This document shows positions 1 to 64,000 of a DNA stretch of 64,000 nucleotides, one piece after another. Each line of letters starts with the position of its first letter. Position 1 is the first letter of the stretch. A program made the translations under genes and the position numbers. The notes below the pieces were generated by a model. That model ran no database searches. It was not told where the DNA came from and was given only the letters and a program-made list of their open reading frames with translations. The DNA comes from Entoloma clypeatum (lineage: Eukaryota; Basidiomycota; Agaricomycetes; Agaricales; Entolomataceae), in contig OY751495.1 in the NCBI GenBank assembly GCA_963565915.1, forward strand, positions 248,001-312,000. Direction: 5' to 3'.

Positions 1-819
1 CAGAAGCAAGACGACAAATGGCACCCCATCGCATTCTTGTCGCAGACCATGTCCGCGGCCGAACAGAATTACGAGATATACGACAAGGAACTCCTGGCGG
101 TCATGGAAGCATTAAAAGATTGGAGACACTATCTGCTTGAAGCCAGGGAACGTTTCGAGATCTTGACCGATCACAAGAATCTGGAATATTTCCGTCGTCC
201 TCAGGACCTAAATCAACGACAGCGACGCTGGAAAATGAAGTTACAAGACTATGACTTCGATGTACAGCATGTACCTGGCAAGACCAATGCAAAAGCGGAC
301 ATCCTGTCATGCTTACCCTGGTATGAAGCGGAACTCGAACCACAGGACAGTGACCAGATGCTCAAGGAGGGACTATTCTTGAAACGGTTGGAATCAGAAG
401 ATGTGGTACAAATGGAGATGTTCACGGAGGAACAATTCTTTGAAGAGGGTGAAACATCTGATTCCATCAAAATTGGAAACGTCACAACCATTGAAAATCT
501 GTGGATCACACGCATCAAGGGTTCAAACCGCATGGAGACAGAAGTAGCGCAGGGCCTAAAAAAGAATCCTCATTGGTATCAGCAAGAGAATGGGATCACC
601 TACGCAGGAGAACGAGTCTATGTCCCGCCAGACCCACAATTACGACAAGAATTGATGTTTGAGTCACACGATGCACCAGTGGCGGGACATCCAGGACAGT
701 ACCGGACACACGAACTCCTCACTCGCACCTACTGGTGGCCTACCATACTGCATGATGTGAAGAAGTATGTCATGGGAAGACATAGGAATCGACGTTGTGG
801 GACCGATACCAGAATCTGA
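1..819 (+). pseudogene. gypsy-1 pol: RNase H and start of integrase (broken)
   Basis: The frame is open from the window edge. Residues near the start (DKELLAVMEALKDWRHYL, FEILTDHKNLEYF) are the Ty3-type RNase H that degrades the RNA strand during reverse transcription. After a linker comes the start of the integrase zinc-binding domain, with a His motif (GHPGQYRTHELL) and the WWP signature. The following CxxC pair, present in gypsy-2 at about 63080-63090, is missing because about 86 bp are deleted near position 771; the last 16 or so residues are therefore out of frame. RT lies upstream, outside the window. Confidence 0.9.
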
Positions 820-1369
820 TGGAAAAAACGCAATTCTGGTCATCACAGATAGACATTCAAAGATGCTTCACCTCATTCCGACAACCGTGGAACTATCAGC
901 GGAAGGATTAGCCAAGATCTATCGGGATCAGATATGGAAGCTTCATGGGATCCCAAAGAAGATCATCAGCGATAGGGGACCACAGTTCGCCGCGAAGTTC
1001 ATGGAGATACTCTGCCGCATGCTAGGGATCAAGAGGAACCTGTCCACCGCATATCACCCACAGACTGATGGACAGGCCGAGCGATCACATCAGGAGACAG
1101 AAGCGTTCTTACAAAACTTTGTCAACCATCTACAGGATGATTGGGCTGAATGGATCGCAATCACAGAGTTCCAGTACAATGACAAGGAACATCAGGCGAC
1201 GAAGCACACCCCATTTTACCTCAACTACGGTTTACATCCATGGAAGGGAGAGCTCGTGTTAGAAGATACCAATCCGGCTGCCAACGACTTCTTGAAAAAA
1301 CTCAAACAGGCACGAGAAGAAGCCAATGCTGCGCTGAAACAAGCACAGGATCAGATGAAGAAGACAGTT
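767..1369 (+). pseudogene. gypsy-1 pol: integrase catalytic core (broken)
   Basis: DDE integrase core in a different frame from the preceding segment because of the deletion near 771. Visible catalytic elements: first Asp in GIDVVGPIPE, second Asp in IISDRGPQF, Glu in DGQAERSHQE, followed by the usual TPFYLNYG motif. The frame stops within four codons of 1370, where copia-1 begins; the true continuation is at 7156 after the target duplication CAGTT (1365-1369 and 7151-7155). Compared with gypsy-2, which has no insertion here, the junction is exact. Confidence 0.92.
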
Positions 1370-1678
1370 TGTTGAAGTTCCACCTGGGCGTTAGCCACAG
1401 ATGTACTGAGCAACCAGCTACAGTGGAAGTACTCTACATAACCGTTCTAGCCACTTACATGGTTTGGAAGGGGTGAGGCTGGTGAGAGTGGTTGAGGCTG
1501 GTAAGAGCGATGGAGCTGGTTAAGAGTCAAGAGACAACTTATTGATATTGACAGTTTCCTGGTCTTATATACTGTACTACTGTTTGTACCAACCAAACAA
1601 GTATGTAATGAAGATATGTAAAGGTCACGTGATGTAATCTAATCTAATCTAATCTACGTGATGGGAAAAGTTTCAACA
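1370..1678 (-). repeat. copia-1 3' LTR
   Basis: 309-bp LTR ending in TTCAACA at 1678; starts TGTTGAAG at 1370 on the + strand. It carries a run of ATCTA units near 1638-1657. It differs from the other LTR (6842-7150) at four transitions, three of them in CpG context. Confidence 0.96.
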
Positions 1679-1685
1679 CCCCCCC
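1679..1685 (-). other. copia-1 polypurine tract
   Basis: Seven consecutive G on the minus strand (C on +) directly abut the 3' LTR. This is the expected place for the plus-strand primer of reverse transcription. Confidence 0.85.
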
Positions 1686-1753
1686 ATATTTAGTACATAC
1701 TTCTAAATACATCTTACTTTTTCCCACATATATATATAGGTACTCTGTTTCGC

Positions 1754-2512
1754 CTAGCTTTTTATCAATCCGAAGTATGGGATAAACTTGGAAAAGAGGA
1801 TTTTTCCCAGATTCTTAGTTAAAAGGTCTGCAGGGTTGTTCACTCCTTCAATGAATTCGACCGTAATTATCCCTTCGGAGACTTTTTCTCTGACGAAGTG
1901 GAATCGCACGTCAATGTGCTTGGATCGCTTCTCAGTTACAGGGTTGGATGCGATGAAGACGGAGCCGTTGTTATCTCCGTAGATCGGTACTGATCCGATC
2001 TGCATTCCAAGTTCGGCAAGCATGCTTCTCAGCCATGTTGCTGCGCGACTGCAGTCTGATAACGCCATATACTCTGCTTCTGTGGAAGAGAGGGCGATGG
2101 TCTTTTGCGCCGATGATACCCATGTCACTGCTCCAGATGCCAGTGATATGAAGAAGCCAGTGGTAGACCTCCTCGTGTTTTCATCTGACGCCCAGTCGGA
2201 GTCTGTGAATGCATAGATTCCTTTCCCTGAGTCACCATCATACATGATTGCGTAATTTTTTGTCGCTTTCAGATACCTGCAAATATCCCTAGCCACTTCT
2301 AAGTGGCGTTTGGTGGGATTTGCGGAAAATTGCGACATTTTGATCACGGCAAAACAGATGTCTGGCCTTGTTCCAATCATCAGATATAGAAGTGATCCGA
2401 TGACGGATTGGTACTTTGATCGAAGTTCTGCATTGGGTTCATCTTCGGACATCATGGGTTTGTAGCCCGTAGGAAGTGGGGTATGGGTGGCGTTAGATTC
2501 GCTCATCCCCAT
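1754..2512 (-). pseudogene. copia-1 pol: RNase H domain (separated by in-frame TGA)
   Basis: C-terminal part of the copia-1 polyprotein, in the same frame as the RT and Gag-integrase segments. It begins just after TGA at 2513-2515. Motifs: RPDICFAVIKMSQF (RT connection region), AFTDSDWASDENTRRSTTG and SSTEAEYMALSD (RNase H catalytic Asp/Glu), DNNGSVFIASNP, and KHIDVRFHFVRE followed by NPADLLTK, all characteristic of Ty1/copia RNase H. The stop at 2513 falls where copia proteins normally have Arg between the RT connection and the SxxT motif, consistent with CGA to TGA. Confidence 0.93.
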
Positions 2513-3499
2513 TCATTCGAGTATTTTCTCAAGGTAAGGTACTTGATCGATGAAGATACGTTTCCCGCATTGCCTTATTTGGATAGAGAGAAATTCTTTT
2601 GGTTCCCCATCAGGCACAAGGTGCCCTAGGTCCCTACATTCCCATGTGGTCATGAAGGCCTTCTTTTTCTCTAGCGTATATTCCCGGTTTGTGCCGAGAA
2701 AAGCAGAGTCGTCGACATAGATGACGGCGATTACAATTTCCCCGTTGGTACTTTTGTGAATGAACACTCCCGCATCGGAGTGAAGCCGGACAAAGCCGAG
2801 CTTTTTCATGGAGGAATCAAGTTCCCTCCACCAGGCTAATGCGGCCTGCTTAAGTCCATATAGAGCTTTGAATAGTTGGTACACGAGGTGTTCTTTCCCT
2901 TTTACTATGTAGCCCTCAGGCTGTCGCATGTAAATGACTTCACGGAGCGTTCCATAGAGGAAGGCTGATGAGACGTCCAAAAGTGTCATGAACCACCCTT
3001 CAAGGGCTGTCAATGCCAGTATTAGTCGGACGGTTTCATATCTTACGACTGGTGAGAAGATCTGATCAAAGTCGATCCCTTCTACCTGTGAAAAGCCTTT
3101 TGCGACAAGGCGTGCTTTCAGACGCCCGTCGGATTTTTCGTTATAGACCCATTTGTTCCTTAGAGCTTTCCTCCCTGCAGGCAGGGGTACTAGCTCCGTG
3201 ATCACCCCGCGGCGTTTGAGCATGTCTAGCTCTTTACGTTCAGCCGCATACCAGTCTTCTTTATTTGGAAGAGGGTATATGTCTTTATGGGACATGTCGA
3301 CAATGCCATCTTGGACTGATATCGCCTCCATCAGGAGGTCATTCATCCATGCCGTTTGACCGCCCAATCTCTGTCTTCGATCTAATTTTTCAAGATCAGA
3401 CGCTGGAGTGTCTTCCCCATAGATGCTTCCTGGCATCTTCCGAACTCGTCGTTCCCTGATCGGTCGATCTGGTACTTGCTTGGGTTCCGGAGTGGGTAC
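2513..3499 (-). pseudogene. copia-1 pol: reverse transcriptase (bounded by two in-frame TGA)
   Basis: Ty1/copia reverse transcriptase. The frame is open from the TGA at 3500-3502 to the TGA at 2513-2515, with the first ATG at 3436. Visible motifs: KARLVAKGFSQVEGIDF, FSPVVRYETVRLILAL, LDVSSAFLYG (first catalytic Asp), YGLKQAALAWW, and VIYVDDSAFLG (the YVDD catalytic box). No motif is missing, so only the two stops separate it from a complete 1584-codon polyprotein. Confidence 0.94.
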
Positions 3500-6400
3500 T
3501 CATGGTTCGTCATCAGGCTCACTGGCAGGCAATTCGTTGTCTGATTCAGGTTGATCTTGTTCAATGGGAAGTGGGTCATGAGGTGTTTCGTTGTGACTGT
3601 CATCGTCATTGCTGCCGGGAATGAGATCCTCAAACTCATCAGCCGGCTCTGGGTTTTCCATTTCTGGGTGGTTTTCTGGCAACGGGTCGATATGGCATCT
3701 AGGGTACTTGCTTTCATCAAAGATAGCTTTCCCTCCCATGAAAATCGTGTTGGTCTCAGGATCCATGAAGCGGTATCCTTTGACCCCTGGTTTCGATCTG
3801 AGATAAATCATCAATTGGGATCTTGATTCCAGGGAGTTCCTACGTTTCTCCTTTGGGATATATACATATGCTTGACATCCAAATACTCTGACGCTGGACA
3901 TGTCGGGGATCTCATTGGTCACCCTGAAGTAAGGGGTTTTCCATTCAAGACGCTGCATGGGGGTTCTGTTATAGAGAAATGCTGCGTGTTCCAAACAGAA
4001 TTCCCACCACATAGGCGGTAAGCATGCATCGAAGCGCAATGCCTGAGATTTTTCCCATAGTGTTCGATTGATCCTTTCTGCTCTACCATTCTGCTGGTGC
4101 TGATATGGGAGCGTGACGTCGATCAGAATTCCATGATCGGCAAGTACATCTTTGTATTCGTCAAATTCTCCACCTCCATCAACTCGCCACTTCTTAGGGG
4201 TAGCGGCAAATTGGTTCTGGATCATCGCAAGAAACTGTCTTAGTGCCGTGATGGCACCAGACTTTTTCCTAAGCAATACGACCCAGACATGAGATGAAAA
4301 ATCGTCCAAAAACGTGAGGAAGTATTTGTACTTGTGGTACGATGCCGTGGATATCTGTTTCAGGTCTGAATGAATCAGGTCAAAGGGTTTGACAGCCCTC
4401 GTCATTGAATTGGGATATGACTGATTCGGCATTTTCCCTTTGAGGCACCCCGTGCAGCTTTCCTGTGATTTCTCACGTACTAACGCCCTGGGTACTCCTT
4501 TGGTACTAGTGGGAATTTTATTAAGCGCCTGGTCATTTGGGTGGCCAAGACGTTTATGCCAGGTTTCAACAGTGATTTCGCTAGAGATCGCGTGGATTTG
4601 GTCATAGCGTATTTCAGTGTCTAACCAGTAAATGGTTTGTCCGATGAAATGAGGCGAAAACTGTATTTTGTTCAGCCCTTTAGAGATATTAATTTCTCCG
4701 CGCATTCCATCAACTTTGTAACCATGGTTAAGGAAGACGCCTAGGGACAATAGACATGTGTCCATATCCGGAATATAAAATACCGGTCGTAGGAGATGGG
4801 TTTTAGTTTCCCCATTTAGGGTATGCCGTACTGGAACGGCCCCAACTCCGAGTATCTCCAGTTTCTTTCCCTTTGCAGCTGTTTGGACAAATCGCTTAGC
4901 CTTGAGAGGCCTGTAGTATGCAAAGTCCTTGAACTCATGGGTAAAGTGTAATGAGGCACCGGAGTCTAAGATCCATTGTGCGCGTTCTTTTTCCTTACAG
5001 TGTGTGCATGACGCAAAGTGCTTTGTATATTTTTTATATAGATCGCTGTCAATATGATCCATACATTCTGCACTAGTACTAGCTAATATTTTACACGTCT
5101 GAAAGGAGGTGTTATTAGCTTTCCTTAATTGGTCAGATTCAGGAGAGGGAGATGACGAACCGTCAAGTTCAATAAGCCCATCTTCGAATTGTTCTGGCCC
5201 CATCCGCTTGCTTTGATGGTCTATGTCCATCATCTTCAGCGATTCTTCTATCGACGGGGCTACGCGACGCTGTTTAGCCGGCCTTTCGTCGATGTCAGGA
5301 ATGATGGTGTCTAGGATACGAAGGTTTGATCCAGAGGGATGAGCACCAATGTTCCGCGCGAGTTTGCAGATGTGATCGTTCTTTTTCCACGCAGACGGCT
5401 TGCCCGAAGGAAGCCCGGTGTACTGGGATGGAGGCGGGTTCATTCGCTGAAGGAGCGACTGCATCCTTGCGGAATCAGGCTGTGCGGTACTTGTTGTTTT
5501 CCCGCGACCAGTGACGGTGGTGAAGGACGGTGCCGGATGAGGGGGGAAGTGAATGGCAGGAGCAACAAACTCAACTGTTTCTTCCACATGGTCGGACGTG
5601 TTGTCCGCATTGTTAGCGCTTTTCTTCTGATTGCGCCAGCGTCCCTTTCCCTTCTTCTTCTCAGAAGCGGTACTTGGGTCGGCCGAGTTAGGCTGCTCGT
5701 CAGCATCGTTCTGCAAGGTACTCGGCTTCTGCTGCCTTTCCCATTTGGGGTCCTGCCCCTTTCGCTTTGTCCCGGAAATTTTCCGGGCCTGCTCATTGGA
5801 CGCACGAGTAGACCCGACCGCATACTTGCGCCGGTATTCAGAGATGATGCTTTCGGCGACGGCTTTGTAGGTGAAATCGTCGGTGTCGTAGACCTGGAAA
5901 AGAGCGGTGGAGAGTGACGACCAGGCGTCGGGAATTGCATTGGCCAGGATCATTGCCTGCATCAGATCGGGGACGACAAAGCTCGAATCGGCGAGCCGGG
6001 CGAAAAGAGACCCCAGGCGTTCAATTTCAGGCACGGGGTCGCGTCCAGACAGTTTGTAGGTGGCGGCGGCCTTGAAATCGCCGAAGATGATGGCCGGGGA
6101 TACCTTGGAGTAGGCATCCTTTAGCGTTTTCCACGCGCCAAGTGCCGAGGTGCTGTCTTTGATGTGTCGCCTGATCGCCTCAGAGACTTTCAGATGGATC
6201 GCTCCAAGGGCTGTGTCGTCGTCCCTAATCCAGGCCTTTTCTTCCTTGCAGAAGCCGGGCTGGTCAACAGTGGTAACCAGCACAGGGGGAGCAGCAGCAG
6301 TGGCCCCAGGGGTGGAGACCGTGGTGGTGAAGTCGGCGATGACAGGGCGGGTGATATCGCCAGAAACAAGGCGCCAGACTCCTTGATGGAGGAGGTAGGA

Positions 6401-6508
6401 CTTCATCCTTTCGGCCCAGCTTTGGTAGTCAATGCCGTCGAAGACGACGATGGAGTCGAGGGCGGAGCGAGAGGTAGACATTGTAGATGAATCTAAAAGG
6501 GTTCCCAA
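3500..6508 (-). CDS. copia-1 Gag-protease-integrase polyprotein (ends at premature TGA)
   Basis: 1002-residue frame starting at ATG (6506-6508). Residues about 1-300 are Gag of the copia type (WAERMKSYLL, then a lysine-rich tail); I see no CCHC knuckle. The aspartic protease motif DSGAS is near 515. The GAG-pre-integrase zinc site has His near 651/656 (HKRLGH) and Cys near 685/688. Integrase Asp is near 715 (IHSDL), Asp near 777 (RVDGGGEF) and Glu near 811 (GRAERINR). The product makes virus-like particles and integrates the cDNA. The TGA at 3500-3502 lies in the integrase-RT linker in the same frame as RT, so this is a nonsense mutation and not a domain boundary. Confidence 0.92.
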   Translation of the reverse strand: MGTLLDSSTMSTSRSALDSIVVFDGIDYQSWAERMKSYLLHQGVWRLVSGDITRPVIADFTTTVSTPGATAAAPPVLVTTVDQPGFCKEEKAWIRDDDTALGAIHLKVSEAIRRHIKDSTSALGAWKTLKDAYSKVSPAIIFGDFKAAATYKLSGRDPVPEIERLGSLFARLADSSFVVPDLMQAMILANAIPDAWSSLSTALFQVYDTDDFTYKAVAESIISEYRRKYAVGSTRASNEQARKISGTKRKGQDPKWERQQKPSTLQNDADEQPNSADPSTASEKKKGKGRWRNQKKSANNADNTSDHVEETVEFVAPAIHFPPHPAPSFTTVTGRGKTTSTAQPDSARMQSLLQRMNPPPSQYTGLPSGKPSAWKKNDHICKLARNIGAHPSGSNLRILDTIIPDIDERPAKQRRVAPSIEESLKMMDIDHQSKRMGPEQFEDGLIELDGSSSPSPESDQLRKANNTSFQTCKILASTSAECMDHIDSDLYKKYTKHFASCTHCKEKERAQWILDSGASLHFTHEFKDFAYYRPLKAKRFVQTAAKGKKLEILGVGAVPVRHTLNGETKTHLLRPVFYIPDMDTCLLSLGVFLNHGYKVDGMRGEINISKGLNKIQFSPHFIGQTIYWLDTEIRYDQIHAISSEITVETWHKRLGHPNDQALNKIPTSTKGVPRALVREKSQESCTGCLKGKMPNQSYPNSMTRAVKPFDLIHSDLKQISTASYHKYKYFLTFLDDFSSHVWVVLLRKKSGAITALRQFLAMIQNQFAATPKKWRVDGGGEFDEYKDVLADHGILIDVTLPYQHQQNGRAERINRTLWEKSQALRFDACLPPMWWEFCLEHAAFLYNRTPMQRLEWKTPYFRVTNEIPDMSSVRVFGCQAYVYIPKEKRRNSLESRSQLMIYLRSKPGVKGYRFMDPETNTIFMGGKAIFDESKYPRCHIDPLPENHPEMENPEPADEFEDLIPGSNDDDSHNETPHDPLPIEQDQPESDNELPASEPDDEP

Positions 6509-6828
6509 TCAGTGATGTGTTATGAATATGATTCAAGAAAACAATTAAATGATTCCTTATGACATATTCCCTTTAGGAATAGCGGTCACGGGAAAACCCT
6601 TTATATGTCAGAAACGTATAAGGTGCGATCAACGTTTCCACATGGAGTGTACTAGGTCAATCCCCTTAGGGACATCTCATGACAGGTACTTGTCGTAATG
6701 ACGTTCCCAGGTTCATATGTGAAGAAGTATGACTCAGAACCTAGATCTTTCGATCGGTTCTTTGCCAACCAGGGTAGAGTGGGCAGGTACTCGCTGTTGC
6801 CAGCGTTTCCCAAGTCCCTCTGCTATCC
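6509..6828 (-). other. copia-1 leader between primer site and Gag
   Basis: About 320 bp with no reading frame of note, between the 5' LTR/primer site and the Gag ATG. This is a normal untranslated leader; I see nothing else in it. Confidence 0.6.
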
Positions 6829-6841
6829 GGGGCCCATAACC
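6829..6841 (-). other. copia-1 primer-binding site (half initiator tRNA-Met)
   Basis: On the minus strand, GGTTATGGGCCCC follows the LTR directly. It is complementary to the anticodon arm of initiator tRNA-Met, the internal cleavage-type primer known from Drosophila copia, and not to a tRNA 3' end. Confidence 0.85.
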
Positions 6842-7150
6842 TGTTGAAGTTCCACCTGGGCGTTAGCCACAGATGTACTGAGCAACCAGCTACAGTGGAA
6901 GTACTCTACATAACCATTCTAGCCACTTACATGGTTTGGGAGGGGTGAGGCTGGTGAGAGCGGTTGAGGCTGGTAAGAGCGATGGAGCTGGTTAAGAGTC
7001 AAGAGACAACTTATTGATATTGACAGTTTCCTGGTCTTATATACTGTACTACTGTTTGTACCAACCAAACAAGTATGTAATGAAGATATGTAAAGGTCAC
7101 GTGATGTAATCTAATCTAATCTAATCTATGTGATGGGAAAAGTTTCAACA
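6842..7150 (-). repeat. copia-1 5' LTR
   Basis: 309 bp, TGTTGAAG...TTCAACA, about 98.7% identical to the LTR at 1370-1678 (four transitions). It is the promoter-bearing LTR for the minus-strand element. It abuts the target duplication CAGTT at 7151-7155. Confidence 0.96.
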
Positions 7151-7155
7151 CAGTT

Positions 7156-7623
7156 GACACACGGCGAAGTCCGTCTTGGGACTACCGCATCGGAGACAAG
7201 GTGTGGCTGGAAGGGACTAACATCAGGACCGATCGCCCCTCAAAGAAACTTGATGCACTCCGACATGGACCATTCAAAGTCCTAGAGAAGAAAGGAGCTA
7301 GCGCGTACCTTCTTGATCTTCCGAAGACTTGGAAGATGATTCACCCTGTGTTCAATGAGACCCTGTTGTCACCATATGAAACTCCGAAGTACGCCATCCA
7401 GAAAAAGAAACCAGCCCCTGATCCGATCATTGTCGAAGGACAAGAAGAGTACCATGTGTCTACAATCCTAGACTCTCGAAAGTTCCACGGAAAGATCCAG
7501 TACCTCGTCCAGTGGGAAGGATATGGTCCAGAAGAGAACACATGGGAACCTCAAGCTAATGTTCAGAACGCTCAAGATTTGATCCGTGATTTCCATCGGC
7601 AGAACCCGTCTCGCCCACGATAA
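7156..7623 (+). pseudogene. gypsy-1 pol: integrase C-terminus and chromodomain
   Basis: Continuation of the gypsy-1 integrase after the copia-1 insertion; in gypsy-2 the same sequence follows directly (63751 onward). It contains the GPF-type motif HGPFKVLEKKGASAYLLDLP and IHPVFNETLLSPY, then a chromodomain (EYHVSTILDSRK...QYLVQWEGYG with NTWEP). Chromodomains on integrases direct insertion to particular chromatin marks. Stop TAA at 7621-7623. No damage is visible in this part, but it is cut off from the rest of pol by copia-1. Confidence 0.93.
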
Positions 7624-7757
7624 AAGACAGCTCTCAGAATCCATAACAAGTATCGACCTCATCAGTCAACCACACACCGAGTTCCCCGCTCTAGTCCTTT
7701 TTCCTGCCCAATATAGCCTCCCCCTTCTTCTTCTATCTCTCAACCATCCTCGCCGCC

Positions 7758-8129
7758 ATGTCCAACACCGCCGTTACCTCCACCTCCACCACCGACATCA
7801 ACCCTGCCATCGCCGCCCTCATGAACGAAGCACTCTCCATGAGAGACCAAATCCATGCTCTCGAAACTTCCCTTGCCGACCTCCTCCATTGCCAGATGCA
7901 TATCTGGCTTCACTCGCTGTCCAATCTCCCCGTCGCCCCGACTCCCGAGGAAAAACAAATTCTCGGAAATTACACCAGCACCCTTGTCATCGAAAACCGA
8001 CACATTCGGCTGGCCATCAAAGGCCTCGAGCTCGCTGTAGCCATCAACGAGGAGTTGATATATGATTGGAGCCTCAAGGAAAGTCCGAACTGGTCCGATC
8101 CCGGCAACAACGAGGGATGGGGACAGTGA
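7758..8129 (+). CDS. small extra ORF at the 3' end of gypsy-1
   Basis: 123-residue frame starting at an ATG in good context, between the chromodomain stop and the polypurine tract/LTR. Ser/Thr-rich start, then a helical stretch (ALMNEALSMRDQIHALETSLADLL) likely to form a short coiled coil, and an acidic, Trp-containing end (SWLKESPNWSDPG-like). I do not recognise a family. Its position suggests an accessory ORF of this gypsy lineage, but gypsy-2 runs off the window before this point, so conservation cannot be tested here. It may instead be spurious. Confidence 0.45.
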   Translation: MSNTAVTSTSTTDINPAIAALMNEALSMRDQIHALETSLADLLHCQMHIWLHSLSNLPVAPTPEEKQILGNYTSTLVIENRHIRLAIKGLELAVAINEELIYDWSLKESPNWSDPGNNEGWGQ

Positions 8130-8150
8130 CTCTGTGAGGACACAGAGCTT

Positions 8151-8160
8151 GGAGAGGGGA
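8151..8160 (+). other. gypsy-1 polypurine tract
   Basis: GGAGAGGGGA ends three bases before the 3' LTR (TGTTACGG at 8164), the expected plus-strand primer. Confidence 0.75.
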
Positions 8161-8163
8161 ACA

Positions 8164-8553
8164 TGTTACGGACTCTACGGTATGAGGACCACGTCATATC
8201 TTTTACCTATCGGCCCGACTCGGCGCCCTCTTACGAACTCACTATGTCTAACCTCTACTTTCGCAACCTTCAATTCCCAGTCTGACTCATTACATTACTT
8301 CGTCATCCCCTTTAGTATACTTCGCTCCCGCGCTGACTCGCTTTCCGCAGTCAGCTTACTCACTGTACATAGCCTTCCGCAGTCGCCTTACTCATGCGCA
8401 CTGCCTTCCGCAGTACTGACTCATCCGCTACCGCCTATAGTCAGTACCTATATAAACCTCTTGTACTATAGTAGATTCCTTAGATTTGCTCTTCGCCTTT
8501 CCACTTTCCTGCATACTCTGCCCGAACCTTGGAACGGTTTGTTAAGCATAACA
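8164..8553 (+). repeat. gypsy-1 3' LTR
   Basis: 390-bp LTR with TGTTA...TAACA ends, the same family as 16989-17355 and 58570-58957. It has a TATA box (CTATATAAACC near 8449-8459), two exact TGACTCA sites (8283, 8417) and several partly repeated CCGCAGT blocks upstream of TATA. About 12 bp present in the other two LTRs (AGCAATCACTTT after AGATTT) are missing here near 8490, which removes most of the self-priming segment described for gypsy-2. Confidence 0.93.
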
Positions 8554-9295
8554 CTCCCACGCCCCCTCCCCTCCCGTTCTAAATCCAGCACCCGCCCCTC
8601 CAACTCCCCACACTGCCTCAACAACAGCTCCATCTCCCCCTTCACACCCTCCACCACCTCCCACCTCATCTCAACCCACGCACTCTCTGGGTTAATCCCG
8701 CATACACAGCTCACCCTGAGCGGGACATGTCTCCAGGTCGTGCAGCGTCTGTTCCAGCGCCTCATTGACCTCTTCCAAAGCTGTGGATTTCACCTCAAGG
8801 TTGGAGGAGCGCAGCTGGAGGGTCGTGATCATGTAGAGGTGTGTTTGGAGCTGGGATTGGGCGGTGGAGAGGGCTGGGGTAGGGGTGATGTCAGTGACAA
8901 GAAAGAAATACAGATGGAGCAGGACCACCGCACCTTCTTCGAGCCCGACGGCCTTTTGCCGCTCTGTATTGAGTTCCGCCAACACGTTCAGCTTCGGAGC
9001 TACTTCATAAGCCGGTGGTTCATCACCTTGTACTCTTCCAGGAGCGTCTCGAGGTGGGAAATGGGCACAGGATGCTGCCCCTTCTCGTCCTGGGTGTCTT
9101 CCTGAGTCTGTTCCAGCGTGTAACTAGCCTAAACGATGCAATTAGATCATGGGGGGGAGATATAAAAGACGAGGACGGAAAAATATACAACCATGTCAAA
9201 TTTGAGCGTGTCTTTGTGTCGACGGCTGTCTCATGCTGGGCAAGCGCCACGAGCTCTGCGTCTCGTGCACGGAGGAGGGCCGTAGTGGACCCATG
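8554..9295 (-). pseudogene. host coiled-coil protein gene, downstream exons
   Basis: Minus-strand exons with typical 50-60 nt GT-AG introns. From 9295 leftward: an exon reading TALLRARDAELVALAQHE, an intron ending CATCGTTTAG, an exon containing LETLLEEYK, an intron GTGCGG...CCCCAG, then SNLEVKSTALEEVNEALEQT, an intron ending AACCCAG, and an exon ending GELEGRVLDLERE. The heptad-like Leu/Glu/Arg pattern indicates a long coiled coil; I cannot name the protein. The gene is cut at 8553 by the gypsy-1 LTR and at 9295 by copia-2, so it is non-functional here. Its remaining 3' exons should lie beyond gypsy-1, outside the window. Confidence 0.7.
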
Positions 9296-9690
9296 TGTTA
9301 GAGTGATATACCAAGTGTGGAAGTGAAGTCACGAAAACTGTTTGTATAAACCTCAGTTTGCGATAGCGAACTGAGGAAAGATATAAGTACCTGTTTGTAT
9401 AACTAAGGTAGGGTAAGTAAAAGAACTTGCTGAGAATATAAAGAGAGACTTACACCTCAGTTTGCGATAGCGAACTGAGGTGCTACGAGTATGTAGGTGA
9501 ACCTTAAATACTAACTATGTGAAACCGTAGTTAGGGCCGTAGGTAGTGACAGAGATGAATGTACTGCATACTAGATAAAAGATGGTGGCGTGTCTCATAA
9601 CGAGACGCGCCATGCATAAATATGAATGTAAGTAAAAATAGTTACCACGATCGCACGACCGCAACACGTTGAGTATCGAATATCTCGACA
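9296..9690 (-). repeat. copia-2 3' LTR
   Basis: 395 bp, TGTTAGAG...CTCGACA. It contains two copies (9351-9376, 9455-9480) of a hairpin with CCTCAGTT / AACTGAGG arms. Compared with the 5' LTR, most differences are C-to-T or G-to-A, many at CpG. Confidence 0.92.
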
Positions 9691-9712
9691 CCCTCCCTCG
9701 ATTCCGACGCGG

Positions 9713-10768
9713 CTATTCCAGGCCCATGTTAATGCGGAAGTCATCAAACTTGACGCGAGGAAGTGATTTGGTGAGTGTGTCAGCGAGCATGTAGTTTGTA
9801 GGGCAGTAATCAAGCTGGATCTCGCTGAACTCGACTTGCTGGCGGATGAAGTGAATGTGGATGTCGATATGCTTCATTTGTGCATGGTAGGTGGCATCTT
9901 TTGAGAGTCGAATGGCGCCCTGGTTGTCGCAGAAGAGAGTAGTGGGGAGCGAGAGGTCATAGAAGAAGGAAAGCTCTCGAAGGAGCTTGTGCAACCAAAT
10001 TATCTCCTTTGAAACCTGAGTTAACGCGACGTACTTGGATTCTGTCAACGAGAGGGTTACAATGGGTTGCTTCTTGGAACTCCAGGATATAACTCCAGAG
10101 CCGAGGAGTATGGCATAGCCGGAGATGGAATGATGGTGTAATTGAGATGCCCAATCGGCATCAGAAAATGCACAGATCACGGCATCAGGACCACTGAGGA
10201 CAAGTTTGAGGCTCGAAGTTCCTTTGAGATAGCAAAATATGCATGTAACGGCAATCAGATGAGTCGTCCGGGGAGATTCAAGGTGTTGGGATAGGGTTGA
10301 GATGGCATAAGCGATGTCTGGGCGCGTCATGATAGCACAGTACATGAGGGATCCAATCATCTCTCTGTATTTTGTGTTTTCCGAGGGTGTAAGCATCATT
10401 GATGAGACGGATGGACTGTCCTGACTAAGTTTGACGTGAGGCTCCATGGGCGTGGAGGTTGTTTGAGCATCCTCAAGGCTGAAGCGTCCGATAATTTGTT
10501 GAATATAGGCCTCTTGCCCCAAAGAGATTGTACATGCATTGAGATCCCGCTTAACGGAAACTCCGAGGAGCCAGCTGATGGATCCAAGGTCGACGATTTC
10601 GAAGTGCTTGCTCATTTTGGCTTTGACTTTGGCAGAAGAGATGGTTGAGTCAGCGAAAATGGTGAAGTCATCGGTAGCCACGGCGATGATCACGAATTTA
10701 GAATTTTTAAAACGGTAGAAGACCGCCTGGTCTGCGACACATACCGTGAACCCGAGCAGTCTCAAGAT
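9713..10768 (-). pseudogene. copia-2 pol: C-terminal RT and RNase H
   Basis: Ty1/copia RT C-terminal half and RNase H, open from the TGA at 10769-10771 to the stop at 9713. Motifs: VATDDFTIFAD (the xxDD catalytic pair), SWLLGVSVKRD, RPDIAYAISTLSQ, AFSDADWASQ, then SLTESKYVAL, where family members have STAEAEY, so the second acidic residue is Lys (G-to-A change). It ends CPTNYMLADTLTKSLPR. In the same frame as the preceding RT segment. Confidence 0.9.
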
Positions 10769-11218
10769 TCAGACCAACTCCTGGTACCAATTGTGAGCTC
10801 CTTGCTTCGTTCCATAGAGTGGTTTCAGTAGCTTCAAGATGATGTCCGAAGTTCCAGTAGATTTGATGATTTCATTGAGGATTTTGGCACGAAATTTGAT
10901 AAAGTAGTCGGGTAGGTGCGTGTAAATGATTTCATCTTCATTGAGCCAGGCATTGAGGTAAGCGTTCTTCACATCTGCTTGCTCAATGATGACGTCCAGA
11001 CCCTTGGAGGCTGCAATGGTGAAGAGGGCTTTGAGGCTAGTCGGGCGGACAGTGGGCGCAAATGTTTCGGTATAGTTGACACCAAACTGTTGGCGAAAAC
11101 CTTTGGCAACAAAGGGGGCGTGGAACTGCGAGATGTTTCCTTGCGCATCACGTTTGCAGTGGAGAACACAGTGAGAGGGAATAACATTGGGTCTGAAGGG
11201 CGCACAATCACCTCCCAA
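10769..11218 (-). pseudogene. copia-2 pol: N-terminal RT segment
   Basis: RT fingers/palm: FHAPFVAKGFRQQFGVNYTE, FAPTVRPTSLKALFTIA, EQADVKNAYLNAWL (first catalytic Asp in ADVKNAYLN) and PLYGTKQGAHNWYQEL. It ends at TGA 10769-10771 in the RT palm, in the same frame as the next segment, so a nonsense mutation is likely. Upstream the RT N-terminus lies in another frame (10969-11262), indicating a frameshift near 11200. Confidence 0.9.
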
Positions 11219-11262
11219 GTCCCAAGCCTTTCACATTGGGTTAACTCCTCATCGATCGCCAA

Positions 11263-12057
11263 TCACCATTGTTCTGCTTCCGGTCCATTAAGGGCATCTC
11301 GGATCACAGGGTGGTCACCTGTGAGCGCCAAGGCAAATTCCGAGGTGGAAGCAAAAATGCTTCCGTCTAGTCCTCCTCCACCATCGTCCATGGCAAGGGC
11401 GGTATCGGTAGTCGCAGGACAACACCTTCCACAGCCGTAGATGGCAGGGTCATACTGAGGGAGGCCAGTGAGAGAGCTACGGCGTTTGGGAGTAGGAATA
11501 ACGGGGACCTCAGGTATGTCGTCCGTGTGTTGTGGTGTTGACATGACAATAGGTCCCATGGGCACTGGTATTGGCGCTGAAGAAGGCATGGTTGAAACAT
11601 CCACGTTCCCTCCCTCAACCATGACATCTTCGGTTGCAAAATCAACAAGTAACTTTTCATCAAAGACAACATCGCGCTCGACCAAGATGTGTCGTTTACC
11701 TGGCCAGTAGATGCGAAAACCTTTGGATTCTTCGTCGTATCTGACAAAGCACCGTTCAAGTGCATGGGGATCCAGCTTACCGGCATCCAGCTGCTTCACC
11801 CAGATGGTAGCACCAAATTCGAGAACACTGTTCAAGTTGGGCTTGATGCCTGTGGCTTTTTCAATGGGGGTCATACAACCAGGTAGTGTACTGGTCAGGA
11901 CACGCGCGCGAATCCACGTCGAGTGGCGCATCGCTTTGGCCCATAGGAACTTTGGGAGGCCTGATGCGAATAGCATGGTCCTCGCCGATTCACCCAGCAT
12001 TTGGTTCAGGCATTCGGCGACTCCGTTCGACTGAGGGGAGTCATGAGTGGTGAGGTG
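11263..12057 (-). pseudogene. copia-2 pol: integrase C-terminal half
   Basis: Starts directly after TGA 12058-12060 in the same frame as the Gag-protease segment. The expected family context (TTHDSPQSNGVAE, then a recruitment helix) shows the stop replaced an Arg codon of the integrase. Then come AKAMRHSTWIRARVLTS, a Ser/Pro-rich linker, and the start of RT (EQW...EELTQCERLGTWEVI) continuing into the overlapping frame 10969-11262. Confidence 0.85.
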
Positions 12058-13437
12058 TCACACTGTTCCAGCTTTTGCAAGGTGAGCAGAAAACTCTGTA
12101 CTCAGAAACTCGCCTTGGGCGTACAGGTGTCCTCTGAGTGAAGTAACACTCATAGGCCCCATGAGGTCAGAAACAACCTTGTCCCCATAGTTTTTGTAAG
12201 TGGTCCCGCGCTTTTTTGGAAATGCCATGCGGTGAATTTTTCCTTGCACGCAGGAGGTACAGAAGGAGCCATCGGACTTAGGTTCGATGTTCACGCCCAA
12301 GACGGCACCTTTGGACACCATTTCCCAAAGGGTTCGAGCATTCACATGGCCAAGGCGGCGGTGAAGATTGTTGATGGACAAAGTTTCCTCGGCAACATTG
12401 GCATGGAGAGTGGGGGAAGGGGTTGGGGATCCAGAGGTAACTCGGTAGAGGTTGCGGATCCGGGTTACAACACCTAGAGTAAGACGTTCGGGGCGAGGTC
12501 CCTTGACTGTACACGTACTGTCCTCAATGATCAGAGAGAACCCAGCCCGATCCATCACAGCGACAGATACAAGCGTGAAGGCTGTTGACGGTGCGTAAAA
12601 AACATGTTTCAGAGTTACTGGGATACCAGACCCTCCATTTAACGAAGGCAACCTTATGATAATATCACCACGGCCAGTAACGCAGAAGCTGCGTCCATCC
12701 GCGGCATGGATGGGCTCGGGCGTAATGGATTCAAAATTCAGAAATTTCGTTTTATTGGGGGAAAAATGGCTGGTAGCGCCACAGTCCAGAAGGATGTCGG
12801 CCGCTATGGACACGACGAGGGCAGTATGATTGTGGCCAGATGTCACAACGAGGGCTGTAAGTTTCACTTCACTCTTGACATCATCTGGGGAAGGGGTCGT
12901 GGACACGGAGAAAGCATAATTTGGAGTCTGGGACGAGCCTTCAGCTTTCGAGACACTTGAAGACGCGGTATTTGCATTTTTGCTTGTCTCTCTCTCCTTT
13001 GCCTTTTCCTGTTTCTTTTTCCACCAGTCCGGGGCTTGCCCGTCCTTCCCTCCTCCTTTGGAGAAACAGTTCTCCTTCAGGTGGCCTGTTTTCTTGCAGT
13101 TTGTGCAATTTTTCATTGGTTTGTCCCCTCCCTTCCCCCGTCCTTTCCCCTTTGACGCATTGGGCGGTGAGGAGGAGGATTTTGCGTATGCGGCGACCAG
13201 TGCTGCATTTGACTTCTGGATTCCCTCCTCAATTGCAACAGTGTCGGCTTCATTTTGAAGATGTGTTACGAGTGTCGTAGGGGTAAGTTTTGTCCCACTG
13301 TGAGCCGCGAGTGTTGACAGAGTTGTGATGATAGGCCTGTAGGCCAGGACGAGTATGAGGGACGTTTGGATATAACTCAAGCCCTGCGAGACGTTTGCGT
13401 ATGTTTTCCAGATGAGAGAGGTGAGTTCACATATCAC
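12058..13437 (-). pseudogene. copia-2 Gag zinc knuckle, protease and truncated integrase
   Basis: Gag C-terminus with a CCHC knuckle (CTNCKKTGHLKENC), a basic KKKQEKAKERETS tail, the aspartic protease motif LDCGATSHFSP (normally DSGA, here DCGA), then the GAG-pre-integrase zinc domain (NLHRRLGHVNARTL ... CTSCVQGKIHRMAF). The integrase core is damaged: the sequence passes from the early strand (TSLRGHLYA) straight into GEFLSTEFSAHL, so roughly 40-60 residues carrying the first catalytic Asp and most of the approach to the second are gone. The frame ends at TGA 12058-12060. Confidence 0.9.
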
Positions 13438-13902
13438 TGCCTGTGATGAGTCTGGACGCCGCTAGCTGCGCGAGAAGACTGTTCTGGTAAAGATTCCCCT
13501 TCGTCGTGTTGATGCCACAAAGTTTCTTCCAGATGGCAGCAGCAGTAGGTTCTCCCTTGACCTGCGTAAATGTAGACTTGTTGATCGAGCTGTAAAACAC
13601 CTCACGGATTGTTGCTTCTCGCAAAGCATAGTCCTTGACCTTGTCTAGGTGCACGTCAACTTTGTCGTCGGTCAGCTCTGTTGTAGACCCAGGAAGATAA
13701 AATTTGCCTGGCAAGTATCGAGTGTTACCGGCTTACATGCATTCCTCTCAAGATGACAGCCGAGCTTCTTCGAGGTAATGAAGTTCACAACTTGTTCTTC
13801 ATAGTGGAGCCAATTTGAGCCATCGCTGGTGAGCTTTGGGAGATTTACGACCTTCACTGTTGATGTCGCAGAGTCATTCGTGATTTTGGCAGAGGAGCCC
13901 AT
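13427..13902 (-). pseudogene. copia-2 Gag N-terminus (frameshifted)
   Basis: Gag start MGSSAKITNDSA at 13900-13902 with the LTR-copia pattern LTSDGSNWLHYEEQV, then a shift near 13700 into a second frame carrying KVKDYALREATIREVF and PTAAAIWKKLCGI, and a further shift near 13430 into the main frame. These are typical Gag helices of copia elements. Two frameshifts make it non-functional. Confidence 0.85.
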
Positions 13903-13906
13903 AACC
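13895..13906 (-). other. copia-2 primer-binding site (half initiator tRNA-Met)
   Basis: GGTTATGGGCTC on the minus strand directly follows the LTR end, differing by one base from the copia-1 site and again matching the anticodon arm of initiator tRNA-Met. Confidence 0.85.
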
Positions 13907-14312
13907 TGTTAGAGTGATATACCAAGTGTGGAAGTGAAGTCACAAAAACTGTTTGTATAAACCTCAGTTTGCGATAGCGAACTGAGGAAAGATATAAGTA
14001 CCTGTTTGTATAACTAAGGTAGGGTAAGTAAAAGAACTTGCTGAGAATATAAAGAGAGACTTACACCTCAGTTTGCGATAGCGAACTGAGGTGCTACGAG
14101 TATGTAGGTGAACTTTAAATACTAACTATGTGAAATCATAGTTAGGGCTGTAGGTAGTGATAGAGATGAATGTACTGCATACTAGATAAAAGATGGTGGC
14201 GTGTTTCATAACGAGATGTGCCGTGCATAAATATGAATGTAAGTAAAAATAGTTACCATGATCACATGTCAAATGCGTGACCGCAACACGTTGAGTATCG
14301 AATATCTCGACA
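13907..14312 (-). repeat. copia-2 5' LTR
   Basis: 406 bp, TGTTAGAG...CTCGACA. It carries the same two hairpins as the other LTR (13962-13987, 14066-14091), both unchanged although the rest of the LTR has diverged. An 11-bp insertion relative to the 3' LTR lies near 14260-14275. Confidence 0.92.
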
Positions 14313-14660
14313 CCATGCTCCTCCAGGAGATGTGCATGTGCCAGGCGGAGCATGGACAGCTTCTGAGTGAGCATCAGAGGCGTGTTTGACGCCGTTGATG
14401 GAGCATTCAATACTGCAATCAGACAAATATGAGTTCAAAGACTGAAAAGAACGAAGCAAGGAAAACACCCACCAGGCCTCCCTCGCCGCCTCCACCTCTG
14501 CCTTCCCATTCCTCCTTTTCCTGTTTTGTACGATCCGCAAGCCACCGTCGGTCATGTTCAAGGCGTTCAACCTGGATTTTGCGCTCCCGGACCTTTGTCT
14601 CGAACTCCAGCTGTCGTTTGGGCAGATACGAGCTAGCATTCAAGGTTGGTGTGGGCAAGG
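14313..14660 (-). pseudogene. host coiled-coil protein gene, upstream exons
   Basis: Upstream part of the host gene broken by copia-2. The first visible exon has RQLEFETKVRERKIQVERLE and ADRTKQEKEEWEG. A GT-AG intron (GTGGAGGC...TGATTGCAG, ending near 14413) follows. The next exon has NAPSTASNTPLMLTQKLS and RLAHAHLLEEHG. The last codons run into the target duplication CCATG, and the reading frame resumes in phase at 9295. The real start codon is probably further right behind another intron; none could be fixed. Strongly coiled-coil composition, family unknown. Confidence 0.65.
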
Positions 14661-15109
14661 TTGGACATGTGCATTGCTGTTGTTAGGCCGTCGATACGTG
14701 GGGGTCTGGAGAGTCCATCATCAGTGAGAAGTCAAGGTGAATGAATTGCTTTGAAACAGTGCCTTTTTTGAGCTCGTCAGCAAGAAAGTCCTGTTTTGTC
14801 CTGATGATGACTGGCTACTCGTTGACGCTAGAGTGCCCAGTCGCGAGCGCACCAACAATGGCGACGTCACAACCTTGTCTCTCAATTATGTAAGCCACAC
14901 AAGTTTGTTGGGCAATGTCCCGGATTCCAAGTTTGAGTTTACGAGAACTTGACGAGAACTCAGTTTTTCCAGGCAACCTCAGCCAACTTCTTTTGTACCC
15001 CCCTCCCATCATGCAGTTCTTTGATCAATTGATGGTAATATTTGTTTGACACATTGATGGCCTAGATATGTAAGTAACCCACTGCCACAACTCCTTCCCT
15101 CGTCCAACG
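14661..15109. other. stretch without a supported gene
   Basis: A 65-codon minus-strand frame (14815-15012, ATG start) contains ACVAYIIERQGCDVAI-like residues and could be an exon of an unknown protein, but no partner exon is visible. Otherwise nothing recognisable before the minisatellite. Confidence 0.25.
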
Positions 15110-16035
15110 GCCTGCCCAACAGTGCCCAACCACCTTCCTTCACGCCCAACGGCCGCCCTTCCCGTCCAATGACTGCCCTTCCTGTCCAATGACTGCCCCT
15201 CGCCCCAACAACTGCCCCTCGCCCCAACAACTGCTCCTCGTGCCCAACAACCGCCCCTCGTGCCCAACGACCGTCCCTCGCCCCCAACGGTCACTGGCCT
15301 CCCCTCGTGTCCAATGACCCCCCTCGTGTTCAATGACCGTCTCTCGGGCCAAATGGCCACCCCTCATACACAACGGCCTCCCCTCGTCCCCAACGCCCTC
15401 CACTTGCACCCAACGGCTGCCCCTCCTCCCCAACAGCCTCCACTCGCACCCAACGGTCATCTCTCATCCCCAACAGCCTCCCCTCATCCCCAACGGTTGC
15501 CCCTCGCCATCAACAGCTGCCCCTTGTCCCCAACAGCCTCCAATCATGCCGGATGACCTCCCTTTGCACCCAATGGCCCCCCTTCGTGCCCAATGGCCCC
15601 ACTTGGCCTCCCTTTGCGCCCAACGGCCTCCCTTCATGCCCAACGGCCGTGTCTTGTGCCTAATGGCCACCACTCGCATATAACAGCCCCCTCCCATTCC
15701 CAACGGTCTTTCTTCGTGCCCAACGGCCGTATCTCGCGCCCAGCGGCCCCCACTCATGCCCAGTGGCCCCACTCATACCCAACGGCCGTGTCTCATGCCT
15801 AACAGCCCCCACTCATGTATGACGGCCCCCTCCCATGCCCAACAGCTGTATCTCGCGCCCAACAACGTCCCTTCTTGCTCAACGGCCCTTTCTTGTGCCC
15901 CACCACATCGACTCACACCCAATGGCCTTCTCGCATACCCAATGGCTGTCTCTCACGTGCCCAACACCCTCCTCTCATACCCAATGGCCACTGGCACCAA
16001 CCCAGCACCCGCCCCCACCATAGCACCCCCTCTCG
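15110..16035 (+). repeat. 20-bp minisatellite array (about 45 degenerate units)
   Basis: Tandem units close to CCCCTCGTGCCCAACGGCCG, 20 bp each, strongly C-rich on the + strand and variable in the middle. Because 20 is not a multiple of three, all frames read through many units and give spurious Pro/Asn/Pro or Gly/Arg/Trp ORFs with a 20-residue period; these are not genes. A smaller block of the same unit in the opposite orientation lies at 21028-21215. Confidence 0.9.
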
Positions 16036-16497
16036 CTCACAAGCGCAAGGTGGGGGTAGTATAATTATTTATTTATTTATATAGTTTTAATATATATAAT
16101 GTCAACCACAAAACCCGCGCGGGAATCCCGCGGGTCATGGGTTACTCCCCATATGGGTACAAGTATGGGGAGAGCTCTGGGTACCCGCGGAACTACCCGT
16201 GCTATTGCCTATTGAGGAGGAGAGACAGCTGTCATGTGACTATACATCCGACATCTGAACTGACCAAAATTTACTTCACAATATGTTCTGGGAGCACACT
16301 GGGGTGCCAATAAAAATATGACCCATGTTTTTTCTGCCAGTATGATCACCGCGCAGATTAAAAGTCACCTCATAGAATACAAACCAAAACATATCAAGGA
16401 TCTATTTTCAAATATGATCACTGTATTTGCACAATGCAAATGGAAAAATAAAACACTTTGGCTGCCCCTGTTGGAGAAACCAACATGATAGAACCAA
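16036..16497. other. non-coding stretch
   Basis: AT-rich, with a short TTTA run at 16065-16080 and palindromic words near 16110-16200 (CGCGGG/CCCGCG and CCCATA/TATGGG). No gene, RNA or mobile-element signature. Confidence 0.4.
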
Positions 16498-16570
16498 GGC
16501 CCTGTGGTGTAGTGGTTAACACCCTTGGTTGAGATCCAAGTGAGCCTGGGTTCGATTCCCAGCAGAGCCA
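16498..16570 (+). tRNA. tRNA-like gene, anticodon GAG, class I fold (probably pseudogene or SINE head)
   Basis: A cloverleaf can be drawn without gaps: acceptor GGCCCTG/CAGAGCC with one C-A mismatch, D stem GTGT/ACAC with loop AGTGGTTA, anticodon stem CTTGG/CCAAG with loop TTGAGAT, five-base variable loop TGAGC, and T stem CTGGG/CCCAG with loop TTCGATT, giving good A and B boxes for RNA polymerase III. The anticodon GAG would decode Leu, but eukaryotic tRNA-Leu has a long variable arm, which is absent; the D arm resembles tRNA-Glu/Asp types. A second B-box-like GTTCGAGTCC follows at about 16590. A tRNA pseudogene or SINE head is therefore as likely as a working tRNA. Confidence 0.55.
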
Positions 16571-16988
16571 TCATCAGGAGATCTCATGTTCGAGTCCTGC
16601 TCATGGAGTATTCCTGCTCATATTTATTATGACGACAGTGAACCCATGACGACAGATGCATCACATGATCAGCTGAGGCAACTTGACCAAACAGTCATTG
16701 CTGCTGTTGCTGAATCCTCAATAGCCCCTTGTGCACAACGGTAGTATAGTGAATCAAATTGTTTAAAACCATCATCTACAACTAAGTATTTAAAAGTGAA
16801 CCAACCAACAATTTTCTGAAAACAATCCTGAAATCCCAATCAGAAAAATCCCACATCAGCACCTGTTTTTGATCCACTTGACCTCATCCATCCACATACT
16901 ATTTGTGACCAGGAGTTTGAGACTTTTTCAGAGATGCTTGAATAGCTCTACATGGACTGCATCGATTACCCTCGGAGTTTTTCCCCAC
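16571..16988. other. non-coding stretch after the tRNA-like gene
   Basis: AT-rich sequence without ORFs or recognisable repeats, apart from the extra B-box-like word near 16590. Confidence 0.4.
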
Positions 16989-17355
16989 TGTTACGGACTC
17001 TACGGTATGTGGACGACATCATCACTTTTACTTATCGGCCTGGCTCGGTGTCCTCTTACAAATACATTATGTCGCAACATCTATTTCCATTCCCTTCACT
17101 ACCGCTCTGACTCATTCCACATTAGCTTTACTCAGCTCTGCAATATATATGACTCATTGTACATAGCCTTCTGCAGTTGTCTTACTCATGCGCACTGCCT
17201 TCTGCAGTACTGACTCATCTGCTATCGCCTATAGTCAGTACCTATATAAACCTCTTGTACTATAGTAGATTCCTTAGATTTAGCAATCACATTGCTCTTC
17301 GCCCTTCAACTTTCCTGCATACGCCCGAACCTTGGAACAGTTTGTTAAGCATAAC
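16989..17355 (+). repeat. solo LTR of the gypsy-1/gypsy-2 family
   Basis: TGTTACGGACTCTACGG at the left end and TTTGTTAAGCATAAC at the right match the gypsy LTRs at 8164 and 58570. It has TATA (CTATATAAACC near 17244) followed by CCTTAGATTTAGCAATCAC, and three TGACTCA words (17108, 17150, 17211). No internal element sequence flanks it, so it is a solo LTR left by recombination. The last base of the terminal TAACA is altered; CCAC on both sides may be a shortened target duplication. Confidence 0.88.
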
Positions 17356-18508
17356 CACTGAATGAAGAACGACTCAGCAAGAATACTGTACCGTTTCACT
17401 CAATTTGTCGGGCCTGTGACACATGACATGGTGCAACAAAATTTTGATTTTGTCATGGCCGAAAGCCATTTTTGGCAATTTTTCCATGCCATTTTTGGAA
17501 ATCCGGTGTGCTGAATTTGTCGCCGGGCTCAGGGAAGCGTGACAAACATGACATTCCAGTGTTTCCAAGAGCCCCATTACATGTGACCAATGAATTGATT
17601 GAAATGGTGCGGTGCTGCGCCTTAACATGAGCAATAAGTGCACAGTAGATTCTGACTGAGGCTTTCCAGTGAGGGGGAGTTGAAAATTTGGGGTGTTTGA
17701 AACCTTCATCACAGCTTGGTCACACTTTGGTCTTGTTTAAATGAAGAAAATCATGAAATCTCTCACCAGCTTTCCAGTTTTGAGAATATCTCTACTGGCT
17801 TCTGTAATGGGCTTGGTATGATAAATACCATGATATCTTCTCACTATAAGCAGTTGCTATGTACAATATAGAAAGTGGTAGACAAGCATTTCAAACACTA
17901 GTAACTTTCAAACTCTTGGTCACAAATAGTATTTTAGGCTAGATATCTGTTCTTTTCACAGTAGTGTTGCCATGGCTTGAAGCCACTTAAAAATATCTTG
18001 AGAATGGTTACTCAGATTGCTTAGGTCTGAAATATAACCCTCCAGCTTTTGAGGTCCACTATCTATATGAATATTGTTAAGAATTTAGAGATTTTACTAG
18101 ATTTAATATAGCTATCAAGCCATTTGAGTGGCTTGGCTTGGCAGGAGTCACAAAAAGCTTGCTATTAAAGGAACCACTTGATTGAGTGACTAATAATTTT
18201 AACACAAGATATCTGTACATCTAAAAAATGAATTCTGATCGTTACTATTTGAATTGATTATATGATACAGGCTGTAGAAGGGCCAAGCCACTAAAAAAGG
18301 CCTCCAAGCCCAAGCCGAGCTGTGACAACACTATTTCACAGGCTCCTAAACCATTCAACATGGATGGACACATTTGTGATGTTTTATCATATTATATGTA
18401 TTTTTTCAGAGCAGCAGGTTCTCAACTGGGGAAAAATCACAGATCTTATCTGATTTCCCCATCTGGACCATGATCCGATTTTGACTAGTCAACAGCTGAA
18501 CTCAGAAA
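17356..18508. other. long AT-rich stretch without genes
   Basis: More than 1.1 kb with only short reading frames on both strands, none with plausible splice partners. No repeats shared with the rest of the window were seen. Confidence 0.45.
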
Positions 18509-18918
18509 TTGCCATGCTCTGCAGTGGCCCACTCACCAGTCACACAGGATGGCCACCTTTCTGTTAAACCATTCGCAAGGGTACCAGAGTTGCTGGATCT
18601 TCCTTCCATTGACCACGCAGCTGCGTCAGTCGCTACATCTTCCAGATGGGGAATCAGGGGTGAGGTTGATCTTTCCGAAGGCTGCTTTGTGACAAAATCC
18701 ATCAAGTACACACACCAACTCATGCAGTTTGCTAACATGGTTCGTGGAGACCCTTCTGAACATGTTAAAATAGTGAGTAGAGCTGTTATAGTGCTATACC
18801 CACTAAGTTTTCCCCCCCCCTGTAGCAAGATCTTATTATTCAGGACTTGGGTGTCGTTCCCTTTCTAGACTTTCAGCTCAACGATGCCTGTAATCTCGCC
18901 TTCATCAGCAAAGTCTGA
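18509..18918 (+). CDS. possible two-exon gene fragment of unknown function
   Basis: An open stretch ending at 18772 is followed by a good intron (GTGAGTAG...CCCTGTAG, 18773-18825, 53 nt). The frame continues in phase through a second exon (QDLIIQDLGVVPFLDFQL...) to TGA at 18916-18918. No ATG lies at the left end of the frame, so a further upstream exon would be needed. I do not recognise the protein. It may be a remnant of a gene or mobile element. Confidence 0.35.
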
Positions 18919-18919
18919 C

Positions 18920-19080
18920 CTTGCTACACAGTGCTATGTAGTGCTATGTAGTGCTGTATTGACTTGTAGTGCTGTAGTGAGGGTATATTTAATGTGTAGC
19001 ACTCTGTAGTGGCACCACACATTCTGTAGCCCTCTGTAGTGACACCTACACACTCTGTAGCATTATATAGTACAAGGCAG
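18920..19080 (+). repeat. short interspersed TGTAGTGCTATG-type repeats
   Basis: Irregular repeats of TGTAG, GTGCTATG and CTCTGTAG for about 160 bp. A related cluster in inverted orientation (CTACA, CATAGCAC-like words) lies at 21335-21540. No coding potential. Confidence 0.7.
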
Positions 19081-19224
19081 AGGAGGTTCGGAACATATGA
19101 TTGGCAAATTTTTCATTCATACCACATCATGGCCCACAGGACTTCAGGTCGAACAAAAAAATAAATTATTCAACGTGTAATAAAGAACAGGCTCCTGGTA
19201 TGTGCACGAACGACAATGTATATA

Positions 19225-19435
19225 CAGTGCCTCACAAAACTGATTCAATGTTTGTTGCTTTTTGAATACCTTCAAGACAACTCTGCAAAGAATACCAATT
19301 GAATTAAACCTTTGGTATATAATTGAAAGCCCTACTTCAGGGGTTTCAGAATATAAAGGAATCATATGATTTAGATCAGAATCTATGGAGATATGATTAA
19401 ATTAAATCAGCAACTCATTGAATCAGTTTTGTGAG
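19225..19435 (+). repeat. left terminal repeat of the mariner element
   Basis: Outer 20-bp motif at 19231-19250 and inner, inverted motif at 19416-19435. The end sequence CAGTG abuts the TA target duplication. Confidence 0.88.
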
Positions 19436-19586
19436 TATCTATGGCAATTATCAGAATCAAATGCTTCACTGGTTGTATGGTAACCAGTTGTCATGACTTA
19501 CTGATGGAACTTGAATAGAACCCTGATGGGTTGTCAAGGAAAGTTGTATAAGAAGAATCCAACCTCAACAGCCTCCATAATTAATC

Positions 19587-20603
19587 ATGCGCCCTATCTC
19601 CTCTTCCCACAAGGAAAACATTCTTTCTCTGGCCTCCAATGGTCACTCCACTCATCATATTGCCTCTAACCTGGGTGTCAGCCAACCAACTGTCTCCAGA
19701 GTGCTTCAGAATCTTCTTCCTCATCGCAATCTCTCTTCTGGTGGTCGTCCATCCAAGCTTTCTCCCACCAACACACGAAACACACTTTCACAAATCACCT
19801 CAGGGAGAGCCTCCAATGCTGTGCAGGCTACCAAACACATCAACACTGTCATCTCCAATCCTGTCTCCCCAGAAACTGTGAGAAGGGTTCTCAGAAAACA
19901 TGAATTCAAGGCTGTAACAAAGAAGAAAAGACCTTTCTTAAAGGCCATACATTGGAAGAGGCGGTTGGCATTTGCTATGAAGCACAGGGAATGGACAGTG
20001 GAGGACTGGAAGAGGGTCATTTGGTCAGATGAGACCAAAATCAACAGGTTTGGGTCAGATGGCAAGGAATGGGTCTGGAAAAAGAAGGGTGAGGGGCTTA
20101 TTGAAAGAGAGGTTCAGGGCACAGTCAAGTTTGGGGGAGAAAATATTATGGTTTGGGGTTGTATGGGTTGGGAAGGTGTGGGGAGACTTGCAGAGGTTGA
20201 GGGGAGGATGGATGCTGATCAGTATGTGTCCATTTTGGAGGACAATTTGCTGCCCAGCATGGAGGAGAGTGGAATCTCTGAAGAGGAGATCATGTTTCAG
20301 CAGGACAATGACCCCAAGCACACCTCCAAGAAGGCCAAAAAATGGATGGACAGCAAGAATATTGCTCTGCTGGATTGGCCTGAACAGTCCACAGACCTCA
20401 ATCCTATTAAACACCTCTGGGTTCATATTAAAAGGAAGTTGAATGAATATCCAACACCACCCAAGGGAGTCTGGGAGATTTGGGACAGAGCAGCAGAGGT
20501 GTGGAATAATATAGAGCCAGAAGTGTGTCAAAACCTGATAGAAAGTATGCCAAGAAGGGTAGAGGCAGTAATCAAAGCTAAGGGGGGTAATACCAAGTAC
20601 TAA
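19587..20603 (+). CDS. Tc1/mariner transposase, DD34E family, with catalytic E-to-K change
   Basis: 338-residue uninterrupted frame, normal length for Tc1 transposases. Residues 1-45 form the first helix-turn-helix (HHIASNLGVSQPTVSRVL); GGRPSKLSP near 52-60 resembles the GRPR-type minor-groove motif; a second helix-turn-helix follows to about 110. Catalytic residues: Asp148 in IWSDETK and Asp240 in FQQDNDPKHTS. The third acidic residue, expected 34 positions later in DLNPIEHLW, is Lys275 (AAA at 20409-20411). The family uses Glu here to bind metal, so this copy should be unable to cut DNA although it may still bind the terminal repeats. GAA to AAA is a single G-to-A change. Confidence 0.93.
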   Translation: MRPISSSHKENILSLASNGHSTHHIASNLGVSQPTVSRVLQNLLPHRNLSSGGRPSKLSPTNTRNTLSQITSGRASNAVQATKHINTVISNPVSPETVRRVLRKHEFKAVTKKKRPFLKAIHWKRRLAFAMKHREWTVEDWKRVIWSDETKINRFGSDGKEWVWKKKGEGLIEREVQGTVKFGGENIMVWGCMGWEGVGRLAEVEGRMDADQYVSILEDNLLPSMEESGISEEEIMFQQDNDPKHTSKKAKKWMDSKNIALLDWPEQSTDLNPIKHLWVHIKRKLNEYPTPPKGVWEIWDRAAEVWNNIEPEVCQNLIESMPRRVEAVIKAKGGNTKY

Positions 20604-20632
20604 AGTATAAAATACTGTATTTATTGTACATA

Positions 20633-20843
20633 CTCACAAAACTGATTCAATGAGTCCCTGGAGTAATTTGATCATATATTGATAATTTTTTATGGGAATT
20701 ACATAATTATTGCAGATTCTGAGAGTCCTGAAGCAGGGCTTTTAACCAGGTATCAATATCTTCTTTTGATTGGCATTATTTGCAAAGTTATTTTGAAGGT
20801 ATTCACAAAGTAGCAAACATTGAATCAGTTTTGTGAGGCACTG
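20633..20843 (+). repeat. right terminal repeat of the mariner element
   Basis: Inner 20-bp motif at 20633-20652 and outer inverted copy at 20818-20837, mirroring the left end. It ends in GCACTG before TA. Confidence 0.88.
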
Positions 20844-21027
20844 TATAAGATAGCATTGTCGACCATGCATCTCCCACCTTTGTCGTCTCCTGCAGTGCTC
20901 GTCTCCATTCTCGCATATCCTGTGCCGTTCTTCGCCTGCCTCCCACCATTCTCGCGTCATGTGCCTTCCACCTCCCATCATTCGTGTGTCTGCCCACCTG
21001 CCATTCTCATGCATTTTGTGAGTGGTC

Positions 21028-21215
21028 TGCTTGGGTGTGAGGGGTGGTCGTTGGGCACACAGGACGGCCGTTGGGCACAGAGGGGCGGTCGTTGGGCATG
21101 GAGGGTGGTCGTTGGCCACGGGGGCAGCCGTGGGGACAGAGGGGCAGCTCTTGGGTATGAGGGATGGTCATTGGGCACACAGGATGGCCGTTGGGCACAA
21201 GGGGGCAACGAAAGT
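21028..21215 (-). repeat. 20-bp minisatellite, inverted relative to 15110-16035
   Basis: About nine units close to GGCCGTTGGGCACAGAGGGG on the + strand, the reverse complement of the 15110-16035 unit. Long ORFs here are by-products of the repeat. Confidence 0.85.
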
Positions 21216-21334
21216 GGGAGGAGATGGTGGTAGAGATGAGTATCAATCACAACGAGCAACGTGGCTGGATATAACCAAGCGGAGTTTGAACAGACTTAGA
21301 CGAAAACGTGGAACTGGTCACTTTGCAAAAATAA

Positions 21335-21540
21335 TGAATTCTAGTCTCATGATGCTACGACATACTGCATCAGTACATGTCTATGGTGCTACCACATACT
21401 ACATCACTACATCGTACTACAGCCCCTACAATACTACTGCACTGCCATGGTACAGCACTATGGTGCACTATGGGACACTGCAGTGCTACATGTGACTACA
21501 TGTGACTACAGCATCACAGTATTTACTACACTTTGCTACA
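21335..21540 (-). repeat. CTACA/CATAGCAC-type short repeats
   Basis: Irregular repeats such as TGCTACATGTGACTACATGTGACTAC and CACTACATCG; their complement resembles the cluster at 18920-19080. Confidence 0.65.
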
Positions 21541-22971
21541 GCCAAACATCTGGGTTTGCTGATGTTCTGTAAGTTTGAAAGCTGTGTCAACCCAATGTCA
21601 TCACTAAATTTGGGAAGATCTGACAAGCGATTATGATGAACAGAATTCATTACAATTTGATATAATCACCGTGAATTTATACCAGATTGTATACGAGCTC
21701 GTGATCACAGATAACCTCAGACAAGCGACGCCCAAAATTGACAATCACCATGAAGGTTGCCAACTTATCCTATCATTGGATTGAATTGTCAACTTTCCGT
21801 CAGTATTATTATTCCTCATGATGGGATCCATGATGTGTATGAAAGCTTGGCAAGTATTATGCACAATTCTCATTATAGGCCCGGGACAGTGGGACGGTGG
21901 AAAAAAGGGGATATTATTATTTGACTATGGACGTCCAGGTTGCAACGCGTGATTGTGAACGACGAACTATGTAAGTAAATATGCTTTGATGGTTCCTGAG
22001 CCCCCAGCCTCATTTCCAAAATTTCCGTCAAGAGACTCGCTCAACACTGACCTACATTTTGAGTGCAATTGCTAGAGCGAGTTGTTAGCGCCCGAAGTTG
22101 AGCCTTATGACAGTGGCGAAAATTCTCACCAGAGAAATAAAGCCAAACTCAATAATAATCAGTTTCTGACCTCCACTGGCATTCAAAAGTGTGTTCTAGC
22201 GTGGTTCCTTGACGCACTAAGGATAGATGGTGTCAGTCGAAAGATGGCTACTCATACATCATAAGCTTACAGGCAAGCTTGCTCCGGGGCTCAACAACAA
22301 TCTCAGCCTGTAGAGTGAACAACTCACTGGCACACAATGCAAAAGGGTTGTAATTCACATTGAGTTGCACTGGACAAGATGGTGGGGATAAAGGAAACAA
22401 GGTCATGTGAGATCCATGGCAGCACACAGGTATTTATGGAAAGTCAAACTAATGCAGCCTAATGCGGTCGTCACCAAAAGTCCATGTGATCACGAAATCG
22501 GACCTCAGGCTGTTTGTTGTCGCGACATGGCGGTAACGTTCCACACACAATCATTGTTGCCATGTTTCGTGCCTGGGCATGGGTTCCTATCGGGGGAGCA
22601 GGTCGCAGCGAGAGTCCTCCACCCAGTCTCGACAGGAGAGTCTACGAAATGGGGAAACTGGTGGATCAGGAATGTGAGTTGAGCATGAGTCGAGGATGGC
22701 TCCCTTCAAGTTATCCAAAGGGTTGAACACGTAGAACCTGTCCGCAGTGTTGCCAATGCCAGTGGTTTGATAGCTAAGTAGTCCGCGAGAAGTTTATCTG
22801 AAGTCATTGTCAGCTGGCGAAGCAAATACAAACAGCTTTCTGGCCATCTCACCCCATACTAGACAAAATTGTGAAAGGATGAGACCCAGGCATCAGCTCC
22901 AGGCGAGATTGTCGAGGGTTGACAACGCCAGCCAAGATGACGACACCTTGACAATCTAATACAATCTCAAC
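21541..22971. other. stretch without a supported gene
   Basis: Only short frames (for example 22407-22682 and 22514-22726), which could be upstream exons of the next gene but have no clear splice sites. No mobile-element signature. Confidence 0.35.
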
Positions 22972-24221
22972 GTGAGATCACAACCGATCACGACCAATTA
23001 TCCTCCCAATACAAGATTGGTACAAGTCGTGAGAAATAGAACGGTTCGTCAGCTTTTCCAGGTTTTGGTGATGCAAGTCGTCGAAGCGTTTGTCCATACA
23101 TTGCTTGATCTTTACGCTTTCATCGCAATTACCGCGTCTTCCACAACCCTCGAAGAACTACTAAAGATGGTGCAATCAGATAATGAACGCCGACAGCGGG
23201 TGTTAGATATGTTGGGAAGAATAATTCACCGCAACCTTGATGTGAGTCGCGCCTTGTCTGTCTCACGCCTGTACTCATTACGAGCAGTTCTCACTCCTGA
23301 GTTTCGTTGATCCAGTCTATGAACTTGTGGCACTTCACCCCGAACATTTCCTCCTGGCCAACAGTGTCCTTACTGTCTATGGTCCAGGACCAGGAAACCG
23401 CAGGGACTACGTTCCGACGGCCAACCGACGCCTTCGCGAGTCACACGATTCTAGCAGCCCTCCCTTCCCCCCCTTCCGCCACATATCTGAGCAGCGTGTA
23501 GGAGATGAGGGCTCAATGTCTTCCTCGTCATCCTCAATGCTGAGATTAAATTCCGGCGCTATTTCGAGATGATCCAGCAAGCCCCTCCTCAGGTCCCGCT
23601 CCCCAATGATGTGCTCAATCTCATGCGCCGGACGATGGATCTTGTGAGACTCCTTTATTGGGAGGCCAAGCCAACGGCGGCCTCGGCTGGGGAGGCGATC
23701 CTACTTCGCCGACAAGCCAGTCGGCAACGGAATCACCCAAGAGAGGCAAACGGCCTACCGCCTGTCATTGACATCGGGTCCAGTCAAGAAGCGGAGATGG
23801 AAACCTCAAATGAAGAAGACGCTGCGACCGCGCCCCCCGCGCACAGTCTCTGTGATCTGAGGAGGGGTTTCAATTGGCAAGATGTGGACATGGAGACACG
23901 GCGAGCTTACGGGGCGCCGCTGATATGTGGCCATGGTGCGTTTTCTAGTCCTTGCTTCCATGCCTAGTACAAAGCATCAACTTGGTCCTGGTCTAGACCG
24001 TGACTATGATCCGTCTTTGTTCGAGAATGCCATTCCACTCAATGACAGTGCGTGTTGATCTCTGGGACTTAGACTTGGCTTACTGTTTCGACAAGCGCAT
24101 TTATATTCTAAACCAACAGCTGTGGAGATGTGGAATCAAGATGTGGTCCTATCAGCGGATCGATCGTGAGCTCGCCGATGCCCTTATGTATATGATGATC
24201 CGATTGTATACAAATGCTTAG
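22972..24221 (+). CDS. multi-exon hypothetical protein
   Basis: Several + strand open segments joined by plausible short introns. One exon has ASSTTLEELLKMVQSDNERR and ends before GTGAGTCGCG near 23240. The next reads YELVALHPEHFLLANSVLTV, followed by an intron from about 23498 to ATGCTGAG near 23547. The next begins IKFRRYFEMIQQAPPQVPLP and reaches ICGH near 23934. A further exon has HQLGPGLDRDYDPSLFENA near 23974-24045, then another at about 24070-24220. The middle exon is rich in Arg, Glu and Ser. No domain recognised. The start codon is uncertain: the frame at 22972 opens with GTG, so an upstream exon is likely. Confidence 0.45.
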
Positions 24222-24696
24222 AGACAGTTTCGAGAGCTGTAAAAATCATTTCATCGGTGTTGATTGCCCCTCTTGCTGCGCCTAAGTATGTATGATCGAC
24301 ATCCATCTGAACATCAACCGCGCTCCAGTTCCATCAGGAAAACCCCCAATACGCAAATGGACCTGATTGAGCAAAATAGTGTCCCAGTAGAATGAAATTG
24401 AGCTAAATTTGGCATATTGATCAATATTGGCACAAAGTGGTCCGTTGAGTCAGATGAAAAGTCGCAATGATGACAGCTGGTCATTCAAATGATGAGAGAC
24501 GGACATTGAGCTCAACCTTGTCCATTTTGGAACTTATGAGCACTCATGAGAAACAGCTGAGACAGTCATAATATGGCTCAATTGGAGCATTTCGCATTCA
24601 TTTTAACGAAAGATGTTCAAACTTTAATCCAATTGAACATTTAACAAGGACAAATGTGATGTAAACGAGCGGTGTTGAAAAGAATAATCGAGCTAA
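24222..24696. other. intergenic stretch
   Basis: AT-rich with no ORF. It contains a 22-bp sequence (24304-24325) that recurs exactly at 32930-32951. Confidence 0.5.
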
Positions 24697-26909
24697 TCAA
24701 ACTTCCATTCCCTCCAGATCCAGGATGGCCATGGAGTTGTTGGCAACAGCGAGGGCCGAATGCGATTGTGAAGCACTTGACATCAATCAGTTTGCGTAAC
24801 CACCATGAAATTGGTCAGCACTCACTTGACTTCCTTGTAAATGTTCGCCAAAAGGCGGTGGTAGGCAGGTAGATTGTCACGACGGATATTGTTGAGGAAG
24901 AGCAGATGACCACGGTAGACATCCTCGTTCGCCTCGGAATTGAACTCAGTCCTCCTTAGAAACCCCCCACTCCAGTCTTGAAGAGACGCATGGACCTAAA
25001 AAAAAATGAGACAGAAGTAACAAAGGATAGTCTAGAAGGCTAACAGCAGTCGCAATCATGCACACCATTGTGGCAGGCACTTCTAGTTCTGAGCGTTGAG
25101 GGTCAGCATCTGTCATGCTCGAGGTAAAGCGGTGTGAGTGTCGATCGGCCATGGAGCCCCGCGAGCCTGAGAAATAATAATCTCTGATGCTTGAAATGAT
25201 GACTGCATGGTTGAATGGTCGCGTTCGATGTATCAAACCAGTCTGAGATAGTATTAATATAATGAAGAAAGGATGCCAAAATTACTTGCCTCCGTACGCG
25301 GGTAAATATAGTCACCCGTCGTCAAAAGCTTCTTGACCTGTTCTTTACAGTCTGTGATATTACCAGAGAGCTGAAATGAAAGCTCGATTTTCGGAGTGGT
25401 AATCTTCTTTGCACCGCACCGGACATTTGAAATACGTGTTGCCAGCTAGAAAAAAACATCAGGAGAGCAGAACTTTTTTAAAATCCAACACTTACTAAAC
25501 GTGAAACAAATCGCAGTAATCTCTTGTCCGTGTTGAGACGATGAGAGAGCTCCTTGAATGTCATATCCGTCGCGAGGCTGGTAAGTATATCCCGATAATA
25601 CTCGTCTGCAAGAGCTGTTGCTGGATAGGCATCGCTGAATAATGCATCGCCTGTGACATGACGGATGGCAGCTTTGATGAGTGCCTGGACTTGTGGTGGC
25701 TGAGAGTTGAGCGAAATATTACGGGCACCCGGCTGAGGAGGCACATAGCTTGCCTCTTCAGGCCAGTGGGTACCACAATCCTCCGTGTCTGAGGCGTTAC
25801 CATTGGGACCTGTATCTTCAGCCCCCTCTTCCTTGCAAGCTGCCCATTTTGGAACCTCATTCATACGCGCTAATGCACGTTGCAATCGGACCTGGTGCTA
25901 ATGATCAATGACATTGAAGGATTGGAGAGACGTTCCATACCTGTTTCATGACATACTCTGGTTCATCGTCCAGCTCGTCGAATGCTGGCGGATATTCACC
26001 GTTCGGGTAGACATCCTCCTCCTCTGATTCGGAGGCATGTGGGTCTTCCTCGTCATCAATGGTAGAGGCCTTGGTCTTGGCTGAAGCGTTGGAGCCCCAA
26101 TGGGGACGCTGTAACCATGTCAGTACGTTGCGTGAGAAAACATTTTCAGCATGCATTACTTCGGCAGCCAGCTTTTTTCTCAGAGCGGCATGATCAAGGC
26201 CATCAAGGTCATCGTCAGGCTCGTCAGACTGGTCAGCATCAGAGACCTCAGCTTGGGGATCGGAGTCATCGCCAGACTCATCGCCATTGTTGGGCTCGTG
26301 TTTCTTCTGTTGATGGTCTGAGGGATTGCTGGCAGCCATGCAGGTGTCCTCGTCATCAGAGTTAATAATAGCAGGAGCTTTGCGCGATAGCTTCGGAGCA
26401 GATACTGAGCAAGATAGGCCTTTAGTAAAATTGAATTTCTGCTTCGATGTCAAGGAAATGACACACCATTTGCATTCAAGTTCAACTTGGTGGAAATAGG
26501 TCTGCGGCCCGACGATTTCATAGCAGCTGCGTAAAAGATTGAGTGTCGTTATGAAAAAGCTCATTGGGCTGAGGAGATGTACCTTGCTTCTTCGCCGCTG
26601 GCAGAACTTGAGATGGAGATGCAGCACGTTTTCGAGCTCCCTTTGGTGCAGCTCCTTGGGCTATCTACAGGTTAAATGACGCCAAATATGAGTAGCAGTA
26701 CGTACTACTAGCAACTTGGCGTGCTTTTTGTTTAGCTTGGCGGCCACCTGCTAAGGGTGTGAGCAATGGGTTTTCATCTCGAGAGTTGGCGGCATACCTG
26801 GTGGGGGGTCTGCCGAGACATTTGTGGTTGGTGGTTGAACATTTTCTTTACCCATGTTGCGGTTAGCAGCGCGTTCCATGCGAGACTTGATGGCACCTGT
26901 CTTGGGCAT
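24697..26909 (-). CDS. DUF6532-type protein, multi-exon
   Basis: Starts at ATG 26907-26909 (MPKTGAIKSRMERAANRN), a basic N-terminus, with several short introns. A long acidic low-complexity exon follows (about 26390-25942; DDEDT, GDESGDDSDPQ, ESEEEDVYPNGEY). The C-terminal half looks like the DUF6532 domain common in Agaricomycetes: a conserved exon 25897-25497, then KKLLTTGDYIYPRTE, FNHAVIISSIRDYYFSG, PATMVCMIATAV, LQDWSGG, and EDVYRGHLLFLNNIRRDNL. The last exon ends LDLEGMEV with TGA at 24697-24699. One intron (25243-25289) uses a GC-AG donor (GCAAGT). Function unknown; probably nuclear given the charged N-terminus (inference). It is divergent from the Plavaka transposase, with about 310 bp between starts. 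Confidence 0.7.
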
Positions 26910-27220
26910 TGTCTTTAAAAGAGGGCAAGGTTAGATGTTGAATGGAGAGGGAAAGAGTAAGAAGTTGGATGAAACAAGAGGATGTTTGGGTTTGAGAAGA
27001 ATAAGGAGTGGTCCAAAATAATAACAGAGGACCAGCCTACTGTCAGTTTGAAACAACGGTCAACGTCTTAGAGGTGGGGGAAGTGAGGAATGAGGGTTCC
27101 GTTGGAAAGCGACCAAGATATAATAAGTAAGAAAAACAGGCAACATGTTGCATGACAACACGCAGTCCTCAAATCATCTGATTCTGAATGAAACGAGATC
27201 CATATTCTTAAAAGTTCACC
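26910..27220. promoter_or_regulatory. shared divergent promoter region
   Basis: 311 bp between the ATGs of the DUF6532-type gene (minus) and the Plavaka transposase (+). No clear TATA box or known motif; the role as promoter is inferred from position alone. Confidence 0.4.
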
Positions 27221-30200
27221 ATGCACATTATCTGCCCAGGCTGTGGATTTTCAGTCAAACAAACGGGCTTCAGAAATCATACACATACCAGTGGTGACCC
27301 ACGATGCAGAGCCAAACGACCTCCAATCCATACACCTACGTTCGAACCTCCCCCACAATCCTCAAACAACAAAACTGTTCCTGACCCTGGAGGCGACATG
27401 GTTGTGGAGCCGTCTGGGGACTTCTTCGGAAATTATGCCGATTACAGTGAACGGGATTTCGGGCTTGAGCCTGAAGCGAAGGAAGCCATGCCCTCTACAG
27501 CCGAATTTGAAGCAAAGGAAGCCGTTTCACCTGCAGATGATTTTTTTTCAGACGACAGGATTGATGATCATGACGTGGAGGCTTACGGAGAGGAGGAGAT
27601 AGATGTGGAGGATCTCGATGCAGCAAATGCCGAGCAGGAAACTGGACTGGAGCCAGAACGCCCACCATGTGATGACCTCCCACAACCTGAACATGAGGAA
27701 CCAAGCCTACAACACAATCTCAGCGAAGCACGTCGTATTCGAGGGGGTGCAGAGGAACCTCTTACCCAGAAGCCCTTTGTTGTCAACTTTCCCAATGCCA
27801 ATGCTGGCAAAATCTACTCCCGCGAGTCCCTTGGGACGAACGACCACTATACAGAGAAACTTGCTGCGCCCAACAACCCATATGCACCATTCTCTTCGAA
27901 GCTTGAATGGGAGATTGCAAGGTGGGCCAAGCTCCGTGGGCCAGGCTCGACGGCATTCACAGAACTTCTGAAGATCGATGGGGTAAGCGAAAGTTTGGAA
28001 AGTCTGCCGAGGCAGTTGGCTCACTTGTGCTGCAGGTTGTACAAGCCCTCGGACTCTCTTTCAAGAACTCTCTTGAGCTCAACCGAATCATTGATAACAG
28101 TCTTCCGGGTCGGCCATGCTTCAAGCGTCGTGAGGTGATGATCGAAGGGGAGGTCTGCGAAGTCTTCTTTCGAGATGTGATACCCTGCATTCAGGCGTTA
28201 TTCAGTGACCAAGAGTTTGCCCCATACATGGTCTTCGCTCCAGAGAGACATTATACGGATGAAGAAGAGACAACTCGGATGTATCACGATGTGCATACTG
28301 GACGATGGTGGTGGTCAACACAGGTATGCAGTGTTTGATGTTGTGGGTCCCTATATATATTTACACATATGTCAAACGCAGGAAGTTCTAGAGCGCGACA
28401 AACCTGGCGCGACAATTATACCACTCATTATTTCAACCGACAAGACACAGTTAACCCTTTTCCGTAACAAATCTGCATATCCCATCTACTTGACGATCGG
28501 AAACATCCCAAAAGAAATACGTCGCAAACCATCATGCCGTGCCTATGTGCTATTGGGCTATCTTCCAACCACTCGCCTTGAACATGTCGCAAATAAAACC
28601 GCCCGGCGGCGCGAGCTTGCAAACCTCTATCATGCCTGTATGGGAAAGATCTTGAAACCGTTGAGGACAGCTGGGAGAAATGGGTTATTCTTGACAACTG
28701 GCGATGGCATCACCCGCCGCGGTCATCCCCTCTTGGCTTGCATTGTCAGCGACTATCCTGAACACATTCTTACGACCTGCACCTTCACTGGTCAATGCCC
28801 ATCATGTCCAACTCCACATGACGAATTGGGGTCTTATGACCCTCAAAACCCTCCAAAACTCCGAGAGCTAGAACATGTTTTAGACGCTCTTGATTCATTC
28901 GATGCTGATCCGGGCGGTTTCCTCCAAACTTGCAAAAAGGCTGGTGTGAAACCGATTGTCAATCCATTCTGGAAAGATCTCCCCTACGTCCACATCTATC
29001 GCTCCATTACGCCTGATGTCTTGCACCAACTGTACCAAGGCATTATGAAGCATTTGATTAACTGGGTTACCCAGGCATGTGGGGCTGCGGAAATCGATGC
29101 ACGGTGTCGCCGTATGCCTCCAAACCACAACACTCGCCTTTTCATGAAGGGTATATCCAGTCTCTCGCGCGTTTCTGGTCAAGAACATGACCAAATGTGT
29201 CGAATCCTCATCGGCCTGATCATTGACGCTCCGCTTCCTGGGGGACTCTCAAACGCGAGACTACTCGCTTCCGTCAGAGCCCTCCTCGACTTCCTCTATC
29301 TGGCTCAATACCCTATCCATACTGACGAGACAATCACACTACTTGAAGACGCACTTGAACGGTTCCACAACAACAAATCCATCTTCATCGACCTTGGCAT
29401 ACGTGAGAACTTCAATATCCCGAAACTCCATTGGGCCCGCCATTATGCTGCAGCCATCAAGCTCTATGGTACAACAGACAACGTGAACACCCAGTACACC
29501 GAGCGGTTACACATCGACCTTGCGAAGGATGCCTATGCTGCGACAAACCGTAAAGATGAGTTTTCACAGATGACAGTATGGGTCGAACGGAAGGAGAAGA
29601 TTCTTCGCCATTCGCAGTACATCGCCTGGCGTCGACAAGGATCTCCGAGAGTCAAACCGAAGGAATGGCTCCCACCAGGTCTTGAACTTGACCGTGTAAT
29701 GCACCTGAGCAAGCATCCGACTGTTCGCGCAGTCACCTTTGACAAGTTGGGAGAGCAATACGGTGCCCAATTTTTCCGAACGGCACTGGCTCGCTATGTT
29801 ATTCTTGTCAATGAACCTAACATTACAGCTGCCCAGCTCGAACGCCGTCTATGGACTATTCAAATCCCCTTCCAAAAGGTTCCAGTTTGGCATCGTTTGA
29901 AGTACTTACAGACGGATCCGGTCACTAGCGTGTCGTCAACTGCGGATGCGGTGCTAGTTCGGCCGGAGGCGAGAGATCGACGGGGGCGGTTGGTTCCTGG
30001 ACGGTTTGACACCGTACTCATCAACGATGGTACAGGCCAGGCAGGTGGAATCGAAGGTGAGTTCGAAATGTTCAACTTCCCTCCGACCCGACCATTGTCT
30101 AACTAGTACATTACAGGATATCGTGTTGGGCGCGTTCGCGTCATCTTCTCGTTGCCAGAGAAGTCTCACCATATCTTGTTCAACGACCCGAATATCTGTG

Positions 30201-30475
30201 TTCCTCGTCACCATGCCTATGTTGAGTGGTTCTCACCATTCCAAGCTCCCGAACCCCACCATCTCTTGCATAAAATTTCGGTTCTCAAAGACCCCAATGG
30301 AGGACGTATCTGTAGTATCATCCCTGTATCCAGCATTCGACGGAGCGTACAACTTTTCCCCAAGTTCGGTGCTCGGGCACCATCAGATTGGACGAGTAGC
30401 AATGTTCTTGATGTTTGTAATAATTTTTTCGTCAACGTTTTTACAGACCGACACGTCTATAGAGTTTTGTATTAG
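27221..30475 (+). CDS. Plavaka-type transposase, intact four-exon gene
   Basis: Gene model with all junctions in phase: exons 27221-28001, 28046-28323, 28382-30056 and 30117-30475 (introns of 44, 58 and 60 nt, all GT-AG), giving 1030 residues. The N-terminus is a Cys/His zinc-binding segment (CPGCGFSVKQTGFRNH). An acidic linker follows, then family hallmarks: YAPFSSKLEWEIARW, LSFKNSLELNRIID, FRDVIPCIQALF, IPLIISTDKTQLT, PDVLHQLYQGIMKHLINW, and IPKLHWARHYAAAIKLYGTT with NTQYTERLHIDLAKDAY. These match Plavaka elements of the CACTA-like/KDZ group, DNA transposons frequent in basidiomycetes. No stop or frameshift is present, so the enzyme may be functional. I found no convincing terminal inverted repeats. 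Confidence 0.88.
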
Positions 30476-30707
30476 TGGGTCAAATTGTGCACAAATTATC
30501 ATCATAGCGCAAACATTTTACACCTTGAATTTGAATGCCCGAGAATTCGGCACAATTATACACTATTCGACTCAACGGAGCATCAAATGCTCAATCTGAT
30601 CTATTAGTACACGTTTTCAGATAATTGACGCTCATCTTGGTCAATTTCACAGTTTAGGTTTTTCCTGATGTCCCTTCCTCTCCATTCCTTCGAATGCATA
30701 TTATACT
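30476..30707. other. intergenic stretch downstream of the transposase
   Basis: AT-rich 3' flank with no ORF; weak similarity to the reverse complement of 24350-24460 (GATTGAGCA, ATAGTGT, CGTTGAGTC) could be remnants of element ends but is not convincing. Confidence 0.3.
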
Positions 30708-30980
30708 AATTCTCCAAAATCCTAAACGGTCCATCTCTGATTTGCTTGTTGTTGTCGTAAACCGTCGCAGTCAGGTAGTCATCACTGAAGACGACGTGGA
30801 AGAGATTTTGAATATCTGAAAACATGATTAATCTCAACAAAGCGATAGGGAAGCCCAAAAGTCGTACTTGGATGGGGGTCCCTCGGCACGGATTGCCTAA
30901 AATCGAGGAAAATGTACGAATCCATATGCCCAGTGTTCATCCAGGCATGATACACCCCGCCCCAGCGCAAGTACTCCACA
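30708..30980 (-). pseudogene. duplicated 3' fragment of the CRN-type gene
   Basis: Close copy, about 85-90% by eye, of the last two exons and the 3' flank of the CRN-type gene at 32990-33260, in the same orientation. It includes the coding words NTGHMDSYIFLDFRQ and RDPHP, the intron, and the last exon ending at TAG 30708-30710. Nothing upstream of 30980 resembles the rest of the gene, so it is a truncated duplicate without start or catalytic parts. Confidence 0.8.
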
Positions 30981-31042
30981 TAATAGCTACATTCATAAAT
31001 CAAACCTACTGACGTATTTGGGATAGGGACCAATTCATACGA

Positions 31043-31834
31043 CTACCAGTTATTCACTGCAATGGTTCTTAAAAATGCATCCAGACGCGCACTTTGAACG
31101 TCAAGTAACCCACTCAACCCCAACTCGCCATTGATAGGAAGAGTGAGAAGTTGCACCTGCCTCCCCACCACGAGTAACCCATATATAACATCAAATAGTG
31201 GCTCTTCCGTTTCTTGATGAAATTTATCAGCGAACGCTTCGAGATAACCTGCCAATTGTTCGACGGCATACTGGACAAGCCGATCGGCTGGCTTGATTTC
31301 GACAAGTAAGAGTACTTTATCATTGTCTTTGGACTCGGTAGCCTTGACAACGATAAAATCTGGAATCTTCACACCAAGCTCGCTGCCTTGGAAGACTCGG
31401 GGAAGCACCTCGGCATGATAGGAGTCGAAAGAGGACCGCACATTCGGATCGATGTCATTCACGAATTCTGGTCGGATTTTCCCCTGGTGTTTCACCATGA
31501 ACTCGCGGATGATGGGGAAATACGAAGTCAATAGACTGTTGGCAGGACCGTACAGAGAGGCTTCGTATCGTGGACCTGTGTCTCCACCGGCAGCAATAAT
31601 TCGGTTGAAAACCCACTGAGGGGGTGCGAGAGAAGCCGGAGGCGTTTCCATGTCCAAGTTGTGAGTGAAACGTCCCAATACGCGAAAGCTATTGGAAGAG
31701 GTCCAGATCGCCCAAATAAAAACGCAGGAATGGTAATCACCTAAATCGCAATCGTGTGCTTGAGCCGAAAGACAGTCTACTGAGCAACTTGGGTTATCGA
31801 TGGGCCGTTCGGGAAAGTCCGAAATCTGAGTCAT
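31043..31834 (-). CDS. hypothetical protein with PD-(D/E)XK-like nuclease motif
   Basis: 263-residue frame, ATG at 31832-31834, TAG at 31043-31045. Residues from about 75 on look like one domain: RYEASLYGPANSLLTSYFP, SLDSYHAEVLPR-like segment, IPDFIVVKA, and VLLLVEIKPADRL. A Pro-Asp followed after about 18 residues by Glu-Ile-Lys is the PD-(D/E)XK arrangement of restriction-endonuclease-fold proteins; this assignment is by motif only. The first 60 residues are less convincing and may include an unspliced intron. It lies between the truncated CRN fragment and a small gene on the other strand. Confidence 0.6.
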   Translation of the reverse strand: MTQISDFPERPIDNPSCSVDCLSAQAHDCDLGDYHSCVFIWAIWTSSNSFRVLGRFTHNLDMETPPASLAPPQWVFNRIIAAGGDTGPRYEASLYGPANSLLTSYFPIIREFMVKHQGKIRPEFVNDIDPNVRSSFDSYHAEVLPRVFQGSELGVKIPDFIVVKATESKDNDKVLLLVEIKPADRLVQYAVEQLAGYLEAFADKFHQETEEPLFDVIYGLLVVGRQVQLLTLPINGELGLSGLLDVQSARLDAFLRTIAVNNW

Positions 31835-31953
31835 ATTATCTCACGCCTACACACGGTCCCGGTGACTCCCCTTGTCCCACCACAATCATCCAAGTTGTAA
31901 AGGTTGTTTATCTGTTTCTCCATACTATATGAAGTCACTGACGCACCATTAAG

Positions 31954-32292
31954 ATGTTTATGCTTCTAGGAGGTTACAAATGTACTCCTGAACAAATCCA
32001 CCTGTGGTTTGGCGAGCGAGGCGTCGAACTCAGGGAAGGTTTATACACTGTCTCAGGAAATCGTTACCTCAAGAAACAGAATCTCAAATCTCGCATCCGG
32101 GCGTGCCAGTTAGAAAACGCACTCTACTTCCTCATCCTCACACACAAAGCGACCACCGACGACTCTATTGCGCTTCAAAGAAAGTACGAACCGTTCAAAG
32201 AAAATGATTGGGCCCGGTCGTTGAAGGCAGAGATGGGTATGCAGGATGAAGATTTGGAGTTTATAACCTTTGCTGAGTGGGCTGGTTGTTGA
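31954..32292 (+). CDS. small hypothetical protein (112 aa)
   Basis: ATG at 31954, TGA at 32290-32292, no intron needed. Composition looks coding: CTPEQIHLWFGERGVELREG, SGNRYLKKQNLKSRIRACQ, and an acidic C-terminus (MQDEDLEFITFAEWAGC). No domain recognised, no signal peptide or membrane segment. Head-to-head with the PD-(D/E)XK-like gene (about 120 bp between starts). Confidence 0.5.
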   Translation: MFMLLGGYKCTPEQIHLWFGERGVELREGLYTVSGNRYLKKQNLKSRIRACQLENALYFLILTHKATTDDSIALQRKYEPFKENDWARSLKAEMGMQDEDLEFITFAEWAGC

Positions 32293-32989
32293 AGGAGTTG
32301 TCGTGTTCTTCCGGTGTTAGATAGTGGGATCTAGGGAGGATGGGAGGACGTTAACGTGGAAGGAAAGAAATATAATGATGTTAGTACCTGTATCACCCCG
32401 CAGCACGCGGACGAATCCAAGATACCCTGCTCGTGAAACACTCAGATGTCGTCCAGGTTATAAATCTCGACGCCCTCAACGCGGCCATAGCACTCGAATC
32501 CTCGCAAAATCCCATCTGCGTTTGCTGGACCATATTTGTCGTTGGCATTGTGTCCCCGGGTGTTGCCAACGCTGGCACTCCTAGGGATCTCGTTTTCCGG
32601 TCGTCCGACGTTCTTGAGGAGGGCAGATCGGGATGTAGGCTCTGGGATGAAAAGGCATTGAGGAGGCTCGAGAAGGGCAGCGCAACGAATGGCGGATACT
32701 AGAGTCGAGCGCCGACAAGGCAGGGGATAGCGAGTTGATGTTCACCGGACCGAGTTCCTCTGTGGAGGGCTGGGTCATACATCGGGACGAACATCCGATC
32801 TCCCTTACCCTTCAGACCCACGTTGTTTGGAGAAGGAGGTGCGTCGGGCGTTGTATAGACTATGACGTTTGTTTATACATATCTTCTGCTTTTTTTCTTT
32901 TATCCTAACAGCACGCTCGACAGTCACTTCATCTGAACATCAACCGCGCTCAGGTTTCCTTCCTCTCCATTCCTTCCGATGATATCATA
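32293..32989. other. intergenic stretch without supported genes
   Basis: Short overlapping frames on both strands (32433-32702 and others) without splice partners. It contains the second copy of the 22-bp direct repeat at 32930-32951, just downstream of the CRN-type gene. Confidence 0.4.
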
Positions 32990-35126
32990 CTAATTCTCCA
33001 AAATCGAAAACGGCCCATCTCTGATTTGCTTGTTGTTGTCGTAAACCGTCGCAGTCGCGTAGTCATCACTAAAGACGATGTGGAAGAGATTTTGAATATC
33101 TGAAAAAAATGATTAATTTCAACAAAGTGAGAGTGAAGCAAATCTATCCAAAAAAATCGTACCTGGATGAGGGTCCCTCGGCACGGATTGCCTAAAGTCG
33201 AGGAAAATGTACGAATCCATATGCCCAGTGTTCATCCAGGTACGATACGCCCCGCCCGGTTGAAATTTCGCGTCGTATTGATCGAGATTGATACCGTCGC
33301 GGGTGATTTCAATTCCCCACTTTACCGACGGAACGAAAAAGTCGATGCGGCCGTCGAGCTTACCAGTAGCTCCCCGCGCCGACCCGAATTCTGGGGTTAA
33401 CCGGACGAGGCCTTTAGTCGCAGTAATCGCAGCGCGATAAAACTCGTCCCGCCACTGCGCTTCATGCGGTCGAGTCAACGGCGTAATGGGGCCAACAAAC
33501 CGAATTGGTTTGTTGAGTTGCGAACGCTTGAAGTTCCGGATGACGGCGATGCAGAGGTCGAAAATGGATTTGAACTGTGGCGCCTCGTCAGAAGGAGAGT
33601 CAATTCGGAACGAGATACAGGAAGCGTGGAGTGGGGATGTAAGGAGGTAGCAAGTCCGATTGCCTGATATTTCTTCAGAAAGCCACCCCCGACGCTGGTG
33701 GCGTGAAGTCCGCGTCATATGGGACGCCACGCGCCACATCCCCACCGGCGATGATTTGCGTTATAAGGTCGTCAAGAGGAAGTTCACGGCTGAAGTCTGC
33801 ATCTGTGAAATTTCCAGACTGCCCCTGAATCGTGGACTTTTTCTTAGTCAGAGTTAGCCGATGTTCCGGGTGTATCAAGTAAGAAGATTCACCTCACAGA
33901 TGATTTCTAACAAGTCATACAGGGCACCAACACGACCAGCAGTCCATGTAAAGAGCCGATCGAGAAGGCTTTCATTGAATCTCTTGCATACCGAATCAAA
34001 TCGCCAAACTACATCCCGGAATTCATCCTGGTTGAGGAGCAAACCCAGAGTTGGAGCTATTGGCCAGAGAGAAAAGTGAGCTGTATCCCGAAAAATAGGA
34101 CGAGTCCCTTTCATGCCCCCACAAGAGCTCGTGCTACCATAACTACAAAAGAGTGCCACTCGATAGTTACCGATTTTCCTGTAAACGTCCTTGAGGAAGC
34201 TAGCCCAGAGGCGATGATCATCATATGTGTCTTGGGCGTCGTCGAGTAAGAAGAATGTAACCTGGTGTCGTGGATAAGATGGATCCAGGGCGCGAAGACA
34301 GGCCGCGGTGTCCATAGTTTCGATGAATGTCCATGAATTATACGTGCGGATGAAGGCTTGAGGATAATCCTTGCGGATACGGTGATGTAAGAGATGCATG
34401 AGGACCGTCTTCCCACACCCAGGGGTTCCTCGGACCTATTGGTAGCCAATAAGGTTGATTCCCGTCCAGCATTCATGTACCCACCTGAACGAGATGCTGC
34501 GTGACGAGGGCTTCATAAAGGGATTCCACAAGGACTTCCCGCTCAGACCAACGATCTTGAGTTCTGATCAGTTTGAAATCGAACGGTAGAAAACTAGGTA
34601 CGTGTCCATTTGGATTACCTGTTTTCTGTACTAGCTTACTCCCTAACTTAGGATCAAAAGAGGGCGCCGGAGCCATTGTTGCACCGGGCGGAACTGGACC
34701 TGGGGTTGATGAGCAATAGGGCAAGGAGACGGCGGGGTAGATGGCCTGGGGCAATACTCTATGCGCACTCACTGGCTCGTCGTCCCACGATAATATGATG
34801 CAAGTTTCGGAAAGGAGTCGTGGAAGGCGATGGGAAAGAGTTTCTATCGGATTGATCTCTGTAGGATCAAGAGGCTACGAGGTGTGAGTGAAATGTGGCC
34901 ATTGATTGACCATTGAAACACTCACTTTCCACAGGACAAGATATGACGCATCCACGTCGCAAAGATCTCTTTTCTCGCTTTGAATGAGTTTCTTCAGCTG
35001 GAACGTGTTTTGTCCGATGTTTGGAAAGACTTGGAACAGATGTGCGGTTGCCTCGCCCTCAACAAGACACCAGAGCGGGCAAAGTTCGGTCGTTGGCATC
35101 GGGGGTGGCAGAAGTCCGGATGACAT
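32990..35126 (-). CDS. Crinkler (CRN)-type protein: N-terminal CRN domain, P-loop NTPase, nuclease-like C-terminus
   Basis: Multi-exon minus-strand gene. The first exon (34926-35126, ATG at 35124-35126) has the CRN header: LCPLWCLVEGE, a LKKLIQSEKRDL helix and DVDASYLVLWK. After an intron (34875-34925) and a Pro-rich linker comes an NTPase: Walker A GTPGCGKT near 34425-34400 and Walker B FFLLDDAQD near 34248. The C-terminal exons (about 33745-32990) hold GKLDGRIDFFVPS and GIEITRDG, a possible PD-(D/E)XK arrangement, and end at TAG 32990-32992. CRN proteins are a eukaryotic effector/toxin-like class whose NTPase and nuclease modules are thought to derive from mobile elements. I see no frameshift, but some exon joins are uncertain. 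Whether the protein acts inside the fungus or elsewhere is unknown. Confidence 0.72.
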
Positions 35127-35780
35127 GTAGGAGTTGTAATCAAGAAGTTGTCGAGGAGAAGTGACGAACTAACGACAATAACGTCATGCAAACCAATTCC
35201 GCATGTCGGGGAATCCTAACCCCTACCTTCGTCTTCCTCATCAAGCTCATCCTTAAATCTCTTCAGGAAGTCCACCACAGTCGTAGTCTCCTCGTCGGCT
35301 CTGAAAGTTTGCCCCTCGGATTGCTGCCTTGCACGCAGACGACGACGACGACGCTGGGACTCGATAACAGCAGCGGTACAGGACCACCCCCAACCCTCCA
35401 GTCCCGATCCCAGTCCCAATCGTGACACCTAGTCCTTCAAGGAACCAGTCTCCTGCCCGAGATGTCCGACTCGAACCTCTGCAAGAGCTCGCCCTCGCCC
35501 CCACTGACTCGTTCGTCTCCTCGCCACTCAAATGCCTCTGGAGTCCACGCCGTCCACGCTAACGTTCACTCCGGCTGGTCGTGGCCGGTCTTGCACAGCA
35601 GCCCCTCAACCTGAACTGGATCCACCCCTTGCTCAGCAGCGCCATGCGGCGCAGCTCCATAATCCCTCATCGAATCATCCACGACACCCAGCTCCTCCTC
35701 CTCCAAAGCTGTCGTTGATTGAAAGCTCTGTTCTGGATTGTGTCAAACTTGCTTCGTATACAACATGAAGTGTATAGCTC
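35127..35780. other. stretch with possible minus-strand exons
   Basis: A minus-strand frame ending TTTVVDFLKRFKDELDEEDEG near 35230-35330 looks like an exon (acidic helix followed by a GT donor), possibly of a gene reading toward the CRN-type gene. The + strand frame 35532-35768 is Pro/His-rich and unconvincing. Confidence 0.3.
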
Positions 35781-36008
35781 GTAATTTCGCGACAAGGAAG
35801 GTATTCAATTACGAACAGGCGACGCAGCTTTTGACGACGACCAGCACCCACACACCGTGTAATTCTACGGCCACACGGAAAGCGACCGCATCCTGGCGAA
35901 AGAGTTAGACTCGACGATCGGACAAGAGGAATAACCCTTACAGAACCAACTCGTGGTCGAGGCGGGCTTAACTAACAAGGTGAAATTTGAAGAGGTGATA
36001 ATAAGCCG

Positions 36009-37060
36009 TTAACCTGGGGGAATAAAGAGTGAGGTGAGTGATGAGCAGGTAGAGCAGCGAACAGAGTATCCCACCGGATCCACGCCGGTTAGCTGAGCTG
36101 GCCTGGTGTCACAGGGGCTCGTTGCGTCATTACGTTCCGAGGCAACCGTAATTGTCGTGACCAGAATCGGCGGAGTCGGTAAGGATGTACCCAGCGGCGA
36201 AAGGCGTTGCTTGAAAATTAGTGAGGGTCTGCGTCGTCGACGGGGGGCTCGTGCTGTTCGGCGAGATGCGCTCGTGTGACAAGGGAGTGGAGGGAAGACA
36301 AAGGGGAATGAACGAACACATCTCGCGCCATTTGTGAGCGGATGGTGAAGGGTGCCGGTGTAGTTATTGAGCTGCATGGTACGAGCTTTGAAATCGGAGG
36401 TTTCGACGCTGAGATCTCTTTGGTTAGTATTTGGTGGGAGACGCCAAGCTGGAAGGAACCGAACACGTCCAACTTTGTCTTCTCTCATCGTATCTGCACT
36501 GGGGTGGGGTCGGAGGGGGATGTTTTGCTCTGCATGACGAGAGTTGTTAACAATGGTAAAGGTAGAGGGAGCGTACGACGTACGACGACGGTGATGCTTG
36601 CGGCACAGATGTCGAAGCCGTCGAGCCCGGAGGAGGGATATGTGATGCTGTTGTTGAGGAGGAGGCTGAAGACGTGGAGGCTGTAGGAGTGTTGGAGGTA
36701 GTGTTAAGGCCGAGCTCAGGCCGAAATAACACCGCCAATACTGGACGCTTGCCATGTTTCTGCTGAGGATGCAGTGGACAAGCTGTCGCCATTCGTGTAG
36801 AGAGAAAGAACGCAGACGCGGACGATCTCGGTGATGGTGTCGAGATGGAGCAGTCCCAAACTGAGAGGGAGAAGTGAGAAGTACAGTCAGCTGAGCTGAA
36901 TGAAGGGAGAGGAAGAGGGACTTGTACCTCTTGCTTGGATCCTTGACGCGTGGTGTCCCAACCTGCCCATGAACTCGTTTGCGCTCGGGCATGGGCGTAA
37001 GGAGCGGATGTGGCGTCTTTGAAGGTGAAACTTGTCCCGCGGCAAGGGGATACCATTTGG
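36009..37060 (-). other. low-complexity minus-strand frames in duplication copy A
   Basis: Overlapping Ser/Pro/His/Arg-rich frames (36009-36992, 36547-37056) without recognisable domains. The counterpart in copy B (45078-45863) is open in only part of the same region, so these frames are not clearly conserved. They may be exons of a weakly conserved gene (MATACPLHPQQKHGKRPVLAVL is shared with copy B as MATAGPLHPQQMHGKRPVLAVL) or chance openings. Confidence 0.3.
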
Positions 37061-37403
37061 ACGGATGTGGGGCAGCGAGACGAGGACCTGATTGGACGTG
37101 GAAGCAGTGTTACGGTGGCACTGACGCTGCTGCGGGGTCAAAGATATCCTGGTCGTCGAACGGGGGTGGCCGCGGGGGATGGGACGGCGAGTGTCGTGGG
37201 GTCGATTGTCGTCGCCGCCGTGGTAGTCGTATCGTAAGCGGACGCACGGAGATAGTGGCGCCATCAACGCAAGAGCACGTGTTCAACGTGTATTCCCCTC
37301 TACCCAGCTTTGCGATGCGTGGCTATGCCCTGTGTCGCTCATATATCCAGCCTTCACTCCAGCGCTCAGTGCTCACTCTTGAAATACCTCGCTCGGGCTC
37401 TGT

Positions 37404-38660
37404 ATGCATCCTGGAAATCCAATCGATGACCGTCCTGAAGGCTCGAAGCCAATGATTGTGAATGGCGACTTCTTTCCTCATGCACGTGGGGTCAACGTCA
37501 GGGATTCCACGTTCATCCATGTTGGCGGGAACATGGGTGCCGTTCGCTTTGGCGAGCAGGCATCTCTCGTATGTAGGATCCAGTCGATCACATCCCAAAT
37601 GCTGAGTTGCTATCCAGTGGAATACTTATAAGTGGCCCGAATTCGATCAGCAAACACTGCGAGTTCTCCCTGCGAGTTCTGTTATACCAGCCATTCGGTC
37701 CATCGAGATGGAGTCGTACAGGGAGCAGCACACGCGTGTTAAAGTGTATCGCATTCATCAGTACGAGGATCAAGAGGATATTTACGACCGTCATCTCGCA
37801 ATCCTCAAATCATCGTGTGTTGTCTTGTTAAATGTTGCCTAATCCTTTCCTCGATGCTCACATGTAACACGAAGGCGAGTTCGTCGGCCTGATATATCAC
37901 AGTTCTTCGGAACTTCAGTTGACAATGCCGATGGTGACCGATTTATCGTCCTTTCGGGAGGTGCGATATGTTGGAATAACGATTAATAATATTAATGATG
38001 CATACTCCATCTTGAATTTCCGCAGGTGGTTTGTCCATCGTGAATGCCGTTCGAAGCCATGAAGACATTGGAATGGTGAAAGTACAGTGTGTATGTTGAG
38101 ATTACTCGACTTCCTGTCCTTCGATGATGACAATTGCATGTTCTCCAGTTCTTTCAGATCGTTGTAGGTACATGTCTTGATGAAGCTATGAACAAAGGAC
38201 TACTATCAGATTCTAGGATATGTTCGGCAAAGGATTATTCACTCCGTGGGACTGGTCGTGGCCGAAATTCTTTGAGCTACCTGTGTTTTCAACGGAACGC
38301 CGACTGTGTTTGGATCCGATTCTTCTTGAATCTCAGGGCCTGATAAGAATGGTAACCAAAACTTGGTACATGGAGCGATGAAAGCCGCTAACTCATGCTT
38401 CATCTTAGACCAAGGGGCGAGGCTTGATGATAGAATATGAAAAGATACTGCAACATCAGACATGTTAGTGATGACTTCGCCGAATGGCTGACGAGAGGTT
38501 GACCATGCTATAGCAGCTCGTAACATACAAGTGGTTTTGCGGCATAGGGGTGATTTCGTTGAAGTGAGGGACATCTTCAGGACAGCGGTACGATCCATCA
38601 GCTGATGTATTTCCTTGATTGCTGAACCAGGGATGAATTGTAACGTTGCGGTTGTAGTAT
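37404..38660 (+). CDS. duplicated hypothetical gene, copy A (leads into intron-like array)
   Basis: ATG at 37404; exon 1 to 37568 (MHPGNPIDDRPEGSKP, FFPHARGVNVRDST, HVGGN). Intron 37569-37617. Exon 2 from 37618 has WNTYKWPEFDQQTL and VKVYRIHQYEDQEDIYDRHL. Later exons carry RRPDISQFFGTSVDNADGD and RFIVLSGG, then FTPWDWSWPKFFELPVF with STERRLCLDPILLESQG, then ARNIQVVLRHRGDFVEVRD. The VKVYRI...RRPDI.QFLG pattern faintly recalls a protein-kinase N-lobe, but I do not claim it. The last exon-like segment ends at 38660 against a GTAAGT donor that opens the array. A TGA at about 38632-38634 replaces CGA of copy B in one possible frame. Function unknown. Confidence 0.5.
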
Positions 38661-40603
38661 GTAAGTATGGTCCCTTGCTGTTGTCCCCTCGCTGACAACA
38701 ACGACCTGACTCTGTGTTGCAGCCCGTGAGTACTCCCTGTCTTCGCCGTCGTTCCCTCGCTGACGACAACCTCTTCACTCCGCGTTGTAGGGAGTGAGTG
38801 CTCCCTGGCCTTGCCGTTGTCCCCTCGCTGACGACAACCCCTTCTCTCTGCTTCGTAGCCCGTGAGTGCTCCCTGTCCTCGCCGTTGTCCCATCGCTGAC
38901 AACAACCTCTTCTCTGCGTCGTAGCTCGTGAGTGCTCCCTGTCCTTGCCGTTGTCCCTTCACTGACGACAACCTTCACTGACGACAACCTTTTCTCTCCG
39001 TTGCAGGACGTGAGTGCTCCATGTCCTCGCCGTTCTCCCCACGCTGACGACAACCTCTTCTCTCTGCATTGCAGTTCGTGAGTGCTCCCCATCCTTGCCG
39101 TTGTCCCCTCGCTGACGACAACCTCTTCTCTCTGCATTGCAGTTCGTGAGTGCTCCCCATCCTTGCCGTTGTCCCCTCGCTAACAACAACCTCTTCTCTG
39201 CGTCGTAGCTCGTGAGTGCTCCCGGTCCTCGCCGTTGTCCCCTCGCTGACGACAACCTCTTCTCTATGCGTCGTAGCTCGTGAGTGCTCTCTGTCCACGC
39301 CGTTGTCCCCACGCTGACGACAACCTCTTCTCTCTGCATTGCAGTTCGTGAGTGCTTCCCATTCTTGTCGTTGTCCCCTTGCTGATGACAACCTCTTCTC
39401 TCTCTGTCGTAGCCCGTGAGTGCTCCCCATCCTTGTCGTTGTCCCCTCGCTGACGACAACCTCTCCTCTCTCCGTCGTAGCCCGTGAGTGCTCCCCATCC
39501 TTGTCGTTGTCCCCACGCTGACGACAACCTCTTCTCTCTCCGTCGTAGCTCGTGAGTGCTCCCCATCCTTGCCGTTGTCCCCACGCTGACAACCTCTTCT
39601 CTCTGCGTCGTAGCTTGTGAGTGCTCCCCATCCTTGCCGTTGTCCCGTCGATGACGACAACCTCTTCACTCTGCGTTGTAGCGAGTGAGTACTCCCCATC
39701 CTTGCCGTTGTCCCCTTGCTGACGACAACGTCTTCTCTCTCCATTGCAGAAAGTGAGTGCCCCCCCTCCTCGCTGTTGTCCCCACGCTAATGACAACCTC
39801 TTCTCTCTGCACTGCAGTTCGTGAGTGCTTCCGGCCCTTGCTGTTGTCCCCACGCTGATGACAACCTCTTGTCTCTGCATTGCAGTTCGTGAGTGCTCCC
39901 GGCCCTTGCCGTTGTCCCCTCGCTGACGACAACCTCTTCTCTCTCCGTCGTAGCCCGTGAGTGCTCCCCATCCTTGCCGTTGTCCCCACGCTGACGACAA
40001 CCTATTCTCTCTCCGTCATAGCCCGTGAGTGCTCCCCATCCTTGCCGTTGTCCCCACGCTGACGACAACCTATTCTCTCTCCGTCGTAGCTCGTGAGTGC
40101 TCCCCCGTCTTTGCCGTTGTCCCCTCGCTGACGACAACCTATTCTCTCTCCGTCGTAGCTCGTGAGTGCTCCCCATCCTTGCCGTTGTCCCCTCGCTGAC
40201 GACAATCTCTTCTCTCTTCGTCGTAGCTCGTGAGTTCTCCCCATCCTTGCCGTTGTCCCGTTGATGACGACAACCTCTTCACTCTGCGTTGTAGCGAGTG
40301 AGTACTCCCCGTCCTTGCCGTTGTCCCCTCGCTAACGACAACCTCTTCTCTCTCCGTTGCAGAAAGTGAGTGCCCCCCCCCTTCTCGCCGTTGTCCCCAC
40401 GCTAATGACAACCTCTTCTCTCTGCATTGCAGTTCGTGAGTGCTCCTGGCCCTTGCTGTTGTCCCCACGCTGATGACAACCTCTGCTGTCTCCGTCGTAG
40501 CTCGTGAGTGCTTCCTGTCCTTGCTGTTGTCCCCTTGCTGTTGTCCCCTTGCTGATGACAACCACTTGATCAGGAAAAACCCAAATGTGGAACGCTGCAG
40601 GGG
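38661..40603 (+). repeat. tandem array of intron-like units, copy A (about 28 units)
   Basis: Units of mostly 68 bp, each GTGAGT - about 35 nt - CGCTGAC (branch-site-like) - pyrimidine tract CCTCTTCTCTCT - CAG or TAG, followed by three bases and then the next GTGAGT. The triplet between acceptor and donor varies (CCC, GGA, CTC, GAC, TTC, CTT, CGA, AAA and finally GGG) but is always three bases and never a stop. The first donor is GTAAGT at 38661; the last acceptor CTGCAG ends at 40600, then GGG and another GTGAGT at 40604. On the minus strand all three frames stay open for hundreds of codons (for example 38975-40000), a by-product of the 68-bp period or, alternatively, a repeat protein. Confidence 0.88.
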
Positions 40604-41110
40604 GTGAGTGCCTCTAGAATAGAGGAAGTTAGCGACGGTCCGTCTCTTTTCTATTTATCACCCTCTCTGAGTTGATTTTGGTCTGGTCATTCACGTGCAA
40701 TGAATATGCACTCCATCTACCACGGCACAGACATTGTTGGTGTCTCAGATGCTAGCAGACATTTCTCCATCAAAGATGCAAGGCTTCGAGATTCATTAGC
40801 CTCGGCTTCACCACCCGAGCTCGCTGTGGGTGCTCGGCGGGCGGCTGGGGCACATGACTATGCTGTCAAGGCTCCGACAGCCATACGGCCCCGGCTCCGA
40901 GCCGCAGGTCGTGCTTTATGCCATAGCGTCACAAAAATATTTCATTGAATTTAGTGTGCCATGCAGAACCATACTGTCCATATATACCTACTGCCCCATT
41001 ACAACCGATTGTTACAGCCGTTTTCAAAATTATAGATGGGTCCCGACAAGGGCAGAGTCGAATCCAAACTATTCTGATAGCTGCATCCAGTGTTCACAAG
41101 TTCACACTCC
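40604..41110 (+). other. tail of duplication copy A after the array
   Basis: Begins with a GTGAGT donor at 40604. The next good acceptor is GTGTCTCAG near 40749, before ATGCTAGCAGACATTTC, and the sequence is shared with copy B. No long ORF; possible terminal exon or 3' UTR of the array-bearing gene. Confidence 0.4.
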
Positions 41111-41633
41111 GAGTTGAATCACTGATCACATGACTGTGCGTGACCTTCTCTTCGCCGTCGCCATCAGTCACGCTCACTGGCCCAGTTGCCTCCACTCCAA
41201 GTTCGACCCTCCTCGCTCCTGCCCTCGCCTCTCGACAAACAAAAGACCACATTCCATGATTTTCACCTCTGCTTTCAAGCCCAGGGACAACGAAATGCGA
41301 GGACTGTCGCGCGGTGTTCGGACTCATGGTGGGTCAGATGGGCCGTGAAGGCGAAAAGAGTCGGGCGTCGTTTCCTCAGATGAGTGAGCTAAAGAAACAG
41401 GAAACTACAAACAAACTATTATCTACATGACCCATCACATGATGCGAGGTCCGCGGTCAGCCAGAACTGCTCCCCCACACCTTTCACATCAACCTTCAAG
41501 TACGTCAAAAATTCCTGCGTTATTGAGATGTCCTAATAACTCTACTTTCTGATAGACCACTTACGCGTTTTCCATCTATTCATCTTCGGACTCAATCGAA
41601 CTCGAACTCAACACCGGTATCAACTCATTCAAT
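41111..41633. other. intergenic stretch
   Basis: Short frames only; no recognisable element. Confidence 0.4.
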
Positions 41634-42410
41634 GTCCTCACTCGACCGTGTCCACGTGCTGTCGTCCACGCACCACTCATCCACCCCGCCACCATCGGTC
41701 TCGGATATCCTTAGCTCGACTGAACGTCCGCCCTCTCAAACTATCACATAGCTCCTCGCGTGCCGCAGGAAATCATATCAACCACCACGATCATCACTAC
41801 CGCTGCCGTTACATACTTTGCCGGGCCTTTCACGGCGACATTTTCCATAGTCAACGCGCTCACTGCCTACATGTTCCACTGGCCTCATCATCAGCATATC
41901 CCTGGTCCCGTCACTCCCGCCGTCCTCTCATAAAGTACGCCAACTTATCACCCCCGTTATTCTCTCTGACCAATACCTACTTCGTAGCCAGGGGCCGAGC
42001 CGCTGGCGTATCCACTGTTTGTCGGCGTCACCAACTTCGTTATCGTTCTCGGTGTCATCACCAGCGCCATCCGCCACCGCTACGGGTGTGTTTAAGTGCC
42101 AGTGTCGCAAGGGCGAGGAAGGAGCACAGAGTATTCCTGGTCTGTTTGCAGCTGGGCTGATGGAGGGGAGTGTGCCGGATGCTGCAGCTGGGCATTGTTA
42201 ACCCGGACCGGAACTGTATTGGCTCGAACCGCAGTGGGGATATGCAAATTCTGTGGGACAGGGGAGCCCGGGTGCTCGCAGGGTGGAGGGCCATAACGAG
42301 TGGGGGGCAGCAGCAACAGTGTGCGTATGGCCTGCAAGAGGACAATGACGAGCCGGCGCGGCTGAGAGTGTTGAACGTGCGTTCCGTCTTGCCGCTTCTT
42401 TTTACGTGAC
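41634..42410 (+). CDS. possible membrane protein, exons uncertain
   Basis: ATG near 41634 opens a Ser/Thr-rich segment (SSLDRVHVLSSTHHSSTPPP). Further on, two hydrophobic stretches occur in consistent + strand frames: TIITTAAVTYFAGPFTATFS near 41780-41850 and YPLFVGVTNFVIVLGVITSA near 42010-42070, separated by a likely intron (GTACGCC...CTTCGTAG, about 41935-41987). A later exon reads NPDRNCIGSNRSGDMQILWD. In the frame of the first hydrophobic stretch a TAA falls just before the donor, so either the splice site is different or the gene is broken. No family recognised. Confidence 0.3.
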
Positions 42411-42757
42411 GCTAACACTTGATTATTGTGTTCCAGGTTAGTAGAAGACGTGTTTTCCTACGTCAACTTATACATCTTACCATTGTATTTCCCTCCCTCA
42501 TCGATTTCTCCGTGTTTCCTCGTTCGCTGCCATCAAGCCCCACTCCGTCTTTCTTCTTCACCAGTCCCGCTTACTGTCTAGATGCACCCCTTCGTGATAA
42601 ACATACGCACTCTCGGCACGTTTCTATCTGTCAAAACCTTCTCCGTGTGAAGGTACTGTGTTATCCTATACTTTACTACTGTAACCCATTTCCTCCCCTA
42701 CTCTTCATTCTCTCGCCCATGCAAGCCTCGCTTATTACATATATGTAGGTGGAATAA
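42411..42757. other. intergenic stretch
   Basis: Pyrimidine-rich, no supported gene. Confidence 0.4.
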
Positions 42758-43960
42758 TTAGGGGTTCTGGAAAGTCCTGCTCGCGCCAACGAGCGCTGCC
42801 ACTACCCCGCCACTACCACCCTGCGGACCCGTAGCATATGCTGTCGCCTCTCTGACACAAGCCTCGGCGAGGTCATTGTTAAATTCATCTTGTTGGTCCG
42901 CATTCAGATTGTTATACGCAGTCTCGTCGTGTACGTTGTAATGATTTAGCACATTCGGCACCATAGCTGTGAGGCCGAACGATGCGTTCGGAAAGTTGTT
43001 GATTAGCTGGACCAGGAGATTTCCCAGCGCTGCGATTTCGTTAGGACGAGCCCAGATGCGATACCACTCAGTGTCCCCGCCGCCAGCGTCTGAGTCAGCG
43101 CATGAGATGAGATGAGAGATCGTTCCACACAAAAGGCAACAGTCACTCACTGGTTATTTGTTCGAGCACAGCTACTTGCTTGTTACCATTTTGATCATGA
43201 TAGTGATAACCAACATCCTGCAAGACCATGCGTTCCAAGAATTTGCCACAACGACGCAAGCCGTACTGGTCCCCAATTGGTGTCCTATAAATCCCTTCCA
43301 AGGTGTTGGTATTATCGCTTGCACTGTTGGGACGGATGAGTAAGTGGTTTCGGAGGTGTGAGATATGACAGGAAGGGCATACTAGAAATCGGCGTTGCAG
43401 GTATCATATCGCCCAGGCGTAAGGAAGGAGCCGTCGCCAAACTTAATCCTGAAGTAGTGCAAGGTCACACCATTCTGTGTATGCTGCAAGCAAGTTAGGC
43501 TGAGCGTTCACTGGCCAAAGAGAATGTGTATACGGACTGCAACACCTTCAGTGGCGAAGTTTGGATTGGGCGAGGCGATAAAGTAGCAGGTATCTCTTTG
43601 TGGCCACAGTGCCATGGTGAAAACGGGACGATGCTTTCAGACCCACATCGTCCATGGGATTTTATAGGTTTAGGCTGTTTAGCAGTCTCACGTATTTTCA
43701 CATACCGCGGAGTCAAAGATCTCCATACTAAGGGGCAAGAATTCCCAGGATGTCGGAGGCCAATTCACCGACGTCGTAAACTGCCGCGTCAATGAACAAA
43801 TCTGGGCAATGCCAGAATTAATAATTACCGGCTGCGTCACAATTGAGGAACGAACAATAAAATACAGGCACAGGTTAGTCTCGTAAACTGGGATGGATGA
43901 GACTACTACCATGTTATACGATGGGAAGTTGGGCGGAATATCGTAAGCGCCCCGGGCCAC
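42758..43960 (-). CDS. hypothetical multi-exon protein
   Basis: Well supported 3' exons: the last exon (stop at 42758-42760, acceptor GACTCAG near 43096) reads GGGDTEWYRIWARPNEIAAL, NFPNASFGLTAMVPNVLNHY, and ends GASRTFQNP. The preceding exon, between GTATGC...CAACAG and a GTGAGT donor, reads SDNTNTLEGIYRTPIGDQYG and LERMVLQDVGYHYHDQ. Before that is VTLHYFRIKFGDGSFLTPGR. These join in phase. Exons further right (to about 43960, FIDAAVYDVGELASDILGIL) are less certain. No domain recognised; no membrane segment seen. Confidence 0.5.
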
Positions 43961-44372
43961 TCAGCAAGGACTTCTCTGAGAATGATGTGTGAGTTCAGAC
44001 GCCTGAGTACCATCAAGCCCACGCCACATCCCCCACTTACATACTGTCCGTCTCGGTGAGTGAGATCCATACTTACTCCGAGTTCGAGGTACAAGAAATC
44101 GGCCTTCCAGACCGCTGCTGCTAAGCTTCTTGTCATTCAACCTACCGCGAGCCACTCAGCAAGGACTTCTCTGAGAATGATGATGTGTGAGTTCGGACGC
44201 ATGAATACCACGATTGGCATGATTGTGGCATGATCGACGTACCTGCTACCTCTTGTCTTTCAGGTCCTGGATTACGTCCGCAACAGGTCCAAGCCCACGC
44301 CACATCCCCCACTTACATAGTACTGTGAGATCCATACTTACTCCGAGTTCGAGGTACAAAAAATCGGCCACC
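43957..44372 (+). repeat. local tandem duplication (about 190 bp, two copies)
   Basis: GCCACTCAGCAAGGACTTCT (about 43957 and 44152) and the following text through CACGCCACATCCCCCACTTA and GAGTTCGAGGTACAA recur in order with small indels. No gene is evident; the second copy has about 50 bp extra between the conserved blocks. Confidence 0.75.
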
Positions 44373-45077
44373 ACATGTAATATCCTCAATATTTAATTTC
44401 GCGACAAGGTATTCAATTACAAACAGGCGACACAGCTTTTGACGACGATCAGCACCCACACACTGTCTAATTCTACGGCCACACGGAAACCGACCGCGTC
44501 CTGGCGAAAGATTTAGACTCGACCGATCGGACAAGAGGAATAACCCTTACAGAACCAACGAGGCGGGCTTAACTAACAGGCTGAAATTTGAAGAGGTGAT
44601 AATAAGCCGTTAACCTGGGGAAAGAGTGAGGTGAGGACCATAGTGTAGAGCAACGAACAGAGTGCCCCACCGGATTTACGCCTTTCGCACACCCCCATTG
44701 CACCCCGGCCTCGAGCCCGAACACGATCCGTTGGACGGAAAGGTACGCCGACGTTTTACCCGGATGACCACTTTGCTGGTCAGTGGGGCAAAAAACGAGG
44801 TTAGCTGAGCCGGCCTGGTGTCACAGGGACTCGTTGTGTCACTGGAAATTGTAACATCAATGAACGGCGTCCCTCATCGATAAGAAAAAAGGTTGAAAAA
44901 GGACGTACCTTGAGTTTATCCTTCCCCAACTCTGATATGATTGATAGAGGACCGTAAAACAATGCTCAAGAGCTGACGTTCCGAGGCAACCGTAATTGAC
45001 GTGACCAGAATCGGCGGAGCCAGTAAGGATGTATCCAGCGACGAAAGGCGTGGGTTGAAAAGTGGACTTTAGACATG

Positions 45078-45863
45078 TCAATAAGTGAGTTTATGCGTAG
45101 TCGACGGGGGGCTCTGGGATGCTGTTTGGCGAGATGCGCTCGTGGGACTATTGTTAAGTAACACCGCCAATACTGGACGCTTTCCATGCATCTGCTGAGG
45201 ATGCAGTGGACCAGCTGTCGCCATTCGTGGAGAGAGAAGGAACGCAGACAGACGCGGATGATCTCGGCGACGGTGTCGAGATGGGCAAACTGAGAGGAAG
45301 GAGTGAGTACAGTCAGCTGGGCTGAATGAAGGGGAGGGAGAGGGACTTGTACCTCTTTCTTGGATACTTGACGCGTGGTGTCCCAACCCCTCCATGAACT
45401 CGTTTGCTCTGGGCATGGGCGTAAGGAGCGGACATGGAGGGTGGCAGTGCTGGGAAGGCCGGCCGGGATCGGTGTTGACGGGGAGACGACGGGGGATTGG
45501 CGTGAGGGTCTTGTTGTATTCGAAGGTGGACCTTGTCCCGCGGCAAGGTGATACGGTTTGGACGGATGAAGGAGACGGAGAAGATGTGGGGGTCTGGGAG
45601 CAGCGAGACGAGGACCTGATTGAACGTGGAAGCAGCGTTACGGCAGGTGCTGCAGGGTCAAAGGTATCCTGGTCGTCGAACGGTCTATGTGGGGGTGGCC
45701 GCAGGGGATGGGACGACGAGTGTGGTGGGGCTGTCGTCGTCGCCGTGGTAGTCGTATGATGTACGGAGAGAACAAAGCAGAGCACGTGTTCAACTGTATT
45801 CCCCTCTACCCAGCTTTGCGATGCGTGGCTATGCCCTGTGTCGCTCATATATCCAGCCTTCAC
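45078..45863 (-). other. low-complexity minus-strand frame in duplication copy B
   Basis: 261-codon Ser/Pro/Thr/His-rich frame (SSHPLRPPPHRPFDDQDTFD, RANEFMEGLGHHASSIQERG). It overlaps the counterpart of 36009-37060 but the frame is only partly conserved between copies. Coding status doubtful. Confidence 0.3.
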
Positions 45864-45909
45864 TCCAGTGCTCAGTGCTCACTCCTGAAATACCTCGCTC
45901 GGGCTCTGT

Positions 45910-47144
45910 ATGCATTCTGGAAATCCAATCGATGACCGTCCTGAAGGTTCGAAGCCAACGATTGTGAATGGCGACTTCTTTCCTCATGCACGTGGGGTCA
46001 ACGTCAGGGATTCCACCGTTATCAATGTTGGGGGGAACATCTACGCCTTTCGCTCTGGCGAGCAGTCATCTCTCGTATGTAGGATCCAGTCACATCCCAA
46101 ATGCTGACCGTTGCCCGTTGCTATCCAGTGGAATACTTATAAGTGGCCCGAATTCGATCAGCAAACACTGCGGGATCTCCCTGCGAGTTCTGTTATACCA
46201 GCCATTCGGTCCATCGAGATGGAGTCGTACAGGGAGCAGCACACGCGTCTTAAAGTGTATCGCATTCATCAGTACGAGGATCAAGAGGATATTTACGACC
46301 GTCATCTCGCAATCCTCAAATCATCGTGTGTTGTCTTGTTTTGCCTAATCATTCCTCGATGCTCACATGTAACATTAAGACGACTTCGTCGGCCTGATAT
46401 ATCACAGTTCTTGGGAACTTCAGTTGACAATGCCGATGGAGACCGATTTATTGTCCTTTCGGGAGGTGCGATATGGGGTTGGTGGCACTAATGATGCATA
46501 CCTCAATTTGAATTTCCACAGGTGGTTTGTCCATCGTCATTGCCGTTCGAAGCCACGAAGACATTGAAATGGTGAAAGTACAGTGTGTATGTTGAGATTA
46601 CTCGACTTCCTGGCCTTTGACGATGACAATTGGGTCTTCTACAGTTCTTTCAGATCCTTGTAGGTACATGTCTTGATGCAGCTATGGACAAAGAACTATC
46701 AGATTTTAGGATATGTTCGGCAAAGGATTATTCGCTCCGTTGGACTGGTCGTGGCCGAAATTCTTTGAGCTACCTATGTTTTCAACGGAAAGCCGATTAT
46801 GTTTGGATCCAGTTCTTCTTGAATCTCAGGGCCTGATAAGAATGGTAATTAGAAGGTACACGAAATGATGAAAGCCACTAACTCTTTCATCTTAGGGCAA
46901 GGGGCGAGCCGTTATGATAGCATATGAAGAGATACTGCAACATCAGACAAGTTAGTGATGACTTCGCCAAATGGCTGAAGAGATGTTTACCATGCTATAG
47001 CTGGTAACATACAAGTGATTTTGCGGCATAGGGGTGATTTCGTTGAAGTGAGGGATATCTTCAGGAGAGCGGTACGATCTATCGGCTGATGTATTTCCTT
47101 GATTACTGAACAAGGGACGAATTGTAACGTTGCGGTTGTAGTAC
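45910..47144 (+). CDS. duplicated hypothetical gene, copy B (leads into intron-like array)
   Basis: Paralogue of 37404-38660, ATG at 45910, with the same exon plan: MHSGNPIDDRPEGSKPTIVN and a STVINVGGN-type motif, intron GTATGT...CTATCCAG, WNTYKWPEFDQQTLRDLPAS, then RRLRRPDISQFLGTSVDNAD, RFIVLSGG, and later exons equivalent to the STERRL...LDPILL-type segment. The region before the array reads CGA where copy A has TGA (about 47116). The last segment ends at 47144 against the GTAAGT that opens array B. Most differences from copy A are substitutions that keep the frame, which suggests both copies were coding after duplication. Function unknown. Confidence 0.5.
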
Positions 47145-50100
47145 GTAAGTATGGTTCCTCCTCGCCGTCGTCCCCTCGCTGACCTCTCTCCGTGTTGCAG
47201 GTCGTGAGTACTCCCTGTCTTCGTCGTCGTTCCCTCGCTGACGACAACCTCTTCTCTCTGCATTGCAGGACGTGAGTGCTCCCCATCCTTGCCATTGTCC
47301 CCTCGCTGACAACAACCTCTTCTCTCTGCTTCGCAGTTCGTGAGTGCTCCCCATCCTTGCCGTCGTCCCCTCGCTGACGACAACCTGTTCTCTCTGCATT
47401 GCAGCTCGTGAGTGTTCCCCATCCTCGACGTCGTCCCCTCGCTGACGACAACCTCTTCTCTCTCCGTCGTAGCCCGTGAGTGCTCCCCATCCTTGCCGTC
47501 GTCCCCTCATTGACGACAACCTCTTCTCTCTGCATTGAAGTTCGTGAGTGCTCCCCATCCTTGCCGTTGTCCCCTCGCTGACGACAACCTCTCCTCTCTC
47601 CGTCGTAGCCCGTAAGTGCTCCCCATCCTTGCCGTTGTACCCTCACTGACGACAACCTCTTCTCTCTGCATTGCAGCTCGTGAGTGCTCCCCATCCTCGA
47701 CGTCGTCCCCTCGCTGACGACAACCTGTTCTCTCTGCATTGCAGCTCGTGAGTGCTCCCCATCCTCGACGTCGTCCCCTCGCTGACGACAACGTCTTCTC
47801 TCTGTTGCAGGGCGTGAGTGCTCCCCATCCTCGACGTCGTCCCCTCGCTGACGACAACCTCTTCTCTCTGCATTGCAGCTCGTGAGTGCTCCCCATCCTT
47901 GCCGTTGTCCCCTCGCTGACGACAACCTCTTCTCTCTCCGTCGTAGCCCGTGAGTGCTCCCCATCCTTGCCGTTGTCCCCTCGCTGACGACAGCCTCTTC
48001 TCTCTGTTGCAGGGCGTGAGTGCTCCCCATCCTTGCCGTCGTCCCCTCACTGACGACAACCTCTTCTCTCTGCATTGCAGTTCGCGAGTGCTCCCCATCC
48101 TTGCCGTTGTCCCCTCGCTGACGACAGCCTCTTCTCTCTGTTGCAGGGCGTGAGTGCTCCCCATCCTTGCCGTCGTCCCCTCACTGACGACAACCTCTTC
48201 TCTCTGCATTGCAGTTCGTGAGTGCTCCCCATCCTTGCCGTCGTCCCCTCACTGACGACAACCTCTTCTCTCTGCATTGCAGCTCGTGAGTGCTCCCCAA
48301 CCTCGCCGTTGTCCCCATGCTGATGACGACCTCTTCTCTCTCCGTTGCAGGACGTGAGTGCACTGTGTCCTCGCCGTCGTTCCCTCGCTGACGACAACCT
48401 CTTCTCTCTGCATTGCAGGACGTGAGTGCTCCCCATCCTTGCTGTTGTCCACACGCTGACGACAACCTCTTCTCTGCATTGCAGAAAGTGAGTGCTCCCC
48501 ACTCTTGCCGTTGTCCCCTCACTGATGACAACCTCTTCTCTCTCCGTCGTAGCCCGTGAGTGCTCCCCATCCTTGCCGTTGTCCCCTCGCTAACGACAGC
48601 CTCTTCTCTCTGTGGCAGGGCGTGAGTGCTCCGTGTCCTTGCCGTTGTCCCCTCACTGACGACAACCTCTTCTCTCTGCATTGCAGTTCGTGAGTGCTCC
48701 CCATCCTTGCCGTCGTTCCCTCACTGACGACGACCTCTTCTCTCTGCATTGCAGCTCGTGAGTGCTCCCCATCCTCAACGTCGTCCCCTCGCTGACGACA
48801 GCCTCTTCTCTCTGTTGCAGGGCGTGAGTGCTCCCCATCCTCGACGTCGTCCCCTCGCTGACGACAACCTCTTCTCTCTCCGTCATAGCCCGTGAGTGCT
48901 CCCCATCTCTGCTGTCGTCCCCTCACTGACGACAACCTCTTCTCTCTGCATTGCAGCTCGTGAGTGCTCCCCATCCTCGACGTCGTCCCCTCGCTGACGA
49001 CAACCTCTTCTCTCTCCGTCGTAGCCCGTGAGTGCTCCCCATCCTCGACGTCGTCCCCTCGCTGACAACAACCTCTTCTCTCTGCTTCGCAGTTCGTGAG
49101 TGCTCCCCATCCTTGCCGTCGTCCCCTCGCTGACGACAACCTGTTCTCTCTGCATTGCAGCTCGTGAGTGTTCCCCATCCTCGACGTCGTCCCCTCGCTG
49201 ACGACAACCTCTTCTCTCTGCATTGCAGCTCGTGAGTGCTCCCCATCCTCAACGTCGTCCCCTCGCTGACGACAGCCTCTTCTCTCTGTTGCAGGGCGTG
49301 AGTGCTCCCCATCCTCGACGTCGTCCCCTCGCTGACGACAACCTCTTCTCTCTCCGTCATAGCCCGTGAGTGCTCCCCATCTCTGCTGTCGTCCCCTCAC
49401 TGACGACAACCTCTTCTCTCTGCATTGCAGCTCGTGAGTGCTCCCCATCCTCAACGTCGTCCCCTCGCTGACGACAGCCTCTTCTCTCTGTTGCAGGGCG
49501 TGAGTGCTCCCCATCCTCGACGTCGTCCCCTCGCTGACAACAACCTCTTCTCTCTGCTTCGCAGTTCGTGAGTGCTCCCCATCCTTGCCGTCGTCCCCTC
49601 GCTGACGACAACCTGTTCTCTCTGCATTGCAGCTCGTGAGTGTTCCCCATCCTCGACGTCGTCCCCTCGCTGACGACAACCTCTTCTCTCTCCGTCGTAG
49701 CCCGTGAGTGCTCCCCATCCTTGCCGTCGTCCCCTCGCTGACCTCTCTCTGCATTGCAGCTCGTGAGTGCTCCCCATCCTCGACGTCGTCCCCTCATTGA
49801 CGACAACCTCTTCTCTCTGCATTGCAGTTCGTGAGTGCTCCCCATCCTTGCCGTTGTCCCCTCGCTGACGACAGCCTCTTCTCTCTGTTGCAGGGCGTGA
49901 GTGCTCCCCATTCTTGCCGTTGTCCCCTCGCTGACGACAACCTCTTCTCTATGCGTCGTAGCTCGTGAGTGCTCCCTGTCTTCGTCGTCGTTCCCTCGCT
50001 GACGACAACCTCTTCTCTCTGCATTGCAGAAAGTGAGTGCTCCCTGTCCTTGCTGTTGTCCCCACGCTGACGACAACCTCTTCTCTGCATTGCAGAAAGT

Positions 50101-50651
50101 GAGTGCTCCCCATTCTTGCCGTTGTCCCCTCGCTAACGACAACCTCTTCTCTGCGTCGTAGCTCGTGAGTGCTCCTTCCTCGCCGTTGTCCCCATGCTGA
50201 TGACAACCTCTTCTCTCTGCATTGCAGCTCGTGAGTACTCCATGTCCTCGCCGTTGTCCTCCTCGCTGACGACAACCTCTTCTCTATGCGTCGTAGCTCG
50301 TGGGTGCTCCCTGTCCACGCCGTTGTCCCCACGCTGACGACAACCTCTTCACTGCATTGCAGAAAGTGAGTGCTCCCATTCTTGCCGTTGTCCCCTCGTT
50401 AACGACAACCTCTTCTCTGCGTCGTAGCTCGTGAGTGCTTCTTCCTCGCCGTTGTCCCCCTCGCTGATGACAACCTCTTCTCTCTCCGTCGTAGCCCGTG
50501 AGTGCTCCCCATCCTTGCTGTTGTCCCCACACTGACGACAACCTCTTCTCTCTCCGTTGCAGAAAGTGAGTGCTTCCTGTCCTTGCTGTTGTACTCCTGC
50601 TGATGACAACGACTTCATCAGGAAGAACCCAAATGTGGAACGCTGCAGGGG
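47145..50651 (+). repeat. tandem array of intron-like units, copy B (about 52 units)
   Basis: Same architecture as 38661-40603: donor GTGAGT, CGCTGAC or CACTGAC branch-like site, pyrimidine tract, CAG/TAG acceptor, then exactly three bases before the next donor. Units are 68 bp (acceptors GCATTGCAG, CCGTCGTAG) or 66 bp (acceptor CTGTTGCAG with triplet GGC); despite the length change the spacer stays three bases. Triplets seen include GTC, GAC, TTC, CTC, CCC, GGC and AAA, none a stop. Rare donor variants: GTAAGT near 47609, GCGAGT near 48083, GTGGGT near 50301. A block of about 474 bp (seven units) is repeated (about 48770 and 49245). Confidence 0.88.
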
Positions 50652-51090
50652 GTGAGTGCCTCTGGAATAGAGGAAGTTAGCGACGGTCTGTCTTTTTTCT
50701 ATCTATCACACTCTCTGAGTTGAATGTGGCCTGGTACATTGTTGGTGTCTCAGATGCTAGCAGACATTTCTCCAACAACGATGCAGGCCTTCGAGATTTG
50801 GCCTCGGCTTCGCCACCCAAGCTTACTGTGAGTGCTCGGCGGGCGGCTGGGGCACATGACTACGCTGTCAAGGCTCCGACAGCCCTACGGCCCTGGCTCC
50901 GAGCTGCACGGTGCTTTATGCCATAGCGCCACAACAATATTTCATCGAATTTAGTGTGCCATGCAGAACATACTGTCCATATATACCTACTGCCATTACA
51001 ACCGATTGTTACAGCGGTTTTCAAAATTATAGATGGGTCCCGACCAGGGCAGAGTTGAATCCAAACTATTCTGATAGTTGCATTCAGTGT
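50652..51090 (+). other. tail of duplication copy B after the array
   Basis: Matches 40604-41080: GTGAGTGCCTCTGGAATAG at the start, GTGTCTCAG acceptor near 50752, then shared non-coding sequence to about 51090. The two copies diverge in sequence after the CAGTGT word. Confidence 0.45.
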
Positions 51091-53157
51091 GGGTTCAGAG
51101 GCAGGCCGCAGATTGGTGTCGTCCGGTTCATTGGTATGTCTGTGAAATTGCGTGCCTGATACATCGAGTGTGCCAGTCCTTTTAAACACACCCTAGGCGC
51201 GAAAACGACACCGCGATCAGGTCTTCAACGCGGAGCCAGTTTGGACATGAGAATGCACAGTTTTCGGAAACATATATGTAAGGCGCTGAAACACAAGGCT
51301 GATATCTGGCCCATGGCGCCGTGAGCGAGGTGCATGATGTATCTCGAAAGTTGAGTACCTGAACAACGACCCCCTCCCCATCCTCCCTAAGCAACCAGCG
51401 CCTTAAATCACAAAGTACATGCTGACTGATACATCTCGAACATGTCTCCATGTCCCACTACACCCATCATCATCAACGTCATCATCATCCCCCTTCCTCT
51501 TCGCGTTATCATAGCACTCCGACGTCGCGTTCGCCGTAAACCCAGGTTGATACACTCTCCACCAAGCTCGGCGATCCTGCGGGCCGCCTTCACCCTGTGC
51601 CACCAGCTGCCCACTTATAGCCGAATACATGTGAGGTTTTAGTAAGGTACTTGTGTTCTACACGTGTCTAGCGCTAGATGAGAGACCAGGAGCGGCGCAT
51701 ACAGAGAGCCAGGCGCATATGTTCTGTTACCATTTCCTGCAGGAAACGGAAGTCATTCGTGGGGGAAAAGGAGCGGGGACGATGTGTCTTGAACGAGCAC
51801 TCGGGTCAACGAGATTTTAGTGTGAATATGCATAGTGTTAATAAATTGAAATCGCAATAAAGATAACCAGTCCATTGCTACACGAAAGGCCAATCATCAT
51901 CGTGCTGAGCAAAACGACTGTCTCAAAGAAGCTGCAGAACATGAAGGGAAGCAATGTCAGAAAGACGCACGAGGGTCTGGGTTCTTGAGATATTCACGGA
52001 GGATGCTGTCTCACACTACGCCCGACACCAACATTCCGAGATGACATCAATAGATCATTAACATACCAGTGTTGAGTGTCACCGTGGTGGCCTTCGTGTC
52101 CTGAATAGCGAGAATTCATAGTCAGCTGAGGAACGAACAAATGTAGACGGTATTGCATTACGATTGACATAGCTCACACGCAATTCTGGGCTGTGACCGC
52201 GTAGGATGTCCTTGAAATTGTCGTTCAGGTCTGTCAAGTAATCACCTGCAAACCTGCCTTCAACTTTTTCTTGGATAAATCACATTTATTCAAGAAGAGA
52301 AATATCGTCGTCCTCGGAAGCAATTTGGAGCTGCAGACCGCACGCCAGAGCATGAATGAATCTTGCAGTCGGCTCACGGAAGGGGCTTCAAGGAGCTGTT
52401 CGTCTAACAACAATGAAGAACCGACTCGGGGGCGAAATAAAACACTTCAGCATCGAGTAAAGATGTCTTTTCAGAGGTGGTGATGGGCACCTATGTTTGT
52501 GCAGCGAAGTGGGAGTCGTTCGCAGACTTGTTCGAGCTGGAATCTGATGTTCATGACGTTCCATGTCTCGCCTGTGTGATGAAATAGTTGGTCAGAACGT
52601 CGAAGATGAGGAGAACGAAAAAGGTCAAAAAAGGAAGGAGAATGCAAACGAGAAGAGGAGGAAGGAGAAAGGGAATGCAGATAGGAAAACGAGAAGGGGA
52701 AAGAAGGCTGGGGGTGGCGGGGATCATGGCGTGATGCGAGGGACAGGGCTAATTGGCTGAGGGCGGAATTGGCAGGGTTGGGGTATGGAGGTGGGGAATA
52801 GAAAGAGTAGAAAAACAGAGGTACAGGGCAATGTTGGTGGTGAGGACAGCCGAGGATTTGAATGGAGAGGATCAGAGATGGCGTGAATGGAACCTCGGTC
52901 GAACATGACCCGTCCGGAGTTGGGGCGGGCTGAGAATGGGGTCAAGTAGAATTTGTGAGGTCCGTGGATTTGACGCAAAAGAGAGATGAGAGGGTTGGGG
53001 GGGAAAGAGAATGGAGAGTGAAGAACAGGAAACGAGGTGGGCGAGAGGGACGACAAGGAGAATGAGTGTAGGAGAGGATAGCGTCCGTTCGCGGAGTCGA
53101 AGCGTCGAGAAATGGGTACGAACAATACTCACCGATCGATCCAACTATTAATCCCCC
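51091..53157. other. stretch with scattered possible exons, no firm gene
   Basis: Minus-strand coding-like pieces occur near 51410-51620 (VKAARRIAELGGECINLGL) and near 52080-52550 (LNDNFKDILRGHSPELR; DTKATTVTLNT followed by GTATGT; ETWNVMNIRFQLEQVCERLP). They suggest one or two spliced minus-strand genes that I could not assemble. The purine-rich tract at 52600-53060 gives spurious Ser/Pro ORFs on the minus strand. Confidence 0.3.
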
Positions 53158-53303
53158 AAGTTCGTCGTCCCCTGATCATCTTCAACGCCTTGTCCGTCGT
53201 CTAGCCCGTCTGCCGTTCGTCGATGACACGCTCAGCGATGGGAGTCCGCCGTCTATCCGGGTCCTTGACGGGGGCTATGCGCTGGCGAAGGGCGAGATTG
53301 ATA
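53158..53303 (+). CDS. possible exon of an unknown gene
   Basis: A + strand segment reading LARLPFVDDTLSDGSPPSIR and LDGGYALAKGEIDK ends at a GTATGT donor near 53304. It could be an upstream exon of the NTPase gene that follows or of a separate gene. Confidence 0.3.
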
Positions 53304-53543
53304 AGTATGTAACCGCGTGATGCACAGCTAAGATATATTGTCATTCCAGAATAAAAGATAATCCTGTCAAAGACGTTCGTCACAATGCCTTGCCTTGCCG
53401 TGAACTGTTGAATTGCCAAACAAAAATCGTACACTTTCAAACCGTGTGTAAATGACATAATGCAAACTCCCCCTATTTTGAGAATGCAACCCCCCTGCTT
53501 TCTGAGACTTGCGATTCGTGCCCCTCCGTCTCACACCATCGTG

Positions 53544-56449
53544 ATGGATATTGATCAAGGCGAGAATATTGCGCCTCATGCTATGCCCTTCTCACCCCCA
53601 GCTCCGGGTCGTTCAATTGGCAAACGTCCGAAACTCAATTTATCTCAAAATCAGCAAACCAGGTTGAATACGGCGATGGCGAAAAAGTCATTTTGGAGGG
53701 TTTTGTTTGGCTTACTTCAGGAGGAAGAAGCAGAAAGAGATGTAATCGGTCATGCGTTGAGTGTTCTCGCACAGACATTGCAGTGTTTCAGATTGGAAGG
53801 AATCGAGATTGTCGATTTCTGCAGAGCAGAGAAACTGGCGCTGAACGCTAATGAGAAAACATTCGAAAACATGAAGCGCGCCCTTCGGAAAGGTTTAGAG
53901 GATGGAGATTGGGACGACTTGATCGCGGTTGCAGAACGTTTGCACTGTCTCAATTTGCATTCCCGAAGTGGCTAAGAACCTAAAGCAGTAGGAACTCAAA
54001 TTCCACTAACTAGAAACACCGTCGAGTCAGAGTGCGTATTGCCCCGTCGTAATCCGTGACTGTTAACATTCCGGGGATCGTGGCAGGCAAGATCAGGCCG
54101 TACGATTATACAAAGCCTTCAATGCAGAATTCAAAGGAAATGCTGTTCAATCCTTTCTCAAGGCGCTCGACATCTATGCCGATATTTATGATCCAAACAA
54201 GCACTATGGAAGATGTATTGCCCTCCTGCAGTCGAGCGGAACGGGAAAATCGCGCTTGGTTGAACAGTTAGGGAAGGAGGTACGTCAACATCCATCGCTA
54301 CCCCTGTCAAAAAGACTGATGAATAGCAGGTACCGACAGTCAGCATCTGTTTCCGCAAAGATCAGAGTCCAACGTCCGGCTGGCCGCTTGGTGACCAACC
54401 AGCTTACGACTTTTTCGTTGAAAACAATTCCAAGCCGTACCTGGTAATAGAACAATTCAAATGGCCCAGTCTTTGCTAAATTCCATCTGTGCCATAGGGG
54501 GATGAACTAGCGGCGGCTTTCATCGGAGCACTGGTCTCCGTTATCGCAGAAAAGCTCGTCCGGCGGATCGACTCTGCATCCTCAACAAGTGCACTCATGG
54601 AGGATTGGGCGCTTCCAACTCCAACCGTCTACGACAGTTCATCCCGTCTCGAGGCCTTCGAAGAGGTTAAACAAGTGGCTGAGATTTTACTGGAAACCAA
54701 TCGTGAAGACTTTATGCTGCAGCGGCCGCCATCCTGGTTGTCATGGTCGAACGATTATGTCGACCACCTCTATGCTGTGCTCTGCAAGCCTCACATCCAA
54801 AAGCTTGCAAATATTATCAGTTCCAAGTACAAGCGCTTCGTCATCGCTTTCGACGAGTGCTCGATGCTAAACTCGCTCCCACTTGTCTCAAAGTCGCGGC
54901 ACTATAACCCGCACACCGACACATTGCGCAAGATGTCACTTATGTCACTCCAGCACGTCATCAAGGCTTGCGACGTGAGCTCCGCAGACGGTGTTACAAT
55001 TTGGTTTGTTCTGCTGGATACATTGAATGACCTCGCTCCATCCGGCGAACATGCCACATCGCCTCCAATTATTCGCAATTTCTCTATGTTGCCGATCTGG
55101 CCCTACCTCGGGTTTAATCAACTGATTCCTAAGACCCCTCGCACCCTCGAAACAGCCGCTCAAGCCCTCAGCATGCGCCATTTGAAGGCATATGGGCGTC
55201 CGGTGAGCAGGGATGTCTTTCTGGATGTATCATTCCTCATACACTCCTCCCACTCCAGTACTGGTTTGGCATCGCCGATGCATACGTCCTGAGGGCAGCC
55301 ACACAAAAATTGTTTTTAGGAGATTTTGATCCCATGAATGTAAACAATGTTCTCGCCTCATTTTCAGTTCGAGTTGGGCTGGAAATTGGCGAGAGTGAAG
55401 CAACCGACCACTTGGCCAGGGAGGCCGTAGCAAGGCATATGCGCATTCTCCGAGGGGCTGTCGGTGGGCTCGTCATTACGACGTCTCCTCCCGAACCCGT
55501 CCTGGCTGTCGCTGCTGCGGACTGCCTGAGTGGGGATTGCGACGTTTATAGAAAGGCACTCAGGACACTCCTTGACCGCCTTGTCCTCCGAGGTTTCGTT
55601 CTCGAGCGAGGGAAAAAAGGAGACCTCTGTAGCCGTATTCTATTGGCTCGCGCCCGGGACCAGGCTACCGTGGTATCTCCCCAAGGTACACACCTGACAT
55701 ACCTCGATATTCAAGATGGAGGAGCCTTTGTTCGACCCGTGCAACTATCCTGGTTTCTACAAACCCTTCTCGGCACTCAACTTGGCGTCTCTGATAAGCA
55801 ATTGTGCGATAGGTTGCTTGAGAAGGCGTCAAATATCTGGATCAATTTCACGCACTTTGTTCAGCTAGAAGTATCTCTCGATGAGGTATCATCGGACTTC
55901 CTCTTTAAGGCGTGGATCTCTGGGGCAGCTTTCCACTGCGCACCCCTGCAGCCCGTGATTGATGGATTCTTCGTTGGGTATGACGGAGATCTAGAGGGAA
56001 AATTTGACATCAAGAAGCTCATACCTATTCCTTGGCAGACAAAGGCTAGGAGCCAGGCAGCAGACGTAAACCCTGTCGGCAATCTGACCACCCTTCCTAT
56101 CGTCGATGAGAATATGCCTTTGCGCAAGCCAGGCTGCCTTGTCATTCTCATGGACTTGGGCGCGTCAGCCCACTCTCAATCTGGAGGCCATGTTACATTG
56201 ACATATGGTGTGGCAGTGCCTCCGACTAAAAAGCGGGGGAGGTGGGGTGGTTATGCGAAACGGGAACCTGAACGATATTGCCTCAACATCCATGGACACC
56301 AATCATGGACGTATCCCATACTCGACCAACTTGATGCTCAATTCATGCAACTATTTCAACACATTCGGTCCTGTGCAAATCCCAAGTTTGCAGAGTTCTT
56401 GGAGCAGATGGACAATGATATGACATGGGCTGGGAGGGTAGATGACTGA
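53544..56449 (+). pseudogene. P-loop NTPase gene (SSGTGKSR type) with one in-frame stop in the first exon
   Basis: Exon 1 from ATG 53544 (alternative ATG 53460) to 54031, then exons 54087-54279, 54330-54443, 54498-55202 and 55259-56449, all GT-AG and in phase. Exon 2 holds Walker A (LLQSSGTGKSRLVEQ) after HYGRCIALL. Exon 3 has SICFRKDQSPTSGWPLGDQP. Exon 4 has a Walker B-like FVIAFDECSML. The C-terminal 400 residues form a large helical region ending MDNDMTWAGRVDD. This is a widespread basidiomycete ATPase type, often seen near transposons and CRN-like genes; its role is unknown. One TAA at 53973-53975 interrupts exon 1, in frame with GAA CCT AAA... that runs on to the donor at 54032. A CAA-to-TAA change or an unseen intron would explain it. 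Confidence 0.7.
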
Positions 56450-57260
56450 GGGTTTATAATCAGAATTTTCGATTCTGGACTATTGCAAGTTGATGTCTAC
56501 GCATTACGATGAACAGACATGTATGTACATGGATGGTGCGAAATTAATTAGAACTTAAAGGAATAATTTCAAGGCGGGGTATTGTGGGCAAAAGCCTGGG
56601 GGGCTTTCCGACCTGGCAGAGGATCCAACCTGGGGTAAGAGAGATGAGATTCGAGGGCGGGCGGTCAGTCTTATCTAATCTTGTCTTATCTTATCTAATC
56701 TACATCTTATCTTCATCATATCATATCTCATCATATCTATGGCTGTGCGACACATGTACGCCACTGTATTACAGTATTGGAGAGGCAGAGGAGGAAGCAG
56801 GCGCAACGGGTGCATATCGATAGCTGATGATGTGTCTACAACAGGCTGAATGTGCTATGTAGTCTACATCACGTGATTGTGTGGAGTTGGGCCAGAGGCC
56901 CTACTCCAGGTGCCCCCCTTCTGTATGGCGACATCCTCATCACCTCGAGAAACTGTGGCTTCTAAAAACATTGTGAGTAGTCGTAATCCATCTCTGAGGG
57001 ACTTGAGAGCATCTCCCAAGCCTGGGGATGTGTTTTGTGAGTTTGAAAACAGTGAGGTATGGTGATGACAAGGGCGGGGCAGTACATGTGCATGGTCATG
57101 TCGAGGGCATTGACGTGCAGATCGGGGTCGTGTCTGGCATTGACGAGACCAGCATTGAAGTGTTGCGAACGGCGCAGATGAGGGGGGACAGAGTGCAGAG
57201 AGGTCACATGGAGGTGGCGGTGAAAGTGGTCGGGGTACCAGAGGTGGTGGCAAAACAGGG
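56450..57260. other. stretch with a possible minus-strand gene remnant
   Basis: TATC/ATCT-rich low-complexity DNA at 56675-56740. Minus-strand frame 56962-57207 (SQHFNAGLVNARHDPDLHVN, MTMHMYCPALVITIPHCFQ) and an overlapping frame 56864-57253 look weakly coding and may be a remnant of the host sequence into which copia-3 inserted. Confidence 0.3.
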
Positions 57261-57549
57261 TGTTGAGAATGTAGATGGAGAAAACTTATCTATTCAATAG
57301 ATAAGTACATCTTATATACTAAAACTTATCTATTCAATAGATAAGTACATCTTATATACTAAAACTAAGCAGAAACTGTATCTTAGAGACCAATGAAAGT
57401 GGAGTATAACTAAAGGAATGTAAGGTGATGTAGGTAATGAGCTGTGTATGTAGAAATGGTTGCATATAAGTATATAATTGGAAGGAGTAATCACCGGGCT
57501 GGTGCGTTTACCAAAATGGGCAACTACACTGCAACAGCGGTTCCCAACA
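57261..57549 (-). repeat. copia-3 3' LTR with duplicated palindrome
   Basis: 289 bp. It contains two perfect 40-bp tandem copies (57281-57320, 57321-57360), each with a palindrome made of ACTTATCTATT and AATAGATAAGT around a single C (57284-57306, 57324-57346). Confidence 0.8.
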
Positions 57550-57556
57550 CTCCCCC

Positions 57557-58569
57557 TTAGTTGCGCATGAGGCCTATCCAGTAGGTCAGAAGTTCGTGCG
57601 CAGCCCTAGCAAGCCCCTTTGTGAATAAGTCAGCCAAATTTTTGTCAGTTGGAACATAGACGATAGATATGGTACCAAGGCCGACGTGATCCCATAAGAA
57701 GTGAAGCGAGATGTCGATGTGCTTCGTACGAGCATGAAATTCGGGGTTGTGAGCGATGGCAATGGCAGCTTGATTATCGCTGTGGATAGTTGAAGTCGCT
57801 GGTTGAGGAATTTCGAGTTCGGTCCTATGCCAGAGAACCTGCCTGGCAAGGTGTGTGGCAGCCATGTATTTGGCCTCGGCGGTTGAGAGAGCAATTGTCG
57901 ATTGCTTTTTCGAGCTCCAGGCGAATGCTCCTCCTGCGAGTAAGATGACATACCCACTGATTGATTTGCGGTCCACGTCGGTAGCCCAGTTGGCATTGCA
58001 GAAAAAGGTGAGTTCGGTGGTCCAGGTTTTGTCGGTACCACCAAACGTAGTCCTTCGTGCCTTTGAGGTAGCGAAAGATTCGCTTGACAGCCGTCCAGTG
58101 TTTCGGCTTCGGGTGCCTAGTGAACTGAGCAAGGCGTTGGACGGAGTAGGTGATGTCAGGTTGTGTGCCTATTGCTGCGTACATCAGCAAACCGATGGCG
58201 GTCGCATACATACTGGATCCTCGCTGATCCTCTTCCTTCTCCTCTCCTCCCCCCCTTTCTGCTCCTTCTGCCTCTTCCGCGTCCTCGTCCAGTGTTGGCA
58301 TCGGCAAGTCCAAATTTGTGTAGCAGGGAGTCGATATAGTGGGATTGGGATAGGGTGATGGTCTTCTGTTCTTTGTCGCGGTCGACCTTGATGCCGAGGA
58401 GTAGGGATGAGGAGCTCAGGGTGTTGATATTGAATTTTGATCGGGGTTCCGCCTCAACACAATTGGTTTCGGTGACATTGTTTGTGATCACCACGAGGTC
58501 ATCAACCCAAATAAGGATGATTGAGAACTTTGTCGTTCCGTTATCTCTCGATCGTGTCGCGTCTCTTCT
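57557..58569 (-). pseudogene. copia-3 pol: C-terminal RT and RNase H
   Basis: From right to left: ILIWVDDLVVITNN (RT xVDD box), LLLGIKVDRDKEQKTITLSQ, an in-frame low-complexity insert (Gly/Arg/Glu-rich, near 58225-58290), ATAIGLLMYAAIGTQPDITY with FRYLKGTKDYV, then after a frameshift near 58050 the RNase H (CNANWATDVDRKSISGYVIL, STAEAKYMAATHLARQVLWH, KHIDISLHFLWDHV, LADLFTKGLARAAHELL). A frameshift and the truncation at 58569 make it non-functional. Confidence 0.88.
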
Positions 58570-58957
58570 TGTTACGGACTTACCAGTTTGTATGTTACGC
58601 ACTTTTCCCTTGCATTGTACCTTCGTTATTTCTTTGACTCATCGGGCCGCTTATTCATTTACCTTTACTCTACCATTCTCCTTTAGTATACTTCGCTCCT
58701 GCGCTGACTCGCACTCCGCAGTAGGGATTACTCAGTCCGCAGTCGTCTGACTCACTTCGCACTGCCTTTCTGCAGTTACTGACTCATCCGCACTGCCTTC
58801 TGCAGCTACTGACTCACTCGCTACCGCTCGTAGCCAGTACTATATAAACCCCATGTACCATAGCTACATTCCTTAGATTTAGCAATCACTTTGCTCTTCG
58901 CCTTTCCACTTCCTGCATACTCTGCCCGAACCTTGGAATGGTTTGTTAAGCATAACA
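58570..58957 (+). repeat. gypsy-2 5' LTR
   Basis: 388 bp, TGTTACGG...CATAACA. TATA box TATATAAA at 58841-58848. The likely transcript start, about 30 bp downstream, lies at or near AGATTTAGCAA (58875-58885). Four exact TGACTCA words precede TATA (58635, 58748, 58780, 58810). Confidence 0.93.
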
Positions 58958-58959
58958 AG

Positions 58960-58970
58960 TTGCTAAATCT
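58960..58970 (+). other. gypsy-2 self-priming site
   Basis: TTGCTAAATCT, two bases after the LTR end, is the exact reverse complement of AGATTTAGCAA in the LTR (58875-58885), 27-34 bp downstream of the TATA box. This matches the Tf1-type mechanism, in which the first 11 nt of the RNA fold back and prime reverse transcription. No tRNA 3'-end match was seen at this site. Confidence 0.75.
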
Positions 58971-59020
58971 CGTTAGGTTCGCCCAGAGCGAAGAGAGCAA
59001 CTACCAGACGAGTCAAGACG

Positions 59021-59412
59021 TTGCGCTTCTTTGAAGACTTCACCAGTAACCCATTCAGCACGCCAGAAGCCCGACAGGAGGAGCAAAGTCCTCGAGACAG
59101 TATCAGTTTTACACTCATCCAGCAGTACATCGAATCGGAGATCCGTCGCATCCTACAGCAGGTGCTTGACGAAGAACTAGACAACGACGAGCATCGCCCC
59201 CACGGCGAGATAGCAGAGAGCATCCATCTTGCTCGGCAACACCAGATCGCGCATTACAACGCCCGACAGAATGAACTCGAAAGCTTTCGCGTTCAAGAAG
59301 GACCTCAGACAGGTCGGATCACAGAGATCAGAGAGTTTATCGGTGTCCAGACAACCGTTATCAGAAGATTGATTAGGACGCTCACATCGAGACGTCCCAG
59401 AGCCACATCATC
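59021..59412 (+). CDS. open frame upstream of gypsy-2 Gag
   Basis: Open frame overlapping Gag in another frame (it stays open to 59746). The first 130 codons look coding: FEDFTSNPFSTPEARQEEQS, IQQYIESEIRRILQQVLDEE, ESIHLARQHQIAHYNARQNE, helical and charged. There is no ATG at the left end (it opens with TTG), so it may be an extra Gag segment joined by frameshift, splicing or ancestral continuity, or a leader ORF. Confidence 0.4.
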
Positions 59413-60615
59413 ATGTCTTACTCGAAGCAGCAGATCTACGCCCACTTCACCATCGAAGAACAACAAACCGAGTACAACCGCTGGGCACGAAACGAGAGAC
59501 TTGACCCCTTCTCGAGACCAACAGATGTGCAGGAACAGAGATTCCTTAGAGATTTACAGAGGAAATACTCTGAACGTTTTGCCACCGATTCCGCCGACGA
59601 GTCCCCTGATGAATTTACTTTTGACTCCGCGCAGTCAGATATCGAACAGACACCTAGAACAGGGACTCATTTTCAATCCTTACCTGTATCCCGAACCCCA
59701 TCTTCATCCCAACAACCCGACTCCTCTTCTCCTCCGCAGACTCTAAACATGGCAGAAGCTCCGGCTGTACAAACAATGGATACATCCAAGATCATCAAGG
59801 ATCCTGGGATGTTCAAGGACAGATACACCTTCGACGAGTGGTGGAAAGCCACCAAACTATACATCAGGTTCCAAAAGAGCCTCACAGACGATCAGAAGAT
59901 TCTTGCGGTGTTATCCCGCATGATGGAAGGGTCTGGCAGACACTGGGCCAGTAACAAGTTAGACGCTCTTGCCGTTGACAACGAGAACATCACCTGGCTA
60001 GGTTTTTCCGATGATATCGCCACACGATTCTCCATCGCCAACAAGTCGGTCGCTGCCAAAGCGAGACTCGAAGTCCTGAAACAAGAGAAACGCACTGTTG
60101 ATGAATTCTTGGATGAATTTGAAGAACTCTTGAAACGGTCAAATCTTGGCAAAGAAACTGGGAAATACATCCTAGAGAAGAACATCAACTGCAGAATCTC
60201 TGAACAAGTGGCCAGCGATGGCAAGACGTACACCGATTACGCAAAGGAGATCCGAAACAAGGGACGACAGATGGAAGGACACGCACTGGTCATCCGAGGT
60301 GGCGGCGACATGCGCACCAGATCGGGTACCACTTATGGTGGACAGGGCAAAGCTATAGAGATCGACAAAGCAGGAGTAGCCCGTTGCTACAACTGTCAAC
60401 GCTTTGGTCATCTGGCTAAAGACTGTAGCGCTCCAAAGAAGAAAGATGGTCGCAAGTGTTTCAACTGTGACCAAGAAGGCCATATCGTGTGCAACTGCCG
60501 CAAGCCGAAGAAGAACTCCGGAAGGGTTAGGAAGGTGTCCGAGGAAGATGCCGAGAATGATGAAACCACAATCTTAGAAGCCGACGAGAAGGATCTTCCC
60601 GAAGGGTCCGATTAA
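59413..60615 (+). CDS. gypsy-2 Gag
   Basis: 400 residues, ATG at 59413, TAA at 60613-60615. Residues about 120-290 form the retrotransposon Gag core (DRYTFDEWWKATKLYIRFQ, ILAVLSRMMEGSGRHWAS, KQEKRTVDEFLDEFEELLK). Two CCHC knuckles follow: CYNCQRFGHLAKDC and CFNCDQEGHIVCNC. The end is Lys/Glu-rich. The pol frame overlaps the last 50 bases in the -1 register (open from 60564), suggesting a frameshift or a separate pol ORF; I see no standard slippery heptamer. No damage is visible in Gag itself. Confidence 0.92.
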   Translation: MSYSKQQIYAHFTIEEQQTEYNRWARNERLDPFSRPTDVQEQRFLRDLQRKYSERFATDSADESPDEFTFDSAQSDIEQTPRTGTHFQSLPVSRTPSSSQQPDSSSPPQTLNMAEAPAVQTMDTSKIIKDPGMFKDRYTFDEWWKATKLYIRFQKSLTDDQKILAVLSRMMEGSGRHWASNKLDALAVDNENITWLGFSDDIATRFSIANKSVAAKARLEVLKQEKRTVDEFLDEFEELLKRSNLGKETGKYILEKNINCRISEQVASDGKTYTDYAKEIRNKGRQMEGHALVIRGGGDMRTRSGTTYGGQGKAIEIDKAGVARCYNCQRFGHLAKDCSAPKKKDGRKCFNCDQEGHIVCNCRKPKKNSGRVRKVSEEDAENDETTILEADEKDLPEGSD

Positions 60616-60935
60616 ACGACGCTAAGTCGCGACCCTTATCTATTAAACGGACTTGCTTGCCTTGTATGACTGCAGACAATAGAACCTATGTCATCCCTGC
60701 CAAGAGAGCCGCTGCGTCGACTAAAATTGTGAAGGGAAATAAACCTCCGAAAAGACGAGAAATCAGGCTGTTAGCGCAGCTCAAAACACGACGAGGACCA
60801 AAGGTTATCCGACCTGAGGTTGACAGCGGATGTGAACGCACATGCATTCATCCCAGAATAGTACGCGAACAGAACCTCCCCACGCGAGGAATACCACCCA
60901 TAGCAATTCTAAATGCGGATGGATCACCAAATTGA
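60616..60935 (+). pseudogene. gypsy-2 pol: protease (ends at in-frame TGA)
   Basis: Pol frame start. PEVDSGCERTCIHPRIV carries the aspartic protease Asp-Ser-Gly site; it continues IAILNADGSPN, then TGA at 60933-60935. The downstream segment (QQKASQLAEVKLDLGEHQET, then LLGHDWLVHHNPTINW) is in the same frame, so TGA is a nonsense mutation in the protease. Confidence 0.88.
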
Positions 60936-62627
60936 CAACAGAAAGCGAGCCAACTTGCCGAAGTCAAGCTGGATTTGGGAGAACATCAGGAAACCATGGA
61001 AGCAATGGTACTGGACATTGGGAGAACGGACATGCTCTTGGGACATGACTGGTTGGTACACCACAACCCCACAATCAATTGGACAACCGGCGCGGTAACA
61101 TTTAATCGGTGCCCAACAACATGTCGAACCAAACACTCGGATTTTAGGATTAACCTTAATGGTCGCAAACACTGGGTTCGCATGGTTGAGGTGTGCGACA
61201 AAGATGCACCCAAAAAGTCGGATCAGAAATGGAAGCCTGGAGACCCTATTTTGGAAGCTGTCACTCCCACACCACCTCCCACAACCAAACGACCCTCATA
61301 TGTTGAACGATTTGCTCATCTTTTCGAGAAAGAGAACTTTGACAAGATCCCAAAGGAGAGGGAATGGGACCATGGTATTGAACTTACACCAGACGCACCA
61401 AAGGAACTAGGGGGAAATACATATCCTATGACGCAAAAGGAACAAGAAGAATTGGACGCATTCATTGACGAGGGTCTAGCAACAGGAAAGATCCGCCCGT
61501 CCAAATCCCCTTATGCCTCCCCTTGCTTCTTCATCAACAAAAAGGATGGCTCCAAACGATTGGTACAAGATTACTGCATGGTCAATAAATTCACGGTCAA
61601 AGACAAGTTCCCACTCCCACGAATATCCGATCTCTTGGACGTACTGAAAGATGCGGTCTACTTCAATAAAATGGACATCATGTGGGGCTATAACAACGTC
61701 CGGATTAAGGAGGGCGATGAATGGAAAGCTGCCTTCCTCACCAGTCAAGGATTGTTCGAACCATTGGTCATGTCTTTTGGTCTTTGCAACTCCCCGGGAA
61801 CGTTCTCTCGAATGATGGCTAGTCTATTCCGGGACCAGATCCGCCGACGTATCTGCGTGATCTACATGGATGACATTGTGGTTATTGGTAAAACCAAGGA
61901 AGAACTCACGCAAAACACCAAAGAAATCCTACAGATCATATCGGACAATGATTTGTTCCTAAAGGAGAAGAAGTGTTTATGGGAAGTAACAAAATGTCCT
62001 ATATTGGGATATGTGGTTGGTGAGGGACGTGTTGAGATGGAAACCGAGAAGCTGGATACAATCCAAAACTGGCGAGCACCCACATCAAAAAAGGAAGTTC
62101 AGAAGTTTCTTGGATTTGCCAACTTCTATCGACGTTTTATTGAAGGGTACTCAAACATTGCAAAACCTCTCACCACGCTCACAGGCGGTACGGCATTTAC
62201 TTGGGGACCAACAGAGCAGCAAGCCTTTGAAGGTCTCATACGGGCAATTACATCGGCACCAGTCTTGGCATTACCGAAATCAGAGGGACAGTTCAGGGTT
62301 GAAACCGATGCATCGGGCTATGCAATTGGAGCAGTACTCTCTCAGAAGCAAGACGACAAATGGCACCCCATCGCATTCTTGTCGCGGACCATGTCCGCGG
62401 CCAAACAGAATTACGAGATATACGACAAGGAACTCCTGGCGGTCATGGAAGCATTAAAAGATTGGAGACACTATCTGCTCGAAGCCAGGGAGCGTTTCGA
62501 AATCTTGACTGATCACAAGAACCTGGAATATTTCCGTCATCCTCAGGACCTGAATCAACGACAGCGATGCTGGAAAATGAAGTTACAAGACTATGACTTT
62601 GAATCACGGCATGTACCCGGCAAATGA
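60936..62627 (+). pseudogene. gypsy-2 pol: protease end, RT and RNase H
   Basis: RT motifs: GKIRPSKSPYASPCFFINKK, FNKMDIMWGYNNVRIKEGD (first catalytic Asp), VMSFGLCNSPGTFSRMM, CVIYMDDIVV (YMDD box), KEVQKFLGFANFYRRFIEGY. The tether and RNase H (FRVETDASGYAIGAVLSQK, FEILTDHKNLEYF) are the same as at the left window edge. The frame ends at TGA 62625-62627 because 41 bp present in gypsy-1 are deleted here. Confidence 0.93.
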
Positions 62628-63702
62628 AGCGGAACTCGAACCACAAGACAGTGACCAAATGCGCAAGGAGGGACTATTCTTGAAACGGTTGGAATCAGAA
62701 GATGTGGTATAAATGGAGATGTTCATGGAGGAACAATTCTTTGAAGGGGGTGAAACATCTGATTCCATCAAAATTGGAAACATCACGACCATTGAAAATC
62801 CGTGGATTGCACGCATCAAGGGTTCAAACCGCATGGAGACAGAAGTAGCCCAGGGTCTAAAGAAGAATCCTCATTGGTATCAACAGGAAAACGGCATCAC
62901 ATATGCAGGCGAACGAGTCTATGTCCCGCCAGATCCGCAATTGTGACAAGAATTGATGTTTGAATCACATGATGCACCAGTGGCTGGACACCCAGGACAG
63001 TACCAGACACATGAACTCCTCACTCGCACCTACTGGTGGCCTACCATACTGCATGATGTGAAGAAGTACGTGAAGGGTTGCGACACTTGTCAACGCAACA
63101 AGATCAACCGACAAAAGCGACATGCTCCGCTACATCCCCATGCAGCACCAAGTCACCCATGGGAAGACATAGGAATCGACGTCGTGGGACCAATACCAGA
63201 ATCTGATGGAAAAAACGCAATTCTGGTCATCACGGATAGACATTCGAAGATGCTTCACCTCATTCCGACAACCGTGGAACTATCGGCTGAAGGATTAGCC
63301 AAGATCTATCGGGATCAGATATGGAAGCTTCATGGGATCCCCAAGAAGATCATCAGCGATAGGGGACCGCAGTTCGCCACGAAGTCCATGGAGATACTCT
63401 GCCGCATGTTAGGGATCAAGAGGAACCTGTCCACCGCATACCACCCACAGACTGATGGACAGGCCGAGCGATCGCATCAGGAAACAGAAGTATTCTTACG
63501 AAACTTTGTCAACCACCTACAGGATGATTGGGCTGAATGGATCGCAATCACAGAGTTCCAGTACAATGACAAAGAACATCAGGCAACGAAGCACACCCCA
63601 TTCTACCTCAACTACGGTTTACATCTGTGTAAGGGAGAACTCGTGTTAGAAGATACCAATCCGGCTGCCAACGACTTCTTGAAAAAACTCAAACAGGCAT
63701 GA
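62628..63702 (+). pseudogene. gypsy-2 pol: integrase (broken by three stops)
   Basis: Linker segment, then the integrase zinc domain with His (GHPGQYQTHELL), WWP and CDTCQRNK (the CxxC lost from gypsy-1). The catalytic core has Asp in IDVVGPIPE, Asp in IISDRGPQF and Glu in GQAERSHQE. Stops at 62710 (TAA; gypsy-1 has CAA), 62944 (TGA; gypsy-1 has CGA) and 63700 (TGA; gypsy-1 has CGA). Confidence 0.92.
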
Positions 63703-64000
63703 GAAGAAGCCAATGCTGCGCTGAAACAAGCACAGGATCAGATGAAGAAGACAGTTGACACACGGCGAAGTCCGTCTCGGGACTACCGCATTGGAGACAA
63801 GGTGTGGCTGGAAGGGACTAACATCAGGACCGAACGACCCTCAAAGAAACTTGATGCACTCCGACATGGACCATTCAAAGTCCTAGAGAAGAAAGGAGCT
63901 AGCGCGTACCTTCTTGATCTTCCGAAGACTTGGAAGATGATTCACCCTGTGTTCAACGAGACCCTGTTGTCACCATATGAAACTCCGAAGTACGCCATCC
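63703..64000 (+). pseudogene. gypsy-2 pol: integrase C-terminus, runs off the window
   Basis: Same as gypsy-1 7156-7400: DYRIGDKVWLEGTNIRTERP, HGPFKVLEKKGASAYLLDLP, IHPVFNETLLSPYETPKYA. It shows the uninterrupted integration junction that copia-1 breaks in gypsy-1. The chromodomain lies beyond the edge. Confidence 0.9.

Follow-up and report, generated by a model that had tools for sequence, protein, structure and literature searches.

Tandem arrays of whole introns spaced by three bases behind two sister genes of the fungus Entoloma clypeatum

Introduction

Can a tandem repeat be built of introns that all stay in working order, and what are the few bases left between them? The question is raised by a locus of the agaric Entoloma clypeatum, within a 64,000-nucleotide stretch (GCA_963565915.1, contig OY751495.1, positions 248,001 to 312,000, forward strand) that we call the window. 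Reading the letters alone, the original prediction had placed an array of about 28 complete introns, separated by single-codon exons, at 38661..40603. Here we describe the units and their surroundings, their occurrence in the genome, their history and the constraint on their splice signals, and weigh what the arrays may be.

Array anatomy

Array A occupies 38661..40603 of the + strand, from its first donor (GTAAGTATGG at 38661) to the end of its last triplet at 40603, and consists of 28 units, each an intron (mostly of 65 nt) plus 3 nt; position and copy number agree with the original prediction. That prediction lacked both a second array of the same kind, array B (47145..50651, + strand, 52 units), and the upstream gene, which stops 55 nt short of the first donor. 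In both arrays the units run head to tail, 80 in all.

The complete-intron anatomy read on the + strand is borne out in the units. The donor expected throughout, GTGAGT, is present in 75 of the 80 units, the rest having GTAAGT (3), GCGAGT (1) or GTGGGT (1); the two altered donors, GCGAGT at 48084 and GTGGGT at 50300, are both in array B, and the units carrying them first appeared double-length and were split before counting. CAG or TAG acceptors account for 79 units (49 and 30) and AAG for the last, so that AG is kept in all 80 and GT in 79, with one GC. From each acceptor to the next donor there are exactly three bases, 80 times out of 80. The predicted intron length of 63-65 nt holds as a mode, with 65 nt in 53 and 63 nt in 15 of the 80 units, and fails as a range: the other 12 introns measure 56-67 nt, except for those of 79, 83 and 97 nt. 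The last unit of array A is enlarged to 100 nt. Both arrays open with the donor GTAAGT and share the last unit.

Array A may end in a hypothetical 30-nt terminal exon (40574..40603, + strand), which follows ATCAG and is followed by the donor GTGAGTGCC; its counterpart in copy B would be 50622-50651 of the same strand. Around this candidate, 70 of 73 aligned bases are equal between the copies. The sequence 3′ of the arrays (40604-41093 and 50652-51090) is likewise conserved, with 408 of 439 aligned bases equal, 51 gap positions aside, and holds no clear gene.

Upstream gene and segmental duplication

Each array stands behind an intact gene on the + strand. Copy A (37404..38605) has 8 exons, the last at 38514-38605, and 7 GT-AG introns, and encodes 269 aa; copy B (45910..47089) has the same structure and encodes 268 aa. 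The gene structure is sound, because the corrected copy B model matches two homologues nearly full length, P0001 (E 3e-67, 94% of length) and P0004 (98% of length). Homologues come from Flammula alnicola and Phlegmacium glaucopus, and a Pfam search of the gene product returned no family above its cut-off. One exon is only 15 nt, or five codons, long (38149-38163, FFQIV; 46645-46659, FFQIL), and is backed by FFQLL/YFQII in the homologues. The C-termini of P0001 and P0004 lie close to the stop codon of our gene models, and C-terminal extensions are annotated in two of the four homologues that reach the C-terminus, P0002 and P0005. Both of these are from Phlegmacium glaucopus, with the extra residues beyond the shared end; the tail of P0002 has repeated SGIEELSDD/MHVDS-like motifs.

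Gene and array were duplicated together. The two + strand segments, given here by the outer ends of several blocks, are 35782..41093 and 44394..51090, and are 87-93% identical in aligned blocks. The coding sequences of the copies differ by dN 0.056 and dS 0.102, and the gene introns agree at 89% of aligned bases. In both copies the stop codon precedes the first array donor by 55 nt, which puts the array in the 3′ UTR or beyond it, outside the open frame.

The arrays' neighbourhood in the window is rich in repeats. By eye, and from their first residues, long frames at 3503-6508 (- strand), 60936-62624 (+ strand) and 19581-20600 (+ strand) resemble mobile elements of the copia, gypsy and Tc1 types. 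Minisatellites rich in GC, with a CCCAACGGCCGCC-like core, lie at 15124-15989 and 21030-21204, at 1448-2529 of L026, and in L031 and L042; minisatellites of this type recur in the genome, separate from the intron arrays.

Occurrence in the window and the genome

A motif of three donors in register matches 66 times in the window, always inside arrays A and B, and not once in 100 shuffles of the window sequence. Throughout the 60-Mb genome (20 contigs) the same motif again gave 66 matches, all in the two arrays and none on the other strand, and its GTATGT version gave no match; uniqueness in the genome is claimed for arrays with these two donors, and arrays with GTAAGT may exist elsewhere. No dispersed introners were found: all 32 half-unit matches with at most 3 mismatches fall in arrays A and B. 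In 20 stretches sampled from this genome, 200 kb in total, there was no splice-like donor pair, and among their tandem repeats a consensus test found no splice-like case except one 52-nt repeat. This repeat (L026 4714-4927, near the contig start) matches loosely on one strand and may be a chance case; its complementary strand also has YAG close to GTRAGT. Six matches to a 17-base word in viral contigs were set aside as near chance level by rough arithmetic.

Growth and history of the arrays

The triplet goes with the intron that precedes it. At columns 57-59, 61 and 63, in the 3′ end of that intron, its linkage reaches z 8 to 12.7; with the next intron it is far weaker (z 7.2 at column 19, below 4 elsewhere). 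Seven of eight groups of identical introns, all eight of them in array B, share one triplet. Since triplet and preceding intron were copied together, the arrays grew at the DNA level, with exchange inside units. Copying of the intron alone through RNA (reverse splicing) would have omitted the triplet, and we reject it as the principal route.

The first, second and last units of array A each have the corresponding unit of array B as nearest relative, and several inner A units are also nearest to B units (one difference between A12 and B07, two between A08 and B45). Because the end units pair across the copies, and some inner A units are nearer to B than to A, the array predates the gene duplication; its length has presumably been altered in one or both copies since then. 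Block duplications are seen inside the arrays, and array B has 12 identical unit pairs.

Constraint on the splice signals

The 80 units were aligned, the two terminal units were left out, and changes per column were counted on a tree of the remaining 78. The six core columns (GT, the branch T and A, and AG) have undergone 1 parsimony change against 20.2 predicted by the remaining intron columns, a comparison between units of one genome that presumes a tree although units exchange sequence (the linkage is mostly local within the unit). This count is the lowest among 68 circular register offsets. Taken singly, array A gives 0 changes against 10.8 expected and array B 1 against 11.4, each the best of 68 offsets. 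A tree-free test of the core columns gives P 5e-5 for all units, 0.006 for A and 0.002 for B; a tree built without the splice columns leaves the result unchanged, and without CpG the P value is 4e-5, so the constraint is not a CpG effect alone.

The constraint is sharply placed. Donor columns 1-6 total 4 changes, column 7 alone has 6, and the 51 windows of six columns tested from donor to acceptor all exceed the donor's total. Where splicing tolerates a choice the units vary: donor position +3 is G or A, and in the branch site, NTRAY, R is G or A and Y is C or T, while acceptor position -3 is C or T with one A. Variation at such degenerate positions thus stays almost wholly within what splicing allows. 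The signals do not account for everything: five further intron columns (24, 27, 29, 41 and 42) never vary, so some constraint or mutational coldness is left unexplained by the core. With GT and AG taken without the branch columns, the signal is weak within single arrays: 4 of 68 offsets do as well in array B, and the tree-free test gives P 0.035 for A and 0.019 for B. A hairpin at the branch site (GTTGTC/GACAAC) was considered and rejected, the folding of 4 units lying within the shuffle spread (z -0.01 to -1.25).

These counts bear on two other readings. In the first, the arrays are an ordinary minisatellite that arose from an intron, and their splice sites are a founder's legacy, now unused and perhaps untranscribed. 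Concerted evolution, the block duplications and identical pairs of array B, and the many other minisatellites of the genome suit this reading, as does the published suggestion that amphioxus mirages do not interfere with regular splicing (PMC3087553). Unused sites should, however, decay like the columns next to them, and a neutral minisatellite should show no position-specific constraint at splice signals; the sites of these arrays do not decay in that way and are constrained, so we think this reading unlikely. In the second, a single large intron would be spliced, with the strong GTAAGTATGG that opens the array as its donor and the final acceptor of the array as its end, and the units would be intronic filler. 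The shared first donor and last unit, and the conservation of the region 3′ of the array, are in keeping with it, but it does not explain why the donors, acceptors and branch sites in between should be constrained, and we hold it to be very unlikely.

The triplet between introns

As the original prediction had it, the triplet changes freely while the splice signals barely change: with 25 changes in its three columns the triplet is the fastest part of the unit (P 0.003 against other columns). There are 11 kinds of triplet among the 80 units. That none is a stop was rightly noted; the absence is at chance level, 0.57 stops being expected and none having a probability of 0.56. The constancy of the 3-nt gap is equally within chance, with 14 indel patterns and a probability of 0.53 that none falls in the triplet. 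Triplet positions 1 to 3 have changed 9, 12 and 4 times (9, 11 and 5 on another tree), so it is the third that changes least; purifying selection on codons would give the opposite order, and the triplets lack a coding signature. Because the stop of the intact gene lies 55 nt before each array, the triplets are more likely 3′ UTR than codons, and the term single-codon exons is not supported in the form in which it was put forward.

Codons could return by one route. A hypothetical alternative intron of 70 nt (GTACGA..TTGTAG; 38588..38657, + strand) spans the stop of copy A, with TAT and then the first donor of the array behind it; in copy B its counterpart would be 47072..47141 (+ strand), followed by TAC. 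As this segment ends in TTGTAG three bases before the array, the rhythm of intron plus 3 nt seems to begin inside the coding exon. Its removal would take out the stop, and the triplets would then add 28 or 52 residues ahead of a 10-codon exon. In each copy the 70-nt GT-AG segment, TAT or TAC and the 30-nt last exon keep phase, stops are absent from the 80 triplets, P0002 and P0005 have annotated extensions, and a coding tail would account for the need of every unit to splice. Against it are the slow third position, the chance level of stop absence, and P0001 and P0004, which terminate near the stop used here; within the first 17 codons of the exon that would follow, a comparison by eye shows three amino acids changed between the copies, a single silent substitution and an indel. 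We regard translation of the triplets as distinctly improbable.

Coding on the other strand, named beforehand as something that would count against introns, is also unlikely: minus-strand ORFs of up to 424 aa do cross the arrays, but 10 of the 14 indel patterns have a length not divisible by three.

Proposed explanation

We give about an even chance to the reading that the arrays are a mirage-type minisatellite of whole introns, kept splice-competent unit by unit and predicted to lie in a transcribed 3′ UTR. It would have started from a spliceosomal intron just 3′ of the stop codon in an Agaricales gene. This intron and three flanking bases would have been multiplied head to tail by tandem duplication at the DNA level and by unequal exchange; the array would predate the duplication of the gene, and each copy would have retained and reshaped it, to 28 and 52 units. 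Selection would hold donor, branch point and acceptor, while most other intron sequence and the 3-nt spacer would drift. The anatomy, the position behind the gene, the age order, the co-copying at the DNA level and the constraint on the signals are established by the analysis above. We infer transcription, splicing and an advantage that keeps the sites: if the units stayed functional introns, the array is most likely transcribed as 3′ UTR and spliced out. Units could be removed serially or by mixed donor-acceptor pairs, and any choice among intact units would leave a multiple of three bases. Judged by their sequence, the arrays would fit serial splicing into 3-nt exons.

Selection on every unit is hard to explain, because the loss of one site in so redundant a 3′-UTR array should hardly matter, and the two units with altered donors, GCGAGT and GTGGGT, run counter to strict selection. 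In a basidiomycete yeast, UTR introns, 3′ ones most of all, are reported to keep their positions far less well than introns in coding sequence and to be retained more often (PMC5006051); this pattern speaks somewhat against strong selection on UTR introns. Three reasons for selection on each unit may be proposed. A retained unit might cost something, for instance through mRNA decay; it might matter how many introns are spliced 3′ of the stop; or the triplets might code after all, given removal of the 70-nt segment over the stop. Unit-by-unit splicing would yield runs of 28 or 52 three-base exons and, with the 70-nt intron removed as well, a fast-changing protein tail of one residue per unit, an outcome to which we assign a low probability.

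Were the tail nevertheless translated, each change in copy number would rewrite the end of the protein and never break its frame. If the units are spliced, the locus is a natural test both of minimal exon length and of how adjacent introns are processed with no room between them. The arrays would show the multiplication of introns by tandem duplication under way, with function retained in each copy, and sister genes with 28 and 52 units would form a natural series on the effect of many introns behind a stop.

Comparison with known systems

The original prediction knew of no described system of this kind and named introner-like elements, recursive splicing and intron gain by tandem duplication as nearest. 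The first half of this needs qualifying, since relatives exist in the mirages of amphioxus and the repeated introns of a rat gene; among the titles listed in the literature searched, mostly outside subscription journals, none concerned arrays of whole introns with 3-nt exons. The arrays lack the defining features of two of the kin named there. Introner-like elements of fungi form families of near-identical introns, many to a genome, that are dispersed in unrelated genes (PMC4457414); the units here also make up one such family, whereas their genome matches are confined to arrays A and B. A recursive-splicing ratchet site is an acceptor followed directly by a donor, a zero-length exon. Here three bases separate AG and GT in all 80 units. 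Intron gain from tandem copies that inherit splice signals is alike in origin, with one new intron there and whole arrays here.

Stwintrons are removed by consecutive U2-type splicing reactions, as has been shown, and are tied to intron multiplication in fungi (PMC8469720). Consecutive splicing, shown there, is supposed here, and both cases concern multiplication of fungal introns; a stwintron has one intron nested in a splice element of another, whereas the signals of our units are uninterrupted and 3 nt apart. The rat gene, going by the title of the work, is a non-coding RNA gene with tandemly repeated introns (Cavaille et al. 2001, cited in PMC4063771). As in the arrays, introns recur within a transcript for which coding is not required. 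Its introns, by the same title, yield box C/D snoRNA, whereas no Rfam family was found in the arrays: at gathering thresholds the whole window yields a single Rfam match, the tRNA at 16498-16570, and an undescribed snoRNA would be absent from Rfam. An intron of 65 nt has little room for a box C/D snoRNA.

The nearest known kind is the mirages of amphioxus. These are tandem repeats across intron-exon boundaries, many with AG/GT signals, suggested not to interfere with splicing and proposed as a source of new introns; their units are of 10-72 bp in Adh3 and 150-160 bp in globin genes, and number 6 and 3 in two haplotypes of BflGb6 (PMC3087553). The arrays share the head-to-tail repeats across intron/exon boundaries with AG/GT signals (AG in 80 and GT in 79 of 80 units). 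They also share the homogenised centre and distinct ends described there (PMC3087553), with end units that pair between copies and block duplications inside. Mirages belong to a cephalochordate and the arrays to a fungus; each mirage repeat spans one exon boundary, whereas each unit here comprises a whole intron with its branch site and 3 nt, in 28 and 52 copies behind a stop codon and with measured constraint on the splice signals. Whole-intron units, 3-nt spacing, two unequal arrays behind sister genes and measured constraint are together what appears, to us, to be new.
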